Origin: an uncultured delta proteobacterium
GTDB lineage: Bacteria > Myxococcota_A > UBA9160 > JAFDET01
Assembly: GCA_947259215.1 (NCBI GenBank)
Contig: CAMYLJ010000010.1
Span: forward strand, 165,967 to 213,631
DNA length: 47,665 bases
Direction: 5' to 3'
The notes under the pieces are model-generated. The model was not told the DNA's origin. It searched no databases and saw only the letters and a program-made list of their open reading frames with translations. The first letter of the stretch is position 1. The number at the start of each line of letters is the position of its first letter. The position numbers and the translations under genes were made by a program. Shown one piece after another: positions 1 through 47,665 of this stretch.

Positions 1-135
1 CGCCAGCCGGTAGAGGCCGCAGGAGAGCGCCGGCACGCGCAGGAACTCGAGGTACGGGCTCGAGCCGGAGCGCTCCATCAGCTCCGGAATCTCGAAGATC
101 TTCCAGGCGGACCCGCTGGCCTCGGAATCGGACAC
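1..135 (-). CDS. Cupin-domain protein, N-terminal part (cut by window edge)
   Basis: The visible 45 residues start MSDSEASGSAWKIFEIPELM and run into a YLEFLRVPALSCGLYRL segment, which is the usual beginning of small single-domain cupins before the metal-binding histidines. The metal site lies outside the window, so metal binding and function cannot be judged. The start is GTG at 135, preceded by a strong GGGAGGAG ribosome site about six bases upstream. A TACCAT hexamer on the same strand (161-166) could be its -10 box. It points the same way as the glycosyltransferase that ends at 175, 40 bases away. Confidence 0.7.
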   Translation of the reverse strand, partial: MSDSEASGSAWKIFEIPELMERSGSSPYLEFLRVPALSCGLYRLA

Positions 136-174
136 GGCACTCCTCCCGTCGAGGAGGCGGATGGTACCACGCAG

Positions 175-1410
175 CTACGCGCGCGGGCGGGCGTCGCGGA
201 GGATCGCGTCGGCCGCCCGCGCCACCGGATCGTCGTCGTTCATGCGAGCGGCGAGCCCGGCGGCGCGATCGTTCAGGACCTCGTTGCCGAGGGTCGCCTC
301 GAGCAGGGCGGCGAGGCGCTCGGCGTCGAGCTGGCGGCGGGGCAGGGCGGGGGGGCCGAGACCGAGGCGCTCCACCCGGTCCGCCCAGTAGAACTGATCC
401 AGCAGGTGCGGCACCACGAGCTGCGGCACGCCCGCGCGCGCTGCCGTGCTGGTGGTGCCAGCGCCTCCGTGGTGCACGATCGCCGCCATGCGCGGGAAGA
501 GCAGCGCGTGCGGCACGTCGCCGACGGTCGTGACGTCCGCGGGCAGGGGCGCGCGTCCCAGACCCGCCCAGCCTTCGGAGACGACCGCGCGCACGCCGAG
601 GCGGCAGACGGCCTCCAGAACCTGCCCCGTGGTTCGCGCCGGATCCGGGTCGGGCATGCTGCCGAAGCCCAGGTAGACCGGCGGCGGCCCCGCGGCCAGG
701 AAGCGCTCGAGCTTCTCCGGCAGCCGCCCCTCCGCGCGCGGCGCCAGGAAGCCCAGCGTTTCGACGTCGAACCCGATGTCGTCGGGCAGTGGCGCGAGCT
801 GCGGGTCCGCGGCCAGCAGGGGCCGCGGCGAGCGCAGGTAGCGGTAGAAGTCGCGGACCGGCGCCAGCCCGAGCGCGCTGCGCCGCCGGTTCACGATCGG
901 CCGCAGCAGCACACCCCCGACGCCCAGCAAGGCGCGCCACAGCCAGCGGTTGAGGCGGGCGGAGCGGACGCGACGCTCCACGACGAAGGGCGGATGGTCA
1001 CCCGATGGGAACACGATCGGGCAGTAGGCGATGAAGCGGTAGGGAATGCCGTGCACTTCAGCGGCCGTCGGGGCGCCGAGCTGGACCCCGCCGCCGAGGA
1101 TCAGGTCGGCGTCCTCGGCCTCGCGGAGGAGCGCGCGCAGCTGGTGGTCCAGGGCGTCGTGCATGTAGTCGGCGGCTGCGCGATGCATGGCCAGCCCGCC
1201 CGCATGCACGGCCGCGGCCTGGGACCGGATCCAGGCACGCACGTCCAGCGGCAGAGGGCGGAAGCCGAGCCCGTGCTGCTCCACCAGCGGGCGCGCGTCG
1301 CTCGCCCCGCACACGCGCACGTCGCAGCCGCGCTCGCGCAGCGCGCGACCCAGGACGGCCAGGGGCTGCACGTCGCCCCGGGTGCCCTCGGGAGCCATCA
1401 CGATGCGCAT
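175..1410 (-). CDS. GT1-family glycosyltransferase (UGT/MGT type)
   Basis: The 411-residue length and two-domain layout match the GT-B enzymes of family 1, which move a sugar from an NDP-sugar onto sterols, macrolides or other lipophilic acceptors. The N-terminus carries the GTRGDVQP signature (about residues 9-16) typical of sterol and antibiotic glucosyltransferases. The C-terminal domain carries the donor-binding HHGGAGTTSTAARAGVP motif followed by DQFYWADR, which contacts the nucleotide sugar. No signal peptide is seen, so it should be cytoplasmic or peripheral on the inner membrane. The acceptor is unknown; no aglycone pathway lies beside it. It diverges from the exported protein at 1624, across a 213-base gap holding a 16-base palindrome. 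Confidence 0.88.
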   Translation of the reverse strand: MRIVMAPEGTRGDVQPLAVLGRALRERGCDVRVCGASDARPLVEQHGLGFRPLPLDVRAWIRSQAAAVHAGGLAMHRAAADYMHDALDHQLRALLREAEDADLILGGGVQLGAPTAAEVHGIPYRFIAYCPIVFPSGDHPPFVVERRVRSARLNRWLWRALLGVGGVLLRPIVNRRRSALGLAPVRDFYRYLRSPRPLLAADPQLAPLPDDIGFDVETLGFLAPRAEGRLPEKLERFLAAGPPPVYLGFGSMPDPDPARTTGQVLEAVCRLGVRAVVSEGWAGLGRAPLPADVTTVGDVPHALLFPRMAAIVHHGGAGTTSTAARAGVPQLVVPHLLDQFYWADRVERLGLGPPALPRRQLDAERLAALLEATLGNEVLNDRAAGLAARMNDDDPVARAADAILRDARPRA

Positions 1411-1460
1411 GGGGGGCGCATCGAGTCGTGTCGTGCGGCGCTTGAGGGGGTTACTCCGGC

Positions 1461-1476
1461 TTCCGTCGCGACGGAA
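1461..1476. promoter_or_regulatory. Perfect 16-base palindrome, possible operator
   Basis: TTCCGTCGCGACGGAA is perfectly self-complementary and sits between two divergent genes. On the minus strand it lies just downstream of a TAATCT hexamer (1478-1483), so it would overlap the start of a transcript for the glycosyltransferase. This is the usual place for a TetR- or MarR-type repressor site. No regulator gene lies beside it, so the binding protein is unknown. Confidence 0.4.
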
Positions 1477-1623
1477 CGAGATTACTCATTCCTGCGTACG
1501 AGCTGCCGCCGAGTTGCCGGTCGCGAGGCCCGTGACGGGCTCTCCGCCCGCGCCGGCATGGCACCCGGCTTGCACCCTTCAGGGCGGGTCCGAAGCGGGA
1601 GGGGCCTCGTCCACGGAGAAGCC

Positions 1624-2310
1624 ATGCGGCGCTGCCTTTGCCTTGCGGCACTGGGAATCGCGTGGCTCGCGCCGGGATCCGCACCGGCCGAGCCGATGGA
1701 CCTCTCCAACCCGACGCCGCGCTGGGTGGAGGTGCGCCTCGAACGCTCGCCGCGCGACGCACCGGGCGCCCTCGATGCGATCTACGGCCCGACCCTCCCC
1801 GCCAGGCTCCAGCCCGCCGCGCGACCGGACTGGGTGGTGGTGGCGGTGCCTTCCGAGGCCGTCGCCCGCCACGTGCTGATCGACGAGCGCGTCGTCGGGG
1901 ACCGCGTGAGCGAGTTCATCTGGGTCTTCGACCGCGCGACCGGCGAGGTCGTGTCCGCGGGCTTCTCGGGCGTGGTGTTGATGCGCATCGGCTGGGGACC
2001 CTTCGCCACGGATGTCGAGGTCGAGCTGCGCACCGAGCTGTCCACGGAGCGGGCGCTCGGATTCCGCGATCCGCGCCGGCTCTTCGGCCGCGATCTCCAC
2101 GACTCGTGCGAGGAGAGCGACAGCGCCTGCCGGCTGGTCTCGCCCGTGCGCTACCAGGCCGATTCGGGCTACGTCAACGCCGTCGGCGTGATCCACGCGC
2201 GGACCCGGGGAATCGACACCCGTACGTTCTCGAGTCTCGGCGAAGCGCGCTTCTCGGAGCAGTCGGACCCGGCCCTTCCCGGTACCGCCGTCGCGAGTTC
2301 GGCGCCCTGA
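1624..2310 (+). CDS. Exported protein of unknown function
   Basis: The 228-residue product begins with a clear Sec signal peptide (MRRCLCLAALGIAWLAPGSAPAE, cleavage expected after about residue 20), so the mature protein should be periplasmic or surface exposed. No catalytic motif is recognised. The C-terminal third holds a CEESDSACR segment that could form a disulfide. The ATG at 1624 was chosen because it has a GGAGA ribosome site six bases upstream and begins the signal peptide; the same frame is open far upstream but that part is antisense to the glycosyltransferase. It is transcribed alone and ends at a strong hairpin (2347-2375). Confidence 0.75.
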   Translation: MRRCLCLAALGIAWLAPGSAPAEPMDLSNPTPRWVEVRLERSPRDAPGALDAIYGPTLPARLQPAARPDWVVVAVPSEAVARHVLIDERVVGDRVSEFIWVFDRATGEVVSAGFSGVVLMRIGWGPFATDVEVELRTELSTERALGFRDPRRLFGRDLHDSCEESDSACRLVSPVRYQADSGYVNAVGVIHARTRGIDTRTFSSLGEARFSEQSDPALPGTAVASSAP

Positions 2311-2346
2311 CCCGATGAACTCCGCTCACCTTCGGAGGGAGGAGGA

Positions 2347-2375
2347 TCGGAAGTCGGCCGAAGGCCGACTTCCGA
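2347..2375. terminator. Strong hairpin between convergent genes
   Basis: TCGGAAGTCGGCC pairs perfectly with GGCCGACTTCCGA (13 bp) around a GAA loop. It lies between the convergent exported-protein gene and greB, so it is placed to stop transcription from both sides. There is no T-tract, so it may act as a 3' end-protecting hairpin or need a factor. The rest of 2311-2508 shows no convincing gene. Confidence 0.55.
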
Positions 2376-2508
2376 GCTTGCTTGGCGCTGTCGCTGTGAC
2401 CGCTGCGCGCCCGGCGGCGCGGGCCTTCGCCCGTTCGGGTTGCGGGGCGCCGGGCTTGCGTGGCCTCGTAGCTCGGGTGGCTCGCAGCGGGCTCGGAGGC
2501 TCTCGGGG

Positions 2509-3060
2509 CTAGCGTTCGCGCTCCCCGTACCAGACCTTCAGGATCGTGAAGAGGGTGTCGCCGCGCGGGCGCTGCACCTCGATCTCGTCGCCCTCGCGCT
2601 TGCCCACGAGCGCCGCGCCCACCGGCGAGTCGACGCTGATCCTTCCCCGCTTCACGTCGAACTCGTCCGGCCCGACTACCTGGTACTCGACCGTCTCGCC
2701 GTCCTCGTCTTCCAGCCGCACCCAGGCGCCGAAGTAGATGCGACCCGCCTCCACGGGCTTCGGCTCGACGACGATGAGTTCGTCCAGCCGCTTGCTGAGG
2801 AAGCGCACGCGGCGGTCGATCTCCCGCAGCCGCTTCTTGCCGTAGATGTACTCGGCGTTCTCGGAGCGGTCGCCCTGGGCGGCCGCGTCGGAGACCTCCT
2901 GGGTGACGCGCGGGCGCTCCACCCGCCAGAGGTGATCCAGTTCGTCGCGCAGTCGGCGCTCGCCCTCGGGCGTGATGTAGTTGGACGGCCTCACGCGGTA
3001 CCCGGGTGCGCAAGGTAGCCGGGGTGCGGCGAGAACGTCGAGGTCGACCTTCGACCGCAT
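2509..3060 (-). CDS. greB: Transcript cleavage factor GreB
   Basis: Gre factors enter the secondary channel of backtracked RNA polymerase and trigger cleavage of the RNA 3' end. The sequence follows E. coli GreB closely: NYITPEG at the start of the coiled coil, the acidic tip GDRSENAEY (catalytic D and E), then KKRLREIDRRVRFL, and a C-terminal FKBP-like domain (FGAWVRLEDEDGE to DTLFTILKVWYG). The 183 residues include about 22 extra N-terminal residues. The ATG at 3060 has no good ribosome site, and a GTG at 2994 just before the conserved core is a possible start. The region 2995-3060 also overlaps a decayed NTF2-like gene fragment on the other strand, which makes the longer start less certain. 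Confidence 0.92.
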   Translation of the reverse strand: MRSKVDLDVLAAPRLPCAPGYRVRPSNYITPEGERRLRDELDHLWRVERPRVTQEVSDAAAQGDRSENAEYIYGKKRLREIDRRVRFLSKRLDELIVVEPKPVEAGRIYFGAWVRLEDEDGETVEYQVVGPDEFDVKRGRISVDSPVGAALVGKREGDEIEVQRPRGDTLFTILKVWYGERER

Positions 3061-3154
3061 GCCGAAGGGTGGCGAGCGCGTGCAGCAGCGGCAGCTGGCG
3101 GTGCAGGAGTGGCGCGGCGGGAAGGTCGCACGCGAGACCTCCTATCACGGCTAG
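3020..3154 (+). pseudogene. Remnant of an NTF2/SnoaL-like gene (C-terminal fragment)
   Basis: In one frame, positions 3047-3154 read TFDRMPKGGERV followed by QLAVQEWRGGKVARETSYHG and a TAG stop. The pattern 'VQEW-x-GKV-x-RE-x-x-Y' closely resembles the last two strands of SnoaL/NTF2-fold proteins. No proper N-terminal part exists: upstream bases belong to greB on the other strand. An ATG at 3059 could yield a 31-residue peptide, but a decayed 3' end is more likely. Its stop codon shares the bases CTAG with the stop of the convergent phosphatase gene, which fits an old real gene end. The family assignment is by eye only. Confidence 0.4.
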
Positions 3155-4449
3155 GGCGCGGCGCCGGCCTCCATGTCCCGCGTTCGGCGCCACTGCTGGT
3201 GGGGTCCGTCGGCCAGGCAGTGGCGGAAGATGGGCTCGGACTGCGGCGAATGCCCTTCGCCCGTCAGACCGCCCATGGGAAACAGATCCCTCGCCTGCTT
3301 GTCCGCCGCCAGGACGGTGAGCCCGATGGCCCCGTCTCCGTGAAGGTCGAGGCGCATGTAGCCGGGCAGCGCCTCGGCCATCATGACGGTGCCCTGCCTC
3401 TCGACGCGGTTCACCTTTTTCGTGCTGCCGGCGCCGCTCACCAGGTAGTAGACCCCCAGCACGTCGCGGTGAACTTGCAGGCTGTGCTCGTGTCCTCCCA
3501 CGAAGAACAGCGGGGAAAACGGGCTCGAGGCCCGGTAGATCTGGAAGATGGATTGTTCGTACAGCGGATTCGTGACGTCGGTCCCCGTCACACCGAGCTG
3601 GCGCGACAGCGGGTAGAGCGAGCCGACGATCGGGAGCGGAAGCCAGGCCCAGTCCCAGAAGTCGGTGAGCGGGAAGAGGTGTTGCTTCCAGGTGAAGTTG
3701 CCGCCGTGGGGGCCGGCGGTGATGATCGGGTGATGCATGGTGAGCGCCACGTGGCGCCCCTCGTTCTGGGTGAACTCGGCCGAGAGGTCGTAATAGGCCT
3801 CGAGGGCACTCCGCGACTCCCGGCATTCCTGGGAGTACTCCTCGGGGTGGTCGATCATCTGACCGAAGCCCGCCAGGTCGATGAACACGAACCGCATGTG
3901 CTCGCCGACGTCCAGGTGGCGCGGGCCCGCGCAGCCGGCGAGCGGCAGGCTCTGGACCCGCGGCGCGAAGCGCTCCAGGAAGCGCCGCTGCTCGACGGCG
4001 TGCTCCCAGCCCCGGGGACCGTCCATGTCCCAGTCGTGGTTGCCCAGGGTGAAGGCCGCCCGTCCCGGCGCCGCGGCGGCGATCTGGGTCTCGAGCACCC
4101 GCTCGCCCTGGAGCCGGTCGGAGTGGCCTTCGGGAACGAGCCCCTTCTGGTAGACGTTGTCCCCCAGGAAGAGGGTCCAGACGTGGTCCGCCCCCACCTC
4201 GGCGACGGCGTCCTCCACGTCGGCGTCGAGCGCCCCGAGCACCGGATCGACGATCTGCGCCGCGCCTTCGTCCGCGAGCTTGGGGGCGCCGGCGTCGCCG
4301 ATCAGGAACACCACGTCGGCGACCTCGCCTGCGCTCTTGCAGTGGACCGGGGCCACCGGACCGGGGTCGAGCTGCCACAGCTGCACGCAGCCGGGCGCCA
4401 GGCAGGCCGCCAGCAACGGGCTCAGGAGCGCGCGCACACGGGACGTCAA
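3151..4449 (-). CDS. Calcineurin-like metallophosphoesterase, predicted lipoprotein
   Basis: All five motifs of the calcineurin-like fold are present: GDAG (51-54), GDNVY (96-100), GNHDWD (136-141), MHHP (238-241) and GGHEHS (318-323), so it should bind two metals and hydrolyse a phosphoester. The arrangement resembles secreted purple acid phosphatases. The N-terminus has a lipobox (LAPGC, Cys21), so the enzyme should be tethered outside the inner membrane. The start is TTG at 4449, overlapping the upstream stop as TTGA, which implies translational coupling to the kinase-like lipoprotein; GTG four codons later is an alternative. The substrate is unknown. Confidence 0.85.
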   Translation of the reverse strand: MTSRVRALLSPLLAACLAPGCVQLWQLDPGPVAPVHCKSAGEVADVVFLIGDAGAPKLADEGAAQIVDPVLGALDADVEDAVAEVGADHVWTLFLGDNVYQKGLVPEGHSDRLQGERVLETQIAAAAPGRAAFTLGNHDWDMDGPRGWEHAVEQRRFLERFAPRVQSLPLAGCAGPRHLDVGEHMRFVFIDLAGFGQMIDHPEEYSQECRESRSALEAYYDLSAEFTQNEGRHVALTMHHPIITAGPHGGNFTWKQHLFPLTDFWDWAWLPLPIVGSLYPLSRQLGVTGTDVTNPLYEQSIFQIYRASSPFSPLFFVGGHEHSLQVHRDVLGVYYLVSGAGSTKKVNRVERQGTVMMAEALPGYMRLDLHGDGAIGLTVLAADKQARDLFPMGGLTGEGHSPQSEPIFRHCLADGPHQQWRRTRDMEAGAAP

Positions 4450-5483
4450 AAGAGCGGGATCTCCCCGTCGTCGACGCGTCCGAGCAGCTTCTGGATGCGC
4501 TTCCAGACGTCATCGACCTCGCCGCGGGTGAGCCCGAACTGCACCACGCCGTCCCGCTCGGCGAGTCCCTTGTCCGGCTCCAGGGGCGGTCCGGGCTCCG
4601 CGTCCCGGTAGTTTCCCTTGCCGTCGTCTTCGAGCTGCTGGGCCACCAGCAGAGAATCTAGCTCCTGCCGCGAGAGCGCCCGCAGGCGCTCCACGGATTG
4701 CTTGCGGAGCGCGGCCACCCGCAGCACGTGCCAGTTGGGGACGAAGTAGTTCTGGACGGGGCCGGGTTGGAAGGAGATCCCGTTGTCGATGGCGAAGACC
4801 TGGCGCCGCGCGTCGTCCTTCGACACCAGGATGTTGCCGTCCCGGCCGTCCTTGTGCTCGATCAGGTAGGTCAGCAGATTGAAGTCGGCCAGGTAGCGGG
4901 CGTAGACGGGATCCCGAACGAAGCGATCGCGATCGTAGACCGCCTGCGGCACCGTGACGTTCTCGAGCCACAGGGCCGCCATGACGAGGATGCACTCGGC
5001 GCCCACGACCTGGGGATCGGTCCAGCCCATGTGCCGGGTGTAGACCTCGAAGGGCGGGCAGCGGACGAGGGTCGTCGGGACCACGTAGTCCTCGGGGTCG
5101 AGGAAGAGCTTCTGGAGCGCGTAGGCCGCGATCTCCTTGCGCGGCGAGTTGTTGTAGCCGCCCAGGTCGGGGGGGACGATCTTGCCCTTGAAGGCGATGG
5201 TGCGGTCGATCTCCTCGAAGTCGAGCTCGATCTTGACGGCACCGCTGGTACCGGCCGCCGTGCGTTTCATGACCCGCACGTCGTACTGGGGCCCCTTCAT
5301 CAGGGCCTCGGCTTCGTCGGGCGGGATGGGCCAGTTCGGGAAGGGGTCGCCCGGCACGGTCGACGGGGCGGCCTCGAACTGGACGGGTTCGAAGCCCCGG
5401 GGGCCTCGGTGGCCCGTACAGGCCGTCCCCAGTACGACCCCCGCCAGGGCCGCGAACAGGGCGGGATTCTTCAGCCGCACCAT
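4446..5483 (-). CDS. Kinase-fold-like predicted lipoprotein
   Basis: The 345-residue product has a lipobox (VVLGTAC, Cys22). Its core resembles the atypical kinase superfamily (PI3/4-kinase, HipA, Fam20 relatives): a lysine region FKGKI (about 98-102), an early acidic helix residue in RKEIAAYAL (E117), a catalytic-loop-like HKDGRDGN (200-207) and a metal-binding IDNGISF (222-228). The catalytic histidine of DxHxxN kinases is not obvious, so the activity is uncertain. An exported kinase would need an extracytoplasmic phosphate donor, as in eukaryotic Fam20 proteins. The ATG at 5483 is preceded by GAAGG at short spacing; GTG at 5480 is equally possible. It is coupled to the phosphatase downstream. 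The family call is an inference from motifs. Confidence 0.6.
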   Translation of the reverse strand: MVRLKNPALFAALAGVVLGTACTGHRGPRGFEPVQFEAAPSTVPGDPFPNWPIPPDEAEALMKGPQYDVRVMKRTAAGTSGAVKIELDFEEIDRTIAFKGKIVPPDLGGYNNSPRKEIAAYALQKLFLDPEDYVVPTTLVRCPPFEVYTRHMGWTDPQVVGAECILVMAALWLENVTVPQAVYDRDRFVRDPVYARYLADFNLLTYLIEHKDGRDGNILVSKDDARRQVFAIDNGISFQPGPVQNYFVPNWHVLRVAALRKQSVERLRALSRQELDSLLVAQQLEDDGKGNYRDAEPGPPLEPDKGLAERDGVVQFGLTRGEVDDVWKRIQKLLGRVDDGEIPLF

Positions 5484-5658
5484 GGCCTTCGGTCTAGTGG
5501 AAACGAGGCGTGGGCGCCAGCGTGCCGTGACGGGTGCGCCCCCGCGGCATCGGACCCGAAGCGCTCCGCCGGGTCTGGCCGACGGGGTAGCGCTTGTGGC
5601 ATCAAGGAGTGCCGGGCCGCCGCCCCGCTCGCCCGATCGCCGATGGAGCACCCACGAG

Positions 5659-7275
5659 ATGAACAAGGTCCGGGTGGCCACCCTCTCCGAGCTGGATCCG
5701 TCGCGCCCCGCCCACGCGCTGGTGGCGAACGTCGACCTGGTGATCGTCCGCTGGCCGGACGCCGAGGAGGTGTCCGTGCTCTACGGGCGCTGTCTGCACC
5801 GCGGCGCCCTGCTCTCCGACGGCGAGGTTCGCGGCGAGGACCTGATCTGCGGCGTACACGGCTGGGACTACCGCTTCCGCACGGGGGTTTCGGCCTACAC
5901 GAACGCGGAGGTCCTGCACAAGTTCGGCCACTGGATCGAGGACGGCGAAGTCCTGGTGGACGAGGACGAGGTCCGCGCGTGGGAACGCAGCCACCCGCAG
6001 CCCTACGACCGCGACGCCTACCAGGGCGCGTACGCCGATCCCCACGGCACCCCCGACGAGCCGTTCAACCACTGGATCCAGGAGATGGCCGAGCACGGGC
6101 TCGAGCGCGCCGGGCACCACGGGCGGGTGAACGCCATGGGGGTGCCCCGGGCCGAGCTCCCCGGCTGGGACGACATCCAGATCCTGACCGCCCAGCTGCA
6201 GCGGGTGCCGCTGCTGGACGACGCGGAGGTCGGGAGCGATCTCGTCATCGGGCCGAACGCCGCGCGGCCGCTGCGCCTGGAGATCCCGCTCTTCGTCTCG
6301 GACATGAGCTTCGGCGCACTGTCCGAGGAGGCGAAGGTGGCCCTGGCCCAGGGGGCCGAGGCCGCGGGCACGGGCATCTGCTCCGGCGAGGGCGGGATGC
6401 TGCCCGAGGAGCAGTCCGAGAACAGCCGCTACTTCTACGAGCTGGCGTCGGCGCGCTTCGGCTTCGAGATGGACCTGCTGAAGAAGGTGCAGGCTTTCCA
6501 CTTCAAGTGCGGGCAGGGCGCCAAGACGGGCACCGGCGGGCACCTGCCCGGCCACAAGGTGAAGGGCAAGATCGCCGCGGTCCGGGGGCTGCCGGAGGGG
6601 ACCGCCGCCATCTCCCCCGCGCGCTTTCCGGACTGGGAGCACGTGGACGACTTCCGCCGCTTCGGCGACCAGGTGCGCCAGGCCACCGGCGGGATCCCGA
6701 TCGGCTTCAAGCTCTCGGCCCAGCACGTGGAGCGCGACCTCGACGCGGCCCTCGACGCCGGCGCCGACTACGTGATCCTCGATGGCCGCGGCGGCGGCAC
6801 CGGCGCCGCGCCGCTGATCTTTCGCAACAACATCAGCGTGCCGACGATCCCGGCCCTGGCCCGGGCGCGCCGGCACCTGGACGGGCTTGGGCGCAGCGAC
6901 GTCACCTTGATCGTCACGGGCGGGCTGCGGGTGCCCTCGGACTTCGTGAAGGCGCTGGCCCTGGGGGCCGACGGCGTCGCGCTCTCCAACTCCGCCATCC
7001 AGGCCATCGGCTGCCTCGGCATGCGCGCCTGCCACACCAACAACTGCCCGGTGGGGATCGCGACCCAGCGGCCCGAGCTGCGCGCGCGCCTGGACGTGGC
7101 GTTGGCTGCCAAGCGCCTGGCGCGCTTCCTGGGCAGCGCCACCGAGCTGATGCGGGTGCTGGCGCGCGCCTGCGGCCACAGCCACCTCAACCAGTTCTCG
7201 CCGGACGACCTCGTCACCTGGAAGCGCGACATGCACCACCTGACGGGCATCGCCTACGCCGGGGTGCGCTCGTGA
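5659..7275 (+). CDS. Rieske domain fused to glutamate-synthase-type FMN/3Fe-4S oxidoreductase
   Basis: Residues 1-110 form a Rieske [2Fe-2S] domain (C45-x-H47 and C64-x-x-H67). Residues from about 150 to 538 match the FMN-binding synthase domain of glutamate synthase large subunit, including the barrel region ILDGRGGGTGAAP and the 3Fe-4S motif C452-x5-C458-x4-C463 followed by PVGIATQ. The glutamine amidotransferase and C-terminal beta-helix domains of true GltB are absent, as in the related GlxD and methylglutamate synthase subunits. It should therefore be an FMN oxidoreductase that takes electrons through the Rieske centre rather than from GltD. The product is unknown. It heads an operon with a second Rieske fusion; the next gene overlaps it by GTGA. 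Confidence 0.85.
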   Translation: MNKVRVATLSELDPSRPAHALVANVDLVIVRWPDAEEVSVLYGRCLHRGALLSDGEVRGEDLICGVHGWDYRFRTGVSAYTNAEVLHKFGHWIEDGEVLVDEDEVRAWERSHPQPYDRDAYQGAYADPHGTPDEPFNHWIQEMAEHGLERAGHHGRVNAMGVPRAELPGWDDIQILTAQLQRVPLLDDAEVGSDLVIGPNAARPLRLEIPLFVSDMSFGALSEEAKVALAQGAEAAGTGICSGEGGMLPEEQSENSRYFYELASARFGFEMDLLKKVQAFHFKCGQGAKTGTGGHLPGHKVKGKIAAVRGLPEGTAAISPARFPDWEHVDDFRRFGDQVRQATGGIPIGFKLSAQHVERDLDAALDAGADYVILDGRGGGTGAAPLIFRNNISVPTIPALARARRHLDGLGRSDVTLIVTGGLRVPSDFVKALALGADGVALSNSAIQAIGCLGMRACHTNNCPVGIATQRPELRARLDVALAAKRLARFLGSATELMRVLARACGHSHLNQFSPDDLVTWKRDMHHLTGIAYAGVRS

Positions 7276-8123
7276 GCGACGGCTGGCAGACCCTCGGCGC
7301 CACGCCGCCGGGCGCGCTGGTGGACGCGCGGCTCCAGCTGCACCACGCGGCCCAGGTGGCGGCCGCCGCGGGCGCCACCCTTCTGGAGGCGCGGCCCGAC
7401 GACAGCCATCCCAACCTCGGCTGGGTGGACGCGCTCGGCGCCCTGGTGGGCCATCCGATTCCGGGGCCGCCGGCCTTCCAGGTGGGGCTCGCCGTCGCCG
7501 ACTTCCGCCTGCTGCTCCTCGACGGCGCGGGCCGCCCGAGCGACGCCCTGCCGCTGGCGGGCCGCACCCTGGCCGAGGCCACCGCCTGGCTGGGCGAGGC
7601 GATCGAGCGCATCGGTGCAGACCTTCCCACGGCCGGCGTCTCGCTTCCGGGCTACGACGTGCCGGACCATCCCACGGCGGCCGGCGCCGCCTTCTCTCCG
7701 GATCCCGACGCGTGCGCGGAGCTCGGGCGTTGGTTCGCCGGGGCGCACGCCGTGCTCGGTCCCCTCGTGGCCGGGCTGCCGGGCGCCGGGGAGGCGCGTT
7801 GCTGGCCCCACCACTTCGACCTCGGCACCCTCGACGTGGTCGAGACCGCAGCCGACGGGAGCCTGGCGAAGTCCGTGGGGATCGGCCTCTCGCCGGGCGA
7901 CGAGAGCTACCCCCAGCCCTACTGGTACGTGTCCCCCTGGCCCTACCCCGCGCCGGACAGCCTGCCCGCGCTGTCGCTCGGCGGCTGGCACCGCGAGGGG
8001 TACATCGCCGCGATCCTGACCGGCAGCGAGCTCGTCGCGGCTCCCCCCGACGCCCAGCGCGCGCGAGTCGAGAGCTTCCTCGACGCCGCCCACGCCGCCA
8101 GCCGGGCGCTGCTGGCGCGCTGA
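7272..8123 (+). CDS. DUF5996-like protein of unknown function
   Basis: This 283-residue soluble protein has no signal peptide or membrane segment. The middle and C-terminal parts carry CWPHHFDLGTL and GIGLSPGDESYPQPYWYVSP, a pattern I associate with DUF5996-type proteins, whose function is not known. Conserved histidines and aromatic residues suggest a ligand- or metal-binding fold. The GTG start overlaps the TGA of the Rieske/glutamate-synthase-like gene (GTGA), so the two are translationally coupled, and the Rieske/thiamine enzyme starts only 26 bases after its stop. This context argues for a role in the same redox pathway. The family name is tentative. Confidence 0.65.
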   Translation: MSDGWQTLGATPPGALVDARLQLHHAAQVAAAAGATLLEARPDDSHPNLGWVDALGALVGHPIPGPPAFQVGLAVADFRLLLLDGAGRPSDALPLAGRTLAEATAWLGEAIERIGADLPTAGVSLPGYDVPDHPTAAGAAFSPDPDACAELGRWFAGAHAVLGPLVAGLPGAGEARCWPHHFDLGTLDVVETAADGSLAKSVGIGLSPGDESYPQPYWYVSPWPYPAPDSLPALSLGGWHREGYIAAILTGSELVAAPPDAQRARVESFLDAAHAASRALLAR

Positions 8124-8149
8124 CGATCCCGATTCGAGAGAGGACACCC

Positions 8150-10123
8150 ATGGCCGCAGCCGACACGCGACGGGTCTGGTACAAGGCGCTCGACCCCGAC
8201 GAGCTGCCCGACGGGCGCGTGAAGTCCGTGACCCTGGGCGTGCACACCCTGTGCCTGACCCGCTTCGAGGGCCGCTACGCCGCCCTCAGCAACAGGTGCC
8301 CGCACCAGGGCGGGCCCCTGGGCGAGGGCTCCATCGAGGGCGGCTTCCTGCGCTGCCCGTGGCACGGCTGGGACTACCACCCGACCACGGGTCTGCCGCC
8401 CGAGGGCTACGGCGACTGCGTGCCGAGCTTCCCGGTCGAAGAGCGCGACGACGGCATCTACGTGGCGATCGAGGATGAGGCGCCCCACGTCGCCACCGTG
8501 ACCGACGTGATGGCCGAGACCCTCACCAACTGGGGCGTGCGCCACGTCTGGGGCATGGTGGGTCACTCGAACCTGGGCCTGGCCGACGCGTTGCGCCGCC
8601 AGGAGGCGGCCGGTCGCCTCGCGTACTACGGCATCCGCCACGAGGGCGCGGCCGCCTTCGCCTGCTCGGCCTACGGCAAGCTCACCGGCCGGCCGGCAGC
8701 CTGCCTGGCCATCGCGGGCCCCGGCGCGACCAACCTGCTGACGGGCCTGTGGGACGCCAACGTCGATCGGGCGCCGGTCGTCGCCCTGACGGGCCAGGTG
8801 CAGACCCAGGTGCTGGGCCCTGGCGCCTTCCAGGAGGTGGACCTGGCTGCGGCTTTCGGCAAGGTGGCCCAGTGGAGCCAGCCGGTGCTCCACACCAGCA
8901 AGCACGCGGAGCTGGTGAACCTGGCCTGCAAGAGCGCGATCCTGAACCGCGGCGTCTCGCACCTGATCTTCCCCGACGAGGTGCAGACGTTGCCGGCGCC
9001 CGACGGCGCGAGTGCTGGCGGGCCCGAGGGGCGGCTCGCCTCGCGCGCGATCTCGCCGCCGGCCGAGGCGCTGGAGGCCGCCGTGGAGAGGCTGACCGCC
9101 GCGAAGCGGCCGGTGATCATCGTCGGCCACGGCGCGCGCTTCGACATGCCCGCGGTGCTGGAGCTGGCGGAGTCGCTGAACGCGCCGGTGGTCACGACCT
9201 TCAAGGCCAAGGGTCTCGTCTCGGATCGGCATCCGCTCGGCTGCGGTGTGCTGGGTCGCAGCGGCACCCCCATCGCCAGCTGGTTCATGAACGAGTCGGA
9301 CGTGCTGCTGGTGCTCGGCGCGAGCTTCAGCGACCACACGGGCATCACGCCCAAGAAGCCGACGATCCAGGTCGACTTCGACGCCATGATGCTGGGCAAG
9401 TTCCACGCCGTGGACGTGCCGGTGTGGGGCGAGATCGCCGCCACCGTCGCCATCCTGAAGCAGCGCCTCGCGGGCCGCGTGCAGCCCGTGGACCAGCGGC
9501 CGGAGGTCGCGCAGCGCTGGGAGATCTGGCGGGCGGAGAAGGAGAGCCGTCGCCGCGACGACCGCGGCCGTGGCGTGAACTCCGCCTCCATCTTCGAGGC
9601 GCTCACCCGGGCGGTGCCCGAGGACGCCATCCTGCCCGTGGACGTCGGCAACAACACCTACTCCTTCGGCCGCTACTTCGAGTGCGAGCGCCACGCGGTG
9701 CTGATGTCCGGCTACCTCGGGTCGATCGGCTTCGCGCTGCCCGCGGCCCTGGGCGCCTGGGCCGCCACCCAGGAGGACGACCCGCGCTTCCGCGGCCGCA
9801 AGGTGGTCTCCATCTCGGGCGACGGCGGCTTCGGCCAGTACATGGGCGAGCTCACCACGGCGGTGAAGTACGGCATGGACATCACCCACGTGCTGCTCCG
9901 CAACGACCAGCTCGGGAAGATCACGAAGGAGCAGCGGGCCGGGGAATGGGAGGTGTGGCAGACGTCGCTGCACAACCCGAGCTTCGCCGAATACGCGCGG
10001 CTGTGCGGCGCCAGGGGCCTGCTGGTGCAGAAGCGCGACGAGCTCGACGCGGCCCTCGGCGAGGCGCTGGCCCACCCGGGACCGAGCCTGGTCGAGATCG
10101 TCTCCGACCCCGAGCTGATCTGA
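8150..10123 (+). CDS. Rieske domain fused to thiamine-diphosphate enzyme (acetolactate synthase/pyruvate oxidase type)
   Basis: Residues 1-110 are a Rieske [2Fe-2S] domain (C50-x-H52, C69-x-x-H72). Residues 115 onward are a complete three-domain ThDP enzyme of the ALS/POX family. The PYR domain holds the catalytic glutamate in IRHEGAAAF and the GPGATNL loop. The central domain includes AKRPVIIVGHGAR, and the PP domain carries the GDGGF...LLRND ThDP/Mg motif. The family decarboxylates 2-oxoacids; here the fused iron-sulfur domain could accept electrons from the hydroxyalkyl-ThDP intermediate. ATG at 8150 follows a GAGAGAGGA ribosome site. Ordinary POX or ALS enzymes lack a Rieske domain, so this fusion is unusual. 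Substrate unknown. Confidence 0.85.
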   Translation: MAAADTRRVWYKALDPDELPDGRVKSVTLGVHTLCLTRFEGRYAALSNRCPHQGGPLGEGSIEGGFLRCPWHGWDYHPTTGLPPEGYGDCVPSFPVEERDDGIYVAIEDEAPHVATVTDVMAETLTNWGVRHVWGMVGHSNLGLADALRRQEAAGRLAYYGIRHEGAAAFACSAYGKLTGRPAACLAIAGPGATNLLTGLWDANVDRAPVVALTGQVQTQVLGPGAFQEVDLAAAFGKVAQWSQPVLHTSKHAELVNLACKSAILNRGVSHLIFPDEVQTLPAPDGASAGGPEGRLASRAISPPAEALEAAVERLTAAKRPVIIVGHGARFDMPAVLELAESLNAPVVTTFKAKGLVSDRHPLGCGVLGRSGTPIASWFMNESDVLLVLGASFSDHTGITPKKPTIQVDFDAMMLGKFHAVDVPVWGEIAATVAILKQRLAGRVQPVDQRPEVAQRWEIWRAEKESRRRDDRGRGVNSASIFEALTRAVPEDAILPVDVGNNTYSFGRYFECERHAVLMSGYLGSIGFALPAALGAWAATQEDDPRFRGRKVVSISGDGGFGQYMGELTTAVKYGMDITHVLLRNDQLGKITKEQRAGEWEVWQTSLHNPSFAEYARLCGARGLLVQKRDELDAALGEALAHPGPSLVEIVSDPELI

Positions 10124-10130
10124 GGCCGGC

Positions 10131-11399
10131 CTGGAAGCCCTGCGCCTCGCCGCCGTCGCCGCCGCACTGCTGGCCTACGGACTGATCTCGCGCCGTGCGG
10201 AGCGGAGCGTGCTCACGCCACCGCTCTTCTTCGTCGCCGTCGGCTTCGCCCTGGGCGAAGGCGGGCTGGGGGTGGACCTCGGCATCATGTCCGGCGGCAT
10301 CCACCTGCTGGCCGAGCTGACCCTGGTGCTGGTGCTCTTCACCGACGCGGCCCGCATCCGGCTGGCCTGCCTGCGCCAGGAGGAGAGCCTGCCCGCCCGG
10401 CTGCTCGGAATCGGGATGCCGCTCACCGTTGCGGCGGGCGCCGCCGCGGCGATCCTGCTCTTCCCGCAGCTCGGCGTCTGGGGGGCGTTGCTGCTGGCGG
10501 CGATCCTGGCCCCGACGGACGCGGCCCTGGGGCAGGCGGTGGTCAGCAACCCGCTCGTGCCGCTGCGGATCCGCCAGAGCCTGAACGTGGAGAGCGGCCT
10601 CAACGACGGCATCGCGGTGCCCCTGGTGCTGCTCTTCGCGTTCGCCAGTGCCTCACCGGAGCAGGGAATCGACGCCGGCCGCTGGCTCGGGTTCGCGTTG
10701 CGCGCGCTGACCCTCGGCCCGCTGGTGGGTGTGGCGGTGGGCGTACTCGGTGGGCGTCTGGTGGACCGCGGTATCGAGCGGGGCTGGATCAACGAGCCCT
10801 TCGAGCGGCTCTCCGTGCTGGGCCTGGCAGCACTGGCGTTCGCAGGCGCGGAGCTCGTCGGGGGCAACGGCTTCATCGCCGCGTTCGTGGCAGGGCTCTC
10901 GCTGGGCAACTCCACGCGCGGCGTCTGCGCGCGCCTGTACGACTTCGGCGAGGCCGAGGGCCAGCTGCTCGGCCTGCTGGTCTTTGTCGCCTTCGGCGCG
11001 GTGCTGGTTCCGGCCGCGCTGATGCACGCGACGCCGGCCGCGCTGCTCTACGCCGTCGCGAGCCTCACGGTCGTGAGGATGCTGCCGGTGGCGCTGTCGC
11101 TCCTGGGCTCCGGCCTGCGGCCCGTGTCCGTCGGCTTCGTCGGCTGGTTCGGTCCGCGCGGGCTGGCGTCCATCGTGTTCGTGCTGCTGGTGGTGGAAGG
11201 CGGGCAGATCCCCGGCGCGGAGATCCTCGAGACGATCGTCGTGCTGACGGTGCTCCTGAGCACCGCCCTGCACGGCATGACCGCCTACCCGCTGGCGCGG
11301 CGCTACGGTGCCCTCGTCGGCGTACGAGGAGAAGCGCCGGAGCACGCCGAGGCCATGGAGCTGCCGGTGCGCGTCCGGCACGCAGGAGACCTGTCATGA
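10131..11399 (+). CDS. CPA1-family monovalent cation/proton antiporter
   Basis: A hydrophobic protein of about 12 membrane segments with the CPA1 hallmarks: LAPTDAALG and the ESGLNDG motif whose Asn-Asp pair binds the ion in electroneutral Na+/H+ or K+/H+ exchangers. The first membrane helix (LRLAAVAAALLAYGLISRR, then ERSVLTPPLF) is encoded before any ATG, GTG or TTG. The earliest standard start, GTG at 10209, would remove that helix. CTG at 10131 has a GAGG ribosome site five bases upstream and restores the family N-terminus, so it is proposed as the start. The gene lies seven bases after the ThDP enzyme and overlaps the next gene by ATGA. Confidence 0.85.
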   Translation: MEALRLAAVAAALLAYGLISRRAERSVLTPPLFFVAVGFALGEGGLGVDLGIMSGGIHLLAELTLVLVLFTDAARIRLACLRQEESLPARLLGIGMPLTVAAGAAAAILLFPQLGVWGALLLAAILAPTDAALGQAVVSNPLVPLRIRQSLNVESGLNDGIAVPLVLLFAFASASPEQGIDAGRWLGFALRALTLGPLVGVAVGVLGGRLVDRGIERGWINEPFERLSVLGLAALAFAGAELVGGNGFIAAFVAGLSLGNSTRGVCARLYDFGEAEGQLLGLLVFVAFGAVLVPAALMHATPAALLYAVASLTVVRMLPVALSLLGSGLRPVSVGFVGWFGPRGLASIVFVLLVVEGGQIPGAEILETIVVLTVLLSTALHGMTAYPLARRYGALVGVRGEAPEHAEAMELPVRVRHAGDLS

Positions 11400-12160
11400 T
11401 CGCCGTCTTCACCTTGCTGCTCGTCCTGGGCATGTCGATGGTCATCGTGCGCTTCGCGACCGTGGCGCTGGTCCACACCGGGCTCGGCCGCGAGACGGCA
11501 CGCTTCCAGGCGCGGTCCGCGTTCACCGGGGCGGGCTTCACCACCGGTGAGTCCGAGCAGGTGGTGGGGCACCCGGTCCGGCGTCGCATCGTCATGTGGC
11601 TGATGCTCGTCGGGAACGTCGGCATCGCCACGGCCATGGCGACCTTGCTGCTCTCCTTCATCGACATGAAGGGCACCGACGAGCCCTGGCTCGAGATGGG
11701 CCTGCTGGCGACCGGCGTGGTCCTGCTGTGGTTCCTGGCCACCAGCGCCGCGGTGGATCGCTACCTGTGCCGCATCATCAGCTGGGCCCTGAACCGCTAC
11801 ACGGACATCGACGCCCGGGACTACGCGCGTCTGCTCCACCTGCGCGAGGACTACGGGGTCTCGGAAATGCTGGTCGCGGAGCGCAACTGGCTCCAGGAGA
11901 AGAACCTGCGCGAGGCGGCGCTGGCGCGCGAGGGCATCCTGGTGCTGGGCATCGAGTGCGCGGGGGGTGGCTTCCTCGGCGCGCCGCCGGCGGACACGTG
12001 CCTCCACTCCGGCGACCGGCTGCTCGTGTACGGGCGCACCGGCTGCATCGCGGCGCTGGATCGGCGGCAGGCGGGATCTGCCGGGGACCGCGATCACGCC
12101 GAGGGCGTCGTCGACCAGGCGCGGGTCACGGCCGAGGAGCGGGCGCAGACGGGGCGCTGA
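11396..12160 (+). CDS. Membrane protein with TrkA-C (RCK_C) domain
   Basis: The first 125 residues hold about three membrane segments with an intervening SAFTGAGFTTGESE stretch that resembles a potassium-channel pore loop of TrkH/Ktr proteins. Residues from about 160 to 225 (LVAERNWLQEKNLREAALAREGILVLGIE...GDRLLVYG) form a TrkA C-terminal domain, which binds small regulatory ligands in potassium channels and antiporters. It starts by ATGA overlap with the CPA1 antiporter and probably gates or regulates ion flux with it. The last 30 residues are polar and probably disordered. It is the end of the five-gene run that starts at 5659 and converges with the thiolase. Confidence 0.75.
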   Translation: MIAVFTLLLVLGMSMVIVRFATVALVHTGLGRETARFQARSAFTGAGFTTGESEQVVGHPVRRRIVMWLMLVGNVGIATAMATLLLSFIDMKGTDEPWLEMGLLATGVVLLWFLATSAAVDRYLCRIISWALNRYTDIDARDYARLLHLREDYGVSEMLVAERNWLQEKNLREAALAREGILVLGIECAGGGFLGAPPADTCLHSGDRLLVYGRTGCIAALDRRQAGSAGDRDHAEGVVDQARVTAEERAQTGR

Positions 12161-12175
12161 ACCCGCCGGCGTCGA

Positions 12176-13477
12176 TCAGTCCATGCGCTCCAAGATGGTC
12201 GAGATGCCCATCCCGGCGCCGATGCACTGGGTGGCCAGGGCGTAGCGCGTGCCCGAGCGGCGCAGCTCCTTGGCCACGGTGGTCACGAGCCGCGCGCCGG
12301 TGGCGCCCAGCGGGTGTCCGATGGCGATGGAGCCGCCGTTCACGTTGACCTTCGCGAGCGGGATGCCGAGGTCGCGGCAGGACGGCAGCACCTGGGCCGC
12401 GAAGGCCTCGTTGAACTCCACCCGGTCGATCTGGTCGGCCGTGATGCCCGCGTGGGCCAGGGCCTTCTTGGTGGACACGATCGGGCCGATGCCCATCAGC
12501 TGCGGCTTCACGCCGCCGACGCCGATCCCCGCGATGCGGGCCAGGGGCTCGACGCCCAGCTCGCGCGCCTTGTCCTCGCTCATCACGAGGCAGGCCGAGA
12601 TGCCGTCGTTGGTGGGACAGGCGTTCCCGGCCGTGATCAGGAGCTCCTTTTCGCCGAAGGAGACCAGGCCCTTGATGGCGGGCAGGCTCGCCAGCTTCTC
12701 CAGGGTGGTGTTCGGTCGGACGCCTTCGTCGCGGTCGAAGGTCACGGTCTTGCCGTGCTCCGCCTCGACCCAGTTGCCCTGGTCGTCGAAGACGGGCTCC
12801 TCCACCTCCAGCGGCACCACCTCGTCCTTGTAGACCCCGGCCTCGTAGGCGGCGTGGGTCTTCTGGTGGCTCGTGAGGGCGAACTCGTCCAGCTCCTGGC
12901 GCGTCAGGCCGTAGGTCTCGGCCACGTTCTGGGCCGTCTGCACCATCCCCACCAGCGGCGGCGACTTCAGGATGTAGTCCGGGAACGGGACCGAGAAGTA
13001 CGCGTCGTGGTCGTGGGCCATGCTGGCCTGCACGTCGTTCAGCTGGAACAGGCGCTCGTTCAGCTTGGTGATGCGGGTCGGCGTGCCGCCCCCGCCCAGG
13101 CCGAGGGCCCGGCCCATGCGCTCGATGCCGAGGGCGATGCCCACGTCGCTGGCGCCCAGCATGACCGACATGGCCACCCGGTGCAGGGTCTCCATGCTCG
13201 AGCCGCACTGGCGGTTGGAGTTGAACGTGCAGACCTCCAAGGGCAGGCCGGCCAGCCGCGCGACCGTGCCCAGGCTCACGAACTCGCCGCGGCCCGAGAC
13301 GTTGCCCAGGCCCACGTCCTCGATCATGCGGTCGGAGACCTTGGGGTTGCGGTCCAGCAACGCCCGCAGGACCCGGGCGCCCGCCTCGTCCAGGCGCGTC
13401 GCCACCAGCTTGCCGCGGCCGCCCCGCGCGAAGGCCGAGCGAACCCCATCCACGATCACCGCATTGCGAAGCTGCAT
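12176..13477 (-). CDS. Acetyl-CoA acyltransferase (thiolase)
   Basis: Thiolases cleave 3-ketoacyl-CoA at the end of each beta-oxidation round or condense acetyl-CoA. The 433-residue protein shows the full catalytic set: nucleophile Cys91 in NSNRQCGSS, GHPLGATGAR with His388, and the second cysteine C418 in TQCIGAGMG. NEAFAAQVLP is also in place. Sequence style is closest to the degradative FadA/FadI group rather than biosynthetic PhaA. The ATG at 13477 has an AGGAAGA ribosome site; the frame is open further upstream but without a start of equal quality. No hydratase/dehydrogenase partner lies next to it. Confidence 0.92.
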   Translation of the reverse strand: MQLRNAVIVDGVRSAFARGGRGKLVATRLDEAGARVLRALLDRNPKVSDRMIEDVGLGNVSGRGEFVSLGTVARLAGLPLEVCTFNSNRQCGSSMETLHRVAMSVMLGASDVGIALGIERMGRALGLGGGGTPTRITKLNERLFQLNDVQASMAHDHDAYFSVPFPDYILKSPPLVGMVQTAQNVAETYGLTRQELDEFALTSHQKTHAAYEAGVYKDEVVPLEVEEPVFDDQGNWVEAEHGKTVTFDRDEGVRPNTTLEKLASLPAIKGLVSFGEKELLITAGNACPTNDGISACLVMSEDKARELGVEPLARIAGIGVGGVKPQLMGIGPIVSTKKALAHAGITADQIDRVEFNEAFAAQVLPSCRDLGIPLAKVNVNGGSIAIGHPLGATGARLVTTVAKELRRSGTRYALATQCIGAGMGISTILERMD

Positions 13478-13572
13478 GTCTTCCTGCTCCCTGCCGGTCT
13501 GGCGACGACGAAAGCGAAATTCTAGTGCAACGGCGGTCGGTTTTCCGGCCGCGGCCGGCGAGGGAGCCCGGC

Positions 13573-13601
13573 TTGACACCGGGGGACCGGCTCTTCAGCA
13601 T
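13573..13601 (+). promoter_or_regulatory. Possible sigma-70-type promoter for phoD-like gene
   Basis: A perfect TTGACA lies at 13573-13578; 17 bases later is CAGCAT (13596-13601), a weak -10 with three matches. Transcription would begin near 13608, just upstream of the GAGGAG ribosome site and the ATG at 13621. It supports that start over the ATG at 13600. Confidence 0.4.
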
Positions 13602-13620
13602 GGTCGACGAGGAGCCGTCG

Positions 13621-15237
13621 ATGCTGCGCGTCCGGATCGGCGAACGCCGGTCCCCCGTCGAGACCCCGCGTTTCCGCCCCCCCGGCATCTCCCGGCGCGA
13701 TTTCCTGCGCGTGCTGGCGGGTCTGGGGGCGGGCGGTGGGCTCGCCTCGGTGCTCGGCCCGGCCCAGCTGGCCTGCGTACCCGATGCGAGCCTGTTTCCC
13801 GAGGGCGTGATCTGCGGTGATCCGCAGCCCGACGGCGCCGTCATCTGGACCCGGCTGGCTCCGCCGCCCGACGCGCGACCCGTCGAGCTCGTGTGGATGG
13901 TGGCGGAAGACCCGGAGCTGCGAGGCGTGCTCCGCGGCGGCATGCTGCAGGCCCGGGCCGAGGACGGCTACAGCGTGAAGGTGGACGTGCGCGAGCTTCC
14001 GTCCGACCGCTGGTACTGGTACGCCTTCTTCGCCGGTGGCGCGCGCTCGCGGGTGGGCCGCCTGCGCACGGCGCCCGCGCCGGGCTCCCAGCCGGACCGG
14101 GTGCGCTACGGCTTCGCGAGCTGCCAGCAGCGCACCGCGAGCTTCTACAACGCCCACCGCGCCCTGGCCCGCGAAGACGTGGACTTCATGCTCCACCTGG
14201 GCGACTACATCTACGCCAGCGACTTCGGCGACCTCAGCGTCGACGACTACCGCCAGCGCTGGGCCACGTTCAAGAGCAATCCGCTGCTCCAGGAGCTGCA
14301 CGCGAAGGTGCCGCTCGTCGCCATGTGGGACGACGGGGAGTTCTACAACGGCGTCGACCGCACGGGCCCGCCGGAGCGCCTGCACAACGCGCGCACCGCC
14401 TGGTTCGAGAACATGCCGGTGCTGCGGCGCGAAGACGACCGCGTCTACCGGGGCCTGCGCTGGGGCCGGCTGGCGGACCTCTTCATGATCGACGTGCGCT
14501 CGTACCGCGATCCCGAGGTGCCGGCCAACGTGTCCGGGGCGCTCTTCGGGCTGGACGTCCAGGACTCGCGGCTGCCCGGCGGCGCCGAGATGTTCGCGCC
14601 GGGACGCACGACCCTCGGCATCGAGCAGAAGGAGTGGCTGCTGAACGAGATGGCAGGCTCGGCGGCGACCTGGCAGCTGATCGGGAACCCGTACAACATG
14701 AACCCGTGGCGGGTGCTGGACCTGGACGATCCCGCCGATCGGGCCCGGGACCCGGAGCTGCAGCGCAACGGCGGCGTCTACGTCTCCAACGAGGCCTGGG
14801 ACGACTACCAGGTCGAGCGCCGCGAGCTGCTCACGGCCTTCGCCGAGATGGAGCTGCGCGACGTGATCTTCACCAGCGGCCACACCCACTTCTACCTGGC
14901 CTCGGAGCTCCAGCCCGACTTCGACGATCCGGCGTCGCCCACGGTGGCCTTCGACTTCGTGACGGGCTCGCTGACCGCCGACCCGGACCCGCGCACCCTG
15001 GCCCCGGTGGACGTGCTGCGCACGGGCGAGCTGCTCTTCAAGTTCAACAACGCGCCCTACCTGAAGCACGTGGACCTGGTGGAGCAGGGCTACGCGCTGG
15101 TGGAGGTCACCCCGGACGAGACCCTGGTGGAGTTCCGCGGCATCGACACCTACGACATCGACGCCGAGCCGCGCACCTTCGCCCGCTTCCGGGTCGTACG
15201 CGGGAGCGGGGTGATGGAAGTCCTACCTGCCGGTTGA
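13621..15237 (+). CDS. phoD: PhoD-type alkaline phosphatase, Tat-exported
   Basis: The N-terminus holds a twin-arginine signal (SRRDFLRVLAGLGAGGG), so the enzyme folds in the cytoplasm and is exported by Tat; a cysteine after AQLA may allow lipidation. The mature part has the PhoD N-terminal domain (GVICGDPQPDGAVIWTRL) and the metallophosphatase domain: FASCQQ, HLGDYIYA, an MWDDGEFYNG aspartate segment, FMIDVRSYR, and SGHTHFYLAS. PhoD enzymes use Ca/Fe and hydrolyse phosphodiesters and monoesters under phosphate limitation. The typical MWDDHE motif reads MWDDGE here, so one ligand position differs. The ATG at 13621 was chosen for its GAGGAG ribosome site. 538 residues is normal for the family. 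Confidence 0.88.
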   Translation: MLRVRIGERRSPVETPRFRPPGISRRDFLRVLAGLGAGGGLASVLGPAQLACVPDASLFPEGVICGDPQPDGAVIWTRLAPPPDARPVELVWMVAEDPELRGVLRGGMLQARAEDGYSVKVDVRELPSDRWYWYAFFAGGARSRVGRLRTAPAPGSQPDRVRYGFASCQQRTASFYNAHRALAREDVDFMLHLGDYIYASDFGDLSVDDYRQRWATFKSNPLLQELHAKVPLVAMWDDGEFYNGVDRTGPPERLHNARTAWFENMPVLRREDDRVYRGLRWGRLADLFMIDVRSYRDPEVPANVSGALFGLDVQDSRLPGGAEMFAPGRTTLGIEQKEWLLNEMAGSAATWQLIGNPYNMNPWRVLDLDDPADRARDPELQRNGGVYVSNEAWDDYQVERRELLTAFAEMELRDVIFTSGHTHFYLASELQPDFDDPASPTVAFDFVTGSLTADPDPRTLAPVDVLRTGELLFKFNNAPYLKHVDLVEQGYALVEVTPDETLVEFRGIDTYDIDAEPRTFARFRVVRGSGVMEVLPAG

Positions 15238-15308
15238 TTGCGCCTGCCTGAGCCGGCACGGGCCTGCGGTCACTTGGGAAGCCGGGCCGTCCCGCCGATG
15301 CAGTCCGC

Positions 15309-16019
15309 GTGAATCCCACCGAGCTCACGTTCTGGCTGGACTGGTACGAGCGACTGGACGCCGCGTTGGCCCGTGCGGAGGGGGCCGTGGTCGCCTACCG
15401 CGATCCCGACGGCGAGCTGCACCACGCCGTCGACCGCGAAGCCCTGCCGATCTTCCGGGAGCTGCGCCAGCTCTTCCTCGTGGCCGGGGAGGTGGATGTC
15501 TTCTGCCCGCGGGAGCCCAGCGGCAACCAGGTCTGGCCCTCGTGCTGGCGCGATCCCGATGACGCGGCACCGCTCGTGCGGCTGGTGGAGGAGCCCGCCT
15601 ATCTCGCCCAGGACGGGGGCCTGCGGGTGCGCGACCCGGAAGCGCCGTCCGGCCTCTGTCGCCTGATCGACCTGATGGAGGCGCGCGAGTTCTGCGGCGT
15701 GATCTCGCGCCGTGTGACCGAGCGCTGCCCGGCCTGGGGCCGCATGGTGCCCGAGCTCTTCCGGGACGGCATGGAGAAGGTGGTGGCCGAGGCGCTGCCC
15801 GCCTTCGACCTGCTGCCCGACGACGCCGTCGAGCGCACGCTGGCCGATCTGGGACAGCCGCGCGAGGTGATGAGCCCGTTCCTTCCCTACGTGGAGCGCG
15901 ACCTCTCGCTGAAGCGGATCCTGCGGGACGAGGAGCTGGTGCCGGTGCAACCGGACGGCGAAGCCGACGTGGTGTCCCTGCGCGAGCTGGCCCGCAAGCG
16001 CGCCCAGGGCGCGGCCTGA
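15309..16019 (+). CDS. Hypothetical protein
   Basis: A 236-residue soluble protein with no signal peptide, membrane segment or motif I recognise. It starts MNPTELTFWLDWYERLDAAL and ends in a highly charged tail (SLRELARKRAQGAA). Three cysteines cluster in the middle part. Codon use and frame length match the neighbours, so it looks like a true gene. The GTG at 15309 is the first start that keeps the protein-like sequence, but no ribosome site precedes it. It lies 71 bases after phoD on the same strand and ends 12 bases from the convergent glnE stop. No function can be proposed. Confidence 0.6.
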   Translation: MNPTELTFWLDWYERLDAALARAEGAVVAYRDPDGELHHAVDREALPIFRELRQLFLVAGEVDVFCPREPSGNQVWPSCWRDPDDAAPLVRLVEEPAYLAQDGGLRVRDPEAPSGLCRLIDLMEAREFCGVISRRVTERCPAWGRMVPELFRDGMEKVVAEALPAFDLLPDDAVERTLADLGQPREVMSPFLPYVERDLSLKRILRDEELVPVQPDGEADVVSLRELARKRAQGAA

Positions 16020-16031
16020 TTCCGCCCGCGA

Positions 16032-18857
16032 TCACTCCGCGCCGAAGACCTCCAGGTACACGCTCCGGATCGCCTCGGTGTGCCGGCGATAGTCCTCCAG
16101 CAGCGGACGCCGGGCGTCGCCGCTGCGCGACGAGGGCTCGTAGCCCAGCGCGCGCGCCACCGAGTCCAGGTCGGCCCGGTCCTCGCGCAGGTCGCTGATG
16201 GAGCGGTTCTGCACGATGCGCAGCCGGCTCGACAGGCGCTGGAGGAACTCCCAGCCCGCGCGCAGGCGTTCCACCGCGTCGGGCGTCAGCAGGCCGAGGG
16301 CGCCGATCCGCTCCAGCTGCGCGTCCACGGGCTCGGGCCGCAGGAGCTCCGGATGCGCGCTGCCGTGGGCGAGCTGCAGGTACTGCACGGTGCACTCCAC
16401 ATCCAGCAATCCGCCGCGGCCGGTCTTCAGGTCGCGCCGGCCGTCCGACTCCTGGGCCAGCTCGCTCTCCATCCGCATCCGGACGCGGTGGATCTCGTCG
16501 CGCAGGTCTTCGGGCAGAGGCTGCGTCAGGATCTCGCGGCGCAGCGCCTCGAAGCTGCGACCGAGCGCCTCGCTGCCGGCCACCGGCCGGGCGCGCAGCA
16601 GCGCCTGACGCTCCCAGATCATGGCGCTGCGCTCGTGGTAGGCGCGCATGGCGGCGAGGGACGCCACCAGGGCGCCCTGGCCTCCAGAGGGCCGCAGTCG
16701 CGCGTCGACGCTGTAGCAGCTGCCCTCGGCGGTGGGCGTGTCGAGGGCGCCGATCAGGCGCTGGGCCAGGCGCGCAAAGCGGCGCTGGGCCTCGGCCAGC
16801 GCCGGGTCGTCGTCGTGGGTCGGCGCGTCGTACAGGAAGATCACGTCGAGGTCGCTGCCGTACGTCAGCTCCCGGCTGCCGAGCTTGCCCATCCCGACCA
16901 CGACGAACTCCCCTTCGCCCGCCTCCACCTGCTCGCGGGCCAGGGCGAGCGCGCCTTCCAGGCTGACCTCGGCGATCTCGCTGAGCGCTGCTTCCGCTTC
17001 GCGGCGGTCGATCTTGCCCGCCAGGTCGAGCAGGCCGACGTTGACGAGCTGGCGGTGGTGGAAGAGGCGCAGCGCCGCCAGGGCGTACTCCACCGGATCG
17101 CGCTCGGATTCCTGCTCCAGGCGGGCGCGCAGCCCGGAGAGGTCGGCCTCCAACGCCGCGCGCGTGGGGACCAGCACCTCGGGGTCGCTGAAGACCGGCT
17201 CGATCAGCCGCGGGTGGGCGGCCAGGACGTTGGAGAGGTACTTCGAGGCGCCGAAGAGACCCACCAGGCGCGGCACCAGCTCCGGGCGGTCCCCCAGCAG
17301 CGTGTAGTAGAAGCTGCGGCTCCCGACGCCCTGGATGAAGCGGTCCAGGTTGTTCAGGGCCAGGCCCGGGTCCGCCGCCTCCTCGACCGCGCGGGCCAGG
17401 TGCCGCGCCAGGTCCTCCACCATGCTCCAGGTTCCCGCGAACTGGCGCAGCTGCGGGGCGCTGCGTTCGAAGAGCTCCAGGATGCGCTCCTCGTCTCCCC
17501 CGGCGAACAGCGACTCGAAGGCCTCGCGCACCCGCTGCCGGTGCTCGGTGAGCGCCCGCTCGAACGCGGCGCCCCCGTCGTCGTCCAGGAAGCCGAGCCC
17601 GCGCGCGGCGCGCGCTCTGCCGCTACCCGCGCTCGGCAACCGATGGGTCTGGCGCTCGGCCTCCATCTGAAGCCGGTTCTCCAGCCGACGCAGGAAGCGG
17701 TAGGCGTCGAGCAGCTCGTCGGCCTGCTCGGGCGACAGGACGCCGACGGCGGCCAGCTCCTCCAGCGCGCCCTGGGTCGAACGGCCGCGCAGCTGGGGAA
17801 TGCGGCCGCCGTGAAGCAGCTGGTGGGCCTGGGCCACGAACTCCAGGTCTCGGATGCCACCGACGCCGAGCTTCACGTCGAAGTCGCCGCCGGCGCGGAC
17901 GCGCTCGTCCTCGATCCGCGCCTTCATCTCGCGGATGGAGGCCACGCCGGCGAAGTCGATGGCCGAGCGGTAGATCATGGGATGGACCCGGCGCACCAGC
18001 TCCCAGCCGAAGCCCGGGTCGCCCGCCACGGGGCGCGCCTTCATGAACGCCGCCTTCTCCCAGATCGCGGCCGCGCCGTCGTAGTAGTCGCACAGGGCGT
18101 CGGCGCTGATCGCGCGGGTGCCCTGGGCGCCTTCCGGCCGCAGGTCGAGGTCGATCCGGTAGAGGAAGCCCTCCACCGTCGCCTCGTGCACGATGCGGCC
18201 GAACTCGTTGGCGAGCCGACCCGCGAACGCCTCCGGCGCGATCGGGCCCTCGCCGTCGGGCGCGTCGTAGACGTAGACGATATCGACGTCGGACGAGAAG
18301 TTGAGCTCCCCGCCTCCGAGCTTCCCCAGGCCGAGCACCGCGAAGCGGAGCGCCGGGAAGGCGCCCACCCGTTCCGCGACGCGCGCCCGGGCGCAGTCCA
18401 GGCTCCGGGCCAGCAGCGCGTCCGCCAGCAGGCTGAGCTCCGCCAGGGTCTCGCCGGATTGGGCCAGGGGCACGAGCTCCGGCGACGCGTCGCGGATGCA
18501 GATGCGCGCCAGCTCCGCGTACTTCACCCGGCGCAGGGCGTCGGTTTCTTTTCCGGCGGGCGCCGCCTCGAGCGCGACGTCGAGCCGCCGCTCCAGGTCC
18601 TCGGGTTGGCGCGGCTCTGCGAGGTCGTCCTCCAGCAGCTCGAAGAGCAGCTCCGGCCGCGCGGCCACCCGCGGCGCCAGGAAGGGCGCGACCCCGCAGA
18701 CGCCGGCCACGAGCCGGGCCCGCGCCTGCGACGGGCTGGCGCGCCAGCGCTCCGGGTCCGCGGTCTCGGCCGCCGCCTGGAGCTGCTCCGCCCGCCGCCG
18801 CGCTGCCTCGGGGTCGGGCGCGCGCGCGAGTACCTCCTCCAGCCCCGGATCGATCAC
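16032..18857 (-). CDS. glnE: Bifunctional glutamine synthetase adenylyltransferase/deadenylase
   Basis: GlnE adds and removes AMP on glutamine synthetase in response to PII proteins and glutamine. Both nucleotidyltransferase domains are visible: the N-terminal deadenylase with LGLGKLGGGELNFSSDVDIV and the C-terminal adenylylase with VGMGKLGSRELTYGSDLDVI, each with the paired catalytic aspartates. From GTG at 18857 the protein is 941 residues, matching E. coli GlnE (about 946). The open frame extends to 19031, but those residues are antisense to the amtB promoter and lack protein character. A TAGGGT hexamer lies seven bases before the GTG, suggesting a leaderless message. It diverges from amtB, so this is a nitrogen-control locus. 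Confidence 0.95.
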   Translation of the reverse strand: MIDPGLEEVLARAPDPEAARRRAEQLQAAAETADPERWRASPSQARARLVAGVCGVAPFLAPRVAARPELLFELLEDDLAEPRQPEDLERRLDVALEAAPAGKETDALRRVKYAELARICIRDASPELVPLAQSGETLAELSLLADALLARSLDCARARVAERVGAFPALRFAVLGLGKLGGGELNFSSDVDIVYVYDAPDGEGPIAPEAFAGRLANEFGRIVHEATVEGFLYRIDLDLRPEGAQGTRAISADALCDYYDGAAAIWEKAAFMKARPVAGDPGFGWELVRRVHPMIYRSAIDFAGVASIREMKARIEDERVRAGGDFDVKLGVGGIRDLEFVAQAHQLLHGGRIPQLRGRSTQGALEELAAVGVLSPEQADELLDAYRFLRRLENRLQMEAERQTHRLPSAGSGRARAARGLGFLDDDGGAAFERALTEHRQRVREAFESLFAGGDEERILELFERSAPQLRQFAGTWSMVEDLARHLARAVEEAADPGLALNNLDRFIQGVGSRSFYYTLLGDRPELVPRLVGLFGASKYLSNVLAAHPRLIEPVFSDPEVLVPTRAALEADLSGLRARLEQESERDPVEYALAALRLFHHRQLVNVGLLDLAGKIDRREAEAALSEIAEVSLEGALALAREQVEAGEGEFVVVGMGKLGSRELTYGSDLDVIFLYDAPTHDDDPALAEAQRRFARLAQRLIGALDTPTAEGSCYSVDARLRPSGGQGALVASLAAMRAYHERSAMIWERQALLRARPVAGSEALGRSFEALRREILTQPLPEDLRDEIHRVRMRMESELAQESDGRRDLKTGRGGLLDVECTVQYLQLAHGSAHPELLRPEPVDAQLERIGALGLLTPDAVERLRAGWEFLQRLSSRLRIVQNRSISDLREDRADLDSVARALGYEPSSRSGDARRPLLEDYRRHTEAIRSVYLEVFGAE

Positions 18858-18864
18858 GCCGGGA

Positions 18865-18870
18865 ACCCTA
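18865..18870 (-). promoter_or_regulatory. -10-like hexamer TAGGGT before glnE
   Basis: Seven bases separate the hexamer from the GTG start. With normal spacing the transcript would begin at or next to the start codon. No -35 box is evident. Confidence 0.35.
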
Positions 18871-18982
18871 GCCCCCCGCTTCGGATGCGGGCAGTGCCCG
18901 GAAAACGAGCAGCGGGCCGCCCACGAAACGGGCAGGGGCGCGCTGAGGGCGCACCAGACGCTCCCCTGGAGTGTGTCGGAAC

Positions 18983-18998
18983 TGGCACGTGCCTTGCT
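18983..18998 (+). promoter_or_regulatory. Sigma-54 promoter of amtB
   Basis: TGGCACGTGCCTTGCT matches the sigma-54 consensus TGGCACG-N4-TTGCW exactly, with GG and GC ten bases apart. Transcription should begin near 19009, giving a leader of about 25 bases that contains the GGAGGA ribosome site of amtB. Sigma-54 promoters need an enhancer-binding protein, and NtrC is the expected one for amtB. No full NtrC palindrome is clear upstream; only a half-like GCGCACCA is seen near 18947. Confidence 0.85.
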
Positions 18999-19033
18999 CC
19001 GCACGTCGGCGAATCGTCCTGGAGGACCCACCG

Positions 19034-20335
19034 ATGCGCATCCGCCCCACGAGTCTGCTGACCGCCGCCGGCGCCCTGCTCGCGACGCTCTTCGCCGCCG
19101 GAACCGCCTTCGCCCAGGAGGCCGAGGCCGCCAGCGGCCTCAACAGCGGCGACGTGGCCTGGATCCTGACCAGCTCCGCCATCGTCCTCATGATGACGAT
19201 CCCCGGCCTGGCCTTCTTCTACGGCGGGCTGGTTCGGGGCAAGAACGTGCTCTCGGTACTGATGCACTGCTTCATCTGCGCCGGCCTCGTCAGCGTCACC
19301 TGGGTGCTCTGGGGCTACTCGATCGCCTTCGGCGGCGAGGGCGCCTGGTGGGGCGGCCTCTCGAAGCTCGGGCTCTCTGGCGTCTCGCACATCGCGGGCC
19401 CGGACGAGAACATCCCCGAGCAGCTCTTCATGGTCTTCCAGCTGATGTTCGCGATCATCACGCCCGCGCTGATCTGCGGTGCGATCGCCGAGCGCATGAA
19501 GTTCGCGGCCTTCATGCTGTTCGTGCTGCTCTGGTCCACCTTCATCTACTCCCCGCTCTGCCACTGGGTCTGGGGCGAGGGCGGCTGGCTCGGCGCGCGC
19601 GGCGCGCTGGACTTCGCCGGCGGCACCGTGGTGCACATCTCCTCGGGCGTCTCGGCGCTGGTGGCGGTGATGCTGCTGGGCAAGCGGTCGGGCTACGGGA
19701 AGGAGCCGCTGATGCCCCACAACCTGCCCTTCACGGTGATGGGGGCGGGGCTGCTGTGGGTGGGCTGGTTCGGGTTCAACGCCGGTAGCGCCCTGGCTGC
19801 CGACGGCGCGGCAACCGCGGCCTTCGTGAACACGAACACCGCCACCGGCGCCGCCGTACTGGGCTGGGTCTGCACCGAGTGGATGCTTCGCGGCAAGCCG
19901 ACGGCCCTCGGCGCGGCGACCGGCGCGGTGGCGGGTCTGGTGGCCATCACCCCGGCGGCGGGCTTCGTGACGCCCCTGGGCTCGATCCTGATCGGCCTCG
20001 TCGCCGGCTTCCTCTGCTACCAGGCCTGCAACCTGAAGTCGCGTCTCGGCTACGACGACGCCCTGGACGTGGTGGGCGTGCACGGAGTGGGCGGAACCTG
20101 GGGCGCGCTCGCGACGGGCTTCCTGGCCAGCGAGGCCGTGGGCGGCACCGCGGGCGGGATGGGCCAGTTCATCGAGCAGCTGATCGGCGTGCTGGCCACC
20201 TACGCGTTCGCCGGGATCGGAACCCTGGTGATCCTCCAGGTGGTGAAGGCGACCGTCGGCCTACGGGTCGAGGCGGACGACGAGTCCCAGGGCCTCGACC
20301 TCTCGGAGCACTCCGAGACGGCGTACATCCACTAG
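19034..20335 (+). CDS. amtB: Ammonium transporter AmtB
   Basis: AmtB is a trimeric inner-membrane channel that takes up ammonium when nitrogen is scarce. The 433-residue protein starts with a cleavable signal peptide (ending AGTAFAQ) as in other bacterial Amt proteins, then shows 11 membrane segments with the family landmarks MTIPGLAFFYGGLVRGKN, FQLMFAIITPALICGA, HWVWGEGGWL, DFAGGTVVHISSG with the first pore histidine, WVGWFGFNAGS, and VGVHGVGGTWG with the second. The ATG follows GGAGGA by seven bases. Unlike most amtB genes, no glnK lies downstream. The sigma-54 promoter upstream places it under nitrogen control. Confidence 0.96.
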   Translation: MRIRPTSLLTAAGALLATLFAAGTAFAQEAEAASGLNSGDVAWILTSSAIVLMMTIPGLAFFYGGLVRGKNVLSVLMHCFICAGLVSVTWVLWGYSIAFGGEGAWWGGLSKLGLSGVSHIAGPDENIPEQLFMVFQLMFAIITPALICGAIAERMKFAAFMLFVLLWSTFIYSPLCHWVWGEGGWLGARGALDFAGGTVVHISSGVSALVAVMLLGKRSGYGKEPLMPHNLPFTVMGAGLLWVGWFGFNAGSALAADGAATAAFVNTNTATGAAVLGWVCTEWMLRGKPTALGAATGAVAGLVAITPAAGFVTPLGSILIGLVAGFLCYQACNLKSRLGYDDALDVVGVHGVGGTWGALATGFLASEAVGGTAGGMGQFIEQLIGVLATYAFAGIGTLVILQVVKATVGLRVEADDESQGLDLSEHSETAYIH

Positions 20336-20373
20336 CGGGAGAGCACACCTCCGGCGGCGCGACTCGGAACGCC

Positions 20374-21138
20374 CTACGCGGTCGCGGGCCCGCTCTGCTT
20401 CATCTGCTGGATGATCTGGTAGAGCGTCCCGTGGCCGCTGCCCAGGAGGGCGTCGGTGATGATGCCGTCCGGGTCGCAGCCGCGCGCCGCGTCCAGCAGT
20501 CGGCCGAAGGTCGCGAGGATCGTCTCGGAGTGCCGCGTGCGCACCTCGGTCCCGAAGAAGAGGGGGTAGGGGTCGAGCCCGGCGCCGCGGTGGCGGAAGT
20601 AGAGCGCCATGAACTGGCGCGCGAACGCCTCGGGGTCTCCGGAGCCGAGGCGTTGCCACAGGTCCGCGACGAAGTCCTCGTCGGCCGTCTTCTCGTCCCC
20701 CGTGGCCTGGCTCGACATCCAGAGCAGGCCCACCACCGCTCCCAGCTGGCGGTGCACGCGATCCGTGACCAACAAGAATGTTTCCTGGCGCTGGTGCAGC
20801 TCGTTGGCGGAGATCGCGCGCGCCTGGATCTCCGCGTTCTCGGCGGTGCGGCGCATCTGCTCGTACTGGAGCCGGATCGCGCGGTTGTTGTGGCGCAGCT
20901 CGCGCTGCTGGAGGAAGAAGCCGATCACGAGCCACAGGAAGGCCAGGGGCGCGAAGGCGCCTTCGAGGAAGCTCCCCAGCGCGTCCACGGGCTGGGAGAC
21001 GAACTCCCGCCAGCCGATCTTGGCATCGATGTACATGTAGCCGAGCCAGAGCCAGAAGATCGTGGAGCTCACGCCGAACCAGACCCGCCAGTCGCGCCGC
21101 TCGAGGTGGATGGGATCGATCGTCGCTTCTTCGGCCAT
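20374..21138 (-). CDS. Two-segment membrane protein of unknown function
   Basis: The 254-residue protein has a short cytoplasmic start, two membrane segments (about residues 20-38 and 58-78), a predicted coiled coil (RELRHNNRAIRLQYEQMRRT, about 80-115), then a soluble helical C-terminal domain. No catalytic motif is recognised. The layout resembles membrane-anchored sensory or scaffold proteins. The ATG at 21138 follows GGAGGA, which is part of the 12-base palindrome GGAGGATCCTCC, and a TAGGCT -10-like hexamer lies further upstream. It converges with amtB, so a link to ammonium transport is not implied. Confidence 0.7.
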   Translation of the reverse strand: MAEEATIDPIHLERRDWRVWFGVSSTIFWLWLGYMYIDAKIGWREFVSQPVDALGSFLEGAFAPLAFLWLVIGFFLQQRELRHNNRAIRLQYEQMRRTAENAEIQARAISANELHQRQETFLLVTDRVHRQLGAVVGLLWMSSQATGDEKTADEDFVADLWQRLGSGDPEAFARQFMALYFRHRGAGLDPYPLFFGTEVRTRHSETILATFGRLLDAARGCDPDGIITDALLGSGHGTLYQIIQQMKQSGPATA

Positions 21139-21162
21139 GGAGGATCCTCCGCGGGTAGCCTA
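21139..21162 (-). promoter_or_regulatory. Promoter and palindromic ribosome site
   Basis: Reading on the minus strand, TAGGCT (21157-21162) is a likely -10 box. It is followed by the perfect palindrome GGAGGATCCTCC (21139-21150), which contains the ribosome site and touches the ATG at 21138. The CCUCC half could compete with 16S rRNA for the GGAGG half. Confidence 0.4.
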
Positions 21163-21214
21163 CCGCTTGCCTGGGGCGCGCATCCCGGCGAGGATCCGGT
21201 CTGGGAGACGTGCC

Positions 21215-21730
21215 ATGAAGACCCTCTTGCGTGCCGTGGGTGGTCTGCTCGCCCTGCTGGTCATCGCGATCGCCGGGCTGGTGGTCGCCGCTCGCTTCAG
21301 CGACGGGCCCATCGTGATCATCGCCGGAGGTCCGTTCAAGAGCGGCGAGCGGGTCAGCGGCCCCGAGCCCGACTGGTCCTTCGTCCGCGACGTGCAGGAG
21401 ATCGAGTTCCAGCTGCTCGACCCGCCGCGCTCGCGGATCACCTGGATCCTCGACCACGAAGGCAAGGCCTACATCCCCTGTGGCTACATGACCACCTGGT
21501 GGGGGAAGCTCTGGAAGCAGTGGCCCCACGAGGCCGCGAAGGACCCGCGCATCCTGCTCCGCATCGGCGACCGGATCTACGAGCGCCGGCTGGTGCGGAT
21601 CGAGAAGGGGCCGGTCGTGGCACCGGTCCTGGCCGAGCTGAGCCGCAAGTACGCGGGCGGGAGGGAGATCCCGGTGGAGGCGGTGACGTCCGGCGGCCTG
21701 TGGCTCTACGAGCTGGCGCCGCGGGGCTGA
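21215..21730 (+). CDS. Membrane-anchored protein, possible split-barrel fold
   Basis: 171 residues with one N-terminal membrane segment (about residues 7-27) and an outward-facing soluble domain. The segment DWSFVRDVQEIEFQLLDPPR, SRITWILDHEGKAYIPCGYM and WPHEAAKDPRILLRIGDRIYERR recalls small beta-barrel proteins of the flavin/F420-dependent (DUF385-like) group, but this is a weak resemblance by eye. A CGYM motif holds the only conserved-looking cysteine. The ATG at 21215 has GGGAGA upstream. It diverges from the two-segment membrane protein, with a 76-base gap for both promoters. Confidence 0.6.
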   Translation: MKTLLRAVGGLLALLVIAIAGLVVAARFSDGPIVIIAGGPFKSGERVSGPEPDWSFVRDVQEIEFQLLDPPRSRITWILDHEGKAYIPCGYMTTWWGKLWKQWPHEAAKDPRILLRIGDRIYERRLVRIEKGPVVAPVLAELSRKYAGGREIPVEAVTSGGLWLYELAPRG

Positions 21731-21878
21731 GCCGCCCGCCTCTGCCTCCCCCAGGGGCCGGGCTGGGCGACACCGGCGGCCGCCGGCGGGCCACTCACCC
21801 ACCTCCAGGCGGCGCTGCGGCTCACGATCGCGGGCCTCTGGAGCCCGCCGTCAGCATGCCGAGTAGCGCGGAGTGCCC

Positions 21879-22022
21879 TTGAGACCCCAGGAACCCATTC
21901 CCAGCGAGGCACCGGCGGCCCTGGACGAGCGCCTCCGGCGCACCGACCATCACCCGATCCCGCGCGACGAAGGCATCCGCGTCGACGTCTACGAGCCGCG
22001 GGGCAAGGGAGCCTCCTCGTGA
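21879..22022 (+). CDS. Possible 47-residue protein coupled to the GT2 gene
   Basis: A TTG at 21879, with GGAG five bases upstream, opens a 47-residue frame (MRPQEPIPSEAPAALDERLR, ending VYEPRGKGASS) whose TGA overlaps the GTG of the glycosyltransferase as GTGA. The amino-acid composition is soluble and charged with no membrane segment. It could be a small protein or a leader that couples ribosomes into the next gene. The 148 bases before it (21731-21878) show nothing convincing. No homology is recognised, so this is tentative. Confidence 0.35.
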   Translation: MRPQEPIPSEAPAALDERLRRTDHHPIPRDEGIRVDVYEPRGKGASS

Positions 22023-22987
22023 ACGAGCGGCCGGACCTCTCGCTGGTGATCCCGATCTACAACGAGGAGCCGGGCCTGCCCGAGCTGGAGCGGCGGTTGC
22101 GCGCCACCCTCGGTGAGACCGGGCTCGCGTGGGAGGCGATCTTCGTCAACGACGGGAGCCGGGACGGCAGCCTTTCGGTGCTGAAGGATCTGCGGGCGAA
22201 GGACGAGCGCATCAAGATCATCGACTTCTCCCGGAATTTCGGGCACCAGCTCGCCATCAGCGCGGGCATCGACCACGCCCGCGGCCGGGCCACCGTGGTG
22301 ATGGACGGCGACCTCCAGGACCCGCCCGAGGTGATCCCGGACCTGATCGCGCGCTGGCGCGAGGGCTTCGAGGTCGTCTACGCGGTGCGCGCGAACCGCA
22401 AGGAGGGCCTGGTCAAGCGCCTGGCCTACCGCGTCTTCTACCGCCTGCTGAAGCGCATCTCGAACACGGAGATCCCCCTCGACAGCGGCGACTTCTCGCT
22501 CATGGATGCGCGCGTGGTGGAGCGGCTGCGCGAGCTGCCCGAGCGCAACCGCTTCGTACGGGGCCTGCGGGCCTGGGTGGGCTTCCGGCAGACGTCCTAC
22601 ACCTACGACCGCGAGGCGCGTTTCGCCGGCGACCCCAAGTACGGCTTCTCGAGGCTCTCGCAGCTGGCGCTCGACGGCCTCTTCGCCTTCTCCGAGGCCC
22701 CCCTGCGCCTGGCTACCCTCACCGGCCTGGTCGTCACGCTCGGCGCCACATTGCTCGCCGCATGGACCCTCTTCAAGCGCGTGATCCAGTACGAGGTGGT
22801 GCCGGGCTTCGCCACCATCGCCATCCTGGTCCTCTTCTTCGGGGGCGTGCAGCTGGTCACGATCGGCATCCTGGGCGAGTACATCGCGCGGATCTACACG
22901 GAGGTGAAGGGCCGTCCGCCCTACGTGATCCGCGAGCTCGACGGGCTGGCGCCGCGCGCCGGGGGCGGGGACGACGAAGCGGCCTAG
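22019..22987 (+). CDS. GT2 glycosyltransferase, GtrB/DPM1 type
   Basis: This 322-residue protein transfers a sugar from an NDP-sugar to a polyprenyl phosphate at the inner membrane. Evidence is the GT-A start DLSLVIPIYNEEPGLPEL, the FVNDGSRDGS loop, the catalytic DGDLQDPPEVIP segment with its metal-binding aspartates, and RNRF/GFRQ elements, followed by two C-terminal membrane segments (about 232-254 and 266-288). This architecture matches bactoprenol glucosyltransferase GtrB and undecaprenyl-phosphate aminoarabinose transferase ArnC. No flippase or acceptor glycosyltransferase is nearby, so the glycan target is unknown. GTG at 22019 overlaps the short upstream frame. Confidence 0.9.
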   Translation: MNERPDLSLVIPIYNEEPGLPELERRLRATLGETGLAWEAIFVNDGSRDGSLSVLKDLRAKDERIKIIDFSRNFGHQLAISAGIDHARGRATVVMDGDLQDPPEVIPDLIARWREGFEVVYAVRANRKEGLVKRLAYRVFYRLLKRISNTEIPLDSGDFSLMDARVVERLRELPERNRFVRGLRAWVGFRQTSYTYDREARFAGDPKYGFSRLSQLALDGLFAFSEAPLRLATLTGLVVTLGATLLAAWTLFKRVIQYEVVPGFATIAILVLFFGGVQLVTIGILGEYIARIYTEVKGRPPYVIRELDGLAPRAGGGDDEAA

Positions 22988-23030
22988 CGGTCGACCCGCG
23001 CACGCGCCGCCAGGCCCTCCGGAGGGCGGC

Positions 23031-23765
23031 TCAGGCGGCGTCGGCCGCCAGCCAGCGGCGGTAGAAGGCCGGCGGGAAGAAGGCGCTGTAGATGGTGGCG
23101 GCGCCGACGGCACCGCAGACCGTCATCATCAGCACGGCCGGCGGCCAGACCAGGGGCGAGAACCCGAGGCCCTGGGTGCCGATCACCAGCAGCAGCATGG
23201 TCGCCATCGACGTGGACGCGATGCCCCAGAGCAGGAACTGGTGGGTGATCAAGGGATCCGCCAGGCCGAGTCGCAGGCGGCGCCGAAGCTTCCCGTAGTA
23301 GAGCAGCGACTCCAGGGCGCCCCAGACGAAGGGCACGACCCGCGCCGACTGGATCAGCAGGTAGAGGGTGCTGAAGCGGGCGGGGTCGGCCAGCTCGTCG
23401 GAGTTGAGCCAGGCGCCGAAGATGCCGGCGAGCAGCATGGCGTTCGTGAAGGCGAGCAGCGCCGCCCACGCGCGGCCCGGCCGGAAGATGCGCCAGATCC
23501 CGATCGCCAGCGTCGAGGCGGAGATCACGTGGAGCGTGCGCGCCGTGACGAGCCGCCACGCCACGGCGGAGCTCGCGGGGTCGCCCTCCGCCACGCGGGC
23601 GGCGGCCGTCTCGATGCCCCCGCCGAAGGTCGAGAGCAGGATGGCCAGGCCGATCCACAGCTCCGGGTCCCGGCGGGTGCGCCGGGCGACTGCCAGGACG
23701 CGGACGCCGGCCCCGGTCGCGGCTACCAGCATGGCGAGGAAGACGAGCGAGGCGAAGGCGGTCAC
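23031..23765 (-). CDS. Polytopic membrane protein of unknown function
   Basis: 244 residues with about seven predicted membrane helices spread over the whole length (for example residues 4-26, 37-55, 75-93, 100-118, 134-150, 178-196 and 205-225). Short loops and no signature motif are seen; the layout superficially resembles 7TM signalling modules, but without an attached output domain. The start is GTG at 23765. It lies 58 bases downstream of the deacylase gene on the same strand and converges with the GT2 gene. Function unknown. Confidence 0.7.
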   Translation of the reverse strand: MTAFASLVFLAMLVAATGAGVRVLAVARRTRRDPELWIGLAILLSTFGGGIETAAARVAEGDPASSAVAWRLVTARTLHVISASTLAIGIWRIFRPGRAWAALLAFTNAMLLAGIFGAWLNSDELADPARFSTLYLLIQSARVVPFVWGALESLLYYGKLRRRLRLGLADPLITHQFLLWGIASTSMATMLLLVIGTQGLGFSPLVWPPAVLMMTVCGAVGAATIYSAFFPPAFYRRWLAADAA

Positions 23766-23822
23766 CTGGGGCGGATCGGCACGAGCCCGCCGGCCCTTGA
23801 ATCGAACGCCCGATGGAGTGGG

Positions 23823-25532
23823 TCAGGCGGACTGGGGACCGCGCAGCAGCTTTCCGGGCAGCGCGCCCGTCGGCTCGCCGTCCTCGAAGATCGGCGCGCC
23901 GCGCTTCAGGGTAACCCTGTAGCCGTTGGCGCGTTGTACGAGGCGGCCCGCTCCCGACGGCAGGTCGTAGGTCATCTCCGGCGCGGTCACCCCGAGCGCG
24001 TCGAAGTCGATCAGGTTCACGTCGGCCAGCATGCCCGGCGCCAGCAGGCCGCGGTCTTCCAGCCCGTAGAGCTCCGCGGTGCGCCGGGTCTGGGCGGCCA
24101 CGGCCCACTCCAGCGGGACGCGCTCGCCCCGCTGGCGATCGCGTACCCAGTGGGACAGCAGGTAGGTCGGCGCGCTGACGTCGCAGATGAGGCCGCAGTG
24201 GGCGCCCCCGTCCGAGAGGCCGACGACGGTCTGCGGGTGGGTGACCATCTCGCGGATCGGGTCGAAGGTGCCGTCCGCGTAGTTCAGGATCGGGAAGTAG
24301 AGCAGCTCGCGGCCGTCCTGACGCAGCAGCAGGTCGTACACCACCTCGATCGGCCGCCGGCCCTCGCGCTCGGCGATGGCTGCGACGCTCTTGTCGGCGG
24401 TGGGCTCGTAGTCCGGCGGGTCGCCCAGCGGGAAGAGCTTGTGGAAGCTCGCCATCACGAAGGCCGAGAGCGGATCCGAGAAGTCCACGCCCTCGCCCAG
24501 GATCTTCTCCCGGAACTCCGGCGTGCGCATGATGGCCACGCGCTCGGCCAGCGGCTTGAACGCGATCTCCGCGTAGGCCCGGTGCTGCTTGAAGGGATGG
24601 GCCGTGCTCTCGAGCCCCATCAGGATGCCCGTCGGTCGCACCGCCACCTGCGGCACCACCGGCGCCCCTTCGGCCGCCGCCTCCTCGGCGGACCTCAGCA
24701 GCCGGCGCCACTGCTCCGGGTCCACGTCGTTCTGCAGACACGCGAAGGTGACGGGGCGGCCGGTCTCCCGGGCGAGCTGGCGCACCCAGGCAAGCTCCTT
24801 GTCCTCCGGCGCCAGGTCCGAGGCCATCTCGAAGACGCCGCGGCCGAGCTCGCCCAGCACGCGCCCGATTCCGAGCACCTCGTCCTCCGCGGCGAAGGTT
24901 CCGGGCACCGGCTCGCCGTCCACGGCGCGGTGCAGCAGCGTGCGCGAGGTGGTGAAGCCGAGCGCGCCGGCCTCGATGCCCTCGCGCACGATGGCCGCCA
25001 TCTGCTCGATGTCTTCCGGAGTGGGCGCCTCGTTCTTGGCGCCGCGCTCGCCCATCACGTAGGCGCGCACGGCGCCATGGGGCACCTGGGTCCCCACGTC
25101 CATGGCGCGCGGCATGCGCTCGAGCGCGTCCAGGTACTCGGGGAAGCTCTCCCATTCCCACTGGATGCCCTCGGCCAGCGCGGTGCCCGGGATGTCCTCG
25201 ACGCCTTCCATCAGGCCGATCAGCCAGGCGTGGCGGTCGGGCTTCGCGGGTGCGAAGCCGACGCCGCAGTTGCCCATCACCACGCTGGTGACGCCGTGCC
25301 AGGACGAGGGCGTCAGGTACGGGTCCCAGGTCACCTGGCCGTCGTAGTGGGTGTGGATGTCGACCCAGCCGGGCGCAACCAGCAGGCCGTCGGCGTCGAT
25401 CTCGCGCCGGGCCGCGCCGGCCGTGCCGCCCACGGCGCTGATCCGCTCGCCGTCGATCGCCAGGTCGCCGGTCTCGGCGGGCCGCCCGCTTCCGTCCACC
25501 AGGGTTCCGCCGCGGATCACCAGATCGTGCAT
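23823..25532 (-). CDS. N-acyl-D-amino-acid deacylase family amidohydrolase
   Basis: This 569-residue TIM-barrel metallohydrolase belongs to the D-aminoacylase branch of the amidohydrolase superfamily. The N-terminal beta domain (LVIRGGTLVDGSGRPAETGD) leads to the metal motif GWVDIHTHYDGQ (His60, His62), then VVMGNCGVGFAP, whose cysteine is typical of this family, EGIEAGALGFTTSR, and SDGGAHCGLICD with the catalytic aspartate. It should hydrolyse the amide of N-acyl-D-amino acids or related amides; members of this group in uncultured bacteria are often of unproven substrate. The ATG has a GGGAGGAG ribosome site and a TACGCT -10-like hexamer upstream. Confidence 0.9.
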   Translation of the reverse strand: MHDLVIRGGTLVDGSGRPAETGDLAIDGERISAVGGTAGAARREIDADGLLVAPGWVDIHTHYDGQVTWDPYLTPSSWHGVTSVVMGNCGVGFAPAKPDRHAWLIGLMEGVEDIPGTALAEGIQWEWESFPEYLDALERMPRAMDVGTQVPHGAVRAYVMGERGAKNEAPTPEDIEQMAAIVREGIEAGALGFTTSRTLLHRAVDGEPVPGTFAAEDEVLGIGRVLGELGRGVFEMASDLAPEDKELAWVRQLARETGRPVTFACLQNDVDPEQWRRLLRSAEEAAAEGAPVVPQVAVRPTGILMGLESTAHPFKQHRAYAEIAFKPLAERVAIMRTPEFREKILGEGVDFSDPLSAFVMASFHKLFPLGDPPDYEPTADKSVAAIAEREGRRPIEVVYDLLLRQDGRELLYFPILNYADGTFDPIREMVTHPQTVVGLSDGGAHCGLICDVSAPTYLLSHWVRDRQRGERVPLEWAVAAQTRRTAELYGLEDRGLLAPGMLADVNLIDFDALGVTAPEMTYDLPSGAGRLVQRANGYRVTLKRGAPIFEDGEPTGALPGKLLRGPQSA

Positions 25533-25556
25533 GGGTCGCTCCTCCCGCCGCCCGGC

Positions 25557-25562
25557 AGCGTA
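25557..25562 (-). promoter_or_regulatory. -10-like hexamer TACGCT before the deacylase
   Basis: The hexamer is 24 bases before the ATG, so the transcript would keep a leader of about 17 bases with the GGGAGGAG ribosome site. It contrasts with genes where the same hexamer sits only 5-8 bases from the start. Confidence 0.4.
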
Positions 25563-25628
25563 GCCCAGACGGCTCGTCGGGCCGCCGGGTCCCCGCGTGG
25601 GCGCGGCGCGTCGAAACGCGTTCTACCC

Positions 25629-25708
25629 GAATCGGATCCAATCAAATTTCGTGATACGAATCAGATATTTATGAGTATACTTGACCTTTGACGCGCCGCG
25701 TCTACATT
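25629..25708 (+). promoter_or_regulatory. AT-rich promoter/operator region of the phasin-like gene
   Basis: This is the most AT-rich stretch noticed in the window. It holds a perfect inverted repeat TTCGT-GAT-ACGAA (25648-25660) and a direct repeat CGAATC(G/A)GAT (25629-25638 and 25657-25666). Two promoter candidates follow: TATACT at 25676-25681, and TTGACC (25681-25686) with TACATT 16 bases later (25703-25708). The repeats look like an operator for a repressor such as PhaR, but that is an inference from the downstream gene. Confidence 0.5.
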
Positions 25709-25737
25709 GCGCTCGTCTCAGACCCGAGGAGAACACA

Positions 25738-26049
25738 ATGCCCGAGACCCCCGACATCCTGAAGGACCTGGAGAAGACCGCGCGCCGCCTCGAGCGCGAG
25801 GGCCGCAAGGCTCTGAAGCGGCTCAACCGTGAGCGTCGCAAGCTCGAGCGCCAGGTGGAGCGCCAGCGCAAGCAGCTCGTGCAGCAGGCCGACGAGCTGC
25901 TCGAGCGCGCCACCGCGGGAATCCGCAAGCAGGTGGAGAGCGTGCAGGACATGCTGCCCGTCGCCACCAAGCGGGACCTGGCCAAGGTCGACAAGAAGCT
26001 GGCGCGCATCCGGCGGCAGGTCGCCGATCTGGAGAAGCGCGCCGCCTAG
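25738..26049 (+). CDS. Small charged coiled-coil protein, phasin-like
   Basis: 103 residues that are almost wholly helical and very rich in Arg, Lys, Glu and Leu (KTARRLEREGRKALKRL, LERQVERQRKQLVQQADELL, ending LARIRRQVADLEKRAA). Long amphipathic coiled coils of this kind occur in polyhydroxyalkanoate granule-associated phasins, where they coat the granule and sometimes bind DNA. No PHA synthase or depolymerase is in the window, so the call rests on composition and form only; a general coiled-coil scaffold is the alternative. ATG at 25738 follows GAGGAGA. An elaborate AT-rich control region suggests strong, regulated expression. Confidence 0.6.
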   Translation: MPETPDILKDLEKTARRLEREGRKALKRLNRERRKLERQVERQRKQLVQQADELLERATAGIRKQVESVQDMLPVATKRDLAKVDKKLARIRRQVADLEKRAA

Positions 26050-26062
26050 GGCGCGTCTCTCC

Positions 26063-26677
26063 GTGACCCGCCCCCTCGTGGCGGCCCTGCTGACCGCGGG
26101 GCTGGCTGCAGGCTCGTGCGACCTGGCGCCCGCTTCCCCGCAGAGCGGAAATCCGGAGCCCCGGGCAGCCGCGAAGCTCCCCGCCCACCCGGCTCAGGTG
26201 GAGGGCATCGCCGGCTACTTGACGTCGCGCACGGATCTCGGCCCGGACGCGAGCCGCGGGCTCGCCCGCACGCTCGTGTCCGAGGCGCGAGCCCACGGCT
26301 TCGAGCCGGCGCTGGTGCTCGGGCTGATCCAGGTGGAGAGCACCTTCCGTCCGGACGCGGTCTCGTCTGCCGGCGCCGTCGGCCTGATGCAGATCCGGCC
26401 GGCGACGGGTCGCTACCTGGCGAAGCAGATGCGGATGCCGTGGGCGGGGCGCGAGACGCTGCTCGATCCGGAGGCCAACGTGCGGCTCGGGATCGCCTAC
26501 TTGGCCGAGCTGCGCGACGGCTTCGGGAACCTGGGGGCGGCGCTGGCCGCCTACAACTGGGGCCCGAGCCGCATCCGCAGTCGCCTGACCCGGGGCGCCG
26601 GGCTGCCCCAGGGCTACGCTCGCCGGGTGCTCGACGCCTACGCCGACCACGGCCCCCGGCTGGGAGCCTCCTCCTGA
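26063..26677 (+). CDS. Lytic transglycosylase (SLT domain), predicted lipoprotein
   Basis: Lytic transglycosylases cut the MurNAc-GlcNAc bond of peptidoglycan and leave 1,6-anhydro ends. The 204-residue protein has a lipobox (LAAGSC, Cys19) and an SLT domain: catalytic Glu92 in [24 protein letters not shown], the [13 protein letters not shown] helix and the AYNWGP motif. It should sit in the periplasm on a membrane. GTG at 26063 begins 13 bases after the phasin-like gene, with no strong ribosome site, so readthrough from that gene is possible. Size is short, matching single-domain MltE/YjbJ-type enzymes. Confidence 0.9.
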
Positions 26678-26716
26678 GGCGGGCCGCCGGATCTCCCGGA
26701 CGCGCTCCGCGCGGCC

Positions 26717-26722
26717 TAGGAT
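26717..26722 (+). promoter_or_regulatory. -10-like hexamer TAGGAT before the Pcm gene
   Basis: The hexamer ends eight bases before the ATG at 26731, which places the expected transcription start at or next to the first codon. No -35 box is evident. Confidence 0.4.
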
Positions 26723-26730
26723 TCCGTCAC

Positions 26731-27468
26731 ATGCGCCCGATCCACTGGCGACGGATCGCCCTGACGGCGGCCCTCGGGATCGTCGCGGGCGCGGGAGGTG
26801 CCATGCGAAGCACGGCTGCGGACGAGCCGGACTGGGCCGGAGCGCGCGAGCGCATGGTGGTCGAGCAGATCGAGGCGCGCGGCGTGAGCGATCCGCGGGT
26901 CCTCGCCGCCATGCGCAAGGTTCCGCGCCACGCCTTCGTCGAGCCGGCGCTGCGCTCGCGCGCCTACGCGGACGGGCCGCTGCCGATCGGCCACCGTCAG
27001 ACCATCAGCCAACCCTACGTGGTAGCCGCCATGACCGAGCTGGCGATGGCGGGCCCGGGCTCGCGCGTGCTCGAGGTGGGGACGGGCTCCGGCTACCAGG
27101 CGGCGGTGCTGGCCGAGCTGGCGAGCGAGGTCTACTCGATCGAGCTGCTCGAGCCCCTGGCGACGCGTGCGGCCGAGACCCTGGCGAGCCTCGGCTACGA
27201 GCGCGTGCACCTGCGCCAGGGTGACGGCTACCGCGGCTGGCCGGAGGCGGCGCCCTTCGACGCAATCGTGGTGACGGCGGCTCCGCCGACGGTGCCCCCG
27301 GCCCTGCTGGAACAGCTCGGACCGGGAGGACGGCTCGTGATCCCGGTGGGGCGCGGCTGGCAGGAGCTCGAGGTGCACACCCGCACGCCCGACGGCTTCG
27401 ACGTGCGCAAGGTCTTCCCGGTGCGGTTCGTCCCGCTCGTGCCGGGGAAGCCGAAGTCAGCCGAATAG
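26731..27468 (+). CDS. pcm: Protein-L-isoaspartate O-methyltransferase, predicted exported
   Basis: Pcm methylates isoaspartyl residues with SAM to repair damaged proteins. The core is complete: [30 protein letters not shown], the substrate-site [13 protein letters not shown] (87-99), SAM motif [12 protein letters not shown] (113-123) and the [15 protein letters not shown] and [10 protein letters not shown] motifs. Unusually, a signal-peptide-like start precedes the domain (basic RRIA, hydrophobic [16 protein letters not shown], then SAT-like cleavage region to about residue 30). An exported Pcm would have no obvious SAM supply outside the cytoplasm, although such forms exist in several proteobacteria. 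It follows a lytic transglycosylase. A TAGGAT hexamer lies eight bases before the ATG. Confidence 0.9.
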
Positions 27469-28425
27469 GGCGTGCTCGACCATGGCGGCACCCACCCACG
27501 AGGCGAGGCCGATCCCGAGGTAGAGCGCGAGGCGTGCCAGCGCTCCGGCATCGAGAGGCCACTCGCGCACGGAGTCGACGAAGCTCCGCCAGGCCAGCAG
27601 CTCCCCCAGCCGGGTCGACGCGCCATCGCCGAGCAGGGCCTCGCGCTCGCGCCGGATGATCTCGTCGACGCGGGCCCGCTCCTCCGCCTTGGCACGGCGT
27701 ACTCGCCGGCGTACGCCCCGCAGCGGGAGCCGCAGCACCAGCACGGCCATCACGACGACGGCCCCCAAGAGCAGCATGATCGGGATGGTGAGCTGGCCCT
27801 CCAGGAAGAGGAGCGAGGCGATCGACGTCCCCACGATCCAGAAGAGGCACGTGCGCAGTCCGAAACGCGCGAAGGGCTCGAGGCGCTCCACGTCCAGCAG
27901 GTCGATCTCGGGGATCCGCTCGCCGAGCTGCACCAGGAAGCGCGTCAGACGCCTCATGACGCCGACCCCCGCTCCGATCAGGCCGAAGAGGAAGGCGTTT
28001 GCGGGCAGCCAGAAGAGCAGGTCGTTGCGCCAGAACTCGGAGGTGCGAACTCCGTAGCCCTCCCCCGGATCGAGAACGGCGACCAGCACACCGAGACCGG
28101 CACCCCGGAGCGCCGCGCGCCGGGAACCCGGGCCCATGAAGGTCCGGGTCACCTCCTCGGGGGTGATGCGCAGGTCGACATCGCGCAGCTCAGCGCCCAG
28201 GCGGAGGAAGCCACGGTACACGTAGCCCGCGGCGACCACGCCGTAGCCCGCCAGAATCGCGGTGACCGGCAGGGACTTCCCGCTCTCGGGACGGAAGCCG
28301 ACGAGCGCGTCGAGCGCGAAGTAGGCCAGTAGCATGAGCGCGCCAGTCGCGAAGCCGGTCGCCAGGGGCGCGCGGGCGGGGAGCGGAGCGGGCGGGGAGG
28401 CAGCGACGGCTCCCTCGGCACTCAC
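27457..28425 (-). CDS. Polytopic membrane protein of unknown function
   Basis: 322 residues with about seven membrane segments: two near residues 22-40 and 50-66, further ones around 105-120, 135-155, 190-215 and 217-235, and a last one near the C-terminus ([17 protein letters not shown]). A long basic cytoplasmic loop ([20 protein letters not shown]) follows residue 240. No family signature is recognised. The GTG at 28425 overlaps the stop of the MDR gene as GTGA, so the two are coupled. Its 3' end overlaps the convergent Pcm gene by 12 bases. Confidence 0.7.
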
Positions 28426-29438
28426 GGGATCAGGAGCACCTTGCCGATGTTGTGGCGCTCCTCGATGTAGTGGTGCGCCGCGGCGGCCTCGTCCAGGGAG
28501 AAGGACCGGGAGATCACCGGCCGGATCGAGCCCTCCTGGTAGTACTCGAGGAGCGTGCGAGACCAGCGGTTGACGCGGTCCGACTCGCCCCAGAGGTTGC
28601 CGAGGTTCACGCCGAAGACGCCGAAGGTGCCCTTCATGAGCGCGGGCGGCGTGAAGCGCAGGCGCGGTGACCAGGCCGCCCGCAGGGCGCCCAGCCAGCC
28701 GTGCGCCTTGCCTGTCGCCACCTCCGACATCCCGAAGACCCCCAGCCGGCCCGTGGGCGCCAGGCAGTGGCAGCTCTTCTTCAGCGACTTCCCGCCGCGG
28801 GAGTCGAGCACCAGCTCGACGCCGCGCCCGCCGGTGACCTCGCGCACGCGCTCCTCGAAGTCCTCGCGGGTGTAGTCGATGCAGACGTCCACGCCCGAGC
28901 TCTTCAGGAAGTCGTGCTTGCCGGCCGAAGCGGTGCCGATCACGCGCGCGCCGATGCGCCGCGCGAGCTGCACGCACGCCGTTCCCACGCCGCCGCCGGC
29001 GCCCTGGATCAGCACCGTCTCGTCCGACTTCAGGCCGCCCATCCGTTCGACCATGAGGTAGGCGGTCAGGTAGTTGATGGGCAGCGCGGCGCCTTCCAGC
29101 GCGCTCATGCCCGGCGGACGCGGCTGCACGCGAAAGGCCGGGGTGCAGACCACGTCCGCGTAGCCGCCGAAGTGGGTCAGGGCCAGGACGTCGCGGCCGA
29201 CCCACTCCGACGAGACCTCGCTTCCCACTGCGTCGATGCGCCCGGCCACCTCGTAGCCGGGCACCAGGGGCGGGGGCATCTCGCGGTAGAGACCGAGGCG
29301 TGCCACGATGTCGCCGTAGTTGACGCCGACGGCTTCGACGCGCACGCGCACGTCACCGGGGCCGGGATCCGGATCGGCGCTTTCGCGCAGCTCCAACACC
29401 TCCGGCGGACCGGGGCGCGGGATCCAGACCTGGCGCAT
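28422..29438 (-). CDS. Quinone oxidoreductase-like MDR protein (zinc-independent)
   Basis: The 338-residue product is a medium-chain dehydrogenase/reductase of the quinone oxidoreductase / VAT-1 group, which uses NADPH to reduce quinones or enones. Features are the GroES-like N-terminal domain (VGVNYGDIVARLGLY, VPGYEVAGRIDAVG), the NINYLTAY-type helix (ALPINYLTAYLMVE), and the Rossmann motif LIQGAGGGVGTACVQLARRIGA. The catalytic zinc ligands of alcohol dehydrogenases are absent, as expected. It ends [10 protein letters not shown], a standard family ending. The ATG at 29438 has a GGGAGGTGAG ribosome site, and a TAGAAT -10-like hexamer overlaps the stop codon of the SixA-like gene upstream. Confidence 0.9.
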   Translation of the reverse strand: MRQVWIPRPGPPEVLELRESADPDPGPGDVRVRVEAVGVNYGDIVARLGLYREMPPPLVPGYEVAGRIDAVGSEVSSEWVGRDVLALTHFGGYADVVCTPAFRVQPRPPGMSALEGAALPINYLTAYLMVERMGGLKSDETVLIQGAGGGVGTACVQLARRIGARVIGTASAGKHDFLKSSGVDVCIDYTREDFEERVREVTGGRGVELVLDSRGGKSLKKSCHCLAPTGRLGVFGMSEVATGKAHGWLGALRAAWSPRLRFTPPALMKGTFGVFGVNLGNLWGESDRVNRWSRTLLEYYQEGSIRPVISRSFSLDEAAAAHHYIEERHNIGKVLLIP

Positions 29439-29463
29439 GGACGCTCACCTCCCTGACCCCGCC

Positions 29464-29469
29464 ATTCTA
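29464..29469 (-). promoter_or_regulatory. -10-like hexamer TAGAAT before the MDR gene
   Basis: The hexamer includes the TAG stop of the SixA-like gene and lies 25 bases before the ATG at 29438, leaving room for a leader with the GGGAGGTGAG ribosome site. Confidence 0.45.
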
Positions 29470-29967
29470 GGACGGGTCGCCGGGAAACGAGAGGGCCGCG
29501 AGGCGTCCGCGCCCGGGCGCCAGGTCGCGCCAACGCGCAGCGTCGAAGACCAGGTGCGCGAGAGTTGCCGGTGGGAATCGCCCCGCCCGCCGCAGGGCCT
29601 CCGGATCCCCCGCGCCCGCAAGACCCCTTGCGAGCGAGGCCAGGCCGGGGTTGTGTCCCACGACGAGGGCGCAGGCGTCGTCGTCGTCCAGCTCCTGGAT
29701 CCGGCCCAGGATCCCGCTCGGGCTGGCGAGGTAGAGGGTTTCATCCATTTCGACCCGCGCCGCGGAGAGCTGGGAGCGAAGGGGCTCGAGGGTGTCCCGG
29801 GCCCGGCGGGCCGGGGAGCAGAGCACCCGCTCGGGAGTCGCGCCGGTGGCCGAGAGCCGGGCCGGCAGGCCGCAGGCCTCGTCCTGACCGCGCGGGTCGA
29901 GGGGCCGCTCGCGGTCGTCGTCGGCGGGTCCGGCGCTGGCGTGACGCAGCAGGAGGAGCGAGCGCAT
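29467..29967 (-). CDS. SixA-like phosphohistidine phosphatase
   Basis: A 166-residue histidine phosphatase with the short SixA form. Catalytic His9 lies in LLLRHASAGPADDDRERPL, the RAR..T motif in SPARRARDTL, and the second histidine in LVVGHNPGLASLARGL (His105). SixA removes phosphate from histidine of phosphocarrier proteins (ArcB HPt or NPr); related proteins act on small phosphates. The ATG at 29967 lies inside CATG together with the ATG of the divergent DUF1499 gene. A TAGAAT hexamer five bases upstream implies a leaderless message whose promoter is inside the neighbouring coding region. Confidence 0.85.
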   Translation of the reverse strand: MRSLLLLRHASAGPADDDRERPLDPRGQDEACGLPARLSATGATPERVLCSPARRARDTLEPLRSQLSAARVEMDETLYLASPSGILGRIQELDDDDACALVVGHNPGLASLARGLAGAGDPEALRRAGRFPPATLAHLVFDAARWRDLAPGRGRLAALSFPGDPS

Positions 29968-30439
29968 GGCACATTCTAGACCCTGGGGACGGGCGGCCGC
30001 CGCCGTCCTGTTCGCGTCCCTGGTCGTGGGAGGTGGCTGCATGAGCACCCAAGGTCGGCCCGACGGGCTCGGGCCTCGCGATGGGCGGCTGGCGCCCCTG
30101 CCCTCGAGCCCCAACGCCGTCTCGAGCCAGAGCGAGGACGCATCGCGGCGCGTCAAGCCGCTGGCCTTCGCCGGAGATCCCGCCGCCGCCCTGGCGAGGC
30201 TGCGCCGGGTGGTGGAGGCGATGCCGCGCACCCGGGTCGTGACCGCCGAGCCCTCCTACCTGCACGTCGAGTTCACGAGCCGGTTCTTCCGCTTCGTGGA
30301 CGACGTGGAGTTCCTGGTGGACGCGGAGACCTCGCAGATCCAGGTGCGCTCCGCGTCCCGGGTCGGCTACTCGGATCTCGGGGCCAACCGCGCTCGGGTC
30401 GAGGCCATCCGGGAGGCGTTCGTGGCCGATGGAGCGTGA
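29966..30439 (+). CDS. DUF1499 family lipoprotein
   Basis: 157 residues with a lipobox (SLVVGGGC, Cys25) and a full DUF1499 domain: SPNAVSSQSEDASRRVKPL, PSYLHVEFTSRFFRFVDDVE and SASRVGYSDLGANRARVEAI. The family has no known activity; plant and bacterial members occur in membranes. The ATG at 29966 has an AGGAGGAG ribosome site seven bases upstream that itself lies in the SixA-like coding region, and its start codon overlaps that of the divergent SixA-like gene. The next gene starts before its stop (11-base overlap), so it leads a small operon. Confidence 0.85.
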   Translation: MAHSRPWGRAAAAVLFASLVVGGGCMSTQGRPDGLGPRDGRLAPLPSSPNAVSSQSEDASRRVKPLAFAGDPAAALARLRRVVEAMPRTRVVTAEPSYLHVEFTSRFFRFVDDVEFLVDAETSQIQVRSASRVGYSDLGANRARVEAIREAFVADGA

Positions 30440-30761
30440 GCCGGCGACGCCGGTCGAGCGCCGGGAGACTCCGCGCCAGGCGCTGGAGCGCCACCTGGCG
30501 CGCGACGCATTCACGCCCCGCGAGCTGGCGGGGCTGCTGGGCCTGCCGGAGCGCGACGTGGTGGACCACCTGGAGCACCTGGAGCGCAGCCTGCGGCGCT
30601 CCGGCCGCCGACTGCTGGTGGAGCCCGCGCGCTGCCGCGCCTGCGGCTACGTCTTCGAGCGACGCCGGCGGCTCGGGCGGCCGAGCGGCTGTCCGGACTG
30701 CCGCAAGCGCCGGATCGAGCCGCCCCGCTACCGCATCCAGGACCGCGGCGGCCCGGACTGA
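30429..30761 (+). CDS. HTH/zinc-ribbon transcriptional regulator
   Basis: 110 residues: an N-terminal winged-helix-like segment (FTPRELAGLLGLPERDVVDHLEHLERSL, about 28-55) and a C-terminal zinc ribbon with C69-x2-C72 and C88-x2-C91. This matches the COG3357-type predicted regulators that fuse an HTH to a zinc ribbon and are best known from archaea. It should bind DNA, with zinc holding the C-terminal part. It overlaps the DUF1499 gene by 11 bases and precedes the selenoprotein gene by 39 bases, so either could be its target. No operator is identified. Confidence 0.8.
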   Translation: MEREPATPVERRETPRQALERHLARDAFTPRELAGLLGLPERDVVDHLEHLERSLRRSGRRLLVEPARCRACGYVFERRRRLGRPSGCPDCRKRRIEPPRYRIQDRGGPD

Positions 30762-30783
30762 GCCGCGCGTGCATCGCCTGGGG

Positions 30784-30789
30784 TACCCT
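30784..30789 (+). promoter_or_regulatory. -10-like hexamer TACCCT before the selenoprotein gene
   Basis: The hexamer lies 11 bases before the ATG at 30801, so a transcript would have a leader of only about four bases. No ribosome site is visible before this ATG. Confidence 0.3.
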
Positions 30790-30800
30790 GAGCGCGCGTC

Positions 30801-31997
30801 ATGAGCGACTCCGCGATCGACTACGTCTCCGCTCCGGTTCCCGTATGCGCGGACCTGCCGGCCGCTCATCGCCGGGGCTGGGACCACCTGGCGCGGCCCG
30901 GCCGCTGGTGGACGGGCGCGGAGCGCGTGGCCATCGCGACCGAGGTGCGGGCGGCGGCTGCCTGTCCGCTCTGCCACGAGCGCAAACAGGCGCTCTCGCC
31001 GAACGCCGTGACCGGCACGCATGCCGGTCCGGGCGTGCTTCCGCCGGCGGCGGTGGAAGCGGTCCACCGCATCACGACGGATCCGGGGCGGCTCTCCCGC
31101 GGCTGGCTCGACGGGCTCGAGGCCGACGGCCTCTCGGACGGCCACTACGTGGAGCTGGTGGGCGTCGTCACGACCGTCGTCAGCATCGACAGCTTCTGCC
31201 GCGGGCTCGGTGTGCCGCTCCACGCGCTGCCGGAGCCCGAGCCCGGCGAGCCGTCCCGCGCGCGCCCGGACGGGCTGGTGGACGGCGGCGCCTGGGTTCC
31301 CATGACGGCGGGCCGCTTCGGGAACGTGCTGCGCGCCATGTCGCTGGTGCCCGAGGAGGTGAGCAACCTGATGGTGCTCTCCCGGGCGCACTACCTGGCG
31401 CCCGAAGAGATGGCCGACATCGAGCGCGGGCGGGGCGCCCTCGACCGGGCCCAGGTGGAGCTCGTGGCCGCGCGCGTCTCGGCCCTGCGCGAGTGCTTCT
31501 ACTGAACCAGCTCCCACTCCCTGCTGCTCCGGGTGAGCGGCGAGACCAGCGGCCGCGACTACGGGCTCGCAGCCATCGTGGACGGCAAGGCGGCCCACGC
31601 CAGCGGGATCGACCACGCCGAAGAGCTGGTGACCCTGGCCGAGGCGATGGTGGGCAGCGACGACGCCGCGCTCGCGAGCGCCCGGCAGGGCCTGCGGGAC
31701 GCCATGGGGGCCGAGGCGCTGGTGGACGCGGCGGCCGTGGCGTCGAACTTCGAGCGCATGGTTCGCATCGCCGACGCCACGGGCATCCCGCTCGACCCCC
31801 CGGTGAACGCCATGACGGCCGACATCCAGGAGGAGCTCGGGCTGACCGCGTTCGCGGCCAAATCGCAGACGCCGGACGCGGGTCGCCTGGCCCGCGCCGC
31901 CGGTCCGCTGCTGCGGCGCATCTCCCCGCGCCTGATGCGCGCGCTGGCGCCGCGGCTCCAGCGCCTGATAGGCGCGCCGCCGGAACCCCGGGTCTGA
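30801..31997 (+). CDS. AhpD/carboxymuconolactone-decarboxylase-like selenoprotein (TGA read as Sec)
   Basis: An in-frame TGA at 31503-31505 splits one continuous protein-like frame; read as selenocysteine it gives 398 residues. The first half has a peroxidase-like CPLCH motif (C55, C58, H59). The TGA falls in C232-F-Y-U235-T-S-S-H239, exactly where AhpD-fold proteins carry CxxC...H, so Sec replaces the second redox cysteine. The part after TGA stays in the same frame and keeps helix-rich sequence (GIDHAEELVTLAEAMVG, NFERMVRIADATGIPLDPPV). A SECIS-like hairpin follows the TGA by 17 bases. Expected role: thiol/selenol peroxidase or disulfide reductase. A single nonsense mutation is the alternative. 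Selenocysteine-making genes are not in the window. Confidence 0.8.
31523..31541 (+). promoter_or_regulatory. SECIS-like hairpin for selenocysteine insertion
   Basis: GCUGCUC pairs with GAGCGGC (seven pairs, one a G-U) around a CGGGU loop, 17 bases after the UGA. A short upper stem with G and U in the apical loop, at this distance inside the coding region, fits the bacterial SECIS bound by SelB. Confidence 0.65.
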
Positions 31998-32014
31998 GGA
32001 GGCTGGGGGCCTCC
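31998..32014. terminator. Hairpin after the selenoprotein gene
   Basis: GGAGGC-TGGGG-GCCTCC directly follows the stop codon between two convergent genes. The stem is six pairs and lacks a T-tract. A second AGCCTCC at 32034-32040 offers an alternative pairing. Confidence 0.35.
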
Positions 32015-32055
32015 GCGCGGGTTGACGCGACGGAGCCTCCCACGTCCCGCATCGG

Positions 32056-34314
32056 CTACGGACCCGGGGCGCCCCGCAAGCCCGGCGTCAGGCCGGGTGG
32101 ATCCAGGTAGATGGGCGAGGACCAGGCGCGCTCGTTCGCGGGCGCGAGGCAGGCGTCGTCGGCGGGCGTGCGCCAGCCGCCGTGGCAGGGGGTCACCCGC
32201 ACGGCGTTGCCTTCGGCGTCGAACTCCGTGCGTAGTCCGCCCGCGTTGATCGCGGGCGTGGTTGCCTGGAGGGCGCGCACGTAGTAGGCGGCGGGGCGCG
32301 CGGAGCCGGCGTACTCCGGGTCCTCGAAGCGGACGCGGCAGCCGTCGGGGCGCGGCTCGCAGGGGAAGCGCCGCCACGGGTCCTGGATCCGCTCCGGCGT
32401 TGACTCGGCCTCCCGTCCGGTCCGGGGCCTCACGCGCACCACCTCGATCGCCTCGATCGGGTGACGCAGGTCGCCCGGGTGGTAGCACTCGCCGCGGCAG
32501 AGGCGTTCGAGGCGCTCGGGCGCGAGGCCGCGCACGCTGGATTCGGGACAGCCCGGCTGCTGCACGAAGTCGCCCGCCGCGCGCACCTCGAAGACGGGCG
32601 TCTCCGACAGGAGGACCTCGCTGCCCATGGGGGCGGGTCCGCCCGGAGCGTTCACCAGCTCGAACCAGAGCAGGATGCGCGGGCCGCTGGTCCCGTAGGC
32701 CTCACGGCGCATGAGGGCCTCCCAGATGGAGCCGCGGTCGCGCCCGGAGGCGTGCACGGCGACGCTGCCGCCCGGGTACATGAAGCTGGCCTCGCGGTCG
32801 GTGTCCAGGAGACCCCGGAGGCTGCGGATCGATTCGACGGAGTGCGGCCGCTTCGGGTCCGCCTGGCGCCCGCGCAGCCAGGGGCGCACGCGCTCCTCGA
32901 GCCCGCGGCTCGCGATGCCGCGCGCGTCGGTCATGGACCGGCGCGCGTGCTGCTTGGTGCCCGTCGCCGGTCGGGCGCTGTGGTTGTCGGTGGAGGCGAT
33001 GAAGCCCCAGCGCAGGCGCTCGGGTGGGCCCGCGGCCGGGTCGAAGCGCGCGATCGACATGCCGTACTGGGCCGACATTCCGGGGCGCAGGTTCAGGGAG
33101 GGCTTGAAGCAGTCGCGGCACTGGTCGCAGTCGAGCCAGTCCTCGACCGTCGTGTCGCGGAAGACGTGGGTCGGGGCGGTTCCGGCCGCGAGGGCCAGGC
33201 GCTTCGCCTCCTCGACCCGGGCCTCGCACTCCGCGGCGGGCAGCTCGCCGCAGCGGGCGCGCATGATCTCGCCGGCCTGCCAGCAGCAGGGCAGGTAGTC
33301 GGGGGTCGGCGCCGGGCAGATCCGGGCGCCGGAGGCGTCGGTCACGTACTCCGGCAGGTCGCGCCACTCCTCGCTGTTGCCGTGCCCCGAGGCGATCTCC
33401 AGCAGGCGCTCGAAGCGCGGGTCGTGGTTGCCGCCCGCCAGCGCGGCGTCCAGGCTGGCCCCGGGCGGTGCGTGTACGCCCCAGGCCAGGCCGTGGGGGA
33501 TCACCAGGGTCTCGAAGCCCCACTGGCCGAGCTTTTCGAAGAGCTCCGCCGGGGTGCTGGCGTTCTCGCGGCAGTCGGCCGGGAGCTCCGGCGACGGGAC
33601 GCCGCGGGGGCAGTCGGGCACGTCCACCATCTGCGCCGTCAGCCACAGGAACTCGCCCCAGCCGCCGAGGAAGGGTCGCCCCAGGCGCTCGACGGCGCGC
33701 GCGGCCCACATGGCGCGGGCGCGATTCATGGTGCCGTCGGGCAGGGCCGTGATCGGGCGCGCCGGCACCCGGTCGTCCTCCAGGTCGCGCAGGATCACGT
33801 TGCGATGTCCGTAGTGCGTCTCCGGAGTGCCGCCCACCTGGGTCCATTCCCAGCCGAGGAACGCCACCAGGTCCGGGTTCGCCGGGTCGCCCGCGCGCGC
33901 GTTGCACTGGCGCACGCTCTCGCGGGTCTCCTGCCAGCGCGCCGGCGTCAGGCCCTCCGCGTGATCGTTGAACGAGAAGAAGTCGACCGCCGAGCAGTAG
34001 CGGGCGAAGTCGCAGGCGTCGGCGGGCGGGTGCGCGCCCTCGCCGCTGGCGAAGAGCGCGGTCGAGTAGACCAGGGCGTCGATGGAGAAGGTGGTGTGGA
34101 CGTGCAGATCGCCGAACAGGATCTGCTCGCCCGGCGCGGCGGCGAGCCGGCGCGCGGCAGCGGTCCGCAGGGCGTCCTGGTGGAGCACGTCCGCCGCCGG
34201 CCGCATGGGCCCCTCGATTCGGCCCGCCGAACGGTCGGGTCCCGGGATCGCCAACAGGATCGCGATGGCGAGGGCCGCCACGACGAGCAGGGCCAGGGCG
34301 ACGCGACGCAGCAC
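32056..34314 (-). CDS. DUF3604 family protein, membrane-anchored or exported
   Basis: 752 residues starting with one hydrophobic segment (ALALLVVAALAIAILLAI) that may be a signal anchor. The domain is DUF3604, a PHP-like metal-binding family: LFGDLHVHTTFSIDA, DFFSFNDHAEGL, FLGWEWTQVG, GHRNVILRD, and GFIASTDNHSARPATG. These His/Asp clusters resemble the PHP phosphoesterase metal site, so hydrolase activity is likely but the substrate is unknown. Many cysteines (CDQCRDCF, CCWQAGE) suggest disulfides in an exported protein. The start is GTG at 34314, with TACGCT eight bases upstream, pointing to a leaderless transcript. Confidence 0.88.
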   Translation of the reverse strand: MLRRVALALLVVAALAIAILLAIPGPDRSAGRIEGPMRPAADVLHQDALRTAAARRLAAAPGEQILFGDLHVHTTFSIDALVYSTALFASGEGAHPPADACDFARYCSAVDFFSFNDHAEGLTPARWQETRESVRQCNARAGDPANPDLVAFLGWEWTQVGGTPETHYGHRNVILRDLEDDRVPARPITALPDGTMNRARAMWAARAVERLGRPFLGGWGEFLWLTAQMVDVPDCPRGVPSPELPADCRENASTPAELFEKLGQWGFETLVIPHGLAWGVHAPPGASLDAALAGGNHDPRFERLLEIASGHGNSEEWRDLPEYVTDASGARICPAPTPDYLPCCWQAGEIMRARCGELPAAECEARVEEAKRLALAAGTAPTHVFRDTTVEDWLDCDQCRDCFKPSLNLRPGMSAQYGMSIARFDPAAGPPERLRWGFIASTDNHSARPATGTKQHARRSMTDARGIASRGLEERVRPWLRGRQADPKRPHSVESIRSLRGLLDTDREASFMYPGGSVAVHASGRDRGSIWEALMRREAYGTSGPRILLWFELVNAPGGPAPMGSEVLLSETPVFEVRAAGDFVQQPGCPESSVRGLAPERLERLCRGECYHPGDLRHPIEAIEVVRVRPRTGREAESTPERIQDPWRRFPCEPRPDGCRVRFEDPEYAGSARPAAYYVRALQATTPAINAGGLRTEFDAEGNAVRVTPCHGGWRTPADDACLAPANERAWSSPIYLDPPGLTPGLRGAPGP

Positions 34315-34322
34315 GATCGCGA

Positions 34323-34328
34323 AGCGTA
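34323..34328 (-). promoter_or_regulatory. -10-like hexamer TACGCT before the DUF3604 gene
   Basis: Eight bases separate the hexamer from the GTG start at 34314. The same TACGCT occurs at a similar distance before the glutathione peroxidase and hotdog genes. Confidence 0.45.
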
Positions 34329-34333
34329 CCGGT

Positions 34334-36067
34334 CTACTCGATCTGTCGCTCGCGCTGCTTGCGCAGCATCTCGACCAGCTGGGCCGACGGTACTGCCGGG
34401 GCGAAGAGGAAGCCCTGCATCTCCGGGCAGCCGCGCCCGCGCAGGAAGGCGCGCTGCTGCTCGTTCTCCACGCCCTCGGCGATCACGCCGAGCTGGAGGT
34501 TGTCGGCGATCGAGATGATGGCGCCGACGATGGCGGCGTCGTCGGGGTCGACGGCGATGTCCTGCACGAAGGACTGGTCGATCTTCAGCACGTCCACCGG
34601 GAAGCGCTTCAGGTAGGAGAGCGACGAGAAGCCGGTTCCGAAGTCGTCCAGGGAGATCACGACGCCCACCTCCTTCAGATCCTCGAGCAGGCGCACGGCC
34701 ACCTCCTCGTTCTCCATCAGGGTGCCTTCGGTGATCTCGAGCTCGAGCTGGCTCGGCGCGAGACCCGTGTCCCAGAGCGCCCGAACCACCTGCTCGCGGA
34801 TGCTGTCGTCCACCACCTGGCGCGGCGAGAGGTTCACCGAGACCCGCAGACCGCCGAATCCCAGCGCCTGCCAGGCGGCGCAGTCGGCGCAGGCGGTGCG
34901 CAGCGACCAGGAGCCGATCTCGGCGATGAGTCCCGTCTCCTCGGCCAGGGGGATCACGTCCGCCGGCTCCACCGCCCCCAGCTCGGTGTCCGTCCAGCGC
35001 AGCAGGCCCTCGGCTCCGGTGATGCGGCCCGTCTCGATCTCGACCTTGGGCTGGTAGTGCAGCTCGAGCTCGTCGTGCTCGAGCGCGCGACGCAGGCGCG
35101 TCTCCAGGGCCTGGCGCTTGTCGCTGCCCGCGTTCATGGCCGAGGAGAAGAAGCGGTGACCATCGCCGCCGGACGCCTTGGCCTCGCGCATGGCGGTGTA
35201 GGCGTTGCGGATCAGGCTGTCCGGGTCGCCGCCGTCACGGGGGAAGATCGCGATCCCGGCGCTGGCGCCCACCCAGTATTCCCGGCCACCCACCACGTGG
35301 GGCGGCTCCAGCGCGTCGCGCAGCTTGCTGGCCACCTTGCCGGCGGCCTGGGGGTGCGGGATCTCGCCCAGTACGGCTACGAACTCGTCGCCGCCGACGC
35401 GGGCCACCAGGTCGCTCTTGCGCAGGTTCGACTTCAGCCGCCGCGCCACCTGGACCATCAGCTCGTCGCCGTGGGCGTGACCGACCGTGTCGTTCACCGT
35501 GCGGAAGCGGTCGAGGCCCAGGAAGAGCACCGCCAGCGGACTCTGGCTGCGCGACGCGTAGGCGATCACGCGGCGCAGATGCTCCTCGAAGGCGAAGCGG
35601 TTCGGCAGACCCGTCAGCTGGTCGTGGGTGGCCATGAAGCGCTCGCGCTTGCGGACACTGTCGAGCTCGCGGGACAGGCGGAAGCTCTCGACGGCGTGGA
35701 GCACGCTGCGCACCAGCAGCGGCGCGTCCGTCTCGTCCTTGCGCAGGCAGTCGTGGGCGCCGCGGCGCAGGGCCTCGAGGGCGGTCTCCGGATCCCGCGA
35801 GCCGGTCAGGGCGACGATCGGGATGGGGGAGCGCTCCCGTACCCGCTCGACCGGGCAGGTGTCCTCGCTCCCGTCGAGATCCAGCAGCACGGCGTCGTAG
35901 CCCGGCTGCCCGACCAGGCCGAGCGCCGTGTTCAGGCGGGGCGCGTGGCCCAGGTCGAGGCGCTCGCCCAGGGCGTCCTCGAGCCGACGCCGCAGTGCGA
36001 CGGCGGTTTCCGGATCGGGCTCCACGAGGAGCACCCGGAACGGGTGGGCCTGGCGCACGGCGTCCAT
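34334..36067 (-). CDS. Response-regulator-like GGDEF/EAL protein
   Basis: 577 residues in three domains. Residues 10-120 form a receiver-like domain with the phosphorylation aspartate in AVLLDLD (Asp63). Residues 143-310 form a GGDEF cyclase domain with intact GGDEF (225-229) and an inhibitory RxxD site (RKSD, 216-219). Residues 318-577 form an EAL phosphodiesterase domain in which the signature reads EGLLRW (353-358) instead of EALLRW; the glutamate and the downstream SLDDFGTGFSSLSYLK and AEGVE motifs are kept. It could both make and break c-di-GMP. No sensor kinase is adjacent. It diverges from the patatin gene across a 170-base gap containing a palindrome. Confidence 0.92.
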   Translation of the reverse strand: MDAVRQAHPFRVLLVEPDPETAVALRRRLEDALGERLDLGHAPRLNTALGLVGQPGYDAVLLDLDGSEDTCPVERVRERSPIPIVALTGSRDPETALEALRRGAHDCLRKDETDAPLLVRSVLHAVESFRLSRELDSVRKRERFMATHDQLTGLPNRFAFEEHLRRVIAYASRSQSPLAVLFLGLDRFRTVNDTVGHAHGDELMVQVARRLKSNLRKSDLVARVGGDEFVAVLGEIPHPQAAGKVASKLRDALEPPHVVGGREYWVGASAGIAIFPRDGGDPDSLIRNAYTAMREAKASGGDGHRFFSSAMNAGSDKRQALETRLRRALEHDELELHYQPKVEIETGRITGAEGLLRWTDTELGAVEPADVIPLAEETGLIAEIGSWSLRTACADCAAWQALGFGGLRVSVNLSPRQVVDDSIREQVVRALWDTGLAPSQLELEITEGTLMENEEVAVRLLEDLKEVGVVISLDDFGTGFSSLSYLKRFPVDVLKIDQSFVQDIAVDPDDAAIVGAIISIADNLQLGVIAEGVENEQQRAFLRGRGCPEMQGFLFAPAVPSAQLVEMLRKQRERQIE

Positions 36068-36138
36068 GCTGTCGCGTATCGGTGTGCGGGCGGCGTCTGT
36101 TGAGCCTCGGAGGCCCTCTGCGGCCTCTGGGTCTCGGG

Positions 36139-36155
36139 TGCAAAGTTTGCTTGCA
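36139..36155. promoter_or_regulatory. Palindrome between the c-di-GMP and patatin genes
   Basis: TGCAA-N7-TTGCA (36139-36143 and 36151-36155) encloses a nested repeat GCAAA-G-TTTGC (36140-36150). It sits between divergent genes, so it could be an operator for either; no regulator is known. Confidence 0.35.
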
Positions 36156-36237
36156 TTCCAGGCACTTGGCCGCCCCGCTGCGCGTCGGGCCGGGCCCCGG
36201 GTACCTTGGGGCGGCGCCTGCGGCATCCAACCAGCCC

Positions 36238-37488
36238 ATGACCCGACCCGATTTCACTCCGCGGCGGCGCGTCGCCCTCGTGCTCTCCGGCGGCGGTGCC
36301 CGCGGTGCCTACGAGGCGGGCGTGCTGGCCCACCTCTTCGAGCACGTCTACCCGAAGCTCCCCCCGGACTTCGAGTTCGAGATCGTGAGCGGCACGTCGG
36401 TGGGCGCCATACACGCCGCCTACCTGGCGGCCACGGCCCACCTGCGCGGGGCCGAGCGCTCGGCGCGGATCCTGGAGACCTGGAACGACATGGAGGTGCG
36501 CGACGTGCTGCGTCTGCGCACCCGCGACGTGCTCGGGGTGCCGCTGCGCGCGCTGGGTCTCACCCGGCTGGTGCGCGGCGACGGACCCAAGCAGCTGGCG
36601 GCGGCGGTCGGGGGACTCGTGGATCTCTCGCCGCTGGAACGGATCGTCGGGGAGCGGATCCCGTGGCGTCACCTGGAGGCGAACCTGGGCGCCGCGCGGC
36701 CCGGCGCGCTCTGCGTCTCCTGCACCCAGGTGCGCACCGGTAGGGTGACCGTGTTCATGGACGGACCGCTGGCCGATGGCCACCCCTGGGAGCACGACCC
36801 CAACGCCGTCGCGATCCGCGGCGAGGTCGGCGAGCGCCACGTGCGCGCGTCGGCGGCGATCCCGTTCCTGTTCCCGGCGGTCCGGATCGGCGAGCGCTTC
36901 TACGTGGACGGGGGCCTGCGCATGAACACGCCGCTCTCGCCGGCCCTGCGTCTCGGCGCCGACCGGGTGCTGGTGATCGCGCTGAAGCACTCGCCGGGGC
37001 TCGCCAGCGACCATCCCCCGTACCCGGAAGAGGTGATCACCCAGCCGGCCTTCCTGCTGGGGAAGGTGCTGAACGCGCTGATGCTGGATCAGCTCGAGTA
37101 CGAGCTCCAGCGCATCGACTTGGTGAACGCCTGGATCGAGCAGGGAAGCAAGGCCTACGGCGACGACTTCCTCGACACCATCAACGTGGCGGTGCGGGCC
37201 AAGCGCGGGGCGGACTACCGCGCGGTGCGCACGGTGGTAGTGCGGCCGGGCCACGACGTCGGCGTGCTGGCGGGCGAGTGCTTCCGCGCCAAGGAGGACC
37301 CCATGCGCTCCATGGGGACGCTCGCCTCGCTGCTCGCGAAGCTGGCGCTGCGCGGCGTGCCCGGCGACGAGGCGGATCTGCTGTCCTACCTGCTCTTCGA
37401 CCGCTGCTACACGGGTACGCTCGTGGAGCTGGGCCGCGAGGACGCCCGCGCTGCCGAGGACGACATCCTGGCGCTGTTCGCCGACTAG
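36238..37488 (+). CDS. Patatin-like phospholipase
   Basis: 416 residues with the complete patatin Ser-Asp dyad: oxyanion hole GGGARGAYEAG (18-28), nucleophile Ser54 in GTSVGA and catalytic aspartate in VDGGLRMN (Asp224). These enzymes hydrolyse acyl esters of phospholipids or neutral lipids. No signal peptide is seen. The C-terminal third (about residues 270-416) has no recognised domain. ATG at 36238 has no clear ribosome site; a TACCTT hexamer lies 30 bases upstream. Its TAG stop shares the bases CTAG with the stop of the convergent peptidase. Confidence 0.9.
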   Translation: MTRPDFTPRRRVALVLSGGGARGAYEAGVLAHLFEHVYPKLPPDFEFEIVSGTSVGAIHAAYLAATAHLRGAERSARILETWNDMEVRDVLRLRTRDVLGVPLRALGLTRLVRGDGPKQLAAAVGGLVDLSPLERIVGERIPWRHLEANLGAARPGALCVSCTQVRTGRVTVFMDGPLADGHPWEHDPNAVAIRGEVGERHVRASAAIPFLFPAVRIGERFYVDGGLRMNTPLSPALRLGADRVLVIALKHSPGLASDHPPYPEEVITQPAFLLGKVLNALMLDQLEYELQRIDLVNAWIEQGSKAYGDDFLDTINVAVRAKRGADYRAVRTVVVRPGHDVGVLAGECFRAKEDPMRSMGTLASLLAKLALRGVPGDEADLLSYLLFDRCYTGTLVELGREDARAAEDDILALFAD

Positions 37489-38678
37489 CTGCGGGACGCG
37501 AGCGGGGGCGAGAGCAGCAGCAGCGCCAGCAGGGCGGCGCGCTCGGGCATGCGGTCGAGGCAGACGTACTCGCCGGGCGCGTGGGCGCCGTCGCCGACGC
37601 CGCCGAGGCCGTCGAGGGTGGGCGCATGCAGGCTCGCCGTGTTGCCGTCCGAGGAGCCGCCGGCGGCGCCTTCGTCGAGGGGCAGGCCCAGGGCCTCGGC
37701 CAGGGCGGCGGCGCGTGTCCAGAGCCGGCGGTTGCCCGGCGTCGGCTCGAGGGGCGGCTTGTCGCTGAGGGCGCGGATCTCGATCGAGGCGCCGGAGAGC
37801 TCCGGTCGCAGCCCGCGGATGCTCGCGTCCACGTGCCGGGCGTCCTCGCGGGTGGCGGTGCGCACGTCGACCACAGCGCGGCTCTCGGGAGCCACCACGT
37901 TCGGGCGGATCCCGCCCGCCACCTCGCCCACGTTGACCGCGATCCCGCGCGCCGGGTCGTTCAGGTCGTGGAGCTTGTGCACCACGTGGGCCAGCTCGTG
38001 GATGGCGGACACGCCCTTCTCCGGGTCGAGCCCCGCGTGGGCGGCGCGCCCGCGCACGATGACGGCGTAGCGGGCGACGCCGCGCCGGGTGGTCTTGAGC
38101 CGCCCCTCGACGCCCAGCGACGGCTCCAGCACGAGCACGCGGTCAGCCACCCGCGCGAGGCGTGCGACCCGCGCGCCGGACTCCGGGCTCCCGATCTCCT
38201 CGTCGGAGTTCACGAACACCACCGGCGTCACGGCGGGGACGAGCTCCAGCTCACGCAGGACGCGCAGGGCGAAGATCCCCTGCACCAGGCCGGCCTTCAT
38301 GTCGTAGACGCCCGGACCGGCGAGCCGGTCGCCGTCGCGCACCAGCGGCATCTCACGCAGGGTCCCGACGGGCCAGACCGTGTCGGCGTGTCCGAGGACG
38401 AGCTGGGCCGGCGCGCCGCGGGTTCGCCGGCGCGGTCGCGCGAGGATCTGGCCTCCGCTGGTGCGGCCGCGCAGGCGGAGGACCCGGAAGTCCAGCGCCG
38501 CCAGCGCGGCGCCGAGGCGCGCGAAGACCGGCTCCTGGCTCGCGGGGTCGCGGGACGGCGACTCGCAGGCGGCGAGCGCCTCGACTTCGGCCGCCATCGC
38601 GTCCCCGGCCGCGCGCAGGCGCGCGAGGACGTCTGCCGCCAGCTCGGGCCGTGCGCCGATTCCCGGATCGTCGGCCAT
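37485..38678 (-). CDS. M20-family metallopeptidase (carboxypeptidase G2 type)
   Basis: 397 residues with the M20 di-zinc catalytic set: LVLGHADTVWPVG, GPGVYDMKAGL, VNSDEEIGSPES with the catalytic glutamate, and the C-terminal histidine region. The dimerisation domain begins near RRGVARYAVIVRGRAAHAG. The family removes C-terminal amino acids or hydrolyses amide bonds; carboxypeptidase G2 cuts glutamate from folates. No signal peptide is evident. The ATG at 38678 follows GGAGGCG. It lies 16 bases downstream of the haem protein gene on the same strand, so the two may be co-transcribed. Confidence 0.9.
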   Translation of the reverse strand: MADDPGIGARPELAADVLARLRAAGDAMAAEVEALAACESPSRDPASQEPVFARLGAALAALDFRVLRLRGRTSGGQILARPRRRTRGAPAQLVLGHADTVWPVGTLREMPLVRDGDRLAGPGVYDMKAGLVQGIFALRVLRELELVPAVTPVVFVNSDEEIGSPESGARVARLARVADRVLVLEPSLGVEGRLKTTRRGVARYAVIVRGRAAHAGLDPEKGVSAIHELAHVVHKLHDLNDPARGIAVNVGEVAGGIRPNVVAPESRAVVDVRTATREDARHVDASIRGLRPELSGASIEIRALSDKPPLEPTPGNRRLWTRAAALAEALGLPLDEGAAGGSSDGNTASLHAPTLDGLGGVGDGAHAPGEYVCLDRMPERAALLALLLLSPPLASRS

Positions 38679-38694
38679 GGACGCGCCTCCGGGC

Positions 38695-39837
38695 TCAGGG
38701 ATCGGGAGGCGAGACCAGCGTCTTGAGCTCGTCGAGCCGGGCCTGCACGTCCGGCGGCACGTAGGTGCCGGCCGAGCCCGTGTAGCCCTCCTCGGTGTGC
38801 TCGGCGAGCAGCGCGTAGGCGTCCAGAGCGAAGGGCGCGCGCGGCGCCATGCGGATGGACGTCTCCAGGTAGAAGTCGGCGTTCGAGAGCCAGTAGGAGC
38901 GGTCGACGCGGGCCTCGATCACGCCCAGCAGGTAGTACGCCTCCGCCACCTCGGCGCCGCCCTGGGGGTGCTCCTCGGTGTAGCGGTAGAGCAGGCTCGA
39001 GGCGAGCAGGTCGTGTACCAGGCCGGTCTGGTCGGCGGGCACGTCCCGCAGCGCGTCGGACTCGGCCAGCAGCCGCCGCGCGCGCTCCAGGGCCGTGCCC
39101 TCGCCGCCCGCCGGTCCCTTGGCGCGCAAGGTCTTGATCCACACCTTCAGGTCGCGCTCCAGCCACTCGGGCACGTCCTCCCGCTTCTGGAGCGTCTCCA
39201 GGGTGGCGCGCGCACGCGGTGCTTCGCCCTTCACGCGCAGGGCCACCGTGAGGTAGTCCGCCAGGTAGCCCATCAGGTCGAGCTGCGCGGGCGTCATCTG
39301 GCTGGAACGGAACAGCTCTTCGTAGCTGGAGAGCGCCGCGTCGAACTGGCGCGTCGCGGTCTCCAGGCGCGCGCGCTCGGGCAGCGAGAGATCCACTCCC
39401 TTCATGTCCGCCATCAGGCGCTGGCCCAGGTCCGAGTCGGCGCTGCTCGGCAGCCGGCTGTGGCAGGCGATGCAGTTCTCCGTCAGACGCTGGAGCAGGA
39501 AGGCGGCCTCCTGGGTGCGTCCCGCGCTGTAGCGGCGCTCCACCTCGCGCGCGTCCGCGGAGAGGTTCTCGCCCAGGTGCTGGAAGCCCGCGCCGCGCGC
39601 CGCGGCGTGTTGCTCCAGGCTCGTGGATTCGGAGGCCAGCTGTGCCAGCGCCTTGTGGATGCGCTCGCGTTCCTCCGGGCGCCCGAAGGCCTCGGCATCC
39701 ATGGATCGCGGCAGCGCGAACGCGATGGCCCGGAGGATCTCCTGCATCGCGGCCCGGGTGGTGGGGTCCGTCTCGGCGGCGGCCGGCGCGGCCAGCGCCA
39801 CCACGAGGATTCCGCTTGCGAATCGACGCGCGTTCAT
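38695..39837 (-). CDS. Exported monohaem c-type protein with helical repeats
   Basis: 380 residues with a Sec signal peptide (MNARRFASGILVVALAAPAAAE). One haem-binding motif CIACH (C122, C125, H126) follows a helical region and is preceded by FLLQRLTENC, as in cytochrome-c-like proteins of periplasmic electron chains. The rest, about residues 150-370, is a chain of helices that resembles TPR-like repeats (for example AEAYYLLGVIEARVDRSYWL). Electron partners are unknown. It diverges from the amidohydrolase with only 34 bases between start codons. Confidence 0.8.
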   Translation of the reverse strand: MNARRFASGILVVALAAPAAAETDPTTRAAMQEILRAIAFALPRSMDAEAFGRPEERERIHKALAQLASESTSLEQHAAARGAGFQHLGENLSADAREVERRYSAGRTQEAAFLLQRLTENCIACHSRLPSSADSDLGQRLMADMKGVDLSLPERARLETATRQFDAALSSYEELFRSSQMTPAQLDLMGYLADYLTVALRVKGEAPRARATLETLQKREDVPEWLERDLKVWIKTLRAKGPAGGEGTALERARRLLAESDALRDVPADQTGLVHDLLASSLLYRYTEEHPQGGAEVAEAYYLLGVIEARVDRSYWLSNADFYLETSIRMAPRAPFALDAYALLAEHTEEGYTGSAGTYVPPDVQARLDELKTLVSPPDP

Positions 39838-39858
39838 GGCCGTAGTCTCGCGCAGGGG

Positions 39859-39864
39859 TATCCT
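39859..39864 (+). promoter_or_regulatory. -10-like hexamer TATCCT before the amidohydrolase
   Basis: Seven bases separate it from the ATG at 39872, so the transcript would begin at or next to the start codon. It also lies within 25 bases of the divergent haem protein start. Confidence 0.4.
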
Positions 39865-39871
39865 GTCGGCC

Positions 39872-40741
39872 ATGCCCATGCCCACCGACATCGGAATCAT
39901 CGATCTGATGCTGGGCCTTCCCATCACGGACCCGGGGAAGACCTACCAGTTCCTGAAGGACGCCACGCTGGACAAGCAGGCGAAAGAGGAGTTCCAGTTC
40001 CCCGTCGAGTACATGTTCAAGGGCGTCCCGCACGACTGGGGCAAGGGCGCGGATCCGGTGGACATCACCGTGAAGGCCATGGACCAGTACGGCGTCGAGC
40101 GGGCACCCATGGCGGTGCGCGGGGACGACCAGCGCCGGGCCCTGAAGGACCATCCCGACCGCTTCTTCCCCATGGGCATGGTCGATCCGAACCGCGGCAT
40201 GGACACGGTGCGGCAGATGGTACGCGACTACGAGGAGTGGGGGATCAAGTCGGTCACCTGCTTCCCGGCCGGTCTGATGCCCCAGGTCGATATCTCGGAC
40301 AAGAAGTTCTACCCGATCTACGCCAAGTGCGTCGAGCTCGACATTCCCATCTTCCTGAACGTGGGGGTGCCGGGACCGCGGGTGCCCATGCACTGCCAGC
40401 ACGTGGAGCACCTGGACGAAGTCTGCTGGTTCTTCCCGGACCTGAAGCTGGTGACCTTCCACGGCTGCGAGCCGTGGGAGGAGCTGGCCGTGAAGCTGAT
40501 GCTCAAGTACCCGGGGCTCCACTACGCGACCAGCGCGTTTGCGCCCAAGTACTACCCGAAGGCCATCGTCGACTACGCCAACACCCGGGGTGCGGACAAG
40601 ATCATCTACGCGGGCTACTTCCCCATGGGCCTGCCGCTGGAGCGCATCATGCGCGAGCTGCCCGACGTGCCCTTCCGCGACCACGTCTGGCCCAAGTTCC
40701 TGCGCGAGAACGCCATCCGCGTGCTCAAGCTCGACGACTAG
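39872..40741 (+). CDS. Amidohydrolase-2 family protein
   Basis: 289 residues of the amidohydrolase-2 (ACMSD/decarboxylase-like) TIM barrel. Visible elements are FFPMGMVDPNRGMDTVRQM, GIKSVTCFPAGLMPQ, YPIYAKCVELDIPIFLNVGV and FHGCEPWEELAVKLM. The usual N-terminal metal motif (DxHxH) is replaced by IIDLMLGLP, and the barrel-end catalytic aspartate region reads IIYAGYFPMGLPLERI. The metal site is therefore degenerate or different, as in several subfamilies of uncultured bacteria. Family members act as decarboxylases or hydrolases on aromatic acids. ATG at 39872 or 39878. A TATCCT hexamer lies seven bases upstream. Confidence 0.82.
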   Translation: MPMPTDIGIIDLMLGLPITDPGKTYQFLKDATLDKQAKEEFQFPVEYMFKGVPHDWGKGADPVDITVKAMDQYGVERAPMAVRGDDQRRALKDHPDRFFPMGMVDPNRGMDTVRQMVRDYEEWGIKSVTCFPAGLMPQVDISDKKFYPIYAKCVELDIPIFLNVGVPGPRVPMHCQHVEHLDEVCWFFPDLKLVTFHGCEPWEELAVKLMLKYPGLHYATSAFAPKYYPKAIVDYANTRGADKIIYAGYFPMGLPLERIMRELPDVPFRDHVWPKFLRENAIRVLKLDD

Positions 40742-40800
40742 CCAAGGAGGGTGACGTTCGTCGCCCGACACGCAGCAAGCTGCAGGCGAGCGAAGTCCGG

Positions 40801-41928
40801 CTAGCCGAACGCGCCCCAGTCGGGCAGCGGCTCGTCGTCGAGGATCGCGCGGGCGAGCCACTCGCCCGCCACCAGGCTGGCAGCGACGCCATGGCCCGTG
40901 TAGCCGCCCGCCACCAGCACCCGGGGGTCGGCGGGGTGGCGGCCCAGGAACGGCGGCCGCCCGCGCAGGAGCGAGAGCGGACCCGCCCAGCGCGCTGTGA
41001 AGACCGCCTCCGACAGGCCGGCGTGCAGCGCGCGCACGCGTCGGGCGAGCGCGTCCAGCCGCGCGTCCACGGCGCCTGCGGGCGGGCGCCGGAGCTCCGC
41101 GGATGACGCGGGCACGAGGCCGCCGCCCACGAGGAAGCGGCCGTCGCGCGTGCTGCGGCCCCACAGGTAGGGCAGGTCCACGGTGTAGAAGGTGCGCGGG
41201 GGCGGGAGGCCGAGGTCCGTCAGGGCCTCGGATGCCAGCGGCGCCGTGCAGAGCGCGACCGTCAGGGCGGCCACGGGCTCGGGCGCCAGCGGCACCAGGG
41301 CCGGTGCCCACGCGTTCGCGGCCACGACGACCGCGGACGTCCTCACGCGTCCACGCGTGGAATCGATCGTGAGCGCGTCGCCTGCCAGTGGCAGCGGCGC
41401 GACGGCGGCGCGCTCGTGCAGGCTCGCGCCCGCCTCGCGCGCCGCGCGGGCCAGGCCGGACACCAGGCGGCCGGGGTCGAGCACGCCGCCGGGCTCCTCG
41501 CCCACCGGCACCAGCACGCGGCCGTCGTCGCTCCAGTGCAGGGCCTTGGCGGGAGCGGTTCCCGGCTCCCGGTGGGCCAGCTCCAGGCAGCCGGACTCCT
41601 CGAGGCTGCAGTCGATCCCGAGCGCGCGCGTGCGCGCGGCCAGCCGTTCGAGGCAGCGCTCCATCCCGGGAAGCGCTCCCACGTGGGTGCCTTCCAGCGC
41701 CAGCCCCCCCGTGTGGCCGCTCGCGCCGCCGCCGATCCGGCCCGCGTCGAGCACGGCGACCCGCGCGCCGCCCTCGGCGAGCGCGCGCGCGGCGGCCAGG
41801 CCCGTGAGCCCCGCGCCCACCACCGCCACGTCGCAGTGCGCCGGCGGCGGCTCGAGGTGGGGTCGGGCTTCCGCCCGCCAGGGCGGCACGCCCCACGCTC
41901 CCGTCCCGCGCGGCACGTCCTCGCTCAC
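40801..41928 (-). CDS. FAD-dependent oxidoreductase (DAO / glycine oxidase-like)
   Basis: 375 residues with the FAD-binding Rossmann start CDVAVVGAGLTGLAAARAL after about 32 extra residues, then the GHTGGLALEGTHVG loop, the substrate domain and the C-terminal FAD segment VLVAGGYTGHGVAASLVAGE. This architecture is that of DAO-type flavoenzymes (sarcosine, glycine or gamma-glutamylputrescine oxidases), which oxidise amines to imines with oxygen or a quinone. The GTG start at 41928 has no strong ribosome site. The glutathione peroxidase stop is 25 bases upstream on the same strand, so peroxide made here could be handled by that enzyme; this is an inference from position. Confidence 0.9.
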   Translation of the reverse strand: MSEDVPRGTGAWGVPPWRAEARPHLEPPPAHCDVAVVGAGLTGLAAARALAEGGARVAVLDAGRIGGGASGHTGGLALEGTHVGALPGMERCLERLAARTRALGIDCSLEESGCLELAHREPGTAPAKALHWSDDGRVLVPVGEEPGGVLDPGRLVSGLARAAREAGASLHERAAVAPLPLAGDALTIDSTRGRVRTSAVVVAANAWAPALVPLAPEPVAALTVALCTAPLASEALTDLGLPPPRTFYTVDLPYLWGRSTRDGRFLVGGGLVPASSAELRRPPAGAVDARLDALARRVRALHAGLSEAVFTARWAGPLSLLRGRPPFLGRHPADPRVLVAGGYTGHGVAASLVAGEWLARAILDDEPLPDWGAFG

Positions 41929-41953
41929 GGATCGGCGCGTCGGCGACGCCCGG

Positions 41954-42439
41954 CTAGAGCGCCGACTCGATCGCCTGCTTCACCTCGGCGGCTTCGGGCT
42001 CCGTGGGCGGCTCGAAGCGGGCCACCACCTGGCCGTCCTTCCCCACCACGAACTTGCCGAAGTTCCACTTGATGTCGCCGGTTTTCTCGGGCTTGGTGTC
42101 CTGGCTGGTGAGCCAGGCGTAGAGCGGATCGCGGCCGTCGCCGTTGACCTCGAGCTTGCCGAAGAGCGGGAACGTGACGCCGTAGTTCGTGGAGCAGAAC
42201 TCCACGATCTCCTCGGGGCTCCCGGGCTCCTGCCCGAGGAACTGGTTGCACGGGAATCCCAGCACTTCGACACCGCGCTCACGGTAGGCGTCGTACAGCC
42301 GCTGAAGCCCTTCGTACTGGGGGGTGAGACCGCACTTCGAGGCCACGTTCACCACCAGGCACACCTTGCCGGCGTAGTCGCCGAGCGAACGCGTCTCGCC
42401 GTCGATCGTCTGCATCGTGAAGTCGTGAAGGCTCGTCAT
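41954..42439 (-). CDS. Glutathione peroxidase (cysteine form)
   Basis: 161 residues with the classical set: catalytic Cys36 in VNVASKCGLTPQY, the Gln in FPCNQFLGQEPG (about Q66) and the Trp/Asn in KWNFGKF. The resolving cysteine of thioredoxin-dependent forms is likely the one in FCSTNYG. So it reduces hydrogen peroxide or lipid peroxides with thioredoxin or glutathione. It uses cysteine although the genome appears to encode selenoproteins. The ATG at 42439 shares CATG with the ATG of the divergent gene, and a TACGCT hexamer seven bases upstream implies a leaderless message. Confidence 0.95.
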   Translation of the reverse strand: MTSLHDFTMQTIDGETRSLGDYAGKVCLVVNVASKCGLTPQYEGLQRLYDAYRERGVEVLGFPCNQFLGQEPGSPEEIVEFCSTNYGVTFPLFGKLEVNGDGRDPLYAWLTSQDTKPEKTGDIKWNFGKFVVGKDGQVVARFEPPTEPEAAEVKQAIESAL

Positions 42440-43094
42440 GGCGGCAAGCGTACCAGACGCGGCGCGGCCTGCGGAGCCGCGCTACCTTGTCGGCGCCTGC
42501 GGGGGACGCCGCCGCACCGGGAGGGACGGTCTCCTGGAATACGTCTTCGTCGTCTTCTTCGCGCTCTACCTGGTTCCGTGGATCCTGTCCGAGGTGCGCG
42601 AGCACCAGCACGCGGGCGCCATCCTGGTCGTGAACCTCACCACCGGCTGGACCGGCGTCGGCTGGCTCGGTGCCCTGTGGTGGGCGGGCGCCGACCTGCT
42701 GCCGGCGCGGCGCCGGGCGCGGGTGCTGGCCCTGGTGCCCGATCCTCCGGGCGCGGCCGAGGCGAGGGAGGCGCGCCGGGCGCGCCGGCTGCGCGTCGCT
42801 GTCGCGACCGTGCTGGGTGCGGCCGCGGTCGCGGTGGCGTTCGCGCCGATTCCGCGCGCTCTCGCCGGCGCCCGCAGCGAGCTGGTGGCGTTGGAGCGCG
42901 TCACGCTGCGCGCCGAGCCCGACCTGCGCGCCGCCACGGTGGGCGCGCTTCCGCTGGGCTGCAGCGTGGCCGTGATGGAGGAGCGGGGTGACTGGCGCCG
43001 CGTGTGGCGCACGGCGGACTGCCCCGCCGGCGCCTCGGGCCGGGCCTCCGGCTGGCTGCGCGGACCGGCGACCCGGCCCCAGGCGGCTCGCTAG
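42438..43094 (+). CDS. Superinfection-immunity-like membrane protein with SH3-like tail
   Basis: The segment LEYVFVVFFALYLVPWILSEV, HQHAGAILVVNLTTGWTGVG and WLGALWWAGADL matches the small Imm-type (superinfection immunity) membrane family: two helices and an NxxxGWTxxGW motif. The C-terminal part has a third helix (VAVATVLGAAAVAVAFAP) and an SH3-like stretch (VTLRAEPDLRAATVGALPLG, then EERGDWRRVW). The ATG at 42438 would add 32 low-complexity residues; a CTG at 42534, with GGGAGG nine bases upstream, matches the family start better. Its role here is unknown: the family name comes from phage T4 Imm, but most bacterial members are orphan membrane proteins. Confidence 0.65.
   Translation: MAASVPDAARPAEPRYLVGACGGRRRTGRDGLLEYVFVVFFALYLVPWILSEVREHQHAGAILVVNLTTGWTGVGWLGALWWAGADLLPARRRARVLALVPDPPGAAEAREARRARRLRVAVATVLGAAAVAVAFAPIPRALAGARSELVALERVTLRAEPDLRAATVGALPLGCSVAVMEERGDWRRVWRTADCPAGASGRASGWLRGPATRPQAAR
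42447..42452 (-). promoter_or_regulatory. -10-like hexamer TACGCT before the glutathione peroxidase
   Basis: Seven bases separate it from the ATG at 42439. No -35 match to TTGACA is found about 17 bases further upstream. Confidence 0.45.
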
Positions 43095-43106
43095 CGCGCC
43101 GCGCGG

Positions 43107-43724
43107 TCAGGCGCCCGACGTGAGCGCGCGTCGCAGCGCGGGGCGCTCCGTCAGGCGAGCGAGGTACCGGTCGACGTTCGGATGGCGCTCGCAGACGAGT
43201 CCGAAGGATTTCGCCGCCAGCACCGTGTAGCCGACCATGACGTCCGCACCGGAGAACTCCGCGCCGAGCAGGAAGTCGTTTCCCTCCAGCTCGCGCTCCA
43301 GCAGGTCCAGCGCGGCGCTGGCCCAGGTGCGGTAGTCGCAGAGGGCGGAAGCCACGCCCTCTGCTTCGGTATCCTGCGCGAAGCGCGTGTGCCACGCGAT
43401 GTTCCCGAGACCGATGAAGGCGGTCGAGTCGGCGAAGTGGACCCACTGCAGGAAGCGCGCGCGGAGCGGCGACCCGGGCGGCGGCGCGAGTCGACCTTCG
43501 CCGTACGTTTCCAGGACGTACTCGAGGATGGCGCCGGATTCGAACATCGCGACGCCGTCGTCCTCGAGCGCCGGGACCTTCCCGAACGGCGTCTTCTGGG
43601 CGAAGGGCGTCGGAGCGGGCGGCTCCAGGGCCACGGTTTCCAGCTCGTAGGGCAGGCCGAGCTCCTCGAGCAGCCAGAGGATCCGCACGGAGCGGGAGAG
43701 GGGGGAGTGGTAGAGCTTGAGCAT
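43107..43724 (-). CDS. Glutathione S-transferase family protein
   Basis: 205 residues in the GST layout. The N-terminal thioredoxin-like domain shows KLYHSPLSRSVRILWLLEELGLPYEL with the likely catalytic serine, FGKVPALEDDG with the cis-proline, and FESGAILEYVLETYG with the Glu-Ser glutathione-binding pair. The C-terminal helical domain ends ANVDRYLARLTERPALRRAL-like (HPNVDRYLARLTERPAL). It should conjugate glutathione or act as a peroxidase or isomerase; the substrate is unknown. It starts 13 bases after the NTF2-like gene, so they form an operon. Confidence 0.92.
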   Translation of the reverse strand: MLKLYHSPLSRSVRILWLLEELGLPYELETVALEPPAPTPFAQKTPFGKVPALEDDGVAMFESGAILEYVLETYGEGRLAPPPGSPLRARFLQWVHFADSTAFIGLGNIAWHTRFAQDTEAEGVASALCDYRTWASAALDLLERELEGNDFLLGAEFSGADVMVGYTVLAAKSFGLVCERHPNVDRYLARLTERPALRRALTSGA

Positions 43725-43737
43725 GCGGGGGCCGCTC

Positions 43738-44106
43738 CTACGCCAGCCCGCGCTGGTACGTCGCCAGGTCGAAGTAGTCGCGCCAGGTCTTGATCTTGCC
43801 GGCTTCGAGCTCGAACACGCCGACGCAGGGAAGGTCCACGGACTTGCCGCCGGCACGCGTCCGATCGAGGCGCTCCGCGACGACCACGTCCCCGGAACAC
43901 AGGACGTGGAGAACGTCCCAGGTGGTCTGGGTCCACGAAGCGATGAAGCCCCGGATCAGCTTCTCGACGTTGTCGCGTCCGGTGACGGGGCCGGCCGGCA
44001 TGTTGTGATAGACGCCGTCATCGGCGAAGTAACCGGCGAGCTCCGCCGGATCGAGGCGCGACCACGCCTCGATGAATTCCCTGACGATTCGCTCGTTCTC
44101 CTGCAT
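43738..44106 (-). CDS. NTF2-like / limonene-1,2-epoxide hydrolase-like protein
   Basis: 122 residues in the SnoaL/limonene epoxide hydrolase form: ERIVREFIEAWSRLDPAELA, YFADDGVYHNMPAGPVTGRD, VLHVLCSGDVVVAERLDRTR and PCVGVFELEAGKIKTWRDYFD. The D-R-D catalytic triad of epoxide hydrolases (Arg in ERLDR, Asp in WRDYFD) appears possible, so hydrolysis of a small epoxide is plausible. The GST gene directly downstream would suit epoxide detoxification. ATG at 44106 has GAGGA upstream. Confidence 0.82.
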   Translation of the reverse strand: MQENERIVREFIEAWSRLDPAELAGYFADDGVYHNMPAGPVTGRDNVEKLIRGFIASWTQTTWDVLHVLCSGDVVVAERLDRTRAGGKSVDLPCVGVFELEAGKIKTWRDYFDLATYQRGLA

Positions 44107-44252
44107 CGGGTCCTCACTTCTTCTGCGAAGCAGGTCCGGGTACGGACGCCCGGGCAGAGACCGAAAAAACCGTACCACGCTTCGAGTGGAGGGCGTGGCC
44201 TGGCGTCCGTCCTCGTGCAGGTGGCGTCCGCGCGCGCAGGCCCAGACCACCA

Positions 44253-44258
44253 TATACT
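44253..44258 (+). promoter_or_regulatory. -10-like hexamer TATACT, leaderless start for the 44265 gene
   Basis: TATACT matches the sigma-70 -10 consensus in five of six bases and ends six bases before the ATG at 44265, so transcription should begin at the first codon. No ribosome site is present. Confidence 0.5.
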
Positions 44259-44264
44259 CAAGGC

Positions 44265-44837
44265 ATGCGCCACGCGACGTTCGCCCGGCTCGCCCTCGCG
44301 ACCCTGCTGCTCGGGGGCTGCGCCTCGGGTCCGCCGCCCGAGCCCGTGGTGGTGGGGCTCGAGGTCGAGCCCTTCACCTTCCACGACCAGCACGGCGACG
44401 CGCGCCGCTTCGACACGTCGATCCGGCTCGTGCTCTTCTCCCGGGACATGGACGGGGGAGCCATCATCCGCGACACCCTGGCGGCGGATCCGGGCTTCCT
44501 GATCCGTCACAAGGCCGTCTACGTCTCGGACATCTCGCGCATGCCCGGCGCGATCCGCCGCTTCGTCGTCATGCCGCGGCTGCGGAGGCGTCCCTACCTC
44601 ATGTTCCTGGACAAGACCGGCGACGTCACCGCGGGCCTTCCGTCCGAGGACGACAAGGCGACCCTGATCTTCATGAAGCGCCTCACGGTGAACCGCATCG
44701 AGTACGCGGACTCCATCGCCGCGCTGCGCACCGCCGTCGGAGATCCCGCCGAGCCGCCTGCTCCTGCGCCCGCACCCGCTGCCGAGCCCGCCTCCGAGCC
44801 CGCGCAGTCGGAGGCAGACGGCGCGGAGGCTCCCTAG
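44265..44837 (+). CDS. Lipoprotein of unknown function, possible thioredoxin-like fold
   Basis: 190 residues with a lipobox (LLLGGC, Cys17). After a Pro-rich linker the domain runs VEPFTFHDQHGDARRFDTSI, RLVLFSRDMDGGAIIRDTLA, DISRMPGAIRRFVVMPRLRR and RPYLMFLDKTGDVTAGLPSE. The strand-helix order resembles a thioredoxin fold without the CxxC motif, so it is probably not a redox enzyme. The last 35 residues are Ala/Pro/Glu-rich and likely disordered. Its stop overlaps the end of the convergent hotdog gene by four bases. Confidence 0.7.
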   Translation: MRHATFARLALATLLLGGCASGPPPEPVVVGLEVEPFTFHDQHGDARRFDTSIRLVLFSRDMDGGAIIRDTLAADPGFLIRHKAVYVSDISRMPGAIRRFVVMPRLRRRPYLMFLDKTGDVTAGLPSEDDKATLIFMKRLTVNRIEYADSIAALRTAVGDPAEPPAPAPAPAAEPASEPAQSEADGAEAP

Positions 44838-45526
44838 ACCTGGATCCAGACCGCTCGTGCCACGCCGCAGAGCGCGCCGTCGGCGAAGACGGCGGTGCCC
44901 GCGTAGTGCTTGCGGCCCTCGTTGCCCAGCGACCAGCCGAGGGCGACGCAGGCCGCGTCCGCGCGCGGGCGTGCGTCGATGCGTGCCGTCAGCTCGCCGA
45001 GCAGCACGCGGGTCCGCCCCCACGCCTGGAGTGCGAAGGCACCCGGGCAGTCCAGGGCCGCCCACAGGAACTCCGGCCGCACCGCGCCCGTGTCGTCGGC
45101 GAGCGAGGCGTCGGGGGTCCAGGGGGCCACTGCCGTTCCGGGCGGTGTGAACGGAACCGGGAAGATGCAGAGGCCGTCGCCCGGCGTGCGCTTCGGTCCG
45201 CAGACGAAGCAGCCGGGGAAGATGTGCTCTGGCGGGGGCGGTGCGTCGCGCACCGCGTCGGCAACGTCGGCAGCGGAGGGGGCGGCCGGCACCTCCAGCT
45301 CAAGCGTCGCCGGGATCGCGGTGGCCACCACCTCCTCGCCCGCGAGCAGGGCCAACCCCTCGTGGCGGGGGACCACGTCGAGCGGGATCTCGAGCGGCGG
45401 TGGCATCCGCAGGCGCACGCGGGCCGGGCCGTCGATCCGGCCGGCCAGCAGCCCGGCCACGTAGCCGCCGTTGCCCGAGTCCGGCGGACCGCGGAAACGG
45501 CGCGCGACGGCAAGGGTTTCGCCCAC
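44834..45526 (-). CDS. Hotdog-fold thioesterase-like protein
   Basis: 230 residues that look like a double-hotdog thioesterase of the PaaI/FcoT-like group: FRGPPDSGNGGYVAGLLAGR (first hotdog), the HIFPGCFVCGPKRTPGDGL cysteine motif that opens the second, PEFLWAALDCPGAFA with the catalytic-type aspartate, and a final strand pair ending AVWIQV. The likely role is hydrolysis of an acyl-CoA; the acyl group is unknown. The GTG start at 45526 lies eight bases after a TACGCT hexamer. Confidence 0.8.
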   Translation of the reverse strand: MGETLAVARRFRGPPDSGNGGYVAGLLAGRIDGPARVRLRMPPPLEIPLDVVPRHEGLALLAGEEVVATAIPATLELEVPAAPSAADVADAVRDAPPPPEHIFPGCFVCGPKRTPGDGLCIFPVPFTPPGTAVAPWTPDASLADDTGAVRPEFLWAALDCPGAFALQAWGRTRVLLGELTARIDARPRADAACVALGWSLGNEGRKHYAGTAVFADGALCGVARAVWIQV

Positions 45527-45534
45527 GGGGCGTC

Positions 45535-45540
45535 AGCGTA
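45535..45540 (-). promoter_or_regulatory. -10-like hexamer TACGCT before the hotdog gene
   Basis: Eight bases separate it from the GTG at 45526, consistent with a leaderless or nearly leaderless transcript. Confidence 0.45.
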
Positions 45541-45673
45541 GCGCGGCCTCCGAGCCCGGCAGCGCGGTCCCCGAGGAGTAGCGGGATCGGTCCTTTACCC
45601 GAAAAGGCAAGTTTTCCCCCAAGTTGACTGCCGTCCCTGCCGAGGAATGAGGAGAGCGGGGGGGGCGAGGCTC

Positions 45674-46156
45674 ATGCGCATGCTCTGCACCGGTTGCTGG
45701 CGAACGGCCCGGCCGGACCTGCGGCTTCCGGGGTCGGACCGCCTGGAGCTGGCGGCCTGGCTGTGTCTGGCCCTGCCCGGTCTCCTCTACTGCTGGTGGC
45801 GTCACGCCGGCCGACGCCGGGTGTGCGCGGCCTGCGGCAGCGGCGACCTGGTGCGCGAGGCACGCCGCGCTCGCGTCGCCGGCGGCGAGGTGCTGGCCTG
45901 GGGCGGCGGCCGTCTGTGGGCGGAGCGTCCGCTGCGCTGGCCAGCCGCACTGGCGACTCCGCGCGCCCGGCTCCACGCGGGAGGTCTCGGGGTCGCGGCC
46001 GTGGGCGCCATCCTGGCGCGTCCCGAGCTGGCGCTGCTCGGGCTCGTGGGGTGGAGCGCGTGGCTCGCCGTGAGCGTGCGCCGGCAGGTCCGGGGCGTAC
46101 GACCGGCCGCCTTCGACGAGAGCGGCCGGGCCATCCCGATCGAGGCGCTGCGCTAG
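45674..46156 (+). CDS. Membrane-embedded zinc-ribbon protein
   Basis: 160 residues. Two zinc-knuckle halves, C-x2-C near the start (MLCTGCW) and CAACGSGDLV near residue 52, flank a membrane segment (LAAWLCLALPGLLYCWWR), a form seen in small bacterial membrane proteins of unknown role. A second hydrophobic pair follows (AGGLGVAAVGAILA and ALLGLVGWSAWLAV). ATG at 45674 has GCGAGG upstream; GTG at 45647 and ATG at 45680 are alternatives. Upstream, 45592-45616 holds two short AT-rich inverted repeats (CCTTT-N6-AAAGG, GAAAA-N6-TTTTC) and TTGACT at 45624, a possible control region. Confidence 0.75.
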   Translation: MRMLCTGCWRTARPDLRLPGSDRLELAAWLCLALPGLLYCWWRHAGRRRVCAACGSGDLVREARRARVAGGEVLAWGGGRLWAERPLRWPAALATPRARLHAGGLGVAAVGAILARPELALLGLVGWSAWLAVSVRRQVRGVRPAAFDESGRAIPIEALR

Positions 46157-46167
46157 CCGCCATCCGC

Positions 46168-46173
46168 TATAGC
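46168..46173 (+). promoter_or_regulatory. Weak -10-like hexamer TATAGC before the DUF1295 gene
   Basis: Six bases separate it from the ATG at 46180. The last T of the consensus is missing, so it is weaker than the other examples. Confidence 0.25.
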
Positions 46174-46179
46174 TCGGGC

Positions 46180-47052
46180 ATGAGCCGAGCCACCCGCGCC
46201 ATCGTCACCTGCTACGTCTTCGCGGGCTTCGTCGCGCTGCTGGCGGCGCTGGCCCTCGGCGGCCATCACCCCGTCGCCGTGGCCGGCGGCGCGGACCTGG
46301 CCGCCACCCTGGCGATCTTCGCCTTCAGTCTGGCCTTCGGGAACTCGAGCTTCTACGACGCCTACTGGAGTGTCGCGCCGATCCCGATCGCCCTTTACTG
46401 GGCCGCCGTCGCTGAAGACGGCGTCCCGGGCCTGCGCCAGGCAATGGTGCTGGCGCTGGTCGCCGCCTGGGGCGTGCGCCTCACCTGGAACTGGTACCGC
46501 GGCTGGACCGGTCTCGACCACGAGGACTGGCGCTACGTGAACATCCGCGACACCACCGGACGCCTCTACTGGCCCGCGAGCTTCTTCGGCCTGCACCTGT
46601 TTCCGACCGTGCAGGTCTTCCTCGGCTGCCTGCCCCTCTGGCTGGCACTGGCCGTCGGCACCCGGCCGCTGGGCCTGCTGGACGCCGCGGCCCTGGCGCT
46701 CACCGGCGGCGCCATCTGGCTGGAAGCGCGCGCGGACCAGGAGCTCCGCGCCTTCCGGCGCAACCCCGACCGCACACCCGAGGACATCCTCGAGACCGGC
46801 GTCTGGTCCTGGTCGCGCCACCCGAACTACCTGGGCGAGATGGGCTTCTGGTGGGGCCTCTGGCTCTTCGGCGTGGCCGCGGTGCCATCGGCCTGGTGGT
46901 GGACGCTCGCGGGCCCGCTGGCCATGACCCTGATGTTCCGGTTCGCCAGCATCCCGATGATCGAAAACCGCATGGCCGAACGCCGCCCCGGCTGGCCCGA
47001 CCACGCGGCGCGGGTCCCCATCGTCCCCTTCCTCGGCCGCCGGAGCGCCTGA
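46180..47052 (+). CDS. DUF1295 / steroid-reductase-like membrane protein
   Basis: 290 residues with about seven membrane helices. The signature is in the C-terminal half: YVNIRDTTGRLYWPASFFG, the EARADQELRAFRRNP segment, and VWSWSRHPNYLGEMGFWWGLW, the RHPNY-GE cofactor motif shared by DUF1295, isoprenylcysteine methyltransferases and steroid 5-alpha reductases. It should be an inner-membrane reductase or methyltransferase on a lipid substrate. It starts 24 bases after the zinc-ribbon gene. Confidence 0.88.
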   Translation: MSRATRAIVTCYVFAGFVALLAALALGGHHPVAVAGGADLAATLAIFAFSLAFGNSSFYDAYWSVAPIPIALYWAAVAEDGVPGLRQAMVLALVAAWGVRLTWNWYRGWTGLDHEDWRYVNIRDTTGRLYWPASFFGLHLFPTVQVFLGCLPLWLALAVGTRPLGLLDAAALALTGGAIWLEARADQELRAFRRNPDRTPEDILETGVWSWSRHPNYLGEMGFWWGLWLFGVAAVPSAWWWTLAGPLAMTLMFRFASIPMIENRMAERRPGWPDHAARVPIVPFLGRRSA

Positions 47053-47066
47053 GGTTTCCTCGCGCG

Positions 47067-47234
47067 CGGGGCGGGTGGGTGGCCGCTGGCGGCGCGGTCC
47101 TCGCTCGCCGCGGCGCTTGCGCTTCGCGTTTGGAGGCCATTCCTCCGCTTCAGGGTTCGCCGAGTCGGCTTCGAGCGTGCGCTGGCTCTACCCTCGCTGC
47201 GGATTGCGCCGCCAGCGGCCACCCACCCGCCCCG
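47067..47234 (-). repeat. Hairpin-armed repeat, copy 1
   Basis: Arms 47067-47095 and 47206-47234 form a perfect 29-base inverted repeat around a 110-base core. Read on the minus strand, the core shares with copy 2 the blocks ATCCGCAGCGAGGG, GCCGAC(T/C)CGGCGAACCC and GGCGAGCGAGGACC in the same order. The arms share their ends (GGGCGGGT and GCGGCGC) with copy 2 but differ in the middle (12 versus 8 bases) while staying self-complementary. It lies after the DUF1295 stop. Confidence 0.75.
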
Positions 47235-47240
47235 GTCGTA

Positions 47241-47252
47241 GCTACGCGTAGC
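47241..47252. repeat. Perfect 12-base palindrome GCTACGCGTAGC
   Basis: This short palindrome lies just outside copy 1 of the repeat, in the spacer between the copies. Confidence 0.4.
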
Positions 47253-47315
47253 GCCCCAGCTCCAAGGGAAGTGGTCTTTGTGGTCGTTCCGCTCGAGAGG
47301 GTCGAACCGCCTATC

Positions 47316-47336
47316 GAGAAACCTGGGGGTTTCCTC
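47316..47336. terminator. Hairpin in the spacer between the two repeats
   Basis: GAAACC-TGGG-GGTTTC forms a six-pair stem, extended by GA/TC beyond a one-base bulge. It lies between convergent genes and could terminate transcripts from either side. GGTTTCCTCG here (47328-47337) is also found at 47053-47062, immediately before copy 1. Confidence 0.35.
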
Positions 47337-47341
47337 GTGAT

Positions 47342-47516
47342 CGCGGGTGCCGGGCGGGTCCGTCGTTGCGGCGCCATCCGCAGCGAGGGCAAAGCGTCCG
47401 CGAAGCAGAGGCCGACCCGGCGAACCCGGAAGCGTCGGACGGGGCTCCAGAAGCACACCGCCGCTCTTCGGCGAGCGAGGACCGCGCCGCAACGATGGAC
47501 CCGCCCGGCGCCCGCG
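47342..47516 (+). repeat. Hairpin-armed repeat, copy 2 (inverted relative to copy 1)
   Basis: Arms 47342-47374 and 47484-47516 pair over 33 positions; the only two imperfect positions (48/510 and 62/496 in the last three digits) are G-T, which would be G-U pairs in RNA. The core is 109 bases, almost the same length as in copy 1, and shares its three conserved blocks. The 47053-47524 region holds no gene that can be supported. Confidence 0.75.
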
Positions 47517-47524
47517 CGCGCCGC

Positions 47525-47665
47525 CTAGTACCCGGGAATCTTGATGGGCCAGTTCGAGGCGACCGTGCCGCCGTCGACCTCGAAGACCTTCCCGGTCACC
47601 CAGGCGGCCGCCGGCGACGACAGGTAGAGCACCGCCGCCGCGATGTCCTCCACCTCGCCGAGCCG
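47525..47665 (-). CDS. Short-chain dehydrogenase/reductase, C-terminal part (cut by window edge)
   Basis: The last 46 residues of an SDR are visible: RLGEVEDIAAAVLYLSSPAA followed by AWVTGKVFEVDGGTVASNWP and a short IKIPGY tail. 'LGEVEDIAAAVLYLSS' and 'VTGKVFEVDGG' are the standard end of classical NAD(P)-dependent SDRs. The Rossmann and YxxxK parts lie outside the window, so substrate and cofactor cannot be judged. It converges with the DUF1295 gene across the repeat region. Confidence 0.85.
   Translation of the reverse strand, partial: RLGEVEDIAAAVLYLSSPAAAWVTGKVFEVDGGTVASNWPIKIPGY

Follow-up and report, generated by a model that had tools for sequence, protein, structure and literature searches.

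The window, i.e. the whole 47,665-nucleotide stretch of DNA that was analysed, carries on its forward strand a reading frame that extends from an ATG at position 30801 to a TGA stop at 31995-31997. According to its translation, the frame is single and its sole break is a TGA at 31503-31505, which corresponds to codon 235 and is followed in the same frame by 163 residues and the stop. The features assigned to the locus are the following:

30801-31997, forward strand: predicted selenoprotein gene of 398 residues with TGA 235 read as selenocysteine (Sec), based on translation, NF041238 match and AlphaFold2 model
30801-31280, forward strand: N-terminal half, a degenerate AhpD-fold domain according to an AlphaFold2 model of this half alone (pLDDT 94.5) and its structure matches
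30963-30977, forward strand: accessory N-terminal motif C55-P-L-C58-H59, found in a clade of 36 alignment rows and absent from 25 of 61
31284-31829, forward strand: C-terminal half (residues about 162-343), a catalytic AhpD-fold domain with AhpD-family Z scores of 10-13 and a CMD Pfam match
31458-31517, forward strand: AhpD catalytic set E220 - C232-F-Y-U235-T-x2-H239, all invariant in 61 homologues and spaced as in Mycobacterium tuberculosis AhpD
31503-31505, forward strand: in-frame TGA, codon 235 (U235)
31522-31542, forward strand: SECIS-like hairpin of 7-8 pairs with the loop CGGGU at 31530-31534, based on homologue offset, synonymous shuffles, slid controls and codon constraint

The sequence-only reading had described the same coordinates, frame, motif and hairpin position, all of which hold upon re-reading of the sequence. 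It had also predicted that an automatic annotation would split the gene; indeed, ORF calling breaks it at the TGA, and a GTG at 31533 opens a second ORF of 154 codons. A PF0610-like winged-helix/zinc-ribbon regulator (30429-30761, forward strand) ends 39 bases 5' of the selenoprotein start on the same strand; no such regulator was found next to other family copies among those examined. A promoter and terminator scan around the gene returned nothing.

In the local sequence E220 ... E231-C232-F-Y-U235-T-S-S-H239, C232 is encoded at 31494-31496 and H239 at 31515-31517, and U235 occupies the second redox position. The read-through protein matches the NCBIfam model NF041238 ('AhpD_rel_CFYUT, alkylhydroperoxidase-related (seleno)protein', level equivalog) with 464.3 bits against a curated cut-off of 175 (E 3e-139), covering residues 17-352 and model positions 3-356 of 357. 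The CFYU/CT motif of the family is present as CFYUT at residues 232-236, and all 38 aligned homologues likewise match NF041238. The AhpD core domain model TIGR00778 recognises the protein with 32.1 bits (cut-off 27.8), the C-terminal half has a Pfam CMD match above the cut-off, and the proton-relay residues that mark AhpD-family members along with the core domain (E, C, C/U and H) are found as the invariant E220, C232, U235 and H239. Overall, the gene very probably encodes a Sec-containing AhpD-type redox enzyme of family NF041238.

Our survey of homologues comprised 379 genomes of the window's phylum and 400 from the phylum to which a Chloroflexota relative belongs, 779 altogether. The family occurs above the cut-off in 57 of the former, where the copies listed above the cut-off hold exactly one in-frame TGA each, and in three of the latter, each time as a tandem pair in which either copy has a single TGA. 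Among named genomes, a scan revealed one Myxococcota-labelled MAG and several Chloroflexota, the latter mostly with tandem pairs. The codon aligned to position 235 is TGA in 64/64 copies extracted from the window's phylum and the Chloroflexota, and E220, C232, F233, Y234, U235, T236 and H239 are invariant in the 61 long rows of the alignment. Two fragments (in G094 and G358) that appeared to be exceptions to the TGA were rejected as broken genes. Two copies of the family gene (L080, L081) are disrupted by a frameshift, deletion or TAG and are apparently pseudogenes. The placement of the TGA at the second redox position of an AhpD-type CxxU is thus borne out by the 64 homologous copies and the NF041238 match, and the proposed coding beyond it by a downstream frame that is intact and conserved in the homologues.

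In one respect the alignment turned out differently from what had been anticipated on the basis of the sequence, namely Cys at residue 235. Cys forms are absent among the copies listed above the cut-off in the 779 genomes of the two phyla, a search of PLSDB plasmids for Cys homologues gave no match, and every homologue found has TGA. This universal TGA is stronger evidence for Sec than the expected alignment with Cys would have been. It should be noted that Sec-only use holds only for the genomes searched here, because a 2005 paper on the Sargasso Sea counts some Cys homologues of its 'hypothetical protein 1' (PMC1088965), which belongs to this family. A nonsense mutation or sequencing error splitting an ordinary Cys-type AhpD gene would yield the interrupted frame and the split by ORF callers, the only observations in its favour. 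Since the identical TGA recurs in all homologues read, in many genomes of two phyla and with a conserved downstream frame, we consider this explanation refuted and its probability practically negligible; the conserved hairpin and the full Sec machinery of the genome, described below, also speak against it.

Bacterial selenoprotein genes are expected to have a hairpin just downstream of the UGA, with a G close to where its small loop begins. Judged from sequence and predicted structure, such an element is present here: a seven-pair stem (31523-31529/31535-31541), to which an eighth U-G pair may be added, begins 17 bases after the TGA, and its C-G-G-G-U loop starts 24 nt 3' of the TGA. The SECIS hairpin proposed from the window is supported by comparative evidence. 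A hairpin with a five-base loop and a stem of 5-9 pairs lies at the same offset in 61/63 homologues. The mean hairpin score is 17.2, compared with 10.25 +/- 0.72 (sd; maximum 12.1) for 200 shuffles among synonymous codons, which leave the protein unaltered, and at eight pairs 445 of 488 cells are paired versus 264 at most in controls with a slid partner. Changes also occur in pairs, for example from CTG...GGC to ATG...ATC, which replaces both amino acids at once.

Codon usage points in the same direction. The Leu codon that closes the stem ahead of the loop is CTC in all 61 sequences, versus 42% elsewhere; the loop Arg codon is CGT or CGG but never CGC (0/51), versus 56% CGC elsewhere; and the Ala codon that follows is GCG in 34/34, versus 37% elsewhere, bearing in mind that these statistics count related sequences as independent and naive probabilities are therefore too small. 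This codon pattern is not explained by the protein, and the SECIS of the family appears to constrain codon and even amino-acid choice. Folding of the single sequence (46 nt) was not significant and preferred another structure (-15.1 kcal/mol, z -0.78). No Rfam family backs the hairpin, because a scan of the window at the gathering thresholds gave no match. A role of the hairpin in guiding Sec decoding of UGA 235 is strongly supported by the sequence comparisons.

The genome from which the window derives (5.7 Mb, 96% complete) was searched for selA, selB, selD and tRNA-Sec, as the sequence-only reading had suggested, and all four are present. The tRNA-Sec scores 73.7 bits and has the anticodon TCA, genes for SelA and SelB are found, and the SelD gene (contig C5, L015:1501-2427, forward strand) itself has an in-frame TGA near the N-terminus (GGUARKL), which is its usual Sec form. 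SelA occurs in 56/57 carrier genomes of the family versus 182/322 non-carriers (compared by Fisher test), and the only carrier without a SelA match (G187, 85% complete) has tRNA-Sec. The same genome holds a second NF041238 copy (contig C23, L063:8517-9632, reverse strand), which is 49% identical and has its own TGA and SECIS-like hairpin. Four peroxiredoxin/thioredoxin-like genes have TGA at the active-site Cys, with the motifs TPGU, TPTU, TPGU and WUPPC (L089-L092; contigs C14, C9, C11 and C17). The organism thus has a broad redox selenoproteome.

One could also imagine that the UGA terminates by design and that two polypeptides, residues 1-234 and a product from about 31533, assemble without Sec, with the GTG that opens the 154-codon ORF serving as the second start. 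However, such a split would run through the AhpD active-site helix and separate C232 from H239, both invariant in the homologues, and would leave residues 235-239 untranslated despite the invariant T236 and H239, in a genome that has a complete Sec system. We regard this arrangement as very improbable. Judged from the sequence comparisons, the gene is almost certainly a true selenoprotein gene in which UGA 235 is decoded as Sec.

The initial designation of the product as a 'new-style AhpD-like selenoprotein' stands only in part. It is an AhpD-like selenoprotein; it is not new-style, because the family was discovered in Sargasso Sea data as early as 2005 and is listed in a 2026 review, and NF041238 is itself named for CFYUT. 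The 2005 paper described 'hypothetical protein 1' with a predicted SECIS and as to function did not go beyond a possible redox role (PMC1088965), whereas the review's entry for NF041238 gives CxxU and the name 'AhpD-related protein (hypothetical protein 1, Sargasso Sea metagenome)' (PMC13188914). Common to these and the window protein are the CFYUT motif, the CxxU, a predicted SECIS downstream and the match over nearly the whole model. Compared with the model, the window copy has the N-terminal CxxC in addition and is extended at the C-terminus by a tail of about 45 residues; both are ordinary within its clade. The family is thus already known, and the window protein is a well-supported member rather than a new kind.

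AlphaFold2 modelling of the read-through protein with 38 homologues (pLDDT 95.1, pTM 0.94) gave two successive six-helix sets. Because internal duplication of the N- and C-terminal halves is weak when tested from sequence alone (hhalign P 0.012), the structure of each half was needed. The 13 best structure matches of the N-terminal half alone are all AhpD/CMD proteins (Z 6.8-8.6), and the next, unrelated rows are below 3. The C-terminal half resembles M. tuberculosis AhpD (1gu9, 1knc) in fold, with a Z of 10.6, and in the E-(x11)-C-x2-C/U-x3-H spacing; M. tuberculosis AhpD differs in that its chain has a single catalytic domain, with Cys where the window protein has Sec, and the identity is only 11%. 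Human Sestrin2 superposes on both halves of the model (Z 17.3, 237 residues, 3.3 A). Based on the predicted model, it is highly likely that two AhpD domains are joined in one chain and arranged as in Sestrin2 and the AhpD dimer; the protein is probably an AhpD pseudo-dimer fused into one polypeptide, of which a single selenol site is functional.

Sestrin2 has been described as a fused AhpD-like dimer with the catalytic Cys in the N-terminal half (PMC4674687), and bacterial fused dimers are known with catalytic cysteines only in the C-terminal half (PMC11429811). Human Sestrin2 (5dj4, 5t0n) and the bacterial sestrin-like fused AhpD dimers share with the window protein two AhpD folds per chain, of which one is catalytic and the other degenerate. 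In Sestrin2, however, catalysis resides in the N-terminal half, which has a single Cys, whereas the catalytic half of the window protein is C-terminal and has CxxU. The fused proteins of Corynebacterium and Comamonas (PMC11429811) have a C-terminal catalytic half as here, but with Cys instead of Sec. The model shows the sestrin arrangement of two AhpD folds in one chain; a Pfam scan at E up to 10 gave CMD and a weak zinc-finger match only. Since there is no sestrin-family sequence match, we do not file the protein as a sestrin despite its sestrin-like fold, and the leucine/GATOR2 function of Sestrin2 is not implied. A bolder proposal, which we consider unlikely, is that NF041238 proteins are bacterial selenium counterparts of sestrins, in which an obligate Sec site of the C-terminal half would act as the peroxidase and the N-terminal, degenerate half would sense a ligand or relay electrons. 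If true, NF041238 would be a two-faced stress-response enzyme, its N-terminal half bearing a clade-specific CxxC.

The latter motif deserves separate consideration. The 36/61 rows with the N-terminal CxxC constitute one side of a branch with 97/97 support; neither the Chloroflexota pairs nor four short paralogues have the motif. In the N-terminal half of the window copy, Lys occupies the position that corresponds to the catalytic His. The notion that the protein combines a thiol site with a selenol site is literally correct for the window copy, where CPLCH is real, but does not extend to the family. As it is missing from 25 of the 61 homologues and lacks the AhpD histidine, the N-terminal CxxC is accessory rather than family-defining, and CPLCH is best regarded as an accessory thiol pair that is specific to one clade and lies in an AhpD half that has degenerated.

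For M. tuberculosis AhpD, the catalytic residues are C130/C133, E118, H132 and H137 (PMC3141380). Their counterparts in the window protein are C232, U235, E220, Y234 and H239. By analogy, thiol/selenol redox catalysis is likely. Decoding of UGA 235 as Sec by the host selA/selB/selD/tRNA-Sec system, guided by the hairpin 17 nt downstream, is strongly supported by comparison. In the proposed mechanism, U235 would substitute for the second of the two active-site cysteines of AhpD (Cys133 in M. tuberculosis) and be activated by E220, Y234 and H239, and its selenolate would attack either the disulfide of a partner or an organic hydroperoxide, probably a hydrophobic one. C232 would then close a selenenyl-sulfide bond with U235, and a cellular dithiol would restore the site. 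The N-terminal half, having presumably lost its catalytic histidine, would act as the scaffold half of the pseudo-dimer, and the CxxC of those copies that have one may serve as a thiol pair for resolving or relay.

Reduction of hydrophobic peroxides or disulfides is the most likely function. Direct peroxide reduction has about an even chance. Sestrin2 reduces cumene hydroperoxide directly and prefers hydrophobic peroxides (PMC4674687), which may be taken as a hint, and only a hint, to hydrophobic peroxides here. On the other hand, M. tuberculosis AhpD is an adaptor to AhpC (PMC3141380), and the window protein could similarly reduce a peroxiredoxin or another protein disulfide instead of peroxides. 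A lipoamide dehydrogenase above the cut-off and several peroxiredoxin-like selenoproteins in the genome are compatible with such a role. An AhpC-type partner is uncertain, however, because no gene of this genome exceeds the AhpC cut-off; no peroxiredoxin gene is linked, and Sestrin2, the closest full-length fold, acts on cumene hydroperoxide directly. An adaptor role is possible, though we give it clearly less weight than direct peroxide reduction.

Gene neighbours do not settle the function. Most Chloroflexota copies form a tandem pair beside genes for CoA-transferase III, enoyl-CoA hydratase and riboflavin synthesis (L051-L061, around 4860-7060), and two copies from the window's order have genes for enoyl-CoA hydratase, SDR and DsbA-like proteins in their vicinity. 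These surroundings, together with the debrominase Bmp8, which has the same fold, would fit a selenoenzyme of acyl-CoA or steroid/lipid breakdown (a decarboxylase, dehalogenase or isomerase built on the CMD fold) and not an antioxidant enzyme. Yet the window copy and the second copy of its genome have other neighbours than these, and the complete AhpD proton-relay set is invariant, so we rate a role in lipid breakdown as rather improbable. For the window copy, neighbour analysis revealed no conserved operon partner, no clear pathway and no adjacent peroxiredoxin gene.

Reading of the raw sequence can thus bring to light a genuine UGA-recoded gene, which ORF callers break in two. To a poorly studied family it adds Sec-only use in the copies seen here, the SECIS constraint and the predicted two-domain, sestrin-like architecture; the last may suggest how the family works, and none of these additions makes it a new kind of system. 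The AhpD-like 1 (COG2128) and AhpD-like 2 (pfam02627) selenoproteins (PMC2398784) and the TIGR01926/TIGR00778 proteins also have the AhpD core with CxxU at the active site, but have only one AhpD domain, about 180-200 residues long (TIGR01926 model, 178), and no second, N-terminal domain. Other AhpD-like selenoprotein genes outside NF041238, in which xxxH follows CFYU, CLYU, CSYU, CHYU or CEFU, are common in the window's phylum.
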